Source: an uncultured Bartonella sp. (GTDB lineage: Bacteria; Pseudomonadota; Alphaproteobacteria; Rhizobiales; Rhizobiaceae). Taken from it: a DNA stretch of 64,000 nucleotides. The position numbers were made by a program, and so were the translations under genes. Shown one piece after another: positions 1 through 64,000 of the stretch. The DNA lies in assembly GCF_945285465.1 (NCBI RefSeq), contig NZ_CALYQK010000001.1, positions 61,694-125,693 of the forward strand. The letters run 5' to 3'. Position 1 is the stretch's first letter. Every line of letters starts with the position of its first letter. The notes under the pieces were generated by a model, which did not search any database, was not told where the DNA came from, and saw nothing but the letters and a program-made list of their open reading frames with translations.

Positions 1-488
1 TCGAGACGGCACAAGCGTTGAGACTTGCAGCCGATTTGGCCACTTCTGACGATTTGGTCTGCGGGCTACAGTTGGGATATGCGGACCTATTCAATTCGTG
101 CCGCATTAATCGTCGTCAATTAGACGCATTATCTTATATCCGCTTGCAAACCAGATTGGCTGCATCAGAAGCTAATATTGAAGCCTATGATGGCGCATGG
201 CCCTATATCAAGGACCTTGAGGGCTATCGGGCGGAATGCCAACATGCCAGAGATCTGGGGTTTGCCGGAAAAAGCTGTATCCATCCAACACAAATAACAA
301 CAGCAAACGAAGTTTTTTCACCAACATCAGAAGAAATAGAAAATGCAAAGGCGATTGTTGAAAAAGCAAAAGAAGCAGAAAAATCCGGTCTTGGGGCAAG
401 TTCGGTCAATGACCAGATGATTGACGAACCATTTATTCAAGCCGCCTATCAGACATTGGAATGGGCAAAACAAATTTCAGATAATTAA
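1..488 (+). CDS. HpcH/HpaI aldolase / citrate lyase beta subunit family (CoA ester lyase), 5' truncated by window edge
   Basis: Open frame at left edge; C-terminal motif GFAGKSCIHPTQI typical of CitE-like lyases. Confidence 0.8.
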   Translation, partial: ETAQALRLAADLATSDDLVCGLQLGYADLFNSCRINRRQLDALSYIRLQTRLAASEANIEAYDGAWPYIKDLEGYRAECQHARDLGFAGKSCIHPTQITTANEVFSPTSEEIENAKAIVEKAKEAEKSGLGASSVNDQMIDEPFIQAAYQTLEWAKQISDN

Positions 489-538
489 CATTTCAAGCAA
501 ACGTTCTCATCAAATTGTACAATTCAAAGGTAATTCAG

Positions 539-1786
539 ATGACCAGTCTTCATCAAAAAGATTATAAAAAAATCGCTAAAGGTGTCCTCGACGATGTTCG
601 TGTCATAGATTTATCGCGACTATTTGCCGGCAATGTTCTGACACAAACCTTGGCCGATTTTGGCGCTGACGTTATCAAGGTCGAACCACCAACAGGTGAT
701 ACATTACGTAACTGGAAAACAGAAAACATTGAGACACACTGGAAAATATATTCACGAAACAAAAAAAGCGTGTGTCTCAATTTACGCGATCGGCGAGCAA
801 TCGATATTGTTCTAAAGCTCGTAGAAAACGCGCAAATTCTGGTCGAAAGTTTTCGTCCAGGCGTACTTGAGAATATGGGGCTTGCACCGGAAAAACTGCA
901 TAAGATCAATCCTGCGCTGATTATTGTACGCATTTCCGGCTGGGGGCAAACCGGCCCCTATTCGCAAAGGCCGGGCTTTGGCACACTGATTGAAGGTATT
1001 TCAGGTTTTGCATCAATGAACGGTTTCGAGGATCGCGAGCCGGTTCTGCCGCCGATGTACCTTGCTGACGGTATTGCCGGTCTTACCGGTGCAAGCGCCA
1101 CATTAATTGCCTTACGCAATGTCGAACATAACCATGGCAAAGGCCAAGTAATAGATTTACCTTTGCTTGACCCGTTATTCACCATATTGGGGCCCCACGC
1201 AGCCCATTACCAATTAACCGGCAAAGTCAAAAAGCGAACCGGAAGCCGCTCGTCAAATTCTGCACCACGCAATGTTTATCGTTGTAAAGACGGAAAATAT
1301 GTCTGCCTGTCGGGTTCGGTACAAAAAATGGCAGAGCGCCTTTTCACCGCAATTGGCCGCCCTGACATGATAACATCTCCCAAATTCAGCACCAATGCGG
1401 CACGACTGAAAAATGTTGAAGAACTTGATAAAATCATTGGTGATTTTATTGGCCGACATGACCTGAACGACAATCTTGCGTTTTTTGAAAAACACCAAAT
1501 TACCGTCGGGCCGATTTATGACATATCGCAAATTGTCGAGGACGAACATTTTATTTCACGCGAAATTATTGCCGAATATCCCGATAAAGATATGAAAACA
1601 ATTCCTATGCATGGAATCGCCGCACGTCTTACCGAAACACCGGGAAGCATCGCCACACCGGCACCAACGCTGGGAGCAGATAGTGAAGCTGTTCTTGCTA
1701 CAGTAGGAATTAATAAACAAGCTTACGAAACACTCGTGCAAGACGGCATCGTCATTGCTGGCAATGGCAAAAAACTAGAGAAGTAA
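539..1786 (+). CDS. CaiB/BaiF family CoA transferase
   Basis: [30 protein letters not shown] and N-term family motifs; start chosen at internal ATG 539 (ORF opens at 515). Confidence 0.9.
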
Positions 1787-2614
1787 CTCGCCAAAATTAA
1801 AAAGCTTGTTATCCAATAAATGGCTCGGACGGACATTGGCTAAAGCACGTATCATCGTGTCTTTTCGCCCGGGCATTTTCTTTTCGATCTCATTTAACAT
1901 TGTTTTCATTGCATTGCGCTGTAGACCGTCCTGACTGCCACAAAGATTGCATGGGATAATAGGAAACTGCATAACTTCGGAAAATTTTTCCAGATCTTCT
2001 TCGGCGGCATAAACAAGTGGCCGCAACACCATAAGATCGCCTTCGTCATTAATCAGTTTTCCAGGCATTGCCGCCAGTCGCCCACCATGAAAAAGATTCA
2101 TGAAAAATGTTTCCAGAACATCATCACGATGATGGCCGAGAACCAGTGCCGAACATCCTTCCTCGCGCGCTATGCGATAGAGATTTCCGCGCCTTAACCT
2201 TGAACAAAGCGAGCAATAGGTTTGGCTATTGTCCAGTTTTTCGGTAACCACCGAATAGGTATCTTGGTATTCTATGCGAAAAGGTATGTCATAACGCCTG
2301 AAAAAATCCGGCAAAATATTTTTTGGAAAACCAGGCTGGCCTTGATCGAGATTACATGCCAATAATTCGACCGGCAAGAGGCCCCGCCACTTCAATTCGA
2401 GAAGAAGTGCTAAAAGACCATATGAATCTTTGCCCCCCGACATAGCGACAAGCCACTTCCCATTCGGCACAATCATCGAAAAATCGTCGATCGCCTGACG
2501 CATATGCCGCAATAGCCGTTTGCGCAATTTATTAAATTCGACCGTTGAAGGAATATTCCGAAACAGCGGATGGCAACCATCAGCACCGGCATCACTACTG
2601 CTCACCCCATCCAT
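1775..2614 (-). CDS. ttcA: tRNA 2-thiocytidine(32) synthetase TtcA
   Basis: PP-loop [21 protein letters not shown] and CNLCGSQ cysteine motifs. Confidence 0.92.
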
Positions 2615-2700
2615 CTACGTTTCCTTCAGCAAAATTTAACTGTCAAAACAAAAACAGGGAGCTTATAGCTCCCTGCTCATTTCTGTCCGTCGATTCACAA

Positions 2701-3318
2701 TTAACGCGAATAAAATTCGACGACCAGATTTGGTTCCATCTGGACAGCATATGGTACATCGGCAAATGCCGGAACGCGTGTATAGGTTGCTTTCATTTTA
2801 TTGTGATCGACATCGATATAATCCGGCACGTCACGTTCTGCCAATTGGGTAGCTTCAATAACAAGCGCCAGTTGTTTGGATTTTTCACGAACTTCAATAA
2901 CGTCACCGGGCTTGCAACGATATGACTGGATATTCGTACGACGACCATTCACATTGATGTGGCCATGATTGATAAATTGGCGCGCAGCAAAAATCGTCGG
3001 AACAAATTTTGCGCGATAAACAATGGCATCAAGCCGTGATTCAAGAAGACCGATCAGGTTTTCACCGGTATCACCACGACGGCGACCGGCCTCTTCATAA
3101 ATACGGTGAAATTGCTTTTCCGAAATATCGCCATAAAAACCTTTCAGCTTCTGTTTGGCGCGCAATTGTGTGCCAAAATCCGAAAGCTTGCCCTTACGAC
3201 GTTGGCCATGCTGGCCCGGGCCATATTCACGACGGTTTACCGGAGATTTCGGACGACCCCAGATGTTTTCACCCATACGGCGGTCAATTTTATATTTCGT
3301 AGTTTCGCGCTTGCTCAT
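2701..3318 (-). CDS. rpsD: 30S ribosomal protein S4
   Basis: [50 protein letters not shown]4 RNA-binding domain. Confidence 0.98.
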
Positions 3319-3770
3319 CGCATTTCCTTTAATCTAGAATCGGGACGAAATTATCTCTCGTCTCAGGGAAACGCGCCCTCCTCTGCCCATAAAAAACACG
3401 GACTGACAGGACAAATCGCGCACGCTTTGCACAAATGTCCACGGGACACGTCGGTTATAGTTTTATCGTCAACCGAAAAAACTTCTGAGTATCTTTAGTA
3501 AACTTGTCTGATGAAGTCAAGTGAACTCGGCATTTTTTGACGATGTCGACCATTGCCTGAATTAATTTTTAGACCAAGTCAATTTTTCTGCAAAACGCGT
3601 TATGTTTGAAGACAGAAAATTTTCTTGCGCTTTCTTCGCACTTTGGCACCAACGCCATTATTGCCCTAAATTTAAGCCTATTCGGCTCATTTCTTCTTAT
3701 TATTTCGGCAATATTTACAGATCGCCATTTTAACAATTGGCAAGCCACCATTATTCGGTTTGAGAAAATT

Positions 3771-4577
3771 TTATAGCGGGCTAAAACGACTAAGTTTCAG
3801 ACCAAAACCGTGCAGAAGACGGTTTGTCGCATAATCGTTACGGCCAGAAGTAAAATGCGCCAGATCAAGATGTTCGGTAAGTGATTGAATTTTTTCAGCG
3901 TCGGGCAACAATGACAAAGCCCGTTTGGCAACAGCTTCCGCCGGATCTATCCAGTCAACCGGCCATTCAGCATATTTACGAAATAAATTGACCAAAAACG
4001 GATAATGGGTACAAGCAAGCACGACGATGTCAGTATGGTTGCCATTCTTTTCAACAAAACACGGTGCTATTTCTTTTTTTAATTCCGCACAATCAACCGG
4101 TTTTCTTCGCAAGTAGTCTTCGGCAAAGCCGGCAAGTTTGGCACTTCCGACCAGTCTTACGTGGCATTTGGAAGCAAATGAAGAAATAAGGTCGCGCGTA
4201 TACGCACGTTTAACCGTCCCCGGTGTTGCCAGAACCGAGATTAATTTCGACCGCGTTTGCTCGGCGGCCGGTTTAATTGCCGGCACCGTGCCGATAAATG
4301 GTATATCGGGATAGGCACGACGCAAATCTTTCAACACCAATGTTGAAGCGGTATTGCAGGCAAGAACGCAAAGCAGTGGTTTATAACGGCACAAAAGCTG
4401 TTCAAAAAGCGTGATAATATGTGCTTTCAATGCATCTTCCTGCCATGCACCGTAAGGAAAAGCCGCGTCATCTGCAACATAAATGAATTTCCGATCGGGT
4501 ATAAAAATACGTGTCTCACGTAACACGGTAAGTCCGCCGATACCACTATCAAAAAATAATATAGGCTTTTCATTCAT
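3771..4577 (-). CDS. murI: glutamate racemase
   Basis: [28 protein letters not shown] motifs; start may be 4592 or 4577. Confidence 0.93.
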
Positions 4578-4581
4578 TATT

Positions 4582-5409
4582 CTAACTATCACTTTTCATC
4601 CGTTTACGATGTTTTGGAGACCCCGCACCACGAGGAAGTTTCGGCGAAAAATGGTCAAGCGAGGAAACAACCCCACGCAACAGGCGCACTTCCGGTTCGC
4701 TAAAAGCCGCGCGGGTAAGCACAGAACGCAAATTTTCAACCATAATTTCCCTTCGTTCTTTAGGGCGAAAATAACCTCGTATATCCAGGGCTTCTTCAAG
4801 CTGATTGAAAAGGCCAAAGAGAGTAGCCTTATGCGCAGGCTCCATTTCGTCCTGACGAAAAGCTGTATCTGTTTGCCGATCAAGACCCGACTTCATCCAC
4901 TCATAAGACATAAGCAGAACTGCCTGAGCAATATTGAGCGATGAAAAAGCAGGATTTACAGGAAATGTCACAATTTCGTCTGTTAAACTTATTTCTTCGT
5001 TGTTGAGCCCCCATCGTTCCCTGCCAAAAAGAACGGCACAGCGCTCATGCTTATATTCTCTTTGACGCAGTATTCGAGCTGCTTCGACAGCGCTACGCAC
5101 CGGTTTAAATCCGTCACGTTCACGAGCTGTCGTCGCAAAGATATAATTCATATCACCAATTGCTTCACGCAAAGAGGGGAAAACCCGTGTATTGTTAATA
5201 ATGTGATCGGCTTTGCTTGCCGTAGCTATTGCTTTTTCATTGGGAAATTCCTCGCGCGGATTGACCAACCGCAATTCGGAAAGTCCGAAATTGGCCATTG
5301 CACGGGCGACCATTCCAATATTTTCCGGCAATTGCGGTTCTACCAACACAATAACCGGACCACCCGTCATATTCTGTCTTTTTCTATCTGTACCAGCCAT
5401 CATATTCAC
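4582..5409 (-). CDS. TrmH/TrmJ-family tRNA/rRNA methyltransferase
   Basis: SPOUT signature [53 protein letters not shown]. Confidence 0.9.
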
Positions 5410-5571
5410 TCAAAAATTTTGATATCTTTTAGAACCTCTTCCAGAAAACCTCAACAAAACATTATTTTTAATAGCCAAAAGAACGTGAAATTGCCTTTTT
5501 CGTGCCTAATTGCCGTCATTTTTGCGATTGATAAAACTCTTGCAACAGGTGCTAAAAAGGAAAACGTCAAA

Positions 5572-5682
5572 ATGAATATTGAAATGAGAACCACAATTAC
5601 CTTGATGGCTATGGCTGTTATCACGACAATCATGGTATTGTGCGCTAATCTGACAATGAGTAATGTATTAGCCGCCTTGTAA
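5572..5682 (+). CDS. putative 36-aa single-TM small protein
   Basis: MNIEMRTTITLMAMAVITTIMVLCANLTMSNVLAAL; AAGGAAAA upstream as possible SD; hydrophobic core; no homology evidence. Confidence 0.35.
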   Translation: MNIEMRTTITLMAMAVITTIMVLCANLTMSNVLAAL

Positions 5683-5747
5683 TTTTTTTAATGTTAATGA
5701 GTATTTTTATTATTTTGTAATATGAAATTATTTATTATTATAAAATA

Positions 5748-5889
5748 GTTATCAATTTTGATAACATCAATAATATTATATAATTAATATATATTTATAA
5801 AAATTATTTTATAAATATATATGAAAACGCTTTTTCAATTTAAACATTATATTACGTTAATTGATTTTATTTCAAAAAATAAAATCAAT
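5748..5889. repeat. cluster of three perfect AT-rich inverted repeats
   Basis: GTTATCAA-TT-TTGATAAC (5748-5765); ATATATATTTATAAAA-ATTA-TTTTATAAATATATAT (5787-5822); ATTGATTTTATTT-CAAA-AAATAAAATCAAT (5860-5889). Confidence 0.85.
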
Positions 5890-6241
5890 AAAATGACTAT
5901 TCATCATAATTCTGGTTCGTATTGCCTGTTTAAAATCACGATTTCACCAACTGCCATGCCTTTTTATTCACTTTAAAACCTGTAGCGGTAAAAAACGTCA
6001 TATCAAGTCAAACTTTTGCGAGTGTGCGAGAAATACCGTGCAATCTGAACTATCACTGGTTATGCTTTTTAGAATTCGTGATAAATTGAGGGTTTAGATC
6101 TTTCTTTTAACAGCTTATATCAATAACAAACATTGCAACAACAAACTTTTAATTAAATAAAAATATGCCTTATAAGCAAGCTCGGCACGCGAAATTGCCA
6201 GGAAAGCGTTAGGATATCTGGAAATAGAAAAAGTTAGGAAT

Positions 6242-7069
6242 ATGGTTAGTTACGTCAATTATAAAAATGCACCAATCAAATATACCGGACAGATTCGTAT
6301 TTATGACGAAGATGCTTTCGTCCAGATGCGAAAAATCGGGCGCCTTGCTGCAGAATGTCTGGATGCTTTGGTTGATATTATAAAACCCGGGATAACAACA
6401 CAGGAAATAGACGACTTTGTTTTCGCCTTTGGTGCTGATCGCGGTGCTTTGCCTGCCGACCTTAATTATCGTGGCTATAATAAATCCTGCTGCACCTCTA
6501 TCAATCACGTTGTTTGTCATGGCATTCCGGAAAACCGGCAGCTTCATACTGGTGATATCGTCAATGTCGATGTGACATTCATTTTGAACGGCTGGCATGG
6601 TGATACCAGCCGCATGTATCCTGTCGGTTCAATCAAACGTGCTTCCGAACGCCTGCTTGAGGTAACCCATGAATGTTTGATGCTTGGCATTGCCGCGGTA
6701 AAACCGGGTGCCACAGTTGGTGATATCGGCGCAGCAATTCAGCGTTATGCCGAATCAGAACGCTGCTCTGTCGTGCGCGATTTTTGCGGCCATGGCGTTG
6801 GCCAGATATTTCATGACGCACCAAACATTCTGCATTATGGCAGTCCAGGCGAAGGGCCACAATTGCGCGAAGGGATGATTTTTACAATCGAGCCGATGAT
6901 TAATCTGGGCAAAGCAGGTGTAAAAATACTCAATGACGGCTGGACAGCGGTTACAAGAGATCGCTCATTGTCGGCCCAATATGAACACACACTGGGGGTG
7001 ACTAATGACGGGTGCGAGGTTTTTACACTCTCTTCTAACAACACCTTTTATGTTCCAATGAGTTCGTAA
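6242..7069 (+). CDS. map: type I methionine aminopeptidase
   Basis: [54 protein letters not shown] motifs. Confidence 0.96.
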
Positions 7070-7089
7070 AAGAAAGTGCAGCAGGTGTC

Positions 7090-7896
7090 ATGACTCAAAA
7101 TTCGGATAAAAGCGGATTTGCTGAAAAGTCGTTGCCCACCTTGACACCGGAGGCTCCACTGTCTCCAAGCCCTGAAGATAAAGGAAAAAAAAGAAAACAG
7201 GCTGTTACAAAAAAATATGATGAATCATTACGTTATAAAGGGCACAGGGAGCGCTTGAGAAATCGCTATTTTGAAACAAATGGCATCGGATTTGCCGATT
7301 ACGAATATCTCGAGCTATTATTATTCCGTTCCATTCCGCGCGCCGACACGAAGCAATTGGCAAAAGCCCTGCTCGCCCGTTTTGGCAGTCTTGCCGATGT
7401 ACTTGGTGCAGATATCCATTTACTGCAAGAGGTTGCCGGATGCGGGCCATCTGTCGCCCGGGATTTAAAAATTATTGCTGGCGTCAGCGAGCGCGTGAGC
7501 CGCGCCGAATTGCGCAAGCGCGATATTTTTTCTTCCTGGGATAAAGTGATTGCCTATTGCAAAGCCGCATTGGCACATGAAACACGCGAGCAATTTCGTG
7601 TTCTTTTTCTTGACAAAAAAAATGGCCTGATAGCCGATGAAGTTCAGCAGATCGGTACCGTCGATCACACACCTGTTTATCCGCGAGAGGTTGTAAGACG
7701 GGCGTTGGAGCTATCGGCATCGGCACTTATTCTTGTTCACAACCATCCATCTGGTGACCCCACACCGTCACGCGCCGACATTTCTATGACACATACCCTC
7801 AAAGACGTTGCCGGCGCTTTGGGCATTGTCATCCACGACCACATTATTGTTGCGCGAAACGGCCATATCAGCTTCCGCGCAAAGAAACTTCTTTAA
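7090..7896 (+). CDS. radC: DNA repair protein RadC (JAB/MPN domain)
   Basis: [30 protein letters not shown] motif. Confidence 0.94.
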
Positions 7897-7982
7897 AAAA
7901 ACATGCCACTAAAAGTTCTCCAGCTTCTGTAAGTCGCATCAACCTTTGTCAAGGGCAATAAAATTCGACTTAATTATCCAGA

Positions 7983-8195
7983 CTATTCATCAAGGTCGAT
8001 TTCAAGAATTGCCATCGAAAAATTATATGACAACTCACCTTCGTCTTCGTCACGATAAATCACACCAAGAAATTCATCGTCAAGATAGACTTCACAAGAG
8101 TCATTTTTGCGCGGTCTGGGTTTTACCTTCAGTAACTGGTTTTGAAATACGCGCTTAAAGTAGCCATCAAGCTTCTTGATTTCATCAGGCTTCAC
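7983..8195 (-). CDS. DUF3126 family small protein
   Basis: 70 aa MKPDEIKKLDGYFKRVFQN...VYLDDEFLGVIYRDEDEGELSYNFSMAILEIDLDE resembles DUF3126. Confidence 0.8.
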   Translation of the reverse strand: MKPDEIKKLDGYFKRVFQNQLLKVKPRPRKNDSCEVYLDDEFLGVIYRDEDEGELSYNFSMAILEIDLDE

Positions 8196-8283
8196 AGCGA
8201 TCTCCTCAAAATTGCAATGCTAAAAGTTGATAAGGCAAATAAGACACACATACCCCCGTGTAAAGGAATTATATGATATTATT

Positions 8284-9132
8284 TTATTCATGAATTAACT
8301 GATCCATAGACAATGCCGGTTCTTTATCTTCGGTCCTTCCGACCACCTTTGCAGGCACACCGGCAACGGTAGTATATGCCCCAACTGGTTTCAGGACAAC
8401 CGAACAGGCAGCAATTTTAGCGCAGTTCCCGATAACAATATTACCCAGAATCTTGGCGCCTGCACCAATAAGCACACCGTGACCAATTTTCGGGTGTCTG
8501 TCGCCTGATTCTTTACCGGTGCCTCCTAATGTAACATCTTGCAATATTGAAACATCATCACCAATGACTGCCGTTTCACCAATAACGAGCCCTGTCGCGT
8601 GATCAAGGAAAATACCTTTGCCAATTTTAGCGGCGGGGTGAATATCTGTCTGAAAAACAGATGACGAACGACCTTGAAGAAACAATGCCAGATCGCGACG
8701 CCCTTTCAACCACAAACTATGAGCAAAACGGTGGGTCTGTATCGCCAGAAAACCTTTAAGGTAAAGCACGGGTTCCATAAACCGGTTACAAGCCGGATCA
8801 CGGTGAAACACCGCCGATATATCCTTGGCTATTGTTTCTTCCAAATGCTCGATTGCGCTGATTTCTCCACAAAATATCTGATACAAAGTTTGTTCGTTGA
8901 TTTCACGTGTCCAAAGTCGTGCTGCCACACGTCCGGCGATCATATTGCGCAAACTTTCATGAGTTAAGATCGCACCACGTAAAAAAGCATCCAGAGCAGG
9001 ATCCTTATCCAAAGCAGATTTTGCTTCTTGTCTGATAGTATTGAAAAGTGCGACAGGGTCAATCATTTCCCCCATTTGTTCACAGCAACGCAATATTTTC
9101 CCCTCCGAATTCGACGCAGCTCTACTCATCAA
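8284..9132 (-). CDS. cysE: serine O-acetyltransferase
   Basis: Hexapeptide-repeat region DIHPAAKIGKGIFLDHATGLVIGETAVIGDDVSILQDVTLGGTGK. Confidence 0.96.
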   Translation of the reverse strand: MMSRAASNSEGKILRCCEQMGEMIDPVALFNTIRQEAKSALDKDPALDAFLRGAILTHESLRNMIAGRVAARLWTREINEQTLYQIFCGEISAIEHLEETIAKDISAVFHRDPACNRFMEPVLYLKGFLAIQTHRFAHSLWLKGRRDLALFLQGRSSSVFQTDIHPAAKIGKGIFLDHATGLVIGETAVIGDDVSILQDVTLGGTGKESGDRHPKIGHGVLIGAGAKILGNIVIGNCAKIAACSVVLKPVGAYTTVAGVPAKVVGRTEDKEPALSMDQLIHE

Positions 9133-9902
9133 GCAATTGGGTGGCGCGCTAAAAAATTGATAACACCTTTTTTATAGACCGGATCGCCAACGGCCAACAT
9201 ATGGTCGCGATTTGGAATAATAAGCACTTCGCCACGCGGCAAAAGGGCGGCAAGCGGCTCTGCTTCCCCCGATATTTCATCCAACGATCCGACAGCCACC
9301 AACGCCGGTTGTTTAATTGAATGAACTTCAGCTGCTGTCAATTCCTGTTTGGACGTTATAACACAGGCTGCCAGTGCTTTTCTATCGCTTTTGGTTCGGT
9401 CGGCAAATGTTCTAAACATCAAACCACGTTTGTTGGTGATCGTTGACACATCATCGGCAAGAAGAGCTTCAGCGACCGGTTCCCAATTTCCTGCACCGGT
9501 TATCATACCAATGCCGAGTCCGCCAAATATAGCGCTATTGACATAGTCCGGATTAAGAATGCTCATATAGGCAGTTATTCTTGCCCCCATCGAATAACCC
9601 ATGACTTGCGCCTTTTTTATGCCCAAATGGTCAAGAAGGGCAACAGCATCGCCTGCCATAGCTTGAGGTGTATAAACTGCCGGATCATCACTTTTATCCG
9701 AAAGTCCATGACCCCGGTTATCAATAGCAATAACCCTATATCCTGCCTCGTTCAAAACATGAAACCAGCCTGGTGCATACCAATTAACATAAGAGGAAGA
9801 AGCAAAACCATGAATTAATAGAACGGGATCACCCTCGCCTTCTTCCCGATAAGCAAGTCTAAAACCATCGTGATTGAAATATTGAACGTCTTCTGCACTC
9901 AT
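9129..9902 (-). CDS. alpha/beta hydrolase
   Basis: LLIHGFASS, GYSMGA nucleophile elbow, C-terminal RDHM. Confidence 0.9.
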   Translation of the reverse strand: MSAEDVQYFNHDGFRLAYREEGEGDPVLLIHGFASSSYVNWYAPGWFHVLNEAGYRVIAIDNRGHGLSDKSDDPAVYTPQAMAGDAVALLDHLGIKKAQVMGYSMGARITAYMSILNPDYVNSAIFGGLGIGMITGAGNWEPVAEALLADDVSTITNKRGLMFRTFADRTKSDRKALAACVITSKQELTAAEVHSIKQPALVAVGSLDEISGEAEPLAALLPRGEVLIIPNRDHMLAVGDPVYKKGVINFLARHPIA

Positions 9903-9904
9903 CT

Positions 9905-10384
9905 TTAATCCATTTTACATTCGCCACATATGACCGGATGAATGACCCTTTGGCCAATTCCGATAGCGTTTTTTTCAACCTCACCCGCGTTTAATTCAAT
10001 TGTAAAGGCTGCCGGCTCATGTGACGAGACAATTTCTGTTGAGTAAGGTGTTGTGTTTTTCGCAATCGAAACAATTATGCCCTTTTCATTAAGAAAAATC
10101 ATATCAAGCGGCAATGGTGTATTGGCCATCCACATTGTTATAATGTGCTCATCGGCAAAAATAAACAACATCGCTCGATTTTTCGGAAAATCCGTGCGAT
10201 ACATTAGTCCTTTTTCCGATTGCTCGCGTGTCTGCGCAATCTCGACATCATAGGCTACTTTTCCTGTCTGTGTCATAATGGTCAACGCAAACTCGTCAAC
10301 CGGCAGATGCATTGGCTGCTTTGCTGCAGCATCACCGCCGAAAATAATCAATAGACATAAAAGCCCGAAAAATAATTTCCGCAT
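9905..10384 (-). CDS. DUF192 domain-containing secreted protein
   Basis: Signal peptide MRKLFFGLLCLLIIFGGDAAA; EKGLMYRTDFPKNRAMLFIFADEHIITMWMANTPLPLDMIFL; alternative start 10411. Confidence 0.88.
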   Translation of the reverse strand: MRKLFFGLLCLLIIFGGDAAAKQPMHLPVDEFALTIMTQTGKVAYDVEIAQTREQSEKGLMYRTDFPKNRAMLFIFADEHIITMWMANTPLPLDMIFLNEKGIIVSIAKNTTPYSTEIVSSHEPAAFTIELNAGEVEKNAIGIGQRVIHPVICGECKMD

Positions 10385-10495
10385 AAATGTGGTACCGTTA
10401 AAAAGTCGCAACGATCACCCCGAAAAAAGCAGCACCAAACATGCCACTGACTCCTTCCAACTGACCGTTCGGTTCTCGTCGAAGTGATCGTTTAT

Positions 10496-11074
10496 CTAGT
10501 GCGTTGGAAACGGTGTTGCAATATCGGGATGAATTTCGGCAGCCATCAACCCTTTTTCCCCCGTGCCATAACGCACCAGTACCACCTGGCCGGGACGCAA
10601 CTCTGCCAAACCGAAGCGACGCAACGTTTCCATATGAATAAAAATATCTTCGGTTCCTTCGCCCCGTGTTAGAAAACCAAAACCTTTTTCTCTATTGAAC
10701 CATTTGACGATTGCCCGCTCCAGTCCACTTTCAGGGGTGACAACAACATGGGTGCGCGGTGGCGTTTCCGAGGGATGAACAGCTGTTGAAAGGTCGATGG
10801 ATTTTACCTGGATACATTGCAAACCACGGTCGCCTTTTTTAACCATGCAAACAATTCGTGCACCTTCAAGAGCCGTGTGAAAACCATCCCGCCGCATCAC
10901 TGTCACATGCAGAAGGATATCCGCAACACCGGCGATGTCCGGCACGATGAAACCATAGCCCTTGCTGACATCGAACCATTTGATGGTGCCGCTTAATTCG
11001 GCAACATCGGTTGATGCCGCTTCAGAACTATCTTGAGTTGGAAGAAATTCTTCCAGTATTTCATCGCTCGCCAT
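10496..11074 (-). CDS. cold-shock protein with two CSD domains
   Basis: GTIKWFDVSKGYGFIVPD and AIVKWFNREKGFGFLTRGEGTEDIFIHMETL. Confidence 0.93.
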   Translation of the reverse strand: MASDEILEEFLPTQDSSEAASTDVAELSGTIKWFDVSKGYGFIVPDIAGVADILLHVTVMRRDGFHTALEGARIVCMVKKGDRGLQCIQVKSIDLSTAVHPSETPPRTHVVVTPESGLERAIVKWFNREKGFGFLTRGEGTEDIFIHMETLRRFGLAELRPGQVVLVRYGTGEKGLMAAEIHPDIATPFPTH

Positions 11075-11295
11075 AATCCCTGCAGTCCTGTCAATAGTAA
11101 TCAATCATGAATGATTCTCTTCATGCCCAGTAGATATTGCACGCCAATAGAGACGCAACCCCCAACGACAAGATTTCCCCAAATTGTGAAATTTCAATGA
11201 CACCAATGAAGTTTAAACATATTTTTAACCCGTGACAATATTGAACGGGATTAAAAAATGGCTAAACTTTCACTTATCAACGAAAGAGAGGCAAA

Positions 11296-11736
11296 ATGCG
11301 TTACCTTCATACAATGGTTCGTGTAAACGACCTTCAACAATCACTTGATTTTTATTGCGCCATTTTTGGTCTTGTCGAAACACGCCGCATTGAAAACGAA
11401 AACGGCCGTTTCACCCTTGTCTATCTTGCAGCATCAGATGACGTAAATTCGGCTAAAGCACACAATGCGCCCGAATTGGAACTCACTTATAATTGGGATA
11501 AAGAAAATTATACAGGCGGGCGCAATTTTGGCCATTTGGCTTATGAAGTTGATAATATTTATCAAACATGCCAAAAATTGTCTGACCGAGGTATTGTCAT
11601 CAATCGCCCTCCTCGCGATGGCCATATGGCATTTATAAAATCACCTGACGGTATTTCCATTGAACTCTTGCAAAAAGGCGAAAAGCTTGCACCCCAAGAA
11701 CCATGGGCATCCATGAAAAACACAGGAGTCTGGTGA
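11296..11736 (+). CDS. gloA: lactoylglutathione lyase (glyoxalase I)
   Basis: [50 protein letters not shown]. Confidence 0.92.
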
Positions 11737-11855
11737 AGCCACGGCGAATATCTAAAATCAAAAGGAAGAATTACTGAATAACTTGTGCTATCGAAAAGAT
11801 CAGACTATGAATTTTCAGTATAAAAATTTATTATAAAAGAGAGGAATAATTTGAG

Positions 11856-12989
11856 ATGGCTATGAAACAATTGATTGCGGCCGCTATCGCTGCAACAACA
11901 GTGAGTTTTAGTGCCTTTGGAGCTGACCCGATCAAAATCGGCGTCTATCTGCCGCTGACCGGACAAAATGCTTTTGGCGGGCAACTCGAACTGGAAGGCG
12001 TTGAGCTTGCCAATAAAATCAGGCCTGAAGTACTTGGTCGTAAAGTAGAACTTGTCGTTGTCGATAATAAATCCGATAAAGTAGAAGCAGCAAATGCAGT
12101 TATGCGGCTCACAGCGTCAGATAAAGTTAATGGAATTATCGGCACCTATGGTTCGTCACTGGCGCTTTCAGGCGGTGAAGTTTCAGAACCGGCAAAAACG
12201 CCGGCAATTGCGACTTCAGCAACCAATCCGCTCGTTACACAAGGCAAAAAATACTATTTTCGCGCCTGCTTTATCGACCCTTATCAAGGCGCAGGAGCTG
12301 CAACCTATGCTATCAATACATTGCATGCCAAAAAAGCGGCCATCCTGAAAGATGTTTCTAACGACTATGCTATCGGCCTTGCAAACTATTTCAATAGTTC
12401 TTTTACCAAGCTTGGCGGTGAAGTTGTAGCCAATCTCAACTACAATTCTGGCGATCAGGATTTTTCAGCAGCGCTTACACAAATTATTGCACAACAGCCC
12501 GATGTACTTTTCATTCCGGCCTATTTTGCCGAAGGCGCAATCATTATGAAACAGGCACGCGAGCTTGGAGCGACTTTCCGCATTATGGGTGGTGACGCTA
12601 TGGATAACCCGGAAACTGTGACCATTGGCGGAAGTGCGGCAGAAGGTTTCCTTCATACGACATTTCCATATGACGCAAATATGCCTAATATGCCGAAAGC
12701 GGCACAGGAGTTTACGAAAGAATGGAAAGCAACCTTTCCTAACAAGGAACCCAACGTTAACGCTGTCTTGGGCTATACTTCCTATATGATGTTTATAAAT
12801 GCCATTGAAAAAGCCGGAAGTGACGACCGTGAAGCAATCACCGCCGAGCTTGCCAAATTAAAAGATTTTGAAACGCCGTTTGGGGAAATGACAATGGACG
12901 AAAACCATAATCCGGAAATTCCGATTGGCGTCATAGAAATCAAAGATGGTAACCGGGTATATCTGGGCGAAGTCAAACCGGCTTTATAA
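11856..12989 (+). CDS. branched-chain amino-acid-type ABC transporter substrate-binding protein
   Basis: Signal peptide; PIKIGVYLPLTGQNAFGGQ; first gene of liv-type operon. Confidence 0.92.
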   Translation: MAMKQLIAAAIAATTVSFSAFGADPIKIGVYLPLTGQNAFGGQLELEGVELANKIRPEVLGRKVELVVVDNKSDKVEAANAVMRLTASDKVNGIIGTYGSSLALSGGEVSEPAKTPAIATSATNPLVTQGKKYYFRACFIDPYQGAGAATYAINTLHAKKAAILKDVSNDYAIGLANYFNSSFTKLGGEVVANLNYNSGDQDFSAALTQIIAQQPDVLFIPAYFAEGAIIMKQARELGATFRIMGGDAMDNPETVTIGGSAAEGFLHTTFPYDANMPNMPKAAQEFTKEWKATFPNKEPNVNAVLGYTSYMMFINAIEKAGSDDREAITAELAKLKDFETPFGEMTMDENHNPEIPIGVIEIKDGNRVYLGEVKPAL

Positions 12990-13012
12990 GAAAAAAAACG
13001 CAATAAATTGTA

Positions 13013-13043
13013 TAGTCCGGTCGAATAAGCCTCGACCGGACTA
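13013..13043. promoter_or_regulatory. 12-bp perfect stem-loop between substrate-binding protein and permease genes
   Basis: TAGTCCGGTCGA-ATAAGCC-TCGACCGGACTA. Confidence 0.7.
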
Positions 13044-13101
13044 ATTTGATTGTATATGTGCTTCTTACCTATACCGCTCGCAACTTAAGGAAGGATAAGA
13101 G

Positions 13102-14178
13102 ATGAGCACGGAAATGTTCATCCAACATTTTTTCAATGCCTTGGCATTAGGAGCTCTTTATGGTTTGATCGCCATTGGCTATACAATGGTCTATGGAATT
13201 TTGCGGCTCATCAATTTCGCTCATGGCGATATTTTTATGTTGGGTGCCTATTTTGTCTTTTTTTCGACTATCAGTTTTATGCCCGCTTGGGCAGCTGTTT
13301 TGCTTATTCTTCTGGCAGCGCTGGTTTATTATTCGGTATTTATTGGCTTCAAAACACAGGTCAAGTTCTATTGGGCAGTGCTTTTTTCCGTTCTCCTTAT
13401 GGCATTGGCCTATTATGCACTTGTAAGCCCGCAAGATTTTACCCCCTTATGGATATTGGCAGTCTGTTTTGCTGTTTTTGTCACCAGTGCCGGTGGTATT
13501 GCCGTCGATCGCATTGCCTATCGTCCCTTGCGCGATGCCCCGCGTATTTCGGCATTAATCAGTGCAATCGGCATGTCATTTCTTATCGAGAATCTGGCAA
13601 CCGTACTGTTTACCGGCGTTCCGAAAAGTGTCAAACAGCCGGAATTTTTGGTAACACCAATCCAGTGGCAACTCGGAGAAGGTGCAAAAGGGATTATCCG
13701 CATAGTGCCAATGGCATTGATTGTGCCGATAGTCTCGTTGTTTCTTGTTCTTCTACTTTTGTGGATTATTAACAAAACCAAGCCAGGCCTGGCCATGCGT
13801 GCCATCTCTCGCGATATTGAAACTACCCGCCTCATGGGCGTTTCGGTTGATAAAATCATTGCCTTTACATTCGGCTTGGGGTCTGCGCTTGCGGCAATTG
13901 CCGGTATCATGTGGGCATTACGCTATCCGCAGATAAATCCATATATGGGTGTTATTCCCGGACTAAAAGCCTTCATCGCCGCGGTTATCGGCGGCATAGG
14001 CTCGATCGAAGGGGCAATGCTTGGCGGACTGCTTCTCGGCTTTATAGAAATCATGATTATAGCATTTTTTCCTTCATTATCAGGCTATCGAGATGCCTTC
14101 GCCTTTATAATGCTCATTACGATTTTACTTGTTATGCCAACGGGGCTAATGGGCAAGAAAAGCGAGGAAAAAATCTGA
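13102..14178 (+). CDS. livH: branched-chain amino acid ABC transporter permease LivH-type
   Basis: ALGALYGLIAIGYTMVYGILRLINFAHGD motif. Confidence 0.93.
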   Translation: MSTEMFIQHFFNALALGALYGLIAIGYTMVYGILRLINFAHGDIFMLGAYFVFFSTISFMPAWAAVLLILLAALVYYSVFIGFKTQVKFYWAVLFSVLLMALAYYALVSPQDFTPLWILAVCFAVFVTSAGGIAVDRIAYRPLRDAPRISALISAIGMSFLIENLATVLFTGVPKSVKQPEFLVTPIQWQLGEGAKGIIRIVPMALIVPIVSLFLVLLLLWIINKTKPGLAMRAISRDIETTRLMGVSVDKIIAFTFGLGSALAAIAGIMWALRYPQINPYMGVIPGLKAFIAAVIGGIGSIEGAMLGGLLLGFIEIMIIAFFPSLSGYRDAFAFIMLITILLVMPTGLMGKKSEEKI

Positions 14179-15239
14179 TGTCAAAATCCTCACAAATAAC
14201 ACTTTCACTTTTACTCATTGCTTGTCTTGTTGCTTTTCTTGCCTTTGCACAAAATGAATTCGACGCTTATACGGTACGAATTCTGAATCTTATTGCCATA
14301 AATGCTATTTTGGCTGTTTCTCTTAATCTCATCTATGGCTTTACCGGCATGTTTTCGCTCGGACATGCGGGCTTTATGGCAATTGGTGCGTATGTGTGCG
14401 CCATTTTATTGCTTACGCCCGAACAAAAGCAGATGATGTGGATTTTGGAACCGATATTTTCGCCGTTGCAAAACTTGCAGGTGCCATTTTTCTTTGCTGT
14501 TATTCTGGGTGGTATTTGTGCGGCTATTCTTGGCATTGTCATTGCCATTCCGGTGTTGCGTCTTGGTGGTGACTATCTCGGCATTGCAACATTGGGATTT
14601 GCCGAGATCATCCGTGTCGTCATTACCAATGCCGCGCCAATTACCAATGGTTCATTGGGCATCAAAGGAATACCGCAATATGCGAATTTGTGGTGGAATT
14701 ACGGCTGGCTTGCTTTTACTGTCCTCTTTATAGTCCTTTTACTCAAAAGCAATACCGGCAACACTCTTTGTGCCATCCGTGATGACGAGATTGCCGCCAA
14801 AACAATGGGCGTTAACACCTTTTTCTATCGTTGTCTTTCCTTTACAATCGGCGCATTTTTTGCTGGCGTAGGTGGCGCACTGACTGCGGCACTTATTTCG
14901 ACGATTGATCCGAAAATGTTCAATTTTCTGTTGACTTTCAATATATTGATGATTGTTGTCGCCGGTGGTCTGGGATCAATCACCGGAAGCATTATAGGCA
15001 GCGTTGTCATAACAGTAATGCTTGAATGGCTACGTATTTTTGAACGGCCGATGGATCTTGGCTTTGTGCAAATTCCCGGGATTCCGGGCTTGCGAATGGT
15101 TATTTTCTCTATATTGCTTATGGCCATTATCCTGTTCTGGCGAAGTGGATTGATGGGAACGCGCGAATTTTCGTGGAATGGCATTTATCGCTTTTTTAAA
15201 CATGGCACTATGTCGAAAGTGGAGAAAAGTCATGAGTAA
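14178..15239 (+). CDS. livM: branched-chain amino acid ABC transporter permease LivM-type
   Basis: MSKSSQITLSLLLI...; start overlaps livH stop (ctgATG); LNLIYGFTGMFSLGHAGFMAIGAY. Confidence 0.92.
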   Translation: MSKSSQITLSLLLIACLVAFLAFAQNEFDAYTVRILNLIAINAILAVSLNLIYGFTGMFSLGHAGFMAIGAYVCAILLLTPEQKQMMWILEPIFSPLQNLQVPFFFAVILGGICAAILGIVIAIPVLRLGGDYLGIATLGFAEIIRVVITNAAPITNGSLGIKGIPQYANLWWNYGWLAFTVLFIVLLLKSNTGNTLCAIRDDEIAAKTMGVNTFFYRCLSFTIGAFFAGVGGALTAALISTIDPKMFNFLLTFNILMIVVAGGLGSITGSIIGSVVITVMLEWLRIFERPMDLGFVQIPGIPGLRMVIFSILLMAIILFWRSGLMGTREFSWNGIYRFFKHGTMSKVEKSHE

Positions 15240-16014
15240 GACTATTTTGACACTTGATGGCATTACGATGCGTTTTGGTGGGCTGATAGCCGTCAGCGAC
15301 GTCAATATAGCAATCGACCGCGGCACTATTGCCGGTCTCATCGGTCCCAATGGTGCAGGCAAAACCACGGTTTTCAATATGATTTCCGGCTTTTACACCC
15401 CCACAAGCGGTTCAATCACCTTCGACGGCAAAAAAGTATCGGGCCTAGCGCCAAATAAAGTTTGCAAACGCCATATTGCCCGTACGTTCCAGAACATCCG
15501 GCTTTTTAGCGGTTTAACCGTTTTACAAAACGTTATGGTGGGGGCACATGTGCGTCAAAAAAGCCCATGGTTTGCCAGTGCATTGTGTTTGCCAGGTGCT
15601 GTAAGGGAAGAGCGCAAAATTCGTCACCATGCGATGGAATTGCTCGAACGTGTTCATCTTTCCCATCTTGCCAACCAACCGGCTACAGCGCTGCCCTATG
15701 GAGCACAACGGCGTCTCGAAATTGCCCGCGCTTTGGCAACCGAACCTAAACTTCTGCTTCTGGATGAACCGGCTGCCGGTATGAATCCGCAAGAAAGTGA
15801 AGAGCTTCGTGCATTCATTGCCAAAATTAGAGAAGAATTTGACCTGGCAATTCTTCTGATTGAACATGATATGCGTGTTGTCATGGAGCTATGTCAGCAT
15901 ATCTGGGTTTTGGAATACGGAATTCTTATTGCCGATGGAACACCGCAAAATATCCGCAATAACCCGAAAGTCATCGAAGCATATCTCGGCGGAGAATTTC
16001 ATGAACATTCTTGA
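15232..16014 (+). CDS. livG: ABC transporter ATP-binding protein LivG
   Basis: GPNGAGKTT Walker A; LLLLDEPAAGMN; start at 15232 (MSKTILTLDGITMRFGG). Confidence 0.94.
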   Translation: MSKTILTLDGITMRFGGLIAVSDVNIAIDRGTIAGLIGPNGAGKTTVFNMISGFYTPTSGSITFDGKKVSGLAPNKVCKRHIARTFQNIRLFSGLTVLQNVMVGAHVRQKSPWFASALCLPGAVREERKIRHHAMELLERVHLSHLANQPATALPYGAQRRLEIARALATEPKLLLLDEPAAGMNPQESEELRAFIAKIREEFDLAILLIEHDMRVVMELCQHIWVLEYGILIADGTPQNIRNNPKVIEAYLGGEFHEHS

Positions 16015-16711
16015 GATTAAAGATCTCCATGTCAATTATGGAGCGATCAAAGCCGTCCAAGGCTTGTCCATGTCAATTAAAAAGGGTTCTATTGTCACAT
16101 TAATCGGTGCAAATGGTGCCGGAAAAAGTAGTACTGTGCGCACTATTTCGGGACTGAGTAAATCGGTTAGCGGCAAAATAGTTTATAAAGATGAAAACAT
16201 CCTTGGCAAGCAGCCTGAACAAATACTAAAAAAAGGAATTGCTTTAAGCCCCGAAGGTCGGCGCATTATGCCGCATCTGACGGTTTTGGAAAATCTCGAG
16301 CTCGGTGCTTATATCCGCCATGATAAAGCCGGGATTCTGCGGGATATTGAATGGGTTTTCGATCTTTTCCCGCGATTGCGCGAGCGCTCTAAACAACTGG
16401 GCGGTACAATGTCGGGTGGCGAGCAACAGATGCTTGCCGTTGGTCGTGCCCTGATGAGCAATCCGGAGCTTTTAATGCTCGACGAGCCATCGCTCGGATT
16501 GGCACCCATTCTCGTTCAAGAAATCTTTTCCATCATCCGGAAAGTCAATGAAATGGGTAAAACAGTGCTGCTGATTGAACAGAACGCCTATGCTGCTCTT
16601 TCTATTGCCAATTATGCCTATATTCTGGAGGTCGGAAAGATCATTCTTGAAGGTGAAGGTCACGTCATGCTGAAAGATCCGCGTGTCAAAGAAGCATATC
16701 TGGGCGGTTAA
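16001..16711 (+). CDS. livF: ABC transporter ATP-binding protein LivF
   Basis: MNILEIKDLHVNYGAIKAVQG; GANGAGKSS; LLMLDEPSLGLAP. Confidence 0.94.
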   Translation: MNILEIKDLHVNYGAIKAVQGLSMSIKKGSIVTLIGANGAGKSSTVRTISGLSKSVSGKIVYKDENILGKQPEQILKKGIALSPEGRRIMPHLTVLENLELGAYIRHDKAGILRDIEWVFDLFPRLRERSKQLGGTMSGGEQQMLAVGRALMSNPELLMLDEPSLGLAPILVQEIFSIIRKVNEMGKTVLLIEQNAYAALSIANYAYILEVGKIILEGEGHVMLKDPRVKEAYLGG

Positions 16712-17113
16712 TTTTCATTCCCGCCAATTTGCCCTTCATAACAATTTTCTCGACGCATCAATTGATTACAAGGTTCCACTTGTGGTAACAACACCAACTT
16801 CATGCATGGCATATATTGCGTTTTGATTGGTCACTGACGATAAAGGCCGAGCGAAACGTTGCACCGGCTTTATCGCTTATGCTTTTTTTATAAAATCGGT
16901 TACCGGCTTTGATCTATTTGCCTAAAAGTTAATATTTTGACCATCGGCAAAGCGAGTAAACCAAAACGTCATAACATAATTGAACTTCCGGTTCATAGAC
17001 CGCACTTTTCTGCGTAAATTATGATGACGTTGCAGATGTGAACATGCTCAATCTATTAAATCAAAATTCTCATAACCGGGATTTTTGCATCTTAGATCGT
17101 CGTTTAAAAACAC

Positions 17114-18595
17114 CTACCACCATTTTTCGGCCAAAAACTTTCCGGCTGCTTTTTCTATAATATGAGCAGTCTGGAATAATTGTTCTTCGCCGAATGGTTT
17201 ACCGATCAACTGCAATCCCAACGGAAGTCCTTCGTGAGAAAGACCGGCCGGTACAGATATGCCCGGAAGTCCGGCCATATTGACTGTTACCGTAAATATA
17301 TCATTAAGATACATAGCAATCGGATCATTTTTCAATTTCCGGTCGGCAATGCCAAAAGCCGCCGTTGGTGTTGCCGGTGTCAAAATGGCATCAATACCGG
17401 TTGAAAAACATTGATCAAAATCCTGTTTGATCAGTGTTCTGACTTTTTGCGCTTTCAAATAATAAGCGTCATAATAACCAGCAGATAACACATAAGTGCC
17501 GATCAGAATACGGCGCTTGACTTCATGTCCAAACCCTTCGGAGCGGGTATTTTCATACATTTCGATAATATCTTTACCCGGCACACGAAGTCCAAAGCGT
17601 ACCCCATCATAACGGGCAAGGTTGGATGAGGCCTCTGCCGGTGCAACAATATAATAGGCCGGCAATGCATATTTTGTATGTGGAAGCGAAATATTGACAA
17701 TTTCAGCACCGGCATCTTTCAACCAGTCAATACCTTTCTGCCAAAGTTTCAAAATTTCCTCGGACATACCGTCAACCTGATATTCCTTTGGAATGCCGAT
17801 TTTCATACCCTTGACCGATTTGCCGATTGCCGCTTCATAATCAGGCACCGGAAGATTGACAGAAGTCGAATCTTTCTCGTCAAAAGACGCCATGGATTTG
17901 AGCAAAATTGCGCAATCGCGCACATCACGCCCAATTGGCCCGGCCTGATCAAGCGACGAGGCAAAAGCAACAATTCCCCAACGCGAACAACGCCCATAAG
18001 TGGGCTTGATACCGACAGTACCAGTAAAGGCAGCAGGCTGACGAATCGAACCACCCGTATCTGTTGCCGTGGCCCCCGCACATAAACGCGCAGCTACAGC
18101 GGCAGCAGAACCACCCGAAGACCCCCCCGGTACAAGTTTGGCATCAGAGCCTTTTGCCCGCCACGGGTTTACCACCGCACCATAATAGGATGTCTCGTTG
18201 GAAGAGCCCATGGCAAACTCGTCCATGTTGAGTTTTCCGAGCATAACCGCACCATCTGCCCATAAATTGCTTGTTACAGTTGACTCATATTTCGGTTTGA
18301 ACTTGTCAAGAATATGGGAACAAGCCTGGGTATGGACGTTAAAGGTTGCATAGAGATCTTTGACACCGAGAGGGATGCCCTCAAGTGCTCCCATTTTGTT
18401 CTGTGCAATACGTTCATCGGATGCTTTTGCCATATTTTGTGCATGATCGGCGGTCAAGGCAACATAAGCATTAATAACCATATTTGATGCCTCAATGGCG
18501 TGAAGATAGGCATCCGTCAGTTCGGTTGCCTTGAATTCACCCTTTTCCAGGCCATCACGAGCCTCGGCAATTGTCAGCTTCGTCAAATCGGTCAT
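17114..18595 (-). CDS. gatA: aspartyl/glutamyl-tRNA(Asn/Gln) amidotransferase subunit A
   Basis: [46 protein letters not shown] amidase signature. Confidence 0.97.
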
Positions 18596-18643
18596 ATCAT
18601 GCCTCAAAAAAATCTGTTTGCTCTAAACTTCAGGAACAAGTTT

Positions 18644-18931
18644 CTATTCAATAACTTTAGGTACAAGAAAGAAATTGTCTTCGCTCAACGGTGCGTTGGC
18701 TACTATCTCTGCCGCTTTATTGCCGTCTGTAACAACATCCTCGCGTGTGCGCAAAAACATCGGGATGACCGATGTCAATGGCTCGACATTATCGACATTG
18801 ACTTCATCAAGCTGCTCGACAAAACCCAAAATCGCATTCAACTCATCAGCCATACGCTCGGCTTCGTCATCCGTCACCGCAATGCGCGAAAGGCGGGCAA
18901 CACGTTTGACCGTTTTTATATCTACAGACAT
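18644..18931 (-). CDS. gatC: aspartyl/glutamyl-tRNA amidotransferase subunit C
   Basis: [51 protein letters not shown]; upstream of gatA. Confidence 0.96.
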
Positions 18932-19008
18932 TCGATAAATCCCGTAACAAAGATACTTTTATCGCAAAAGCTATATAGCTCGTAACCGATATGTGCAAGA
19001 AAAGACAA

Positions 19009-19713
19009 TTAAAATTTAAGCGTTTCACCGACTTTTGGTAACGCCACATGCGTTTTTGTACCCTCCATACCTTTGACAAAGCGTTCCGGTGTCTGGTCAA
19101 GAACCGGAAATGTACCAAAGTGGCAGGGAATAACTGTTTTGAAGTTAAAATAGCGTTGGCAGGCCAAAGCTGCAACCGCGCCACCCATGGTAAAAAAATC
19201 ACCAATTGGTACAATGCCGATCTCGGGCGCATGCAATTCCTCGACCAATTGCATATCGGAAAAAATGTCGGTGTCGCCCATATGATAAAGCGTCGGCGCA
19301 TTGTCAAAATGGAACACAAGACCATTTGAATTGCCCAAGCATTGGGAAACACCATGATCGGTCAACATGGCCGATGAATGAATGGCATTAACGAATGTTA
19401 TCGTATAACCGTCATGTGCCTGCGTACCACCGCAATTGCCCGGAACAACCTTTTTTACCCCTTGTGCTTCTAGCCAGGCAGCAAGATCGGCATTGGCCGT
19501 AACGGGTATATTTTTTTCTGTCGCGATAGCAATTGTGTCACCGACATGGTCGCTGTGACCATGGGTAAGTGCAATATGGGTAGCCCCTTCTACTGCTTTT
19601 TTAATATCCAGGTGCTTTGCCGCAGGATTTCCGCCAAGAAAAGGATCAATCAAAATAACATCCTCGCCAACTTCAATACGAAAGGCAGCGTGCCCGAGCC
19701 AGGTAATTTTCAT
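19009..19713 (-). CDS. UPF0173-type metal-dependent hydrolase
   Basis: [24 protein letters not shown] metallo-beta-lactamase motif. Confidence 0.93.
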
Positions 19714-19811
19714 CGCTTAATCCTTATTTTTAATGAGAACTTAAAAATTTTCTAATATATGACCACAAAATTGAAAAATGCCAAGGGGGCGTTTAGCCAA
19801 AGTGATTTTCC

Positions 19812-20291
19812 ATGTCTGTTGTTGATATCAGCGAAATCTTCAACCTTGAACGAGCCGGTAAAAATATTGCCGGTCTTGATTTGGGAACAAAAACAATTGG
19901 TATCGCCGTTTCCGACCTCGGTTGGCGTTTTGCCACGCCACGGCCTGTTTTAAAGCGCAAAAAGTTTTCAACCGATGCCATTGAACTGATAAGAATTTTT
20001 GAGCGCGAAAATATCGGTATTGCCGTTATCGGACTGCCAATGAATATGGACGGCTCAAGTGGACCACGCGTACAGGCTACACGCGCTTTTGTCCGTAACA
20101 TGGATAGTTTCACAACCATCCCATTTGTCTTTTGGGATGAAAGACTGTCGACTGTTGCTGCTGAACGTGGCCTTTTAGAAATGGATGTATCACGCGTAAA
20201 AAGGGCAGAAAGAATTGATTCGGCTGCGGCTGCGTTTATTCTGCAAGGAGCCCTTGACCGGCTTCACGCGCTTGCTCAAACCGCCGGATAA
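19812..20291 (+). CDS. ruvX: Holliday junction resolvase RuvX/YqgF
   Basis: [36 protein letters not shown]. Confidence 0.93.
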
Positions 20292-21904
20292 AGCGTATCC
20301 AATATATGTCCGGCATGATGGCGGGCACTCAGCATGCCGTAGGACGAGCGCCATTGCCCCCCTAACCTACTTTCAATATAAGCTGCCGTTATATGGTTCA
20401 TATCCGTTTGCTGCAAAGCGGCTGCCGCGGCCGCATAAGCCATTTGTTCAACAAAAAGACGACCTGCCCCAATATCACGCGCCGCAACCTGTGCGGCTGC
20501 CTGCAATATTTCTACAGTTTTAGGGCCGGCAGCACCAATATCGCGACCGATTTGATTGAGTAGACTTTGAAAAAGACCGGGTGCTCGTTCGCCCAGCCGG
20601 ATAGTATCAACGACAATTTCATTGCCACCATCGCTCTTCATTGTACGAATTGGCGCATCGGCAAGCATTTGGGCTAGTCGGCTGTCATACAAAAATGCCT
20701 GTGTGCCGATTTGGGCAATAATTTCACCGACGATCGGGATAACCAGTTCATTGATATGGACGGCGATAATGGGCGTCATAATGCGGGCAAAAGCCGCCTC
20801 GCTCCGGTTGGAGGCAGCATGATCAAAGGCACTTGCAAGTCGCATAATTAGACATTGAGAGGCGACAACATCAAGTGCAAGATCGGCAAAAATACGCTCT
20901 GTCAAAGGTGAAAGAGCTTGACGCGGATTGAAACGTCTGAAGAAGTTGATTCCGGCGCGCAGTGCGGCGCGTAAAACGCCTGCCGAAATGACTGCCTGGT
21001 CAAATCGTGTCATAGTTTCGACATCGCGTATAATTCTATCACCTTCGCCAACTTTGCCGATCAACCAGCCATGGCTGTTTTCAAAAGTGACTTGCCCTTC
21101 GGCAACAGAACATTCACCCGCCCGCCGAATAAGGTAATCTACGCTAATATTTCCATTCAGCAAACCGCTTTCATGAAAGCGGGAAACAAAAAAGCAGCAC
21201 TTTTGCCCACCAACTTCAGCCAGAACAAAATAGCCATCCGCCATCGGGTTAATGACCCCGGTTTTTTTTGCGTCAATGCGATAAAGATCGCGTCCGTTTT
21301 TCGAATCAAACGAGACACGTGTTGCATTTGAAACGTAAGACGAATCTTGAAACGAATTTCTGACTTCGCGATAAGCGAAAGTCAAAACCGCCGATCTTTT
21401 CATCGCAATTGGTCGCGACGAATAATCATGTTGCCGGGAAAGAAGTACATTTTGCCATCGGTTAAACAATTCCGTTTCACCTATCAATGCCGAAATGCCG
21501 GCACTTGTTAACGTGATTTCGTTAAGGTGACCCGTTTCGAGCCCGCCCATGAGAAAAAGCCTAATGGCGCGTGATTGATAGCGTACACCATTTTCTGCCG
21601 CACCCTGCTCCCATAATGACGAGCAGAGACCGGCTTGCCGCGATCGACGCAAAAGTGCGTGATAGGCAGGATGTATTTCCAATTGTTGTATATTATCGCC
21701 CCATTCATTTTCACGTCTCAATGTCGGACGATGGATATTGGCCAACCGTGCAAGATCTTGTGCTTCCCGACTTGCCACATAGGCACCTATTTCCTCAAAT
21801 CCGGCAAGAAGCGGCGTTGGCAAAAGCGAGGAAAAACGGAATAATACCGCATCATCCAAAAAAGCATTTTTCCGCATGATATTTTGATTGGGCAAGGTGT
21901 TCAC
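20276..21904 (-). CDS. AidB-like acyl-CoA dehydrogenase family protein
   Basis: [35 protein letters not shown] acyl-CoA dehydrogenase-like layout. Confidence 0.7.
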
Positions 21905-22050
21905 AGATTGATTCCCGATTTCACATATTTAAATTTAACATTACAAATTTAACATTATAAAGCCATTTAGCGTTTTGCGGTTAAAACAGTCATTGCATAA
22001 AAAGCAACCCTTGTTGTAGTGTCGGTCAGTTTCTTTAGGAAATATCTGTT

Positions 22051-23022
22051 ATGAAGCAAAATTCTTCTTTCCCCATTTTTCCCCACCGCCATCTTTTGGG
22101 CATCAAAGGCCTTAATGCCTATGATCTTACCACACTAATTGATCGGGCCGATGCTAATGTTGCAGTATCGCGACAAATTGACAAGAAGAAAACGTCAATG
22201 CGTGGACGAACGCAAATTAATTTGTTTTTTGAAAACTCGACGCGAACACAGTCTTCCTTTGAACTGGCGGGAAAACGTCTGGGCGCCGATGTCATGAATA
22301 TGTCGGTTAGCCATTCGTCCGTCAAAAAGGGCGAAACGCTTATTGATACGGCGATGACGCTCAATGCCATGCATCCCGATATATTGGTTGTTCGTCACAA
22401 ATCCGGCGGGGCGGCTGCACTTCTGGCACAAAAAGTAAGCTGCGCTGTTGTAAATGCCGGTGATGGCGCGCATGAGCATCCAACACAGGCACTTCTTGAT
22501 GCTCTAACAATCAGAAGAGCAAAAGGAAGGCTCGCCGGACTGACCGTTGCAATTTGCGGTGACGTTCTTCATTCGCGCGTTGCGCGATCGAATATAATCA
22601 GTCTTAACGCCTTGGGCGCGCGTGTGCGTGTAATTGCTCCGACAACGCTTTTACCTTACGACATTGGCCATATGGGTGTTGAAGTCTTTTCGACAATGGA
22701 AGAAGGCCTGAAAGACGTAGACGTCATTATGATGTTGCGATTGCAGCGTGAACGGATGTCGGGGGCGTTTATTCCTTCGGTGCGTGAATATTTTCGTTTT
22801 TTCGGCCTTGATAAAAGGAAACTTTCACTAGCCAAAAATGACTGCATTGTTATGCATCCAGGGCCGATCAATCGTGGTGTTGAAATAGCGTCAGATATTG
22901 CCGATGGTCCGCAAAGCGTTATTCATACACAGGTTGAAATGGGCGTTGCAGTGAGAATGGCTGTAATTGAGGCTCTTTTGGATCCACGCCGCACTGGCAA
23001 CGAAGGAGAAAATCAACAATGA
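22051..23022 (+). CDS. pyrB: aspartate carbamoyltransferase catalytic subunit
   Basis: [35 protein letters not shown]. Confidence 0.97.
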
Positions 23023-24311
23023 AACCTCTTGTTTATAAAAATGCGCGCATCGTTGACCCCTCACGTAACAAAGACGAAATCGGCACCCTTATTGTCATAG
23101 ACGGACAAATTAAAGCATCAGGACAAGAAGCGCAAAATCAGGGCGTTCCGGACGACGCAGACGTATTTGATGCCGGTGGAAAAGCGATTTTACCTGGACT
23201 TGTCGATGCACGGGTATTTGTTGGCGAACCGGGGAACGAACACCGCGAAACTATTTTTTCAGCAAGTCAATCGGCTGCCGCTGGCGGTGTCACCTCATTT
23301 CTGATGATGCCCGACACGCAACCGGTGATTGATGACGTAGCACTGGTCGAATTTGTCAAACGAACAGCGCGTGAAAACGGCTATGTCAATGTTTATCCTT
23401 CTGCAGCTATTACAAAACGGCTTGACGGTCAGGAGATGACCGAATTCGGTTTGTTAAAAAAATCCGGCGCAATAGCCTTTACCGATGGCCATAAAACAAT
23501 CGAAAATTCTATGGTTTTGCGCCGTGCTATGACTTATGCCCATGATTTTGATGCTCTCATCATCCACGAAACACAGGACAAATGGCTGACAGGCGATGGT
23601 GTGATGAACGAAGGATTGCTATCAAGCTGGCTAGGGCTTGCCGGTATTCCTAAAGAAGCGGAAGTCATTGCTCTTGAACGCGATTTGCGTCTGGCCGCGT
23701 TGACCGGTTGCCGGTATCATGCAGCAGAGCTTTCTACGGCAATGTCTGTCGATGCAATCCGTCAAGCCAAACAAAAAGCGGGAAATGTTACATCTGGTGT
23801 ATCTATCAATAATCTGACATTGAACGAAAATGATATCGGCGAATACCGGACTTTTTTCCGTCTTTCGCCACCGCTACGCTCAGAAGATGATCGTCAGGCG
23901 TTGATTGAAGCAGTACGAGAAGGGGCGATTGATATCATTGTCTCGAGCCATGATCCCCAAGGAGCCGACACCAAACGGTTGCCTTTTGAAGATGCCGAAG
24001 CCGGTGCTGTCGGCATGGAGACAATGCTTGCAGCAGCGCTCAGACTTTATCACAATGAATCGGTTCCGCTTTTGCAAATAGCTGCACTCCTTTCTACAAA
24101 TCCGGCAAAAATCTTGCAGCTTGATGCTGGCACCCTGGCTCGTGATAGAAATGCCGATTTTATTGTTGTGGATCTGGACGAGCCGTGGGTACTAACACTT
24201 GATATGCTTCATTCGCGTTCCAAAAATACGCCCTTTGAAAATGCCCGTTTTCAAGGACGTGTAATGAAAACATATGTCGGCGGCAAGCTTGTTTACGACA
24301 ATCAAAATTAG
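23019..24311 (+). CDS. pyrC: dihydroorotase / amidohydrolase
   Basis: [40 protein letters not shown]; 4-nt overlap with pyrB. Confidence 0.92.
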
Positions 24312-24346
24312 CATTTTTGACTAACGATTTATTGAAAGTGCATATC

Positions 24347-24991
24347 ATGGCCGAAATAGCCTTGTCACCCAAAATGGTTTCGTGGATAACATTGATTGTT
24401 TGTTATCTAATCGGTTCCATTCCATTTGGTCTGTTGTTTACCCGTTTTGCCGGATTGGGTGATGTCCGTTCGATAGGCTCGGGAAATATCGGGGCTACCA
24501 ATGTGCTGCGAACAGGAAACAAGAAATTGGCGGCACTTACTCTGTTGTGTGATATGCTGAAGGGCACGTTAGCAGTTTTTGTTGCGGCAAAAATTGCATC
24601 ATTGGTTCATGATAATCCTGTCATTATTGTTTTAGGCGGTTTTGCCGCTTTCATCGGTCATATTTACCCGGTTTGGCTCAAGTTTAAAGGCGGCAAAGGA
24701 GTTGCAACCTATCTCGGCGTTTGTCTTGGATTTTATTGGCCTGCCGCATTGCTTTTTGCGTGCATCTGGATATTGACAGCCATCATTACACGCTATTCCT
24801 CGCTATCGGCCCTTTTTGCCGTCATTCTTGTTCCCATTTTTGTCTTTTTATTTATGCCTTATCCGTCTTTGGCGCGACTTTTCGCAATTGTGCTGTCGGT
24901 CATGAGTGTTATTGTTATTTTGAAACACCAAACCAATATCCGACGCCTGTTAACCGGAAAAGAAAGTAAAATTGGTGCAAAGAGCTTATAA
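24347..24991 (+). CDS. plsY: acyl-phosphate glycerol-3-phosphate acyltransferase
   Basis: [42 protein letters not shown]. Confidence 0.95.
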
Positions 24992-26220
24992 TGGAAAAGC
25001 GGAAGGGGATCATCTTAACTGAAACACAAAGGCTCCATTGGCTGCAATTGATACGCAGTGAAAATGTTGGTGCGGTTACCTTTATCAACCTGATTGAACA
25101 CTTTGGTTCGGCAGCCCAAGCACTTTCTCAAATCACCGAATTAAGCAAAAGGGGTGGAAAAGGAAAGCCTATCAGATTAGCCAGCAAAGACGATGCCGAA
25201 CGAGAGCTTGAAATCGCAACAAATTTGGGTGCGCGTTTTATCGGTATAGGCGAACCGGATTATCCGCCCTATCTGCGCGCTATTGAAACCCCGCCACCAT
25301 TGATTTGCGTAAAAGGCAATTGCGATATCTTCTTTTCACCGTCCGTCGGCATTGTCGGCTCGCGAAACGCTTCTGCCCAAGGCAAAAAATTGACGACGCT
25401 TTTTTCAAAACAACTGGGTGAAATGGGCTTTACCATTGTTTCAGGGCTAGCGCGCGGCATTGATACATCAGCACATTATGCCAGTCTTGAAACCGGCACC
25501 GTTGCTGTTATGGCCGGTGGAATTGATCATATCTATCCACCCGAAAATCAACTGCTTTACCAGAAAATACTTGATCAAGGTGGCGCAATCGTCAGTGAAA
25601 TGCCCATTGGCTGGCAACCACGGGCACAAGATTTTCCACGCCGAAATCGCGTTATTGCCGGTATATCTTTAGGTGTTCTGGTTTGCGAAGCGGCTATCCG
25701 TTCCGGCTCGCTAATTACCGCGCGACTGGCGGCCGAAATGGGACGCCTCGTCTTTGCCATTCCCGGTTCTCCCTTAGATCCACGTGCACAGGGCACCAAT
25801 AACCTCATCAAGGATGGAGCACTTTTGGCAACACGACCGGAAGATATTGCTGAAACACTGGCACCTCTTCTTCCGCTGTCAAAGGGCAACCAAATGTCTT
25901 TATTCGAAAACAACGAAGATACAAGCCTCTTATGGTCATCGACCTACTCACAGGAACAAAATTCTGACATGTTGACAGACACATATATTGAGCCGACGAA
26001 CGTTGGGCCGACGAATGATGAACCAACAAATGATGAAGACCGCAACAAAGTTATCAGCGCTCTTTCGACCACGCCGATCGATGTCGAAACATTAAGCCTC
26101 TATTCAGGGGTTTCGCTTGACAAAATCTATCTCATTCTTGTCGAACTTGACCTCGCCGGGAAACTGATACGCCACAGTGGCGGTACTATTTCTTTTAATG
26201 TCAATGATTTTCCCTCTTAG
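24991..26220 (+). CDS. dprA: DNA processing protein DprA
   Basis: VGSRNASAQGKK, IVSGLARGIDTSAH, PRRNRVIAGISLGVLVCEAAIRSGSLITARLA. Confidence 0.96.
   Translation: MEKRKGIILTETQRLHWLQLIRSENVGAVTFINLIEHFGSAAQALSQITELSKRGGKGKPIRLASKDDAERELEIATNLGARFIGIGEPDYPPYLRAIETPPPLICVKGNCDIFFSPSVGIVGSRNASAQGKKLTTLFSKQLGEMGFTIVSGLARGIDTSAHYASLETGTVAVMAGGIDHIYPPENQLLYQKILDQGGAIVSEMPIGWQPRAQDFPRRNRVIAGISLGVLVCEAAIRSGSLITARLAAEMGRLVFAIPGSPLDPRAQGTNNLIKDGALLATRPEDIAETLAPLLPLSKGNQMSLFENNEDTSLLWSSTYSQEQNSDMLTDTYIEPTNVGPTNDEPTNDEDRNKVISALSTTPIDVETLSLYSGVSLDKIYLILVELDLAGKLIRHSGGTISFNVNDFPS
25990..26034 (+). repeat. three degenerate 15-bp tandem units in the DprA linker
   Basis: gagccgacgaacgtt/gggccgacgaatgat/gaaccaacaaatgat encoding EPTNV-GPTND-EPTND. 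Confidence 0.8.
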
Positions 26221-26371
26221 ATTCTGCTCCTTTCAAAATATTCTGCCCCTCTTTGGCAACCATATCCAATAAAAAAGCAAGAAATGGCGAGTCGGCTTTT
26301 ATCGCCATAATATTCATTTGCCGCGACATATCCGTGATGTATTTTATTATTTTCAAACGTCCTAAAGACAT
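26201..26371 (-). CDS. putative 56-aa small protein, convergent with dprA 3' end
   Basis: MSLGRLKIIKYITDMSRQMNIMAIKADSPFLAFLLDMVAKEGQNILKGAESKRENH; GGAAAG upstream of ATG; below the ORF-track length cutoff. Confidence 0.6.
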   Translation of the reverse strand: MSLGRLKIIKYITDMSRQMNIMAIKADSPFLAFLLDMVAKEGQNILKGAESKRENH

Positions 26372-26684
26372 GTCGACACTTTCCTTATATTGCGTAAAGT
26401 TTACGTAAAACTCCTGCCTTTAACTATTGCGGTTCGCAATCGTTCCAAAATCCTTTTTGCATTGCAGAACCTTTTTTGACGGTTCCAAGCATTGCATCCA
26501 CGTCTGATACATATTTTTATTGCTACGTTATTTCTTTATAATCTCTCTTATAGCGGGTATTGTAACAATATGCAATCCTTGGTTGCATTTTTGTTTTTTC
26601 TTTTTTTAGCCTTGACCAAATGCGTTTAGCTGGTCATTTGGAAATAGTTTAAAATCAAATTGGTTCAGGAAAGCATATATAATT

Positions 26685-29327
26685 ATGGATATTGTCGTCG
26701 TAGAATCACCGGCAAAAGCTAAAACGATCAATAAATATCTGGGCTCAAACTATAAAGTCTTGGCATCATTCGGGCATGTACGCGACCTGCCGGCAAAAGA
26801 TGGTTCGGTTTTACCCGATCAGGATTTCGCAATGAAATGGGATACAAGCGCTACCGGGGCAAAGCGGCTTTCCGAAATTTCAAAAGCCTTGAAGGATGCT
26901 GACGGCCTTATTTTGGCAACCGACCCTGATCGTGAAGGAGAAGCTATTTCCTGGCATGTGCTGGACGTTTTGCAACACAAAAATTTATTGAAAGAAAAGC
27001 CGGTCAAGCGGGTTGTTTTCAATGCAATTACCAAACACGCTGTGCTTGAAGCCATGGCGCATCCGCGTGACATTGATATTCCGCTTGTTGATGCCTATTT
27101 GGCCCGTCGTGCGCTGGATTATCTGGTTGGCTTTACTTTGTCGCCGGTGTTATGGCGCAAGCTTCCCGGCGCTCGGTCGGCCGGTCGTGTTCAATCTGTT
27201 GCGTTACGGCTCGTGTGCGACAGAGAAGCCGAAATTGAACGTTTTATACAGGAAGATTATTGGTCGATAGAAGCCAAACTTGCTACTATGGCCGACGAAG
27301 CCTTTATGGCAAAATTGACTTCATTCAACCGGAAGAAGCTCGGTAAACTCGACATAAAGACTTCCGAACAGGCTGAAAACATCCGCAAGATGCTCGACTG
27401 CGCCGATTTTCGTACGATAAGCGTCGAGGCAAAACCGACAAAGCGCAATCCTGTTCCGCCTTTTACCACTTCGACTTTGCAACAAGCGGCATCTTCAAAA
27501 CTCGGTTTTTCTGCTTCGCGCACCATGCAGGTCGCGCAAAAGCTTTATGAAGGAATTGATATTGGCGGTGAGACAACCGGTCTTATCACTTATATGCGTA
27601 CGGATGGTGTACAAATGGCACCGGAAGCAATCGAGGCGGCACGCAAAGCGATCGATGATACTTTCGGCACCAAATATGTTCCCGAAAAGCCGCGGTTTTA
27701 TTCCACAAAAGCAAAAAATGCCCAGGAGGCACATGAAGCTATCCGGCCGACCGATTTTAAACGCACGCCTGATGATGTCAAAAAATATCTCGATAGCGAT
27801 CAATTTAAACTTTATGATCTTATATGGAAACGAGCCATTGCCAGCCAGATGAAGCCTGCCGACATTGAACGCACAACTGTTGAAATCGAAGCTATATCTG
27901 GTTCTGACCAAGCGCGGTTGCGCGCCGTTGGCTCCGTTATCCTGTTTGATGGTTTTATTGCCGCCTATTCCGAACAGAAAGATGATGACGCCTCTGAAAA
28001 TGAAGATTCTGTCCGCCTGCCAAAAATGGCGGCCGATGAAAAATTGAAAAAACTTGGCATTGATGCCGTTAAGCACACGACGGAACCACCGGCACGCTAT
28101 ACAGAAGCAACACTCATCAAGAAATTGGAAGAACTCGGCATAGGCCGCCCATCAACCTATGCCTCGACCCTTGGTACGCTGCGTGACCGCGATTACGTAA
28201 CAATCGAAAAACGCAAACTTATTCCACAAGCAAAAGGCCGTATTGTAACGGCATTTTTAGAAAATTTTTTCAATCGTTATGTCGAATATGATTTTACCGC
28301 CGATCTGGAAGAAAAACTTGATCTTATTTCCGATGGCAAATTGTCGTGGAAACAGGTTTTACATGAATTCTGGGACGCTTTTAACGCATCGGTGGCCGAT
28401 ATCCAGGAATTGCGGGTAAGCAATGTCCTCGATGTCTTGAATGATGCGCTAGCGCCTTTTGCCTTTCCACCACGTGAAGATGGTAGCGATCCGCGTTCCT
28501 GCCCGCTTTGCCATGACGGAAAATTGTCGTTAAAACTGGGACGATATGGTGCTTTTGTTGGCTGTTCCAATTATCCTGAATGCAACTATACAAGGCAACT
28601 TGGCAGTGAACAACATAGTGAAGGTGAAATAGGCCAGACTGACGGCCCGACAATTTTGGGCAAAGATCCGAAAACGGGTGATGATGTTGCACTCAAAACC
28701 GGTCGTTTTGGCCCTTATGTCGAGTGCACATATGGCGGGGAAGTCAAACGTGCCGGTTTGCCAAAAGGTTGGTCGCCCGCGGAAATGAATTTGGATAAAG
28801 CAGTAGCACTTCTATCCTTGCCCCGTGAAGTCGGATTGCATCCCGAGACGGGAAAACCGATTATGGCGGCAATTGGCCGTTATGGACCTTATGTTTCGCA
28901 TGACGGTCAATATGCAAATCTTGAAACGGCCGAAGAGGTTTTTGATATCGGTATAAACCGGGCTGTTAGTGTACTTGCCGAAAAACAGGCGCGAAGTGAT
29001 TCTCGCAGAACGACCGCTGCAAAAGTTCTAGCAACATTGGGAGATCATCCCGACGGGGGTGCTATAACCGTACGCGATGGGCGTTATGGACCTTATGTCA
29101 ATTGGGGAAAAATAAACGCGACACTGCCTAAAGGAAAAGATCCCTCCTCCGTTACATTGGCGGAAACACTGGAATTGATTGAGGCAAAAGCATCGGTACC
29201 AAAAAAAGGCCGTAAAGCAGCGGTAAAAACAAAAACTACCAAAAAGGCAGCTGCTACGAAGACGACGAAAAAAGCGGCAGCCAAAAAAGCTGACAGGAAA
29301 ACGGCAACTACTAAAAAGGCCCAATAA
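26685..29327 (+). CDS. topA: DNA topoisomerase I
   Basis: MDIVVVESPAKAKTINKYLGSNYKVLASFGHVRDLP; zinc-ribbon CPLCHDGKLSLKLGRYGAFVGCSNYPEC; Lys/Ala-rich tail. Confidence 0.98.
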   Translation: MDIVVVESPAKAKTINKYLGSNYKVLASFGHVRDLPAKDGSVLPDQDFAMKWDTSATGAKRLSEISKALKDADGLILATDPDREGEAISWHVLDVLQHKNLLKEKPVKRVVFNAITKHAVLEAMAHPRDIDIPLVDAYLARRALDYLVGFTLSPVLWRKLPGARSAGRVQSVALRLVCDREAEIERFIQEDYWSIEAKLATMADEAFMAKLTSFNRKKLGKLDIKTSEQAENIRKMLDCADFRTISVEAKPTKRNPVPPFTTSTLQQAASSKLGFSASRTMQVAQKLYEGIDIGGETTGLITYMRTDGVQMAPEAIEAARKAIDDTFGTKYVPEKPRFYSTKAKNAQEAHEAIRPTDFKRTPDDVKKYLDSDQFKLYDLIWKRAIASQMKPADIERTTVEIEAISGSDQARLRAVGSVILFDGFIAAYSEQKDDDASENEDSVRLPKMAADEKLKKLGIDAVKHTTEPPARYTEATLIKKLEELGIGRPSTYASTLGTLRDRDYVTIEKRKLIPQAKGRIVTAFLENFFNRYVEYDFTADLEEKLDLISDGKLSWKQVLHEFWDAFNASVADIQELRVSNVLDVLNDALAPFAFPPREDGSDPRSCPLCHDGKLSLKLGRYGAFVGCSNYPECNYTRQLGSEQHSEGEIGQTDGPTILGKDPKTGDDVALKTGRFGPYVECTYGGEVKRAGLPKGWSPAEMNLDKAVALLSLPREVGLHPETGKPIMAAIGRYGPYVSHDGQYANLETAEEVFDIGINRAVSVLAEKQARSDSRRTTAAKVLATLGDHPDGGAITVRDGRYGPYVNWGKINATLPKGKDPSSVTLAETLELIEAKASVPKKGRKAAVKTKTTKKAAATKTTKKAAAKKADRKTATTKKAQ

Positions 29328-29354
29328 CCCGTGGTATGGGATGGAAAAAAGGAT

Positions 29355-31613
29355 ATGAAACAACATCCCGATTTTATAAAGGATAAAACGCATTTGCCAA
29401 CAAAAGAAGAAATTCTTTCATTTATCGAGGAAAATCCGAATTTATCGGGCAAGCGCGAATTGGCGAAAGCTTTTAACCTTAAGGGCGAGGCGCGAATTTG
29501 GTTAAAAGATTTGTTACGCGCCCTTAAAGACGAAGGCATTGTTGCCAAACAACGTAAAAAAATGGTTCCCAAACATGCTCTTCCTCCGGTTGCATTATTG
29601 GACATTAAAAGTCGTGACCATGATGGTGGTTTTATTGCCGAACCCGCTGAATGGCAGGGCGAAGAAAAACCTCTTGTCGCCCTTAGTACTGCCCGGCACA
29701 CCAAAGGTCCCGTCGTTGGCGTCGGTGACCGAATTCTTGCCAAGATTTTTCGCAACAAGCGACGGGACGGACCGGCTTACACTGCACGCGTAATAAAAAA
29801 AATTGATCGCCAACAACTTACTTCAATCGGCGTTTTACGCCAACTGGATAACGGCAAATGGCGGCTCGAACCGATTGATCGCAAAGTGGCCGAGGTTGCG
29901 GTGGATTTGCCCCCCAATATCGAGGCCAAGGCCGGTGATCTTGTTGAAGTCGAAATCGGGCGGGATCATCACTATGGTCTAAAACGTGCCATTGTAAAAA
30001 ATGTTTTGGGAACAGTCGATAGCGAAAAAGCTCTGTCGATGATTGCAATAATTGCCCATGACATCCCCTATATTTTTCCTGAAAAAGTGTTGCAAGAAGC
30101 AGAAAAAGCAAAACCCGCAACACGGGCCAACAGGGAAGATTGGCGCAATTTACCATTTGTCACCATTGATCCGCAGGACGCCAAAGACCATGACGATGCT
30201 GTCTATGCAAAGCTTGACGATGCAGCCGAAAACGAGGGCGGTGTTATTGTCGATGTGGCGATTGCCGATGTCGGTTATTATGTTCGCCCCGGCAGTGCCA
30301 TGGATAAAGAGGCTTTAAAGCGCGGCAACTCGGTTTATTTTCCGGATCGGGTCGTGCCGATGTTGCCGGAACGCATCTCGAATAATCTTTGTTCATTACG
30401 AGAAGGTGAAGACAGGCCTTCTTTGGCAGTGCGGATGGTTTTTGACCGCACAGGCAAAAAACGTCGTCATAGTTTTCATCGGGTATTGATGCGTTCGGTG
30501 GCAAAATTGTCTTATGAACAGACACAAAAAGCCATTGATGGAATGCTTGATGAAAAAACCGGGCCGATATTGGAAACAGTCTTGAAACCATTATGGGTTG
30601 CTTACAACCTTCTTAAAAAAGCGCGCGACGAACGCCAGCCCTTGGAACTTGATTTGCCTGAAAGGAAAATCATTCTTGATGAAGATGGCCGCATTAAAGA
30701 TGTTATTGTGCCGCCACGCCTTGATGCCCATAGGCTTGTTGAAGAATTTATGATCGCGGCCAATGTTTGCGCTGCTGAAACGTTAAAATTTCGCCATCAA
30801 CCATTTATTTATCGTGTTCATGACCAGCCTTCTTTGGCAAAGCAGGAGAGCTTGCGCGAATTTTTACATTCGCTTGGTCTCTCGCTAGCCCGCAGTGCCG
30901 TGCTCACGCCGGAGCGTTTCAACAAAATTTTAGAGCGGGTCGAAAAAACGGATCAACAGGAACTTGTTAATCAGGTTGTTTTGCGTTCACAGTCACAAGC
31001 CGAATATGCGCCAGAAAATATCGGCCATTTCGGCCTGAATTTGCGCAATTATGCCCATTTCACCTCACCTATTCGCCGTTACGCCGATCTGACAGTGCAT
31101 CGCGCCCTTATTAAGGCATTAAAACTCGGCAATGATGGTTTAACTGATGAAGAAGAGAAGAATCTCGACGAAATTGCTGCGACAATTTCTTCAACAGAAA
31201 GACGGGCAATGGCTGCCGAACGCGAAACTGTCGATAGGCTAGTCGCACATTTTCTGGCTGATAAAATTGGCGCCGAATTTAGCGGACGCATAGCAGGTGT
31301 CACAAAATCAGGTCTGTTTGTTTCTCTTGACCGGCTTGGTGCCGATGGTTTCGTACCAATATCCACTTTGACATCTGATTATTATCTTTTTGATGAAGCA
31401 CGCCATGCGTTGATCGGCGAGCGAAGCCGCAAAGGCTATCAATTGGGAGATAATGTCAATGTCCGGTTGACAGAAGCCCAGCCGATAGCAGGTGCACTGC
31501 GCTTCGAGATATTGAGCCATCCGCGGCTCATGCCATTTTCACCCGTTTCCCACCATAAAAGCAAAATAGCTTTTGGTAAATTTGGCCGCAATTCACGAAA
31601 AAAACGCCATTAA
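29355..31613 (+). CDS. rnr: ribonuclease R
   Basis: TIDPQDAKDHDDAVYA, NLRNYAHFTSPIRRYADLTVHRAL RNB motifs, C-terminal S1 domain. Confidence 0.96.
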   Translation: MKQHPDFIKDKTHLPTKEEILSFIEENPNLSGKRELAKAFNLKGEARIWLKDLLRALKDEGIVAKQRKKMVPKHALPPVALLDIKSRDHDGGFIAEPAEWQGEEKPLVALSTARHTKGPVVGVGDRILAKIFRNKRRDGPAYTARVIKKIDRQQLTSIGVLRQLDNGKWRLEPIDRKVAEVAVDLPPNIEAKAGDLVEVEIGRDHHYGLKRAIVKNVLGTVDSEKALSMIAIIAHDIPYIFPEKVLQEAEKAKPATRANREDWRNLPFVTIDPQDAKDHDDAVYAKLDDAAENEGGVIVDVAIADVGYYVRPGSAMDKEALKRGNSVYFPDRVVPMLPERISNNLCSLREGEDRPSLAVRMVFDRTGKKRRHSFHRVLMRSVAKLSYEQTQKAIDGMLDEKTGPILETVLKPLWVAYNLLKKARDERQPLELDLPERKIILDEDGRIKDVIVPPRLDAHRLVEEFMIAANVCAAETLKFRHQPFIYRVHDQPSLAKQESLREFLHSLGLSLARSAVLTPERFNKILERVEKTDQQELVNQVVLRSQSQAEYAPENIGHFGLNLRNYAHFTSPIRRYADLTVHRALIKALKLGNDGLTDEEEKNLDEIAATISSTERRAMAAERETVDRLVAHFLADKIGAEFSGRIAGVTKSGLFVSLDRLGADGFVPISTLTSDYYLFDEARHALIGERSRKGYQLGDNVNVRLTEAQPIAGALRFEILSHPRLMPFSPVSHHKSKIAFGKFGRNSRKKRH

Positions 31614-32116
31614 ATAAATCCAGTGCCTACGCGATGATCGAATGCGATTATGTTGGGACGCGGTTGTTATCATTTTGCGTGATTGTTGCCTGACAACAGA
31701 AAATCGAATCGTTCAACCGGTCGGGTAAGCGATGAAACGGAGAGGAGCGAATGTGAAGTTCAGCCAAAATCAGGCATTACCTTGCCCGGCGATGACAGTG
31801 ACAATGATAGTTTTTTGCAAAATCTTGAGGCTTGTTCAATTTGTTTATTAGTCCTACTTTGCTGACCAAAAAAATAAATATTACGCTCGAACATCTGAAA
31901 CCAAAAAATGAAATTCCCTTTTGACCAGCTCTATTTGACTTGAAAGACAATAATAGATAGATCTGGCGAAAAATTTTAACTACCAATGTGTCGCATGAAA
32001 ATCATAAGGATTTTATCGGACGTTTTAAAAACTTTAAAGCTATTATCAAATAATATGCGCTTGCTCTTCTTGCCTTCAAAGAACGTCTGGCCAACAAATT
32101 AATAAGATCATTCAAT

Positions 32117-33289
32117 ATGCAACCGTCCACCCCTCACCACAATACCAAGTCCTGGCGTGCAATTATTGCGGCCACTGCGACTATTGGTGCGGTTGGCGTT
32201 GCATTGGGACTAGGAACGCAACTTATTTCCGTTTTGATGGCTGCCCGGGGGTTTTCCAGTAGTGTTATTGGCTACAGTGGCACAATTGGCGGAATTGCCA
32301 CCATTATTGCAGCAATCTTTACAGCCGCTATTGCCAAGCAATTGGGAGTTGCCCGATCAATCCTTATTATGATGGCTGTCGGTTGTGCGAGCTTTTTGGG
32401 CTTTTACTATTTCAAATCAATTATAATTTGGTTTTTTTTGCGATTTTCATTACATTTTGCCATTACCGTCATGTTTGTTTTATCGGAATTTTGGGTCAAC
32501 AGTTCTGCTCCACCTGCCAAAAGGGGAACCATTCTGGCAATCTACGCCATCACGCTCGGCCTTGGATTTACGGTTGGGCCGACACTTCTGGCACATGTCG
32601 GAAGTCAGGGTTTTGCCCCTTTTGGCACAGCTTGTTTGCTTATTGCACTTGCCGCAATTCCCATTGTTATTGCGTGGAACCTGAGCCCGAAATTCAAAGA
32701 CAGCGATCATGTTGCCTTTATGAAATATATTTTTGCGGTTCCCAGTTCCACCATGGCGGTGCTCGTTTATGGCGCCATACAGATGGGTGCACTCACACTG
32801 ATTACGCCGTTCAGTCTGAATTTGGGATATAGTGAAGCAGAAGCGGCAAAATTCATGTCGGTGCTCGCTTTGGGTAATGTTCTTTTACTGGTTCCAATCG
32901 GCATGATCAGTGATTTTGTAACAGATAGGCGTTATCCCTTAATGGGATGTGCCGTAATCGGCCTTGCCGGGACATTAACTATTCCGTGGATCGCACAAAT
33001 AAAATGGCTTCTTACTCTTGATCTATTTATTCTCGGCGGGGTTTCAGCCGGTCTTTACACAATCGGTCTTGCACAATTGGGTGCGCGGCTAAAAGGTTTT
33101 GAATTGGCTGCCGCAAACTCAGCCTTTATTTTTTGCTATGGCATCGGCATGCTCGTTGGGCCAACAACAATCGGCAAAGCGATGGATATTTTTCCGCCAT
33201 TCGGTTTTTCCGACACAATGGCCGCTTTTTTTGCCCTTTATATCATTTTAGTGGTCACAAGAGTGCTGTTAAGGTCATTCCGCTCTTGA
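32117..33289 (+). CDS. MFS transporter
   Basis: Multiple TM helices; [31 protein letters not shown]. Confidence 0.88.
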
Positions 33290-33392
33290 CATTTTGTCTA
33301 ACATCCTTAGTGTCGCGGCAAAATCCAATTGCGCTGGAAGTTGTATCCGGCCGCAAGCAGGTGAGTTTATTTTTAGGAACAGGACCCCTATT

Positions 33393-33560
33393 ATGGCCAA
33401 AGCAGCATCTATAAAAATTAAGCTTTTGTCTACTGCAGATACCGGTTTTTTCTATGTTACAAAGAAAAACAGCCGCACAATGACAGAGAAAATGACAAAG
33501 CGGAAATATGATCCGATTGCTAAAAAGCATGTTGAATTCAAAGAAACAAAAATCAAGTAA
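33393..33560 (+). CDS. rpmG: 50S ribosomal protein L33
   Basis: [55 protein letters not shown]. Confidence 0.97.
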
Positions 33561-33577
33561 TCCGGTTCGAGTTTTTT

Positions 33578-33613
33578 AAAAAGCTGCTTTCAATGGTGAA
33601 AGCAGCTTTTTTA
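33578..33613 (+). terminator. rho-independent terminator of rpmG
   Basis: AAAAAGCTGCTTTCA-ATGG-TGAAAGCAGCTTTTTT. Confidence 0.9.
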
Positions 33614-33877
33614 TTTATTTTAACTTTACTGCCGACACCTTTTTTTGTTCGCTCTTTTGGTGGGTTTTATTGACGTTATGCCGTCTGATCAGGCAACCTG
33701 AACGGGCAGACCCTTTTTTCATCCAGCTTTGCACTTTCTTCGAGATAAACCAGCCACTAAGCCAAAAATACAACCAAATTTTAAATCTCGTTCTTCAGCA
33801 CAACAATGACTGTTCTTTTAGCACAATAATGCTTGGCAAAAATGTGGTAAACACATCTGTCAAGCCGGAACGGTTCG

Positions 33878-35866
33878 TCAAATATCGCTATTTCTTGCTG
33901 AATCTATTTTTTGATTGGCACTTATCATTAATTCATCACGGTTATAGACATCGTTGTAATAGTTTATTTTACCGGTTTTTAAATCGGGCCATGCCGTAAA
34001 GTAGCCTAGATAGACAGGAACGTGCTCGCTGACGGTAAGCGAGCGTTCACCCTTGGAAAAATAGGGTTTGAGCTCTTCGACACTTTTGCCGAGAACCGCC
34101 GCTGCCATTTCTCGCGGATATTCAAGTCTGACACAACCATGACTCAAGGCGCGCATATCCCGCGAAAAAGCAGTTTTATTCGGCGTGTCGTGCAAATAAA
34201 TATCGTGTTTATTGGGGAAAAGTATTTTGAGCTCGCCAAGCGCATTATTTTTTCCCGGTGTCTGGCGGATACCAATACCGCGTCCTTTTGCTGCCACCTG
34301 CTGCCAATTGACAGACGCGGCGGACAGAACTTTGCCGGAACTATCGTAAAGCTGATAATTATTGCGCTGAAGATAGGCCGGATCTTGCATAATCCGCGGC
34401 AACATTTCATTAATGACAATTGACTGGGGCACACCCCATGAAGGGTTGAAGGTGACCAGTCTTATCTTGTCATAAAAGAAATAGGTCTGTTTTTGCGGAC
34501 TTCCCACCACCACTTTCATATCGAGCTTGATAATGTTGTTTTCGATATATTGTGCACGAAAAGCTGCCTGATTAATCAAGACATAACGCTTGCCAAAATT
34601 GTGGGGAAGCCAACGTAATCGTTCCATCGACTCAATAATTTTTTGGCGTTTTGCGTCCGTGCTGTTATCGGAAAGTGCGGCAATTGTTGCCGGACCGATA
34701 ATCCCGTCGGCAGTTTCTCCGACAAGCCTTTGATAATCTGTTAGACAATCGACAAGTGCCGGATTATATAAACTTTCACCCGAAAATCGTTCTAGCGTTA
34801 TTTTGTGCTTCTCAAGGTAGTTTTTCGGGGCATGCTGCATCAGCAATGCAATAAATGAAGGCAAAGCACTGTTATTTTCACCCGGTTTAATCACTGTTTG
34901 ACGGGCTATTGTTATTTTGTCCTTATGTTTTTCCTTCGGCAAATCGGCTAATGCCTGTTTGAGTGCCACATAATAATCGGATTGCGGAAGATAAGCTTTT
35001 AGCTCTTTGACCGGGTCATCGGTTTCGACCAATTGCTGCAATGCACTATCGGCATCAATCTCCTCACGCGGTAAATCATGAAAGGTCGAAAGACGATCAG
35101 CAATAATTCGACCATTTGAAGCGTCCATAATATAACGCAGAATACGACTGGTTAAAGCAACATCGAAGTTGGTGAATGCAAGAATACGTTCATTTTCCGG
35201 TAAACTTTCATCAGGTTTTTGTACAAAATAATCCTGCGGCTCTAGCCCCTCATCATCGACATGGGCAAGAAACGTCATAATTTCTTCTGCTTTAGAACTC
35301 GGCTCTTCATTTTGTGACCATAATAAACGCGGATTTTTGGCGTAATAATTCGTGACAGCAACGGCAATAGATTTTTCGACCTTCACATTTACACGAGAAA
35401 AATTCGCTGATACCGCCAATTCTGGTTCTTCGCCCTGCTGGGAACCTGCCCCTTCCAATATAACATTATAAGGCGGCATTAAAGGAAGTCTGATGGGAGC
35501 AAAAGAAGCTGGCGTCGAATTTGTTTGTATGAAATCGACATTTGAAAAATCTATATCGATCACCCGATCCGGCTTATAAACAACCGGTTTTGCCGCACTA
35601 ACAACGACCCGTTTAACTGTATCTGTCTGGTTTTTTTGCGCCGTTGATGACAAGGATGCCGGTGGCAGCGGTATTGGTTGTTGCCCAGTTGTTTGATAAT
35701 CCGATCCCGCCTGCGTTTCAGGGAGAGCGACGGCTTTTGACTTGCGGGCAAACAATTCCATAAGAGTGTTGGCAGCCAACGCTTGTTGGAGGCAAAAAGG
35801 CGATGAGCACAGGATTGACCCCGTCAATAACAGAAATAAAAGACGGGAAATTCGTTTTTCATACAT
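33878..35866 (-). CDS. L,D-transpeptidase (YkuD/YcbB-like) with peptidoglycan-binding region
   Basis: IYLHDTPNKTAFSRDMRALSHGCVRLEYP catalytic HGCVRL; ETADGIIGPATIAAL PG-binding; signal peptide from 35866. Confidence 0.93.
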   Translation of the reverse strand: MYEKRISRLLFLLLTGSILCSSPFCLQQALAANTLMELFARKSKAVALPETQAGSDYQTTGQQPIPLPPASLSSTAQKNQTDTVKRVVVSAAKPVVYKPDRVIDIDFSNVDFIQTNSTPASFAPIRLPLMPPYNVILEGAGSQQGEEPELAVSANFSRVNVKVEKSIAVAVTNYYAKNPRLLWSQNEEPSSKAEEIMTFLAHVDDEGLEPQDYFVQKPDESLPENERILAFTNFDVALTSRILRYIMDASNGRIIADRLSTFHDLPREEIDADSALQQLVETDDPVKELKAYLPQSDYYVALKQALADLPKEKHKDKITIARQTVIKPGENNSALPSFIALLMQHAPKNYLEKHKITLERFSGESLYNPALVDCLTDYQRLVGETADGIIGPATIAALSDNSTDAKRQKIIESMERLRWLPHNFGKRYVLINQAAFRAQYIENNIIKLDMKVVVGSPQKQTYFFYDKIRLVTFNPSWGVPQSIVINEMLPRIMQDPAYLQRNNYQLYDSSGKVLSAASVNWQQVAAKGRGIGIRQTPGKNNALGELKILFPNKHDIYLHDTPNKTAFSRDMRALSHGCVRLEYPREMAAAVLGKSVEELKPYFSKGERSLTVSEHVPVYLGYFTAWPDLKTGKINYYNDVYNRDELMISANQKIDSARNSDI

Positions 35867-36234
35867 GGCAACTAATATCCGCAATTTAACAGCTACTTTT
35901 TTAAAAAATATTCGTAACCAAGCTGTTAAATGCCGAGCATTTGACAAAAATTTTATTGCTATTTTTGGCTCGGTACAATTTTTGCAGGGAAAATTCCGCG
36001 CTAACAGGCAAGTCGTACGATGATTGATCTTTCCGACTAATCATCGGAAAGACGCCGCACATTGTGACCATTAAGAGATATAAATTTTCAATTTCTTGCT
36101 AAAATAAGTAGGTGTCTTTTTTTTCATCTAACATCCATCTATCAACCATTTTTTGCCACTTCTATTCTTCCGGTTTTACGATGTTTCTGCCGGAAGAAAA
36201 ATGGCCGGCGCTTCGTCGACTTGCCGACATATTT

Positions 36235-36266
36235 AAAATAACATCCACCTAAAATAACATCCACCT
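36235..36266. repeat. perfect tandem duplication of 16 bp
   Basis: aaaataacatccacct x2. Confidence 0.9.
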
Positions 36267-36530
36267 TCCCATTTTCCGTCTATCGCACAATATTATTTGG
36301 CGCCGTGCAACCATGTTTGATCGTTTGACGTTTAACTATCGATCGAGTTTCATGGCCGGTTGATTATCATCGCAAGTAGATTTTCATGGCTAGTTGAGAG
36401 TTTCTCGGCCAAAATCAAAAGCGCAGTTGCGCGTACAAGACAGACGGCTTCAGGCGTGTAGTTTGTTAGGCAAGATTTGTTATGTTTGGCGTTTTGCTAG
36501 TTTGTTGTCCTGTTCATCGCAAGAAAGAAG

Positions 36531-36557
36531 AGAAGGCTTTTTAAGCCTCTTTTTTTG
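36531..36557 (+). terminator. orphan rho-independent terminator
   Basis: GAAGGCTT-TTT-AAGCCTCTTTTTTT with no + strand CDS upstream. Confidence 0.7.
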
Positions 36558-36727
36558 ATTAAAGCATCTGACCGTTCTTGCGTTGCCAAGGACTAATAAT
36601 GGCAAACTTCGGTTGCTGTTTTGCTGGTGGTTGAAAAAAATGCAATCTTGTTCCAGTTAGGAATTGTGTCACTTTATCATTAACAATAAAACCAATGACT
36701 GCGAATTGTTATATCAGAGCTATTCAG

Positions 36728-37345
36728 ATGGAAATTTTAGGATTGATATTGGCCGGTGGGCATTCTTCACGAATGGGACGCGATAAAGCCGGACTTGATT
36801 TCTGCGGGCAGAGTTTGCTTGAAAATCAGATTTCGACATTCAAAAAACATCGGCTGCCCGTTGTCGTTAGCTCCAATGCCATTGATGAAAGTTCTGTTCC
36901 ATACCGTGTCGCTATTTTGAAGGATCCGCCAGAAGTAAAATTTGGTGGCCCGCTTGCCGGCATATATGCCGGACTTTCATACGCAACTGACAATGGCTAT
37001 CGCTACGTTCTGTCAATGCCGGTGGACTGCCCGATTGTGCCGGATGAGTTTTTTGATAAAATATGCAACAAACCAATTGAAGAAAATGCCATCCGTATTG
37101 CATCGACTCCTTCCGGTTTACAACCGACATTTTCTCTTTGGCCAGCAAGCCTGAAAAATGATCTGTTTAAATTCTTAGCCGGTTCAGAAACAAAAAGCAT
37201 TCGCGCGTTCGCTTTTGCCCATAAAGTGTCTATAATACGGTTTGACAACATCTATTCCGAGGGTGCATTCTTCAACGTCAACACGCCACAGGATTATCAA
37301 TATTTACAGGAAAATTTCGAGATAAAAAATGAAACCAAAGCATAA
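36728..37345 (+). CDS. mobA: molybdenum cofactor guanylyltransferase
   Basis: GLILAGGHSSRMGRDKAGL; MPVDCPIVP. Confidence 0.94.
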   Translation: MEILGLILAGGHSSRMGRDKAGLDFCGQSLLENQISTFKKHRLPVVVSSNAIDESSVPYRVAILKDPPEVKFGGPLAGIYAGLSYATDNGYRYVLSMPVDCPIVPDEFFDKICNKPIEENAIRIASTPSGLQPTFSLWPASLKNDLFKFLAGSETKSIRAFAFAHKVSIIRFDNIYSEGAFFNVNTPQDYQYLQENFEIKNETKA

Positions 37346-37847
37346 AGTTTTTGGCGTAACGGGCTGGAAAAATAATGGAAAGACAACCATTGTTGTGCGC
37401 CTTGTCGAAGAATTGACGGCGCGCGGCTATAACGTATCGACCGTTAAACACGCCCATCATGATTTCGATATCGATCACGAAAACACCGATTCATGGCGCC
37501 ACAGGAAATCAGGCGCACAAGAAGTGGCGGTCGTATCGTCGCGACGCTTTGCTATTATCCACGAAAATAAATCAGAAGAAGAAACGCCTCTTGCCAAAAT
37601 TCTTGATCTTTTATCGCCATGCGATCTTGTTATCGTTGAAGGTTTCAAGCACGATGATCATGACAAAATAGAAGTTCGGCGTACCGGGGGTAAGGTCGGT
37701 GAACCGCTTAATAAATCCGACCCGCATATTGTTGCGATCGCCTCCGACCAGCCGGTTGCCGAAAAACACTTGCCATATTTTAATATTGATGATGTTGCAG
37801 CAATTGCTGATTTTATTATACAACACATGAAACTTGAACAAAAATAG
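37329..37847 (+). CDS. mobB: molybdopterin-guanine dinucleotide biosynthesis protein B
   Basis: VFGVTGWKNNGKTTIVVRLVEEL; STVKHAHHDFDIDHENTDSWRHRKSGA. Confidence 0.95.
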   Translation: MKPKHKVFGVTGWKNNGKTTIVVRLVEELTARGYNVSTVKHAHHDFDIDHENTDSWRHRKSGAQEVAVVSSRRFAIIHENKSEEETPLAKILDLLSPCDLVIVEGFKHDDHDKIEVRRTGGKVGEPLNKSDPHIVAIASDQPVAEKHLPYFNIDDVAAIADFIIQHMKLEQK

Positions 37848-37856
37848 AGGCATAGA

Positions 37857-38480
37857 ATGCTCGTACTCTGGGGGCGCCCTACATCTAGCAACGTCAAGAA
37901 GGTTCTCTGGACTTTGGAAGAGATCGGACTCGATTATCAGTATATTAAAGCAGGTGGAGCCTATGGTGGTTTGGACACACCGGAATTTTTAGCTCTCAAT
38001 CCCAACGGCCTTGTTCCGACAATCAAGGATGATGATCTGGTTTTATGGGAATCAAACACAATCGTAAGGTATCTCGCCGCCCGTTATGGCAAAGGCGTGT
38101 TGTGGATCGAAGATTGTGGCAAACGCGCATCAGCCGAAAAATGGATGGATTGGACAATGGGAACATTGTTTGAACCGTTTGTAGATCTTCTGTTGAATGT
38201 TGTGCGCCTTGCACCAGAAAAACGTGACCCGCAAAAAGTCGTCGACAATGTGGCGAAGTTTGAAAACGGATTGGGAATTATAGACGGTGAATTGAAAAAA
38301 CACCCCTATCTATCTGGTGAAAATTTAGGTATCGGTGACATAATACCGGGTGTTTTCGTTTATTATTACTATGCAATGAAACTGCCGCGAAAAAACACAT
38401 TTAGCAATGTCGAGATCTGGTATCAGAAATTACAAACGCGTCCGGGCTATATCAAACACGTAATGACACCGATTAGCTGA
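37857..38480 (+). CDS. glutathione S-transferase family protein
   Basis: WGRPTSSNVKKVLWTLEEIGLDYQ; LNPNGLVPTIKDDDLVLWESNTIVRYLA. Confidence 0.94.
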   Translation: MLVLWGRPTSSNVKKVLWTLEEIGLDYQYIKAGGAYGGLDTPEFLALNPNGLVPTIKDDDLVLWESNTIVRYLAARYGKGVLWIEDCGKRASAEKWMDWTMGTLFEPFVDLLLNVVRLAPEKRDPQKVVDNVAKFENGLGIIDGELKKHPYLSGENLGIGDIIPGVFVYYYYAMKLPRKNTFSNVEIWYQKLQTRPGYIKHVMTPIS

Positions 38481-38520
38481 TCGCAAGTGGCAAAAACCGA
38501 TATGTTTCTAAGCAACTGAA

Positions 38521-39063
38521 ATGGCTGCTTCGTCCAGAAAAAATCGTTTGGTTGATATTATGATAGCAGTGGCCGTTATTGCCATTGCTATCTATCTTTA
38601 TCTGTCGTCTTCAAATACGCTTGAAACATCAAACGAGCCACTTTCCCATTCCGACAACGTGAGCGTGGTAAGTGGAAAAATGCAGCTTTCGGACGGTGAT
38701 TCGCTATATTCAAAAGGAAAAAAAATACGGCTTATTGGTATAGATGCTCCTGAACTTCACCAATCTTGTGAAAAAAACGGTCGTTCCTATCCCTGTGGCG
38801 AACTCGCTAAAAAGCATCTGGCCGATCTTATAGATGGACATGAAATAAGCTGCACATGGGCCAAAAAAGATAAATTTGATAGATTACTTGGGCAATGCCT
38901 TGCAAATGGGCACGAGCTTAACCGACAAATGGTCGAAGATGGTTGGGCGGTATCCTATTATGACTATCCACAGGAAGAAGCAGATGCGCGTAACAAAAAG
39001 CTCGGTATCTGGGCTGGCACATTCGACTGGCCACGTTTGTGGCGACGCGCTCATCCGCGCTAA
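38521..39063 (+). CDS. thermonuclease (SNase-like) family protein
   Basis: DGDSLYSKGKKIRLIGIDAPELHQSC; DRLLGQCLANGHELNRQMVEDGWAVSY. Confidence 0.93.
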   Translation: MAASSRKNRLVDIMIAVAVIAIAIYLYLSSSNTLETSNEPLSHSDNVSVVSGKMQLSDGDSLYSKGKKIRLIGIDAPELHQSCEKNGRSYPCGELAKKHLADLIDGHEISCTWAKKDKFDRLLGQCLANGHELNRQMVEDGWAVSYYDYPQEEADARNKKLGIWAGTFDWPRLWRRAHPR

Positions 39064-39406
39064 AGCGATTGTTGCTGGCTTATTTCTAGTCGGCAATAGC
39101 GCTGCAGTAATTTTGTTAGACTGCTATTAAATTTGTTTTTGTAAAATATAAATTTTTTCCGGCAAACGTAAGATCTGCAGTCTTGCGTTTATAATGGAAA
39201 ATTCTGGATGAAACTGCGGTGAAGCCGGTATAGTTCATTTCGGCATTCAAATTCCGACTCGCTGTTAATATTCATGAAACAACCTACTTGGGTTGGTTCG
39301 GCAAAATAAGCGCAAATTTTGCAACAGGCCTCAAATACGATAAATTGACCGGACTTCTCGGTGACATCACATTGCGATTTCGTTTTCTAAACATAATATT
39401 AAAAGG

Positions 39407-40057
39407 ATGAATAATACGTTGGAAAAAACCGGCCTTGAGTTGATTGACGACTTGCAACAAGAAATTTCGGCGTGCCGGATATGCTATGATAAACCTTTGT
39501 TTTTACCGGCACTGCCGCACCAGCCACGCCCTGTTGCATATCTGTCGTCAACAGCACGCATTGCCATTGCCGGTCAGGCTCCCGGGCTTCGTGTGCACAA
39601 AACCGGCATTCCTTTCAATGACCCATCTGGAAAACGTCTGCGCCAATGGCTTGGTGTAAACCGCGATAGCTTTTATGATAGAAAAAAATTCGCTATTGTA
39701 CCAATGGCATTTTGTTTTCCCGGCTATAGTAAAACAAAAAGTGATCTTCCTCCACGCAAAGAGTGCCGGATGGCATGGCATAAGCGCATTTTCGATGCGA
39801 TGCCACAAATTGAACTCGTTATTGCAATCGGTGGCTACGCGCAAAAATATCATATCGCCAATCTGAAAGAAAAAAATGTTACAGAAACGGTAAAATCATG
39901 GAAAATTATTCTACCTGTGCGTCAGGCTGGTGGATATTACGTTCTTCCATTACCCCACCCTTCATGGAGAAATACTCACTGGATCAAAAATAACCCATGG
40001 TTTGAGAGTGAATTACTGCCGAAACTGAAATCACTCGTAGAACGCTATATAACTTAA
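39407..40057 (+). CDS. uracil-DNA glycosylase family protein
   Basis: IAGQAPGLRVHKTGIPFNDPSGKRLRQWLG; PLPHPSWRN. Confidence 0.93.
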   Translation: MNNTLEKTGLELIDDLQQEISACRICYDKPLFLPALPHQPRPVAYLSSTARIAIAGQAPGLRVHKTGIPFNDPSGKRLRQWLGVNRDSFYDRKKFAIVPMAFCFPGYSKTKSDLPPRKECRMAWHKRIFDAMPQIELVIAIGGYAQKYHIANLKEKNVTETVKSWKIILPVRQAGGYYVLPLPHPSWRNTHWIKNNPWFESELLPKLKSLVERYIT

Positions 40058-40149
40058 ATTGTAGAATATTTTTTATTTATTACTATTAAAATGGAATTAT
40101 TTTTTATATAATGGTTTTAAGTACAACTCTATTATTTTTGGATGTCATA

Positions 40150-40635
40150 ATGGATCGCCTTGATAGAAAAATCCTCCGTCTCTTACAGGAAGACGCAACG
40201 CTCGCGGTGGCTGATATCGCCAAGAAAGTCGGACTTTCGACAACACCTTGCTGGCGACGGATTCAAAAACTTGAAGAAGACGGTGTTATTCAGCGTCGTG
40301 TTGCCGTTCTTTCACCGGAAAAAGTCAATACAAGGGTGACGGTTTTTGTTTCGGTTAGAACCGGCGCGCACAACCACGAATGGCTAAAACGATTTTCGGA
40401 GGTTGTTCATGCATTCCCCGAAGTTGTGGAGTTCTACCGGATGAGTGGCGATGTCGATTACCTTTTAAGAGTAGTCGTTCCAGATATCGCCGCCTATGAC
40501 GTTTTTTATAAAAAACTGATTGCAAAAATCGACATAAGGGATGTTTCCTCGGCCTTTGCAATGGAACAAATCAAATATACGACAGAGCTCCCGCTTGACT
40601 ACATGATAATAGAGAAAGAAGTAAACCACCTTTAG
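40150..40635 (+). CDS. Lrp/AsnC family transcriptional regulator
   Basis: MDRLDRKILRLLQEDATLAVADIAKKVGLSTTPCWRRIQKLEEDGVI. Confidence 0.95.
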   Translation: MDRLDRKILRLLQEDATLAVADIAKKVGLSTTPCWRRIQKLEEDGVIQRRVAVLSPEKVNTRVTVFVSVRTGAHNHEWLKRFSEVVHAFPEVVEFYRMSGDVDYLLRVVVPDIAAYDVFYKKLIAKIDIRDVSSAFAMEQIKYTTELPLDYMIIEKEVNHL

Positions 40636-40637
40636 AC

Positions 40638-41441
40638 ATGTTTCCTAATCTCGATTCACGGATTGGCATCAGCAATCTGAGAGAAACACGCCCTCTCGTT
40701 CAGTGCCTTACCAATGATGTGGCGATGAATTTTTGTGCCAATGTTGTTACAGCGCTCGGCGCTTCGCCCGTTATGGCTTTTGCGCCGGAAGAGGCTGGCG
40801 ACTTTGTCGCGTCAGCCAATGCTGTTACTACAAATATCGGTACCCTAACGAACGAAAGATATTCGGGAATTTGTCTGGCGATGACACGGGCAAAAGAGCT
40901 TGGCAAGCCGGTTGTCTTTGATCCTGTTGCGCATTTTGTTACTCCGTTCCGCCAAAGTGCCTGCCACCATCTTCTCGCCCTAAACCCGTCGATCATCCGC
41001 GGCAATGCGTCAGAAATTGTTGCTTTTAGCAACAAAACAAACGCCAATGGTGTTGATAGTTGCAACGAGGGCGAGCAACGTTTTTCTGCCGCCGTTAAGC
41101 TTTCCCAACGCACAAAAGCGATAGTCGCAATGTCGGGTGAAACCGATTTTATTACCGACGGGAAAAACCATTGGTTGATTACGGGTGGTGATGCTTTGAT
41201 GTCCAAAGTTTCTGCGACCGGCTGTGCCCTTACCTGTGTTACCGGCGCCTTTGCCGCTTTGGCACCCGACAGGTTGCTCGAAACCACAATTGCTGCTTTT
41301 GCCACATTTTCGGCGGCCGGAAAAATCGCAGCCGCCAGTGCCAAAGGCCCCGGCAGTTTTGTGCCGCTTTTTCTTGATGCACTTTCAACGATTGATGAAC
41401 AATGTGTTGCTGAAACGGTTAAGGTCGTTTCATGGCACTAA
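40638..41441 (+). CDS. thiM: hydroxyethylthiazole kinase
   Basis: RPLVQCLTNDVAMNFCANVVTALGASPVMAFAPEEA; GNASEI; SATGCALTCVTGAF. Confidence 0.94.
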   Translation: MFPNLDSRIGISNLRETRPLVQCLTNDVAMNFCANVVTALGASPVMAFAPEEAGDFVASANAVTTNIGTLTNERYSGICLAMTRAKELGKPVVFDPVAHFVTPFRQSACHHLLALNPSIIRGNASEIVAFSNKTNANGVDSCNEGEQRFSAAVKLSQRTKAIVAMSGETDFITDGKNHWLITGGDALMSKVSATGCALTCVTGAFAALAPDRLLETTIAAFATFSAAGKIAAASAKGPGSFVPLFLDALSTIDEQCVAETVKVVSWH

Positions 41442-41446
41442 AATCA

Positions 41447-42475
41447 TCAGATTTTAATTCCGGCTTGTTCAAATGTTGCCATTTGTGAATGGGTCAACAC
41501 TGCCGCTTTAACAACACCGGCAGCAATCGCTGCACCAGTCCCCTCGCCCAGACGCATTCCAAGATCAAGAAGCGGTTTTTTTCCGATTCTATCCAACAAA
41601 CGCCGATGGGCCGGCTCTGCCGAAACATGCCCGGCTATACAATGGTCCAACGCATGGGGATTGGCCTTGTGAAGAATTGCGGCTGCCGCGGTGACAACAA
41701 AACCGTCGAGGATTACGGGAATTTTTTCCATGCGCGCGGCAAGAATGGCACCGACCATTGCGGCTATTTCGCGTCCACCTAGTCGACGCATCACTTCAAA
41801 CGGGTCAGCAAGGTGGTCTTTGTGCAGTTCGACCGCCTTTTTGACTGCGGCAATTTTACGCCGGTAATAATCACCTTTCGAGCCAGTGCCAGGCCCTGTC
41901 CATTCTTCAGCCTTGCCGCCATAAAGCGCTAGCGATAGTGCCGAAGCAATGGTCGTATTACCAATTCCCATTTCGCCTAAGCAAAGAAGATCTGTGCCAC
42001 CGGCAATTGATTCCATGCCGAATGCCATCGTCGCTGCCGCCCCTCTTACATCCATTGCCGCATCTTTGGTAATATCCATTGTCGGATAATCCAGTGCCAG
42101 ATCGAATATTTTCAGGCCAAGGTCATAAGCAACACAGATCTGGTTGATAGCTGCCCCTCCGGCGGCAAAGTTTTCAACCATTTGTTGGGTTACCGCGCGC
42201 GGCACCGGCGTAACATTTTCATCTGTCACACCGTGATTACCGGCAAAGACCGCCACCAATGGCCTTGTAACAATTGGTCTTTCTTTTCCACGCCATCCGG
42301 CATACCAAAGCGCAAGATCCTCAAGTCGACCCAATGCGCCTTCGGGTTTTGTCAATTCCAGCTCGCGCTTTCTTGCTAATCTAATGGCGTTTTCATCCGG
42401 ATCGGGTAAATTTGCTAATAAGGCACGAAAATCATCAAATGGACTAGCTGTCACGAAAAAACACCCTTCAAACAA
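41447..42475 (-). CDS. cobT: nicotinate-nucleotide--dimethylbenzimidazole phosphoribosyltransferase
   Basis: FAGNHGVTDENVTPVPRAVTQQMVENFAAGGAAINQI; GEMGIGNTTIASAL; LGMRLGEGTGAA. Confidence 0.96.
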   Translation of the reverse strand: MFEGCFFVTASPFDDFRALLANLPDPDENAIRLARKRELELTKPEGALGRLEDLALWYAGWRGKERPIVTRPLVAVFAGNHGVTDENVTPVPRAVTQQMVENFAAGGAAINQICVAYDLGLKIFDLALDYPTMDITKDAAMDVRGAAATMAFGMESIAGGTDLLCLGEMGIGNTTIASALSLALYGGKAEEWTGPGTGSKGDYYRRKIAAVKKAVELHKDHLADPFEVMRRLGGREIAAMVGAILAARMEKIPVILDGFVVTAAAAILHKANPHALDHCIAGHVSAEPAHRRLLDRIGKKPLLDLGMRLGEGTGAAIAAGVVKAAVLTHSQMATFEQAGIKI

Positions 42476-42551
42476 TTATCAACGAATAGAATCTGAGAGA
42501 AGAACGTTTTATAAGCAATTTAACTTCACTTTAACAGGAGTAAGACCAAAG

Positions 42552-43325
42552 TTGAGCGATTTTCTTGGGCCACTTATGCGTGCATTGGGGTTTCTTACCC
42601 GTTTACCGATAAAAAGTCGCTGGTTTTCTTTGTCGGGAGCAATATCCACCGATGCCGGCTATTTTCCTGTAGCTGGCGCAATTATCGGTTTTTTCACAGC
42701 TTTTTGTCTGTGTCTTGCATCTTTTATCGGATTTAACGACTGGGTATCGGCGATTATTGCTGTTTTCGCTACAATCGCTTTGACGGGTGCTCTTCATGAA
42801 GATGGCCTAGCCGATGTGGCTGATGCCTTTTTTGTCAGAAAATCGGTAGCAGAACGCCTGACGATCATGAAAGATTCGCGCATTGGCACCTATGGTACAC
42901 TTGCTTTGCTGTTTTCTGTCTTTTTACGTATTGCGCTTGTTGTGGCAATCTTGACAAGTCAGGGGCAGCTTCATGCCGCGGCTGCATTGATTGTCAGTGA
43001 AGCTGCCAGCCGTGGTGGAATGGTCTGGTTTTGGCGCGGTCTTCCCCTTGCCCGGAAAAATGGTACAGCCGCCTTAGCTGGTGAACCAACGCGATTCGTC
43101 TTGCGAAAAGCTTTGATTTTGACTTTGCTGATTGTTGTAATTTTTGGTAGTTTATGTTTCGGCGTTCTCTGGATTATTGGGTGCCTTCTCGTATTATTGT
43201 TGTTTATAAGGTTTTTTTCGACAGTTTGTTGCAGACGGATCGGTGGTTATACGGGTGATACTCTGGGTGCTATACAGCAATGCCTAACTGTTCTAATATT
43301 AGCGTTGACCTGCATCGTTCATTGA
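42552..43325 (+). CDS. cobS: adenosylcobinamide-GDP ribazoletransferase
   Basis: GFLTRLPI; HEDGLADVADAFF; MKDSRIGTYGTLAL; start uncertain (TTG 42552 or ATG 42576; track ORF opens at 42384). Confidence 0.93.
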   Translation: MSDFLGPLMRALGFLTRLPIKSRWFSLSGAISTDAGYFPVAGAIIGFFTAFCLCLASFIGFNDWVSAIIAVFATIALTGALHEDGLADVADAFFVRKSVAERLTIMKDSRIGTYGTLALLFSVFLRIALVVAILTSQGQLHAAAALIVSEAASRGGMVWFWRGLPLARKNGTAALAGEPTRFVLRKALILTLLIVVIFGSLCFGVLWIIGCLLVLLLFIRFFSTVCCRRIGGYTGDTLGAIQQCLTVLILALTCIVH

Positions 43326-43361
43326 TAACTTTACCCCCGTCCTGTCGCGGAAAGAAACTCC

Positions 43362-44051
43362 ATGAAACCATTCTGGATTATCATCGCCTGTGTTGCACTT
43401 ATTGTCATTGTTTTTTTAGCCTACAATAATGCCCAAACAATAAACACCGATAGACTAGCCCAGCTAAGTTATTACGGTATATGGGGACTTGCCGCTTCAT
43501 CTGCTCTGCTCGGTTCGGGAATAAAACTCGGCGATGCTTTGCGCAATATTGCTATCTGGCTTGTCATTATCTTTGCACTTATGGCAGCCTATAGTTTGCG
43601 TTATGAATTACAGGATTTTGCCAGCCGTGTCAGCGCCGGAATTATTCCCGGAAGCCCCGTTACGCGCTATAGTGAAAACGGTAAAGCGGTCAGTCTTGAA
43701 CGCTCGGCAAATGGACATTTCCAATCACGCGCTTTTGTCAATGATACGCCAATTACAATGACCGTCGATACAGGCGCTTCAACCGTTGTTCTCAGTTATG
43801 CTGATGCCATAGCAGCAAAAATAAATGTCGGCAATTTAAGTTTTACCTTTCGCGTCAACACGGCCAATGGCGACACTTATGCCGCCCCGATTATGATTAA
43901 TTCGTTGAAAATCGGTGATATCGAACGTGACAATGTTCATGCTCTGGTTAGCAGAGCCGGTGATCTTTCGGGTAGTTTGTTGGGAATGAGCTTTCTTGAC
44001 CGCCTGTCAGGATATTCTGTTCGTGGCGATCGTCTGATACTGGTTGACTGA
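43362..44051 (+). CDS. TIGR02281-type retropepsin-like aspartic protease
   Basis: MTVDTGASTVVLSYADA; N-terminal TM helices; LLGMSFLDRLSGYSVRGDRLILVD. Confidence 0.9.
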   Translation: MKPFWIIIACVALIVIVFLAYNNAQTINTDRLAQLSYYGIWGLAASSALLGSGIKLGDALRNIAIWLVIIFALMAAYSLRYELQDFASRVSAGIIPGSPVTRYSENGKAVSLERSANGHFQSRAFVNDTPITMTVDTGASTVVLSYADAIAAKINVGNLSFTFRVNTANGDTYAAPIMINSLKIGDIERDNVHALVSRAGDLSGSLLGMSFLDRLSGYSVRGDRLILVD

Positions 44052-44119
44052 AATTAGCTTTACCTGCAGTAAGGTATTTTTCAAACGCACAAGTCCGGCT
44101 TATTCAATAAAAATCAGGC

Positions 44120-45100
44120 TTATTCTATATAAGAAAAGGCTTTTTTTAAAACCGTTGAGTTTGCCAGGCTGTCATTAGCTTCTGTCGATAAAATCTGGCG
44201 CCATTTTTTTGCCCCCTTGCGCCCCAGAAATAGACCCGTCATATGGCGCGTTACATGTGAAAGCCTGCCGCCGTTTTCGATGTGCTTGTCTATATATTCA
44301 CTCATTGCAGAAATCAGTGATGCGTCGTCCAAAGGCGCATGGCAATCATTATAAATCAGGCGATCAACATCGCGAAGCACAACTGGATTATGATAGACAT
44401 AGCGTCCGACCATCACACCATCAACGAAATTCAAATGATTGATGGCTTCATCAAGCGATTTAATCCCACCGTTTATCCCTATATATCGAACTTTATTTTG
44501 GTGTTTCAACTCGTAAACACGTTGGTAATCCAGTGGCGGAACATCTCTGTTTTCTTTCGGGCTCAATCCTTTTAACCACGCCTTGCGTGCATGCACCCAC
44601 AACGCATCGCCGCCACTTTGCCACACCGCCACAGCCAAATTATCAAGCGCCTCGCTGACATTCTGTTCGTCAACACCAATCCGACATTTCACCGTAACAG
44701 GAATGGAAACCGCAGCCTTCATCTTCTCGACAATTTGCCCTACCAGATCCGGTTCGAGCATAAGGCAGGCACCGAACGCACCTGACTGTACCCGATCGGA
44801 GGGACAACCGACATTGAGATTAATTTCATCATAGCCGAAATCTGCGCCAATTTTTGCCGCTTCGGCAAGTTTATCGGATGAAGCCCCCCCGAGTTGCAAT
44901 GCAAGCGGATGCTCGGCTTTGTCAAAACCCAACAAACATTCTCTTTTCCCGTGGATTACAGCATCGGCAACCACCATTTCCGTGTAAAGCAGCGAATTTC
45001 TTGTCAATAAACGATGGAAGTAACGGCAATGTCTGTCGGTCCAATCAAGCATTGGCGCGATGGCAAATTTCGGCTTTTCATTTTCATCGTAAATTGCCAT
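44120..45100 (-). CDS. dusA: tRNA-dihydrouridine(20/20a) synthase
   Basis: FAIAPMLDWTDRHCRYFHRLLTRNSLLYTEMV; NLNVGCPSDRVQSGAFGACLM. Confidence 0.95.
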   Translation of the reverse strand: MAIYDENEKPKFAIAPMLDWTDRHCRYFHRLLTRNSLLYTEMVVADAVIHGKRECLLGFDKAEHPLALQLGGASSDKLAEAAKIGADFGYDEINLNVGCPSDRVQSGAFGACLMLEPDLVGQIVEKMKAAVSIPVTVKCRIGVDEQNVSEALDNLAVAVWQSGGDALWVHARKAWLKGLSPKENRDVPPLDYQRVYELKHQNKVRYIGINGGIKSLDEAINHLNFVDGVMVGRYVYHNPVVLRDVDRLIYNDCHAPLDDASLISAMSEYIDKHIENGGRLSHVTRHMTGLFLGRKGAKKWRQILSTEANDSLANSTVLKKAFSYIE

Positions 45101-45153
45101 TTTGGATAATGTCCGATTTGTCGTTTCAGTTTTGTTTGCTTATTTAAACTCGC

Positions 45154-46299
45154 TTAAATAAGCCATGATTTGAGCCGTTCCATTGCTTCGGAAATTGCTT
45201 CCGGCGCTCCAGCGTAGGAAAATCGTATTGTGCGGTTTCCCTCCAAAGTATCGAAATCTATGCCGAGGGTTGCAGCAACATTTGTCTTATCGAGCATCTG
45301 TCTGGCAAATTCGCTGCTATCATTGCTATATTTTGAAACGTCACAATAGGCGTAAAATGCACCATCCATAGGGGCAAGTAATGTCAGCCCCAAAAGTGGC
45401 AGGTTTTTCTTCAATTGTTCGCGGTTAATACGGTAGCTATCTTTGACTTTTTCAAGTTCTGCCGTTGCATCAAAAGCAGAAATTGCCGCAATCTGTGATA
45501 GTTCGGGTGCTGAAATATAAAGGTTTTGTGCAATCCGTTCGACCGCGCGAACGGCATTTACCGGCAAGACCATCCAACCGATACGCCAGCCCGTCATGCA
45601 ATAATATTTGGAAAACGAGTTTATAACCACAACTTCGTCGCTAAAAGACAAGGCCGTAATATCGGGAGCGGAAAAATTAAGCCGGTGATAAATTTCGTCA
45701 GATATCACCGTTATATTATTATCGCCGCAAAATTTTATGATTTCTTCAAGGTTACGACGCGAAACAGACGCGCCGGTGGGATTGCTGGGCGAAGCAAACA
45801 ACACGCCTTTTAATGGTGTTTGCCTATGCGCTTTTTCTAGCATTGTAACATCAAAAAGCCCGCTGCCTTTGGTATCTATTTCCAGAACATTTAACCCTAG
45901 CGATTTCATAATATTGCGATAGGCCGGATAACCGGGCCTTGTAATAGCGACCGTATCGCCACTATCGAACATCGTCAAAAATGCGAGATTGAAAGCAGCC
46001 GATGAGCCCGTCGTGACGGCAATGCGTTCGGGCGAAATAGTGAGATGATGGTGTTCGTCGTAATAGTTGGCAACCTTTTCCCGTAAAAGTGGCAAACCTA
46101 ACGAATCGGTATAACCTAGATGGCCATCTTTAAGAGCTTTTTCAGCAGCCTCGAGGACAAGCCGCGGGCAACAGGCTGCCGGTTGTCCGACAGCCATAGA
46201 AATAACGGGTTGATCTGCTTTTTTCTTTTTGTTGGCAGCCGCAAGGACGTCCATAGCAAAAAAGGGATCAACATCACTTCTTTTAGATAGACGAATCAT
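45154..46299 (-). CDS. pyridoxal phosphate-dependent aminotransferase
   Basis: PSNPTGASVSRR; VINSFSKYYCMTGWRIGW. Confidence 0.95.
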   Translation of the reverse strand: MIRLSKRSDVDPFFAMDVLAAANKKKKADQPVISMAVGQPAACCPRLVLEAAEKALKDGHLGYTDSLGLPLLREKVANYYDEHHHLTISPERIAVTTGSSAAFNLAFLTMFDSGDTVAITRPGYPAYRNIMKSLGLNVLEIDTKGSGLFDVTMLEKAHRQTPLKGVLFASPSNPTGASVSRRNLEEIIKFCGDNNITVISDEIYHRLNFSAPDITALSFSDEVVVINSFSKYYCMTGWRIGWMVLPVNAVRAVERIAQNLYISAPELSQIAAISAFDATAELEKVKDSYRINREQLKKNLPLLGLTLLAPMDGAFYAYCDVSKYSNDSSEFARQMLDKTNVAATLGIDFDTLEGNRTIRFSYAGAPEAISEAMERLKSWLI

Positions 46300-46418
46300 A
46301 CTGGCCTCCAGATAAAAAAACATATAAATTCAAAAAATGTGCCGCACAATTGCCTGAAAGCTATGACTAGAATAACAAAAACATGTATCTCTGCTCTTAG
46401 GGGCTCAGGAGAGTATCT

Positions 46419-47837
46419 ATGAAGATAGAGTTGCAGACATTTAGACAAAACGTCTTGTCATTCATAAAACAATCAATCAACCTTTTCCTGCACTGTGCGT
46501 TAGCATTATTGCTGGTTATTGCACCAACTCTTCAGGTTGCGCAAGCCCAGTCTCAATCTGTGCCGGTTATTCGGGATGCTGAAATTGAACAATTATTGGC
46601 TGATTATACGGCACCCATTTTTAAAGCGGCCGGGGTAAAAAACAAAATTCAGATCATTATTGTGAACGATCAGAGTTTTAATGCTTTTGTTGATGGCCAA
46701 CGTATGTTTGTAAATATTGGTGCCCTTATGACGGCTGAAACACCGAATGAAATTATCGGTGTCATTGCCCACGAAACCGGGCACCTTGCCAACGGGCATC
46801 AGCAACGCTTACGTGAACAATTAAAACGGGCACAAACCATGGCTGTTATCGGAATGCTGTTGGGTATTGGTGCCGGCATCGCCGGTGCATCGACCGGCAA
46901 CACTTCTGCGGCGGGAGCCGGTGGCGGTATTGCGGCAGGAAGTAACGAAATGGCGATGCGAACATTACTCAATTATCAACGCAGCGAAGAATCTGCCGCC
47001 GATAGAGCTGCGGTCAATTATCTTAATGCAACAGGTCAATCGACCAAAGGAATGTTGATAACATTTGAACGGTTCTCAAGCGCCTTGGCCCTATCGGGGT
47101 CTAAACCCGATCCGTACAGAATAAGCCATCCTTTGCCGCGTGAACGTATTGCCGCATTGGAAACACTTGCCAAACAAAGCCCTTATTATGACAAAAAAGA
47201 CCCGCCCGAATTGCAGTTACGCCATGATATGGCGCGAGCAAAAATTGCTGCTTATACCGGCCATTTTACCGAATTGCGGCGCATGTTCAAAGATAATCCG
47301 CGTGGGCTTCCTGCACGCTATGGTGAAGCGATTCTTGCTGTTCATAGCGGCTCGCCCAAAAATGCCGTTGTCAAAGTAAAAGATCTTATCAAAGACGAAC
47401 CGAAAAACCCGTTTTTTCAAGAACTTTTGGGGGATGCTCTCATAAAAGCAAATGACCCGGCCGGTGCCGCATCTGCCTACAAGCGTTCGGCCGAAATCGA
47501 CCCGCGCGGCTCTAGCCTTCTGCGCATTAATTATGGGCATGCTTTGTTGCTGACAAACGACCCCAAAAATGTACCCATTGCTATCAATGAAATACGCGAT
47601 GGCATTGCCAAAGAACCGGAATTTGCCGCCGGATATGGTTATCTCGCTTTGGCCTATGGCAGAAGCGGCCAGGTCGGACTAGCCGATCTTGCGACAGCAG
47701 ATATGCATTATTATAGTGGTAATCGTATTGAGGCTCGTATTTTTGCTACCCGGGCGCAACAAAAATTATCTCCCAAATCAGCAGAATGGTTGCGGGCGCA
47801 GGATATTCTTAATACAACACAATTGAAAAAAAGATAA
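46419..47837 (+). CDS. M48 family metalloprotease with TPR region
   Basis: GVIAHETGHLANGHQQR HExxH; TPR-like C-terminus; signal/TM N-terminus. Confidence 0.94.
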   Translation: MKIELQTFRQNVLSFIKQSINLFLHCALALLLVIAPTLQVAQAQSQSVPVIRDAEIEQLLADYTAPIFKAAGVKNKIQIIIVNDQSFNAFVDGQRMFVNIGALMTAETPNEIIGVIAHETGHLANGHQQRLREQLKRAQTMAVIGMLLGIGAGIAGASTGNTSAAGAGGGIAAGSNEMAMRTLLNYQRSEESAADRAAVNYLNATGQSTKGMLITFERFSSALALSGSKPDPYRISHPLPRERIAALETLAKQSPYYDKKDPPELQLRHDMARAKIAAYTGHFTELRRMFKDNPRGLPARYGEAILAVHSGSPKNAVVKVKDLIKDEPKNPFFQELLGDALIKANDPAGAASAYKRSAEIDPRGSSLLRINYGHALLLTNDPKNVPIAINEIRDGIAKEPEFAAGYGYLALAYGRSGQVGLADLATADMHYYSGNRIEARIFATRAQQKLSPKSAEWLRAQDILNTTQLKKR

Positions 47838-47850
47838 CGAAAGTCGTGCC

Positions 47851-48708
47851 ATGAGATATATTCGATCATCGCTGAATTACAGAGGTATGCTGTGCGCCGG
47901 AATGATTGGGGGGCTCATCCTAATGGCTCCTTTAAATCACATAGCTCTTGCCGTTGATGGGGATAGCAACACTGTTGATACACTTAAAAATCAGTTGATA
48001 AATGACCCGAAATTTATCGAAGCAATCTCCGGTGCAGTCAAAACCGAAACAACCGACGATCACATCCGGCAAGTAGTTAAAGATTATCTTGTCAAAAATC
48101 CGGAGATAATGCTTGAAGTACAGGAGGCGTTGAACCGGCAACAGCAATATAAAACCGCTGAAAGCCAATCTGCTTCCATTTCCGCAATGAAGGATCAGAT
48201 TTTTAATTCGTCAGATGACGCGGTTCTAGGTAACCCGAAAGGCAAAATAACCCTCGTAGAGTTTTTCGATTTCAACTGCGGTTATTGCAAAAAATCATTT
48301 CCCGACATGCAGGAACTGATAAAAAATAATCCTGATTTGCGGGTTGTTTTAAAAGACTTTCCTATTTTAGGTAATGATTCGGTAAAAGCCCATATCGTTG
48401 CGCGGGCATTTTTGAAACTGATGCCTGAAAAATATGCCGCATTTCACCGTGAAATGCTGACAACCGATGGGCGTGGAACAGAAGAAAAAGCCATAAAAAC
48501 CGCGGTAAAACTTGGTGTAGACGAACAGAAACTGCGTCAAACAATGAAGGACGAGAAATTGCAACAATCCTTCATCGACAACGGGCAAATAGCCTATGCA
48601 TTGAATATCAATGGAACACCGTCTTATATTTTGGGCAACGAAGTTTTGGTTGGAGCGGTTGGCGAGGCGACTTTGAACAAAAAAATTGCGTTAATTAGAG
48701 AAAAATAG
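47851..48708 (+). CDS. DsbA family thiol:disulfide protein
   Basis: LVEFFDFNCGYCKKSFPDM CxxC; INGTPSYILGNEVLVGAV. Confidence 0.94.
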   Translation: MRYIRSSLNYRGMLCAGMIGGLILMAPLNHIALAVDGDSNTVDTLKNQLINDPKFIEAISGAVKTETTDDHIRQVVKDYLVKNPEIMLEVQEALNRQQQYKTAESQSASISAMKDQIFNSSDDAVLGNPKGKITLVEFFDFNCGYCKKSFPDMQELIKNNPDLRVVLKDFPILGNDSVKAHIVARAFLKLMPEKYAAFHREMLTTDGRGTEEKAIKTAVKLGVDEQKLRQTMKDEKLQQSFIDNGQIAYALNINGTPSYILGNEVLVGAVGEATLNKKIALIREK

Positions 48709-48966
48709 CCTTTAATTGTGTGGACGCTGCTAAACTTTTGTTGACGCCGCCTGCCCTTACAGGAATTTACACTTTCGCTTTTATGCCAACATGCTTATAA
48801 ACGATTAAAGAATATAGCTGTGAACAAAGGATATCACAGCGTTGTAAAATGAAATTCTATTAAGTCTGCCGCAACTTTGAAAGTCGGACGGTAGATGGCA
48901 AGAGCCGCGATGGCTCTGGCTTTTAATAAAAAGAGCGGTCACGACGATCGAGGAGTAATAAAAAAG

Positions 48967-49449
48967 ATGGCTACAAAACCAACAAGTACCGTCAAAGAAA
49001 CTGGTATTAACAAAGATCTCATCCGCGATCTCGCCGAAATACTGAATAATACAAATTTGTCAGATATAGAAGTCGAACAAGGCGACTTGCGTATTCGCGT
49101 TTCGCGCAACCTAAGTGTGGGTACGCCCGTTCAAACTGTTTTTGCCCCGGCACAAGCGCAACCAGCGGCTGCACCATTGGCGGCTCCTGCCGAGCAGAAA
49201 AACGATGAGATAGCCAAAAATGCTGTTACCTCGCCTATGGTTGGCACCGCCTATTTGGCACCTGCCCCGGGAGCGCGCCCCTTTGTGGAAATCGGGCAAA
49301 AGGTTGCTGAAGGGCAAACGCTGATTATCATTGAAGCAATGAAAACAATGAACCAGATATCGTCACCGCGTGCGGGCACGGTCAAAGCTATTTTGGTTGA
49401 AGATGCGCAACCGGTAGAATTTGGTGAGCCACTTGTTGTTGTTGAATAA
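48967..49449 (+). CDS. accB: acetyl-CoA carboxylase biotin carboxyl carrier protein
   Basis: [40 protein letters not shown]; start at ATG 48967. Confidence 0.97.
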
Positions 49450-49463
49450 GACAGGATCGTGAA

Positions 49464-50819
49464 ATGTTTCAGAAAATCCTGATAGCCAATCGTGGTGAAA
49501 TCGCACTCAGGGTTCTGCGTGCTTGTAAAGAGCTCGGCATCAAAACTGTTGCTGTTCATTCAACTGCCGATGCCGATGCCATGCATGTAAGGCTCGCTGA
49601 CGAAAGTGTCTGTATTGGGCCGCCGCCTTCGCGTGATTCCTATCTCAATATTCAACAAATTGTTGCCGCATGCGAGATAACCGGTGCGGATGCCATTCAT
49701 CCCGGTTATGGTTTTCTTTCTGAAAATGCTAAATTTGCGGAAATTCTCGAAGCGCATGCTATAACATTTATCGGCCCGACTGCAGCCCATATTCGTATTA
49801 TGGGCGACAAAATCGAAGCAAAAAAGACTGCCAAACGTTTGGGAATACCAGTTGTCCCAGGTTCTGATGGGGGTGTAACCGACGATGATGAAGCTTATAA
49901 AGTTGCCGATAAAATCGGTTATCCGGTTATTATCAAGGCGTCATCGGGTGGTGGCGGACGCGGTATGAAGGTTGTTCGCTCCCCCGAAGAACTGCCAATC
50001 GCTCTAGATACTGCACGTAGCGAAGCCGCAGCTGCTTTTGGCGACGATTCTGTTTATATTGAAAAATATCTTGAAAACCCGCGCCATATCGAAGTTCAGG
50101 TAATGGGTGATGGAGCGGGTAACGCGATTCATCTGGGGGAACGGGACTGTTCTCTTCAACGACGCAACCAGAAAGTTTGGGAAGAAGCAAATTCGACGGT
50201 TCTTGATGATAAAGCCCGGCAAAAAATCGGTATGATTGTTGCCAATGCTTGCTCGGAATTAGGCTATCGCGGTGCTGGCACAATAGAATTCTTGTACGAG
50301 AATGGCGAATTTTATTTTATTGAAATGAATACGCGTCTTCAGGTTGAACATCCGGTCACCGAAGCGGTAACAGGCATTGACCTTGTCCATGAACAAATAC
50401 AGGTAGCAGCTGGTGAAGGACTGTCGGTTAAACAAAGTGATATTCGTTTTTCCGGTCATGCTATAGAGTGCCGTATAAATGCCGAGGATCCGATTAAATT
50501 TACGCCCTCACCCGGCTTGATTACCCATTTTCATACACCGGGCGGTTTGGGTGTGCGCGTTGATTCTGGTGTTTATTCCGGTTATCGGATACCACCTTAT
50601 TATGATAGTCTAATTGGTAAGCTGATAGTGCATGGTAGAACACGACGTGAATGCATGATGCGTTTAAGGCGTGCTCTTGATGAATTTGTTGTTGATGGAA
50701 TCAAGACCACACTTCCGCTTTTCCGTGATTTGATCGGCAACGAAGATATTGCCAAAGGCAATTACGACATTCATTGGCTGGAAAAATATCTAGCCAGCAA
50801 GTCGGCAACCAATAGCTGA
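49464..50819 (+). CDS. accC: acetyl-CoA carboxylase biotin carboxylase subunit
   Basis: [44 protein letters not shown]. Confidence 0.98.
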
Positions 50820-50824
50820 CAGCG

Positions 50825-51430
50825 TTGCCACAATCAAACATATATAATCTAGACCCTGCGCTTCTCCTTCAGGCTTATGCGCAGGGTATTTTCCCGATGT
50901 CAGAAGGGGCTGAAGACGCGGATATTTTTTGGGTTCGCCCGCAACGGCGCGGAATTATTCCATTAGACCAATTTCATATCCCCAAAAGTCTAAAAAAGCA
51001 TATGAAAAAACATCCGTTCAGAATTGCCATTGATAGCAATTTTGACGCAATTATTGCTGGTTGTGCAGAATCAAAACCGGGGCGCGAAACAACATGGATC
51101 AACCATTCCATTCGTAAAGCCTATGGCGAGCTTTTTAAAATGGGCTACTGTCATACTGTCGAGGCATGGCAAGGTAACGAACTTGTCGGCGGTTTATATG
51201 GACTGGCATTGGGCCAGGCTTTTTTTGGCGAAAGCATGTTTTCCCGTGTAACCAATGCTTCCAAAATCTGCCTTGTTAGCCTTGTTGACCATTTAAAAAA
51301 CCATCACTTTACACTTCTGGATACGCAATTCACAACGCCGCATCTTGAACATTTCGGTGCCATCGAAATATCACGAACAGATTATGAAAAGCGTCTTGAA
51401 AAGGCACTAAAAGGTCAAGCAACATTTTAA
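50825..51430 (+). CDS. aat: leucyl/phenylalanyl-tRNA--protein transferase
   Basis: LLLQAYAQGIFPMSEGAEDADIFWVRPQRRGIIPLDQFHIPKSLKK; TTG start. Confidence 0.95.
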   Translation: MPQSNIYNLDPALLLQAYAQGIFPMSEGAEDADIFWVRPQRRGIIPLDQFHIPKSLKKHMKKHPFRIAIDSNFDAIIAGCAESKPGRETTWINHSIRKAYGELFKMGYCHTVEAWQGNELVGGLYGLALGQAFFGESMFSRVTNASKICLVSLVDHLKNHHFTLLDTQFTTPHLEHFGAIEISRTDYEKRLEKALKGQATF

Positions 51431-51438
51431 AAATGCAA

Positions 51439-51475
51439 AAATTTCTCCGATAAACTTTGGAGAATTTTATATTTT
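51439..51475 (+). terminator. probable aat terminator
   Basis: TTCTCC-gataaacttt-GGAGAA followed by TTTTATATTTTTT. Confidence 0.5.
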
Positions 51476-51566
51476 TTGTCATTTTCGACAATGCAGCAAA
51501 AAAGATTGTAGTTTGATGATTTTTTTGTTTGCCTTTCGATAAGTTTATGCTAGGTGCAGTGCGGCT

Positions 51567-51642
<76 letters not shown>

Positions 51643-51668
51643 ATCTTTTCAATGAGTTAGAAGATAAT

Positions 51669-51697
51669 CCCAACCAAATGAACCATAATTGGTTGGG
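51669..51697 (+). terminator. stem-loop after tRNA-Thr, possible terminator
   Basis: CCCAACCAA...TTGGTTGGG. Confidence 0.45.
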
Positions 51698-52049
51698 GAA
51701 ATTATTTAGAGCGGTTTTTTCTGTGCCAATTTCTCGGTGAGAGAATTACTCTCTTCTCAAATTCTCAATTCACAATCTTCACCCACCCCCTCTACCTCTC
51801 CGGTGCCTGAAGAGGATCGAGCCCACTTGGCCAATGTCGATTTTTTGCTGTTTGCTGTGGATAACTGGCGGATTTCTTCCTATGCGTTTCAAAACGATAT
51901 GTATCGCTATGCCGCCATGAAACCCGCATGATCGCGCTGTGTCACGCCTTACCTGCACTGTACTTTCTTGGAAAAACCATCACTGTCTGGATAGTCGAAG
52001 TCAATCAGCTTCGGTGATCGGATCGGTATTGACTCGTCTTGCCGATCCG

Positions 52050-52140
52050 GGGCGCCTGTCGCCTTCTCCCCCCTTCCGGCGGCAGGCGTCCTTTTAACTG
52101 AAACGGGGCTGCCGTGTTGGAACCACGACACCCCCTTTTT
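52050..52140 (+). promoter_or_regulatory. two stacked stem-loops upstream of adhesin gene; the second is terminator-like
   Basis: 14-bp stem GGGCGCCTGTCGCC/GGCGGCAGGCGTCC (two G-U wobbles, 52050-52091); GGGGctgcCGTG-ttggaac-CACGacacCCCC then TTTTTT (52105-52141). Confidence 0.6.
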
Positions 52141-52180
52141 TGACCAACCCATGACCCTACAGACATAAAGATGATGTTAT

Positions 52181-53359
52181 ATGTATAAACCAGATTTCCT
52201 TATAAATACAGACGCCGGCAAGGCCGGTTTGATCCGCAGATCATCGTCACTGCTCGCAGGTAGTGCGGCATTGTTGTTCTTGTTCAACGCAGCCGCTTTT
52301 GCCGAAGGTGGCCAGCCTGGGCCTGATCCAATCAATGGTGTTTGTGTGATTAAGACACAAAAAGTCTACAATAAAGAAACGGGCGTTTTTGATGACAGCT
52401 TTTATTGGGGCACATCCACCACTGGTGAAAACCAAAGTGGCGACCAAACCTGTCAAAGCAAGAAGCTTCCCGATCTTCGTTTTCTTGACAAGCTATCAAA
52501 CTCCGGTGCCGGGGATGGCGAGATCAGCAACACGATCAAGGACCTCGAAAACAAGGTCAATGAGAAAAACAAGGAACAGGATGATCGTCTTGATGCGGGT
52601 GAGGCAAAGGACAAAGAACAGGACGGACGCCTTGATGGACATGACAAGGACATCGGCGACCTGAAAGACAAGGATAAAGAGCAGGACAACCGTCTGGATT
52701 CCGGCGATGTAAAAGACAAGGAACAAGACGGCCGTCTTGATGGTCATGACAAGGATATTGACCGCCTTGATCGTCTGAGCGTCAAATATGTCGCCGACGA
52801 AAACGGCAATCCGACCAATCATGTAATCCTGAGCGGCGATGGCACCGGCTCACCGGTACGCCTGAGCAATGTTGATCGCGGACGTGTGGACAGCGATGCC
52901 GTCAATGTCAGCCAACTGAAGGATACGGTCGGCCTGCTTGGCGGAGGTGCAAGTGTCAATGGCGACGGCAGCATCACAGGCCCGACCTATAATATCGGCG
53001 CCAACAGCTATCACACTGTCGGCGATGCCTTCACTGCCACCAATGACCGCATCGACATGCTGTCATGCGATACCGCCTATCAGATCAGTCGTCTTGACGG
53101 ACGGATTTCCGATGTGAAGAGCGAGGCGCGATCCGGCATTGCCGGAGCAAACGCCTTTGCAGCGCTTCGTTACAATGATTCTCCGGGTGCTGCTTCGCTT
53201 GCCATGGCCTTTGGCGGCTTCAAGTCACATCGCGCCATGGCGATCGGCGCCGGATACACAACCTCGGATGGCGTCTTCCGCGTCAATGCCGCTCTCAACC
53301 GGCCCTTCAATACCGGTGATATGGGCTGGAATGCCGGCATGAGCTGGACGTTTAACTGA
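52181..53359 (+). CDS. YadA-type trimeric autotransporter adhesin (compact)
   Basis: Extended signal peptide; heptad coiled-coil stalk; DSDAVNVSQLKD neck; C-terminal YadA anchor SGIAGANAFAALRYNDSPGAASLAMAFGGFKSHRAMAIGAGYTTSDGVFRVNAALNRPF..WNAGMSWTFN. Confidence 0.92.
   Translation: MYKPDFLINTDAGKAGLIRRSSSLLAGSAALLFLFNAAAFAEGGQPGPDPINGVCVIKTQKVYNKETGVFDDSFYWGTSTTGENQSGDQTCQSKKLPDLRFLDKLSNSGAGDGEISNTIKDLENKVNEKNKEQDDRLDAGEAKDKEQDGRLDGHDKDIGDLKDKDKEQDNRLDSGDVKDKEQDGRLDGHDKDIDRLDRLSVKYVADENGNPTNHVILSGDGTGSPVRLSNVDRGRVDSDAVNVSQLKDTVGLLGGGASVNGDGSITGPTYNIGANSYHTVGDAFTATNDRIDMLSCDTAYQISRLDGRISDVKSEARSGIAGANAFAALRYNDSPGAASLAMAFGGFKSHRAMAIGAGYTTSDGVFRVNAALNRPFNTGDMGWNAGMSWTFN
52571..52780 (+). repeat. 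2 x 105-bp tandem repeat encoding the 35-aa coiled-coil stalk
   Basis: KEQDDRLDAGEAKDKEQDGRLDGHDKDIGDLKDKD / KEQDNRLDSGDVKDKEQDGRLDGHDKDIDRLDRLS. Confidence 0.88.
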
Positions 53360-54030
53360 TGATCAAAACAGTTAGTTTGACTTTCATCATCGCTCTCGGC
53401 CTGTCGCATAATGCGCAGGCCGCAGAGACCGTATCGCAATCAATTGCCATCAAGGAAAGCGTCAGACCTGCGTCAGGCTTCAAGCTGCCGCCGCTGACCA
53501 AGCTTTATGACAACGGCTTCATGCCGGAACCAGGTGACATCATCAACCTTGACCGGCCTTTCGGCAACTGGTCTCTCAAATGCGAGCTTCTGCTGTCACA
53601 GGACAGGCGCTTGTGCCGGACTGAACAGACAATGCGTTCCGGCTCCGACCAACTGACATGGCGGATTGTGCTGACAACGGACAATATTCCCTATGTCGTC
53701 ATCACCACCAATGCCGGTATTGATCTCTCCAGCGGGATCAGGATGGGCTTTTCGGCAATCGAGAAAACACTGCAATCTCCTGATGAAGTTGGTTGTACCG
53801 ACAAAGCCTGCTTTGCTGCTTTTCCGTTTATCGGCTTCGTCCAGGCGGCGATCCTCGGCTCTCAGGATGTGTGGTTTTCCTATCGAAAGGATGACCGTGA
53901 CGTGCATCTCATCAATTCGATGGCAGGCTTGAAAGAAGCCCTGCAAGCCTCCGCCACCAATCCATACGGGCAAGTCGATAAAGAAAAACCGCTGGAAGCA
54001 CAAAAGACGAAAAAGTCCGCAAGGAATTAA
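53359..54030 (+). CDS. invasion-associated locus B (IalB) family protein
   Basis: Signal peptide; NLDRPFGNWSLKCELLLSQDRRLCRTEQTM; GCTDKACFAAFPF; starts within adhesin stop (TGATG). Confidence 0.85.
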   Translation: MIKTVSLTFIIALGLSHNAQAAETVSQSIAIKESVRPASGFKLPPLTKLYDNGFMPEPGDIINLDRPFGNWSLKCELLLSQDRRLCRTEQTMRSGSDQLTWRIVLTTDNIPYVVITTNAGIDLSSGIRMGFSAIEKTLQSPDEVGCTDKACFAAFPFIGFVQAAILGSQDVWFSYRKDDRDVHLINSMAGLKEALQASATNPYGQVDKEKPLEAQKTKKSARN

Positions 54031-54041
54031 GATCACGCCAG

Positions 54042-54079
54042 AGATAAACCCGGCATAGCAATATGCCGGGCTTATCTTT
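54042..54079 (+). terminator. terminator stem-loop after the IalB-family gene
   Basis: AGATAAaCCCGGCATA-GCAA-TATGCCGGGcTTATCTTT. Confidence 0.75.
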
Positions 54080-54142
54080 ATATGGCGATTGTTTTATAAT
54101 CACAGTGCTGATCGACCTCTCTTATTTTTGGAGGATTCGTTT

Positions 54143-54247
54143 ATGCAAAAAATGGTGATTCAACAGTGCCCAATACAGATCGCAGGATTTTTAAATCCTA
54201 TAAAGTTTGAAATTACTGGCAATAAAGATCATAACATGAACGAATGA
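54143..54247 (+). CDS. putative 34-aa smORF upstream of candidate defense gene
   Basis: MQKMVIQQCPIQIAGFLNPIKFEITGNKDHNMNE; GGAGG 8 nt before ATG; TATAAT at 54095-54100. Confidence 0.45.
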   Translation: MQKMVIQQCPIQIAGFLNPIKFEITGNKDHNMNE

Positions 54248-54266
54248 GTCTCGTATATTAAAATAA

Positions 54267-55280
54267 ATGGGTGTGAATATAATCGAAGGCACTCCAATGA
54301 AATGGAAAACTAGAAGTATCAGGGAACTTGCGAAAATCATTTGTGGTGACACAGATTATTTTCGCTATCGTTCAAGCTCATACATCACTGAGTTCTTTCA
54401 AGATTGTGGCTTGGATTACGTTCATGATGGCACGACTCGCCAAGTTTGGGTAACAGAAAGGTTCAAACAAGTGCTGGCGCTACCCCAAACCGGCATTTCA
54501 ATCCCTTCCTATGCTTTTATCCAGATTATACGCGCTGTCCTTGACAAAGGAGATGCGCAAGAAGGAGACTGCGACGGAGAAAAAGCACTGACCGTTCTAA
54601 ATGCGGTACTGTCTCGCAAAGGTTGGGAAGCATACTTTGACGAGCATAATGTTGCTCAACTTCGTCATATTGGTACGAATACGGTCACCGAAATGGCTAA
54701 CCCTCATCGCCCGTTAACTCCAGATGAAATTCAAATCAGAGATAGGCTTTCCATATACATGGGAACTTGTTCCGAGGATGATCTGATTGAGGAAATTCTG
54801 CTGCCATTATTTCGGCAATTGGGTTTTCATCGGATTACAGCTTCTGGCCACAAAGACAAAGCGCTTGAATATGGTAAAGACATATGGATGAAATATTCTT
54901 TGCCAACCCTTCATGTCTTATATTTCGGTATACAAGCTAAGAAAGGAAAGCTTGATTCAGCAGGCATGAGCCGGAACGGCTCTAATAATATCGGCGAAAT
55001 TTATAATCAAGTAAGTATGATGCTCGGACACGAGATATTCGATCCAGAGCTCAATCGACGTGTTCTAGTTGATCACGCGTTTATCGTTGCCGGTGGTGAA
55101 ATAACGAAACAGGCAAGAAATTGGCTTGGTAACAAGCTAGATGCAGCAAAGCGCTCGCAGATCATGTTTATGGATAAAAATGATATTCTTGACCTATTTA
55201 TCGTCACAAAACTGCCATTACCCAAAGGACTAATTTCTGTGGAAAGGAACACAGATATTCTTGATGAGGTACCTTTTTAA
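54267..55280 (+). CDS. hypothetical protein; AbiJ-NTD-like N-terminus and Mrr-like PD-(D/E)XK nuclease-like C-terminus (candidate anti-phage protein)
   Basis: N-term RELAKIICGDTDYFRYRSSSYITEFFQDCGLDYV...; C-term LEYGKDIWMKYSLPTLHVLYFGIQAKKGKLD (D...QxK) and AFIVAGGEITKQARNWL; better start may be 54297. Confidence 0.6.
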   Translation: MGVNIIEGTPMKWKTRSIRELAKIICGDTDYFRYRSSSYITEFFQDCGLDYVHDGTTRQVWVTERFKQVLALPQTGISIPSYAFIQIIRAVLDKGDAQEGDCDGEKALTVLNAVLSRKGWEAYFDEHNVAQLRHIGTNTVTEMANPHRPLTPDEIQIRDRLSIYMGTCSEDDLIEEILLPLFRQLGFHRITASGHKDKALEYGKDIWMKYSLPTLHVLYFGIQAKKGKLDSAGMSRNGSNNIGEIYNQVSMMLGHEIFDPELNRRVLVDHAFIVAGGEITKQARNWLGNKLDAAKRSQIMFMDKNDILDLFIVTKLPLPKGLISVERNTDILDEVPF

Positions 55281-55314
55281 ACGATTGGGCATCTGCGAGC
55301 TAAACAAAATAGCG

Positions 55315-55551
55315 TTATGGTGAAGCACCATTCAATCGTCGTTTTTTCGCCTCCCTGAAGGATCTGTCATTTGTGATGAAGTTTTCGAGCATTGGGGCGA
55401 TGAGGGATTGAGGTTCAACGCTCCTGCCGGGGTGATCGACTGAGAGGATTTCTGCATAAAGCTCAATGTCGCGGTAGAGGGCAGCGGAAAGCTGTACCCT
55501 CAAATTGACGGGCTTTTCCTCGGCCGGCAAGGTGATACGAAGTTTGCTCAT
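55315..55551 (-). CDS. DUF2274 domain protein (trb-associated)
   Basis: MSKLRITLPAEEKPVNLRVQLSAALYRDIELYAEIL...; immediately downstream of trbI. Confidence 0.85.
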   Translation of the reverse strand: MSKLRITLPAEEKPVNLRVQLSAALYRDIELYAEILSVDHPGRSVEPQSLIAPMLENFITNDRSFREAKKRRLNGASP

Positions 55552-55611
55552 GAATGTTCTCCATAAGGGCTTTCCGAAAAGTGTGAAGCGGTTTTCGGAT
55601 AAAAAGCCCGT

Positions 55612-56805
55612 TCAATTTAAGATGTACAGCGATGCATCGCTGTAAGGTTCAAGGACAATATCGCGTGTGATGATGACGCGGATCGGGAAGCCCGGCCGCA
55701 CGGTCAGTGTCGGCGCGATATTCAACTGCCGGTCAACGATCTTCTGTCCGGCATCGTTAAAGGTATCCTGCGCCCCGTTGCGGATGGCGCGGACAAGACG
55801 GTCATCGTCATCATCCATGGCCAGTTCCGAGCCGACGGACAAGAGCGTTGACAGGGCCGCGGCCTTGGTCAACTGCCACCAGTGATAATCAACCTTGTCC
55901 TGAACGCCTGCATAACCTGAAGCGTCAGCACCGGGCTGACGCTCAAGCACGATCGAACGGCCATTGGCGAAGATCAGCCGGTTCCAGACGAAGAGCACAC
56001 GCGACTGGCCGAAGGCGACGGCATTGTCATATTGACCGATGAGGCGCGTTCCCTGCGGGATAAGCAGAATGCGCCCTGTCGGGCTGTCATAAATGTTCTG
56101 TGTCACCTGCGCGGTGATCTGGCCCGGGAGATCAGAACGAATGCCGGTGAGGAGTGCCGCCGGAATGACCGAGCCTGCTTGCAGGATGTCGCGTGAGGCG
56201 GGTGCGGCAATCCGTTCGGACGAGACAGTTCTGGTGTCGCTTTTCGCGTCAAGGAATGCCTGTTGGCGTGACGCATGATCGTTGCCGCCCATCTGTGAGA
56301 CAGGTGTAAAGTCGGGCAACACAGGCAGTGATGTGTCACCGCCCGCATGACTGCTGCCGCTGTCCTTTGCCTTGGTCTGGCTTTCGGTAAAGAGCGTGGC
56401 GGTGCGGGCTGTCTCACCCTCCTGACGCAGCTTCTGTTTGAGTTCAGCTTCATAGGGATCAACCGTCGGCAAGGCTTCAACCGGCGCTGTCGTTGCAACC
56501 GGCTTATCGACCATGGCGGCCCCAAGATCGCCCGGCAATGGGTTCCCAAGAACCGGCCCAGTATAATCCTTTGGCAGAGCGCGCAGGCTATCCGGCAGAT
56601 TGCGGCCGTCGAGGGAATAGAGTTCAGCCGCCCGCCCGCCGTCATGGCGCGATTGAAAAGCATAGATCAGCGAACCGCCGATAACGGCACTGCCAAGCAC
56701 ACCGACACCGATGAGCATCTTTCTTGACAGGCGTTTCACCTGCGGCGGTGCGGCGTGCAGTTTCATGGAGGCGTTTTGTTCCTGCTTGCTCATTTCCGGC
56801 TCCAT
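55612..56805 (-). CDS. trbI: conjugal transfer protein TrbI (VirB10-like)
   Basis: ILLIPQGTRLIGQYDNAVAFGQSRVLFVWNRLIFANGRSIVLERQPGADASGYAGVQDKVDYHW. Confidence 0.96.
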   Translation of the reverse strand: MEPEMSKQEQNASMKLHAAPPQVKRLSRKMLIGVGVLGSAVIGGSLIYAFQSRHDGGRAAELYSLDGRNLPDSLRALPKDYTGPVLGNPLPGDLGAAMVDKPVATTAPVEALPTVDPYEAELKQKLRQEGETARTATLFTESQTKAKDSGSSHAGGDTSLPVLPDFTPVSQMGGNDHASRQQAFLDAKSDTRTVSSERIAAPASRDILQAGSVIPAALLTGIRSDLPGQITAQVTQNIYDSPTGRILLIPQGTRLIGQYDNAVAFGQSRVLFVWNRLIFANGRSIVLERQPGADASGYAGVQDKVDYHWWQLTKAAALSTLLSVGSELAMDDDDDRLVRAIRNGAQDTFNDAGQKIVDRQLNIAPTLTVRPGFPIRVIITRDIVLEPYSDASLYILN

Positions 56806-57827
56806 AATGACTTTCGTTGACCGTCACTGCGCTCGATGCGGACAGATTTCTGCTTCGCGTTGCGGCCGTCACCAAGCTTGAGCTCTGCAGCGGCAAACAG
56901 CGTATCGACAACCATATAATTGTCACGGACGCGATAGTTGACGAGTTCGGAGTCTTTGCCGTCAGGGGCGACGACGAATAGCGGCGGCATCTCGCCCTGG
57001 GCGATACCGCGCGGAAACTCGATGAACACCTGACGGCCGTCATCATAGGCGCGAACGGGCCGCCATGGTGCACGGTCGCCCTTGATGGCATAACGGAAGT
57101 TGAGCTTCGACACGTCCACATTGCCCGCCACGGGTTCAGCATTGCGTGCCCGGGCATTCTGCTGGCGCAGCGCAATGATCTGGTCTTGCGGATATTGCCA
57201 CATGACCGAGGCCATGTAGGTCTCATCCGTTGACCTGAGTTCCAGATGATAGGTGCGGCGATTGGTGTTGATGACAAGATTGGTGGTGAGATCGGCGCGC
57301 ACCGGCTTGACGAGGATATGGATCTGCCGGTTGTCACCGGCGCCGCTTTCCGTGTCGCCGATAATCCAGCGGACGGTATCTCCAGCGGCAACCGGCCCGT
57401 TGCCGACAAGTTCTTCGCCCGGCTGCAACGCAATATCCGTCACCTGCCCGACTGCCGAATAAACCTGATAGAGCGCACCCGCAGTATAGGGATAAACCTG
57501 CATGGAGTTAATGAAGCCGTCCTTGACCGGTTCCATGCGCGCCGTGCTGTTGGCCTTTTCGATGCGATCGGTCGGCTTTGATGTGTCCGGTTCCTTCCTT
57601 ATTGCCTTAATCGGCTTCAACTGCCCCGGTAGCGGCAGGGGCTTAGCGGTCTCGACAATTCTGACCGGTGCGGGCTTCTCCGGTGACAAGGCTGCCGGCA
57701 AGGGCATGTTGTCATAAGCGATCTCGGGCGGCCTGTTGTCGGCACAACCGGCAAGGACTGAGGTTGCACCAAGAAAAGCAATGACAAGTTTGGTATTTCC
57801 GGCTTTTGATGGAATAGAAGCGGTCAT
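56790..57827 (-). CDS. trbG: conjugal transfer protein TrbG (VirB9-like), lipoprotein signal
   Basis: MTASIPSKAGNTKLVIAFLGATSVLAGCADNRPPE; YRVRDNYMVVDTLFAAAELKLGDG. Confidence 0.93.
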   Translation of the reverse strand: MTASIPSKAGNTKLVIAFLGATSVLAGCADNRPPEIAYDNMPLPAALSPEKPAPVRIVETAKPLPLPGQLKPIKAIRKEPDTSKPTDRIEKANSTARMEPVKDGFINSMQVYPYTAGALYQVYSAVGQVTDIALQPGEELVGNGPVAAGDTVRWIIGDTESGAGDNRQIHILVKPVRADLTTNLVINTNRRTYHLELRSTDETYMASVMWQYPQDQIIALRQQNARARNAEPVAGNVDVSKLNFRYAIKGDRAPWRPVRAYDDGRQVFIEFPRGIAQGEMPPLFVVAPDGKDSELVNYRVRDNYMVVDTLFAAAELKLGDGRNAKQKSVRIERSDGQRKSLWSRK

Positions 57828-58513
57828 TCTGCGAGTTCCTTTGACCAGTTGATGGCATCGACATAAACGCCGAGCGGATTGGATTTGAGTTTTTCGGCAC
57901 TGCGCGGTTGTTGCAGTACAAGGGTGAGAATGGCGGTCCAACGTTCGGTTTCGGCAAGCGATCCGTCGGCATAACGCCGCTCGATCCACGCAACGCGAAA
58001 CGATGTCAGGGAGGCACGAATAACCGATGAGACTTCAACGGCAATCTGCTCGCGGCCAACCTTGGCAAAAGGATCGTTGGTGCGGGCAAAATCATTCAAG
58101 GCCGATGCACCATTGTTGGTGGTATATTCATAGGCGTTGAGCCAGTTTTGGCGAACGATCACCGCGTCGTTTGGAACGGCGCGTACCTCTTCAATGAAGT
58201 GGGCGAGATGCCAGGCGATCTGCGCATCCGACGGTGTGAACCTGTCTGTAGCGGGCTGAACGGTGCGTGCTTCACCAAGCTTATCGACTTCAACTACCCA
58301 AGGCACGACGGTGCCGCTTGCTGAGTGGATGATAAGGGCTGCGGCAAAACCGGCGGTCAGCGTCAGGTTGCCGAGGGCGATCAGCCGCCAGTTTCTGGCC
58401 TGCACACGGGCGGAGCCGATGCGCTCATCCCAGACCTGCCCGGCCTTTTGATAAGGGGTTTCAGGTTGCGGCGTCTTGCCGTAACGTGTGGAAGGTCGCT
58501 TGAAGATGTTCAT
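57824..58513 (-). CDS. trbF: conjugal transfer protein TrbF (VirB8-like)
   Basis: TPYQKAGQVWDERIGSARVQARNWRLIALGNL; WVVEVDKLGEA. Confidence 0.95.
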   Translation of the reverse strand: MNIFKRPSTRYGKTPQPETPYQKAGQVWDERIGSARVQARNWRLIALGNLTLTAGFAAALIIHSASGTVVPWVVEVDKLGEARTVQPATDRFTPSDAQIAWHLAHFIEEVRAVPNDAVIVRQNWLNAYEYTTNNGASALNDFARTNDPFAKVGREQIAVEVSSVIRASLTSFRVAWIERRYADGSLAETERWTAILTLVLQQPRSAEKLKSNPLGVYVDAINWSKELAE

Positions 58514-58515
58514 GT

Positions 58516-59817
58516 TTAGTCGCTTTCTTTTAAATTGATGGAGTTACCGTTGCCGCTGCTGTCGCCGGACTTGAGCGCATGGCCGGCAGTATTGGCAGCC
58601 TGGCTCATGGACGGTGTTTTTGGCGGTGGCTTCGGCGGTTTCGGTGACGGGTTCAGTCCATCATCCTCAAGCGTGCCGCCGGTGGCGCGGTAAGCGCCCT
58701 TCATACCGGCGACATGGGCTTGTGACAGGCTGATGGCAGCTCCTGATGCGACCTTTCGCAAGGGTGAGACGGCAGCGGCCGCGCCGGTTTTGGCCGCATT
58801 GCCGAGGCCGGAGAGAACGGCTTTCCCGCCTGTCTCACCGGCGCTTCCCAGAGCGTAGCCAAGGCGCGCGCCGCCTGCTGCGGCGCTCAAGCCACGCGCT
58901 GCCGCACCGGTGGCTGAGGCAGCCGCACCGACACCGGTGGCGGCTAGACCGACAGCAGCAGCACCGCCCATGCCGACCATCATGCCGGTTGCAGCCGCAG
59001 AGCCTGCGCCCATTTGCGGCCCGCCGGAAACAAGGCCGTCGGCAATCTTAGGCCCGAAGATCGACAGGCCAAGCAGGGAAAGGCTGGCCAGGATAACCGT
59101 CAGGCACTGGTCGATTGTCAGGGCTGGTCCGCCAAAACCATTGGTGAACTCGGCAAAGATCGTCGATCCGATGCCGATGATGACAGCAATCACCATCACC
59201 TTTATGCCGGACGAGATCACATTGCCGAGCACCTTTTCGGCCATGAAAGCTGATTTGCCGAAGAGGCCGAAGGGTATGAGGACAAAGCCGGCGAGCGTCG
59301 TCAGCTTGAACTCCATGAGCGAGATGAAGAGCTGGATCGCCAGAATGAAGAATGCCGCGACGACAAAGATCAAAGCCAGCATGATGCAGGTGATCTGAAG
59401 GAAGTTTTCAAAAAAGGCGTAAGGCCCCATCAGGTCGGACATGGAGGCGGCAAGTGGATTGGCAGCGTCAAGTCCGAACTGCGCAACCTTGCCGGGCTTC
59501 ATCAGGTCGCCGAGCGCATAACCGGAACCCGCAGCCTTGAGGCCGAGACCGGCAAAGCTTTGATAGATGATTGTCGAGAGCGTGCCCCAGAAGTTGATGA
59601 TAAAGGCAAAAGAGCCGATATAGAGCGTCTTCTTGACTAGACGTTGCAGGATATTCTCGTCATTGCCCCAGGCCCAGAACAGGAAGGCCAGCGTCAGGTC
59701 GATGACGATCAGCGTTGCGGCAATAAACTTCACCTCATCCGACAACAGGCCGAGACCGCTGTCGATATATTTGCTGAATGTATTAAGGAAGCGATCGATA
59801 ACACCGACATCGTTCAT
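58516..59817 (-). CDS. trbL: conjugal transfer protein TrbL (VirB6-like)
   Basis: Multiple TM helices; MNDVGVIDRFLNTFSKYIDSGLGLLSDEVKFIAATLIVIDLTLAFLFWA; Ala/Gly-rich C-terminus. Confidence 0.95.
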   Translation of the reverse strand: MNDVGVIDRFLNTFSKYIDSGLGLLSDEVKFIAATLIVIDLTLAFLFWAWGNDENILQRLVKKTLYIGSFAFIINFWGTLSTIIYQSFAGLGLKAAGSGYALGDLMKPGKVAQFGLDAANPLAASMSDLMGPYAFFENFLQITCIMLALIFVVAAFFILAIQLFISLMEFKLTTLAGFVLIPFGLFGKSAFMAEKVLGNVISSGIKVMVIAVIIGIGSTIFAEFTNGFGGPALTIDQCLTVILASLSLLGLSIFGPKIADGLVSGGPQMGAGSAAATGMMVGMGGAAAVGLAATGVGAAASATGAAARGLSAAAGGARLGYALGSAGETGGKAVLSGLGNAAKTGAAAAVSPLRKVASGAAISLSQAHVAGMKGAYRATGGTLEDDGLNPSPKPPKPPPKTPSMSQAANTAGHALKSGDSSGNGNSINLKESD

Positions 59818-60092
59818 GGTCGGCCTCCCGATCTGTCAATATTGAGGAAATGCTCGCGGTTCTTTTGCCAGACAGCCATGCAGGACGGATCCCGATGCGC
59901 TGCTTCACCCAGCGACTGGCAGCGGCGCAGGTCTTTTGTAATATCGTTTTGCTGTGCGCCGGACTGTTTCGTAGAAAGAGGTGCAATTGTCGCGACCGAT
60001 GGGACTGCATACCAGGCGGCAACGCCGGTGACGATGACCGAGAGGGCAACGACGAGACCAAGACGAAGGAACATGCCTGTATCGTCACTCAT
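59814..60092 (-). CDS. TrbK-alt-like putative entry exclusion protein
   Basis: N-terminal TM and C-terminal RRCQSLGEAAHRDPSCMAVWQKNREHFL; between trbJ and trbL. Confidence 0.8.
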   Translation of the reverse strand: MSDDTGMFLRLGLVVALSVIVTGVAAWYAVPSVATIAPLSTKQSGAQQNDITKDLRRCQSLGEAAHRDPSCMAVWQKNREHFLNIDRSGGRP

Positions 60093-60805
60093 TGGCTCGG
60101 CTTCCCGTTATAGGCCGGGCCGCGCTGCAAAAAACGACGACGCTGTTCGCGTCCCTGTTCGGCTGCTGCCGCGCGTTCCGCCGCTTCGAGATCAGCCGCC
60201 CTGCCCGATAACGCGGAAATCGCGATAAGATCCGAGATCTGCGTGGCCAATACGCTCAAAAGTTGATTGCCGGCCTGCAAAGCCTGCAACGAGCCTTCGG
60301 CGGACTGGCTCTTCTCGACAAGCTTTTTGGTCTCGGTCTTATTGTTTTCAATATTATCGACGACTTGCGCCTGAACACGCATCGAGTCCTGAATGCCGCC
60401 GACGGTATTGCGCAATCTCTGTCTCGCGTCCTCGACCAATTTCTTGTCCGAGGCTGACATGTCGGCTTCGCCGTAGGTCGTGCGGAACTGCTCATCGATG
60501 TTCTTGACATTGTAGGAGATGTTCTGCGCGTCTTTCAAAAGCATCTGTGTTTGGGCAATATTGTCCTGCAATTTCAAAAGCGAATTGTAATCGAGCTGCG
60601 TCAGGTTTTTGGTCTGGTTGATGAGCATCTGCGCCTGATTTTGCAGGCTCTTGATCTGGTTGTTGATCTGCTCAAGCGCGCGCGGGGCCGAAAGGACATT
60701 TTGTGTGTAGTTTGACGGATCGAAGACCGTCAGAGCCTGTACCGGTTCGGCAAGTGTGACCGCGGCAATAAGTGCGGGAAGAATATAGGATGAACGGAAA
60801 GTCAT
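60089..60805 (-). CDS. trbJ: conjugal transfer protein TrbJ (VirB5-like)
   Basis: Signal peptide; FDPSNYTQNVLSAPRALEQINNQIKSLQNQAQMLINQTKNL. Confidence 0.95.
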   Translation of the reverse strand: MTFRSSYILPALIAAVTLAEPVQALTVFDPSNYTQNVLSAPRALEQINNQIKSLQNQAQMLINQTKNLTQLDYNSLLKLQDNIAQTQMLLKDAQNISYNVKNIDEQFRTTYGEADMSASDKKLVEDARQRLRNTVGGIQDSMRVQAQVVDNIENNKTETKKLVEKSQSAEGSLQALQAGNQLLSVLATQISDLIAISALSGRAADLEAAERAAAAEQGREQRRRFLQRGPAYNGKPSQ

Positions 60806-60816
60806 GAGAGTGTTCC

Positions 60817-63267
60817 TTATGCGGCAATGGAAGTTTCAGGGATGAGATCGAGCGCCCAGTCGAGGCTCTTGTGGACAAGCCATGCGGGCAGAAATCCATC
60901 CGGCGGTTGGGTAGAGGTGATGTCAGAGATCGCTCTTTGATCGTCTTTTGACGATGCGGCGCAAAGTGCCAGTGCGATTTCGGAGAGGCCAAGCTCGAAC
61001 AGGCGGTTGCCGCGCCGTGACTGGCAATAGTAATCTCGCTTGAGGGCTGCCCGCGCCAATATTTCGATCTGTCGGTCATTGAGGCCGAAGCGGCGGTAAA
61101 TATCCATGATTTGTGGCTCGATCGCCCGGTCATTCGGCAACAAAAGCCTTGTGTGGCAGCTTTCGATGATTGCCGGGGCGATGGCGCTACCGTCAATATC
61201 GGACAAGGACTGCGTGGCGAAGATGACAGATGCATTCTTCTTTCTGAGTGTCTTCAGCCATTCGCGCAATTGATCGGCAAAGCCGGTATCGCCGAGCGCC
61301 AGCCAGCCTTCGTCGATGATAAGCAAAGTCGGACGGCCGTCGAGACGATGTTCAATGCGATGGAAGAGATAGGCGAGTACTGCCGGTGCGGCACTGGTGC
61401 CGATCAGCCCTTCGGTTTCAAAAGCCTGAACTGTTCCGTTACTAAGATTTTCGTTCTCGGCATCGAGTAAACGGCCATTTGCGCCGCCGATGCAGTAAGG
61501 CCGGATCGCCTGTTTCAGATCATTGTTCTGCAACAGGACAGAGAAACCGGTGAGCGTGCGCTGCTCAGACGGGGCCGAGGCAAGTGATGACAAGGCCGCC
61601 CAGATATGTTCCTTGACCTCCGGCGTGATAGCGATGTTTTCTCGTTTGAAGATATCGACCAACCAATCGGCCGCCCATGCCCGCTCCGGTATGTCATTGA
61701 TACCGGCCAAGGGCTGCAAAGTGACGCCGCTATCTTTACTGCCCCCATCATCGGCAACGTCATCGGCAATACCGCCGAGATCATGCCAGTCGCCGCCCAT
61801 GGCGAGCGTTGCGGCACGGATCGAACCGCCGAAGTCAAAGGCGAAGATCTGGTTGTTGCGATAACGACGAAATTGCAGCGCCATCAGCGACAACAGCACT
61901 GACTTGCCCGCACCCGTCGGCCCGACAACCAATGTGTGGCCGACATCACCGACATGAAGATTGAAGCGGAACGGTGTAGCGCCTTCCGTCTTGGCATAAA
62001 AGAGCGGCGGCGCTTCGAAATGCTCGTCCTTCGGTTCACCGGCCCAGACAGCCGACAGCGGCATCATATGAGCGAGATTGAGCGTTGACAGGATCGGTTG
62101 CCGGACATTGGCATAAGCGTGGCCCGGCAGACTGCCGAGCCAGGCATCAACCGCATTGACGGTTTCGATCATACAGGTGAAGTCGCGGCCCTGGATGGCC
62201 TTCTCGACCAGCCGCAGCTTCTCGTCAGCAAGCGCCGCATCCTCATCCCATACGGTTACAGTCGCGGTGACATAGGCTTCGCCGACATAATCCGCACCCA
62301 GTTCCTGCAATGCAAGATCGGCATCGGCTGCCTTGTTGGCGGCGTCACTGTCAAGGAGGGAGGAAGGCTCGTTGGTCATCACCTCCTTGATGAGCGCGCC
62401 GATCGACTTCCTCTTGGCAAACCATTGGCGGCGCGCCTTGATAAGCACCTTCGCCGCATCAACTTTGTCCATCAATATGGCGCGGGTTGACCAGCGGTAA
62501 GGGAATGCAAGACGGTTCAAGTCATCGAGAATGCCCGGCGTCGTCTCACCGGGGAAGCCGGTGATCGTCAACACCCGCAAATGGCTGGTGCCGAGAATCG
62601 GCGCGAGACCGCCGGTCAAGGGTTGGTCTGCGAGAAGGCTGTCGAGATACATCGGCACTTCAGGCACACGCACACGGTGGTATTTGGTAGATATGGCGGA
62701 ATGGAGATAGGTCAGCGTTTCGCTGTCATCAAGAAAGGCGCAATCCGGCATGAAACCTTGCAAAAGGGCCAGCACTCGATCTGTGCGATCCTTGAACGCG
62801 GCAAGCACGTCCTTCGGGTCAAGGCCGCCCTTGGTCTCGCCTTCATAGAACCAGCCCTGCATGCGTGCCGCTTCTTCCGATGGCGGCAGATAAAGAAAGG
62901 TCAGAAAGTAGGACGATTCATAATGCGCGCCTTCTTCCTCGAAGGCCGCCTTGCGTTCAAGATCAACCAAAGCGGAAGCGGCATCAGGAAAGACATTATC
63001 GGGATAATCCGCCGCTTCGCGCCGTTGCGCCTCGACAAACACCGCCCAGCCTGAGCCAAGGCGGCGAAAAGCGTTATTAAGCCGGGCAGCGACGGCGACC
63101 AGTTCGGCGGGAACCGAGCTGTCGAGATCAGGCCCGCGAAAGCGCACCGACCGCTGGAACGAACCGTCCTTATTGAGCACAATGCCCGGTGCGATCAAAG
63201 CTGCCCATGGCAGGTAGTCGGCGAGATGGCTGTTGGTTTTACGGTATTCAGCAAGATTGAACATCAA
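60817..63267 (-). CDS. trbE: conjugal transfer ATPase TrbE (VirB4-like)
   Basis: Walker A VVGPTGAGKSVLLSLMALQF; LLIIDEGWLALGD. Confidence 0.98.
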   Translation of the reverse strand: MMFNLAEYRKTNSHLADYLPWAALIAPGIVLNKDGSFQRSVRFRGPDLDSSVPAELVAVAARLNNAFRRLGSGWAVFVEAQRREAADYPDNVFPDAASALVDLERKAAFEEEGAHYESSYFLTFLYLPPSEEAARMQGWFYEGETKGGLDPKDVLAAFKDRTDRVLALLQGFMPDCAFLDDSETLTYLHSAISTKYHRVRVPEVPMYLDSLLADQPLTGGLAPILGTSHLRVLTITGFPGETTPGILDDLNRLAFPYRWSTRAILMDKVDAAKVLIKARRQWFAKRKSIGALIKEVMTNEPSSLLDSDAANKAADADLALQELGADYVGEAYVTATVTVWDEDAALADEKLRLVEKAIQGRDFTCMIETVNAVDAWLGSLPGHAYANVRQPILSTLNLAHMMPLSAVWAGEPKDEHFEAPPLFYAKTEGATPFRFNLHVGDVGHTLVVGPTGAGKSVLLSLMALQFRRYRNNQIFAFDFGGSIRAATLAMGGDWHDLGGIADDVADDGGSKDSGVTLQPLAGINDIPERAWAADWLVDIFKRENIAITPEVKEHIWAALSSLASAPSEQRTLTGFSVLLQNNDLKQAIRPYCIGGANGRLLDAENENLSNGTVQAFETEGLIGTSAAPAVLAYLFHRIEHRLDGRPTLLIIDEGWLALGDTGFADQLREWLKTLRKKNASVIFATQSLSDIDGSAIAPAIIESCHTRLLLPNDRAIEPQIMDIYRRFGLNDRQIEILARAALKRDYYCQSRRGNRLFELGLSEIALALCAASSKDDQRAISDITSTQPPDGFLPAWLVHKSLDWALDLIPETSIAA

Positions 63268-63531
63268 TCATACTCCAAAGAAGTTGGGAAAGCGCAGGTG
63301 ACGGCGGCCGACATCGACAAACAGCGGATCGCGTTTTGCCGCCCATACGGCGATAACATGACCGATGAGGCCGAGGGCCGCACCGATCAGCCACAGCCGC
63401 AGGCCAAGCCCGAGCGATGCGGCAAGCGTGCCGTTCAAAATGGCGAAGGAACGCGGCGCACCGCCAAGCAGGATCGGCGTCGTCAATGAGCGGTGCAGGG
63501 AAATGGAAAAACCGGAAATCTCTTCGCTCAT
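63268..63531 (-). CDS. trbD: conjugal transfer protein TrbD (VirB3-like)
   Basis: ISLHRSLTTPILLGGAPRSFAILNGTLAASLGLGLRLWLIG; abuts trbE. Confidence 0.94.
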   Translation of the reverse strand: MSEEISGFSISLHRSLTTPILLGGAPRSFAILNGTLAASLGLGLRLWLIGAALGLIGHVIAVWAAKRDPLFVDVGRRHLRFPNFFGV

Positions 63532-64000
63532 TGGATCAATGCCCCACCGGAAAATGAGAAGAACGACAGGAAGAAGGAACTGGCGGCAAAGGCGATAGAG
63601 AGACCGAAGACGATCTGGATCAGTCGCCTGACACCGCCGGAACTATCGCCAAAGGCAAGCGCCAGACCGGTCGAGATGATGATCATCACCGAGATGATCT
63701 TGGCGACGGGGCCTTCGACCGATTGCAGGATTTTTGTCAGCGGCCCTTCCCACGGCATTGAAGACCCGGCGGCAAAGGCAGACGAATGAATGGTGACAAG
63801 CGCCGTCGTGGCGAGCGCCACAACCGAGGTGCTACGGCGAAGAAGCAGGCTTTTGGGTTTCCCTGCCTTCTCGGTTGCCTGGCCTTTTGCTGCCCGTTGT
63901 ACCTGTTCGCTTTTTGCGGCGTGTGATTTTGTCTTGCCTGTTGCGGCACGCGATTGAATTTTGCCGGTTGCGGCGCGCGGTGTGTGGGTTTTTTCCTGCA
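63528..64000 (-). CDS. trbC: conjugal transfer protein TrbC (VirB2-like pilin), 5' end outside window
   Basis: VEGPVAKIISVMIIISTGLALAFGDSSGGVRRLIQIVFGLSIAFAASSF; frame stays open to the window edge: QEKTHTPRAATGKIQSRAATGKTKSHAAKSEQVQRAAKGQATEKAGKPKSLLLRRSTSVVALATTALVTIHSSAFAAG. Confidence 0.9.
   Translation of the reverse strand, partial: QEKTHTPRAATGKIQSRAATGKTKSHAAKSEQVQRAAKGQATEKAGKPKSLLLRRSTSVVALATTALVTIHSSAFAAGSSMPWEGPLTKILQSVEGPVAKIISVMIIISTGLALAFGDSSGGVRRLIQIVFGLSIAFAASSFFLSFFSFSGGALIQ

Follow-up and report, generated by a model that had tools for sequence, protein, structure and literature searches.

MspJI and AspBHI, two nucleases of solved structure, use a catalytic motif of the D..QAK type, the type that is also found in the nuclease family described here. 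AbiJ-NTD domains, as presented by Anantharaman et al. 2013 (PMC3710099), precede HEPN domains, Mrr-type restriction endonucleases, kinases, TIR domains, and nucleoside deoxyribosyltransferases. The SSB-Ct tip has the sequence DDDIPF (PMC5872125), and Nhi, Hachiman, and retron Eco8 are defense systems that are linked to phage SSB and respond to it (PMC12904381). The locus examined here lies in a stretch of 64,000 nucleotides from an uncultured Bartonella sp. (the window), in which one gene encodes a protein composed of the following parts.

54297–55280, + strand: gene for a 327-aa sensor-nuclease protein (invariant M1; relatives 53–74% identical)
54297–54701, + strand: mostly helical, putative AbiJ-type sensor domain at the N-terminus, residues 1–135 (structure prediction; shared with other effectors)
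54720–55205, + strand: Mrr/MspJI-type PD-(D/E)XK nuclease domain, residues 142–303 (topology; fold matches to AspBHI and MspJI)
54879–54941, + strand: catalytic motif D195-x17-Q213-x-K215 (conservation in 113 members)
55254–55277, + strand: SSB-like C-terminal tip DILDEVPF (PF ending in 98 of 112 members; the SSBs of the same genome end alike)

A preliminary description of this DNA had claimed a 337-aa ORF, which is indeed present at 54267–55280, and had offered 54297 as the better start; the latter is favored because the methionine at this position is invariant across 56 aligned relatives, which gives 327 aa. All of the motifs that it cited were located in the sequence. Searches of Pfam, PADLOC, and NCBIfam returned 0 matches for the window protein, and no sequence relative with a solved structure was found for the whole 327 aa. 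The locus had been called undescribed, which applies to the family but not to the type of architecture, since this was predicted in 2013 (PMC3710099). The SSB-like C-terminal tail and an integrative element with its att repeat are new relative to that description.

The surroundings of the gene comprise the features listed below.

51594–51642, + strand: attL, the 3' 49 bp of tRNA-Thr(TGT) (exact repeat beside the integrase, where the element ends)
52181–53359, + strand: YadA-like trimeric autotransporter, ICE cargo (YadA_anchor 1.9e-10, YadA_stalk 1.9e-7)
53359–54030, + strand: upstream gene lacking a match in the Pfam search
54049–54070, + strand: intrinsic terminator of the upstream gene, with a 9-bp stem
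54143–54247, + strand: 34-aa smORF with a GGAGG Shine-Dalgarno sequence before its ATG, not conserved (ORF list, similarity searches)
55315–55551, − strand: DUF2274 gene, end of the trb conjugation operon (match 1.9e-19)
60817–63267, − strand: TrbE/VirB4-type ATPase of the conjugation operon (P-loop_TraG 2.1e-12, CagE_TrbE_VirB 1.9e-7)

The tRNA-Thr(TGT) gene occupies 51567–51642, and an exact 49-bp copy of its 3' end lies on contig C85 of the same genome, adjoining a tyrosine integrase gene (Arm-DNA-bind_3, Phage_integrase) that is followed by a metE-like gene. In the relative G284, both flanks are contiguous at the same spacing, i.e., the site is empty. The att repeats and the empty site, together with the trb conjugation genes, thus identify an ICE integrated at tRNA-Thr, which extends past the contig end at window position 64000. 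The nuclease gene is cargo of this ICE, situated between the YadA-like autotransporter with its uncharacterized neighbor on one side and the trb operon, which ends in DUF2274, on the other. The element, which had previously gone unmarked, spans 51567–64000 of the window and C85. As separate observations, the same tRNA bears another duplicated att in the relative G342, about 47 kb apart, and a sequence of 28–40 bp lying between the DUF2274 gene and its neighboring trb gene (window 55571–55610) recurs as short tandem arrays in many genomes of the genus. At 42% GC, the nuclease gene is near the chromosomal value of 45%, whereas the two genes upstream of it have 53% and 52% and the trb operon has 57%, in agreement with the A+T-richness that had been reported relative to the flanks.

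The smORF had been presented as a companion with a strong GGAGG sequence, isolated by a terminator. Both the ORF and its Shine-Dalgarno sequence exist, and the terminator is real, but it ends the upstream gene, and the smORF and the nuclease follow each other without a separating element. No match to the smORF was obtained in plasmids or in related nuclease loci, and nothing convincing was obtained in 71 genomes of the genus (best other E 0.26). Since no relatives exist in any of the collections searched, the smORF was rejected as a companion and is not considered part of the system.

In an AlphaFold2 model from a 56-row alignment (pLDDT 79), residues about 142–303 follow the PD-(D/E)XK order of helices and strands. 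The top fold matches in the PDB are AspBHI (E = 3.6e-4) and MspJI (E = 4.5e-3). D195 and K215 are conserved in 113/113 members and Q213 in 112/113, and E160, D161, D187, and E191 are likewise invariant among the 113. The combination of a PD-(D/E)XK fold with D..QxK, which characterizes Mrr-type restriction endonucleases, is therefore present, and the earlier proposal of a Mrr-like C-terminal nuclease stands in the sense of a Mrr/MspJI fold with these residues. Plain Mrr membership by Pfam was rejected; Mrr_cat is matched weakly and below the cut-off by 6 of 56 members (best E 0.01; hhalign P = 0.007). The identity of the C-terminal domain as a nuclease is well supported, and the domain probably cleaves DNA.

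Predicted alone, the N-terminal domain reached a pLDDT of 88 and a pTM of 0.82, and neither a PDB fold search nor a sequence search with it returned a relative. AbiJ_NTD3 of Pfam is matched weakly, below the cut-off, by 4 of 56 relatives (best E 0.016) and not by the window protein itself; a pairwise hhalign comparison with AbiJ_NTD3 gave P = 7.6e-5 over 42 columns. The family profile matches L220 (E 1.3e-4), which carries Abi_C (PF14355, E 5e-20) C-terminally, such that the N-terminal domain is shared with Abi_C proteins, as expected of the AbiJ-NTD superfamily in the loose sense. It also matches L219, in which the N-terminal domain is joined to a deoxyribosyltransferase-like domain (the latter judged by motifs alone), and the same architecture is found in L262, from a viral contig. 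Furthermore, the first ~110 positions of the PADLOC family Stk2 are matched colinearly, though weakly (E about 0.003), by two members; a search with the Stk2 family for further N-terminal homologues yielded kinase domains only. Because the domain recurs before Abi_C and at the front of Stk2, it can fairly be called an AbiJ-type sensor domain, whereas stating that it is AbiJ would not be fair. Plain AbiJ membership was rejected, as the AbiJ N-terminal domain remains below the cut-off and a nuclease fold occupies the C-terminal position of HEPN/Abi_C. The AbiJ-like sensor and Mrr-like nuclease of the preliminary description thus hold broadly for both halves, the former through its position before Abi_C and the Stk2 match, but not as strict AbiJ membership, given the weak similarity to AbiJ_NTD3. 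On these comparisons, the N-terminal domain appears to behave as a sensor module with exchangeable effectors.

The same two domains could be read as those of a type IV modification-dependent restriction enzyme, in which the N-terminal domain would read modified bases, the Mrr-like domain would cut, and the tail would only help to localize the enzyme. The closest solved folds, AspBHI and MspJI, are modification-dependent, and the nuclease is solitary, with no methyltransferase partner conserved. However, the N-terminal domain matches neither SRA nor any other solved domain and is also joined to non-DNase effectors, which suits a sensor more than it does a base reader; moreover, this reading offers no explanation for the tail. 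We therefore consider a type IV enzyme improbable.

The C-terminal tail is variable and predicted with low confidence, and it closes with acidic residues followed by hydrophobic-Pro-Phe exactly at the C-terminus, which is the arrangement of an SSB-Ct-like sequence. This tip (..DDIPF) occurs in 98 of 112 full-length members and in 34 of 39 clusters at 80% identity; the PF ending is missing in the other 14, e.g., in Acinetobacter and some Streptomyces. Among the ~5,300 other ORFs of the same loci, 11 (about 0.2%) share the ending, including two SSBs, four Shedu proteins adjoining the nuclease, and L262. The last of these, at 4986–5963 of its viral contig, ends in EEDFEIPF and so represents a second type of effector with an SSB-like tip.

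The tip was compared with the host's own main SSB in 51 genomes. Actinobacterial SSBs end in (E/D)PPF, and the nucleases in EPPF in 10 of 12 cases; SSBs of Bacteroidetes end in (D/N)LPF, and the nucleases in DLPF in three of four, the remaining one in DLSF. The two SSBs of the Bartonella genome end in DDDVPF and HEDNKVPF, and the window nuclease ends in LDEVPF. Residue −3 is identical in nuclease and host SSB in 37 of 51 pairs, where shuffling predicts 18.1, and in 27 of 39 pairs without the actinobacteria, where 20.6 are expected (p = 0.0008). L067, an actinobacterial member that a tree made without the tail places apart from the main actinobacterial clade, nevertheless ends in EEPPF. Independent contrasts on the tree amount to 2–4 pairs, too few for significance in a formal phylogenetic test, so ancestry explains part of the agreement; V at residue −3 in L017, L029, and L033, whose hosts' SSBs have I or were unchecked, counts against tracking. 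Taken together, the tip appears to track the host's own SSB, partly through ancestry.

The agreement between tip and host SSB suggests a partner protein able to read host SSB tails, which might belong to the replication or repair machinery of the host or might come from a phage and hijack the host's SSB. We propose, with somewhat better than even confidence, a stand-alone nuclease against phages or other invaders, carried as ICE cargo, in which the AbiJ-type domain would sense or gate, the Mrr/MspJI-type PD-(D/E)XK domain would cut DNA, and the SSB-Ct-like tip (D/E-D/E-hydrophobic-P-F) of the flexible tail would dock on the usual SSB-binding proteins, so that the enzyme might act, or be triggered, at intermediates of replication or recombination. 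The computed support consists of the fold, the catalytic residues, the tail, the swapping of domains, and the mobility; the defense role, i.e., protection from phages, is the presumed outcome. In an unlikely variant, the tail would be an integrated decoy, a host-matched bait. Phage proteins of recombination or replication that use the host's SSB tail as a docking site, such as Redbeta/Sak-like annealases and phage helicases or primases, would bind it and thereby free the nuclease. The decoy, if true, would explain why the tip matches the host's own SSB; the phage annealase Sak80alpha, for its part, functions with the SSB tail of its own phage (PMC11846896). No account of an SSB-Ct-like tail on a defense nuclease was found in the literature, most subscription papers lying outside the search. 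Mimicry of an SSB tail by a defense nuclease would be a new way of targeting or sensing invaders, and the idea lends itself to direct testing, since the final residues can be removed or exchanged between host types.

Relatives that are 53–74% identical over their full length occur in Proteobacteria, Actinobacteria, Bacteroidetes, Acidobacteria, Planctomycetes, and others, with a patchy distribution over plasmids, prophages, ICEs, and chromosomes. The family is carried by 46 plasmid records (24 conjugative), by 16 viral contig loci of IMG/VR, and by 191 of 5,426 E. coli genomes, where it is almost always chromosomal; the single E. coli copy inspected lies in a cryptic prophage. Within the taxonomic family of the window, 4 of 299 genomes carry it, and at the level of the phylum 7 of 399 do; no match was found in the phage records searched.

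Neighboring genes in other genomes were also considered. Neighbors matched 71 PADLOC families (150 ORFs), as compared with 10 for 142 control ORFs from other regions of the gene-carrying genomes; as the counts refer to families and not to proteins, the comparison is indicative. In Blastomonas, the nuclease has RM genes on one side and Fic/PIN genes on the other; an IncI plasmid of E. coli carries it together with Abi, TIR, and S-4TM genes, and in Ensifer it is located near an ABC-three-component system. In four Pseudomonas loci (L066, L075, L079, and L080), Shedu (SduA) follows directly downstream after about 90 bp, at about 9070–10570, and likewise ends in acidic residues and DLPF. An SSB-like tail was rejected as a general feature of Shedu, since most of the other Shedu proteins examined lack it, and viral contigs contained no relatives of the nuclease-adjacent Shedu. 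In at least L075, L079, and L080, a small gene resembling an exonuclease (about 155 aa; in L075 with a weak Rv2179c-like match) precedes the pair, which suggests a three-gene defense operon in Pseudomonas. The PADLOC families and the adjacent Shedu make a role in defense plausible, but housekeeping neighbors are also common.

Directly upstream of the nuclease, enterobacterial plasmid copies (L083, L084, L085, L103, and L108) carry vapBC, which, along with the location at an ICE end and the conjugative plasmids counted above, would suit a device for competition or stability of mobile elements that would attack incoming plasmids or ICEs or else enforce retention, perhaps together with vapBC. As vapBC is missing from most other loci and from the Bartonella window, and copies are also chromosomal and in prophages, we judge this the least probable reading. 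In Ensifer, xth, ligD, and a mutasome-type operon also adjoin the nuclease, and the E. coli copies occupy a single cryptic prophage site; both, like the SSB-like tail, would agree with a nuclease that has an accessory part in DNA repair or fork processing, is recruited via SSB-binding proteins, and does not serve defense. Such a role is very unlikely in view of the patchiness and the mobile elements described above, the occurrence of the sensor domain with abortive-infection effectors, and the RM, Abi, TIR, ABC-3C, and Shedu genes close by. No conserved partner gene exists across 80 loci, vapBC and Shedu being lineage-specific; the nuclease gene accordingly appears to work alone, and single-gene defense cargo is plausible from its sequence context. 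This would assign a function to a conserved, widespread family for which Pfam, NCBIfam, and PADLOC have no model.

Among known systems, the AbiJ-NTD–Mrr fusions are similar in that a small N-terminal AbiJ-type sensor and a Mrr-like nuclease share one gene; the Bartonella N-terminal domain, however, misses the cut-off of Pfam AbiJ_NTD3, and an SSB-like tail is not mentioned in the accessible part of that source (PMC3710099). MspJI and AspBHI provide the closest solved folds of the nuclease domain, but their SRA-like base-reading domain is absent from the Bartonella protein, which has a helical N-terminal domain instead. AbiJ/Abi_C proteins place a related N-terminal domain before Abi_C, as in L220, and have a HEPN RNase where the present family has a DNase domain. 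Shedu (SduA) is likewise a single-gene PD-(D/E)XK defense nuclease with a variable N-terminal sensor, and its copies next to the nuclease in four Pseudomonas loci also end in DLPF, whereas SduA_C (DUF4263) is not found in the nuclease family. Nhi, Hachiman, and retron Eco8 similarly tie SSB biology to defense nucleases; however, these systems respond to phage SSB, whereas the nuclease family itself bears the SSB-like tip.
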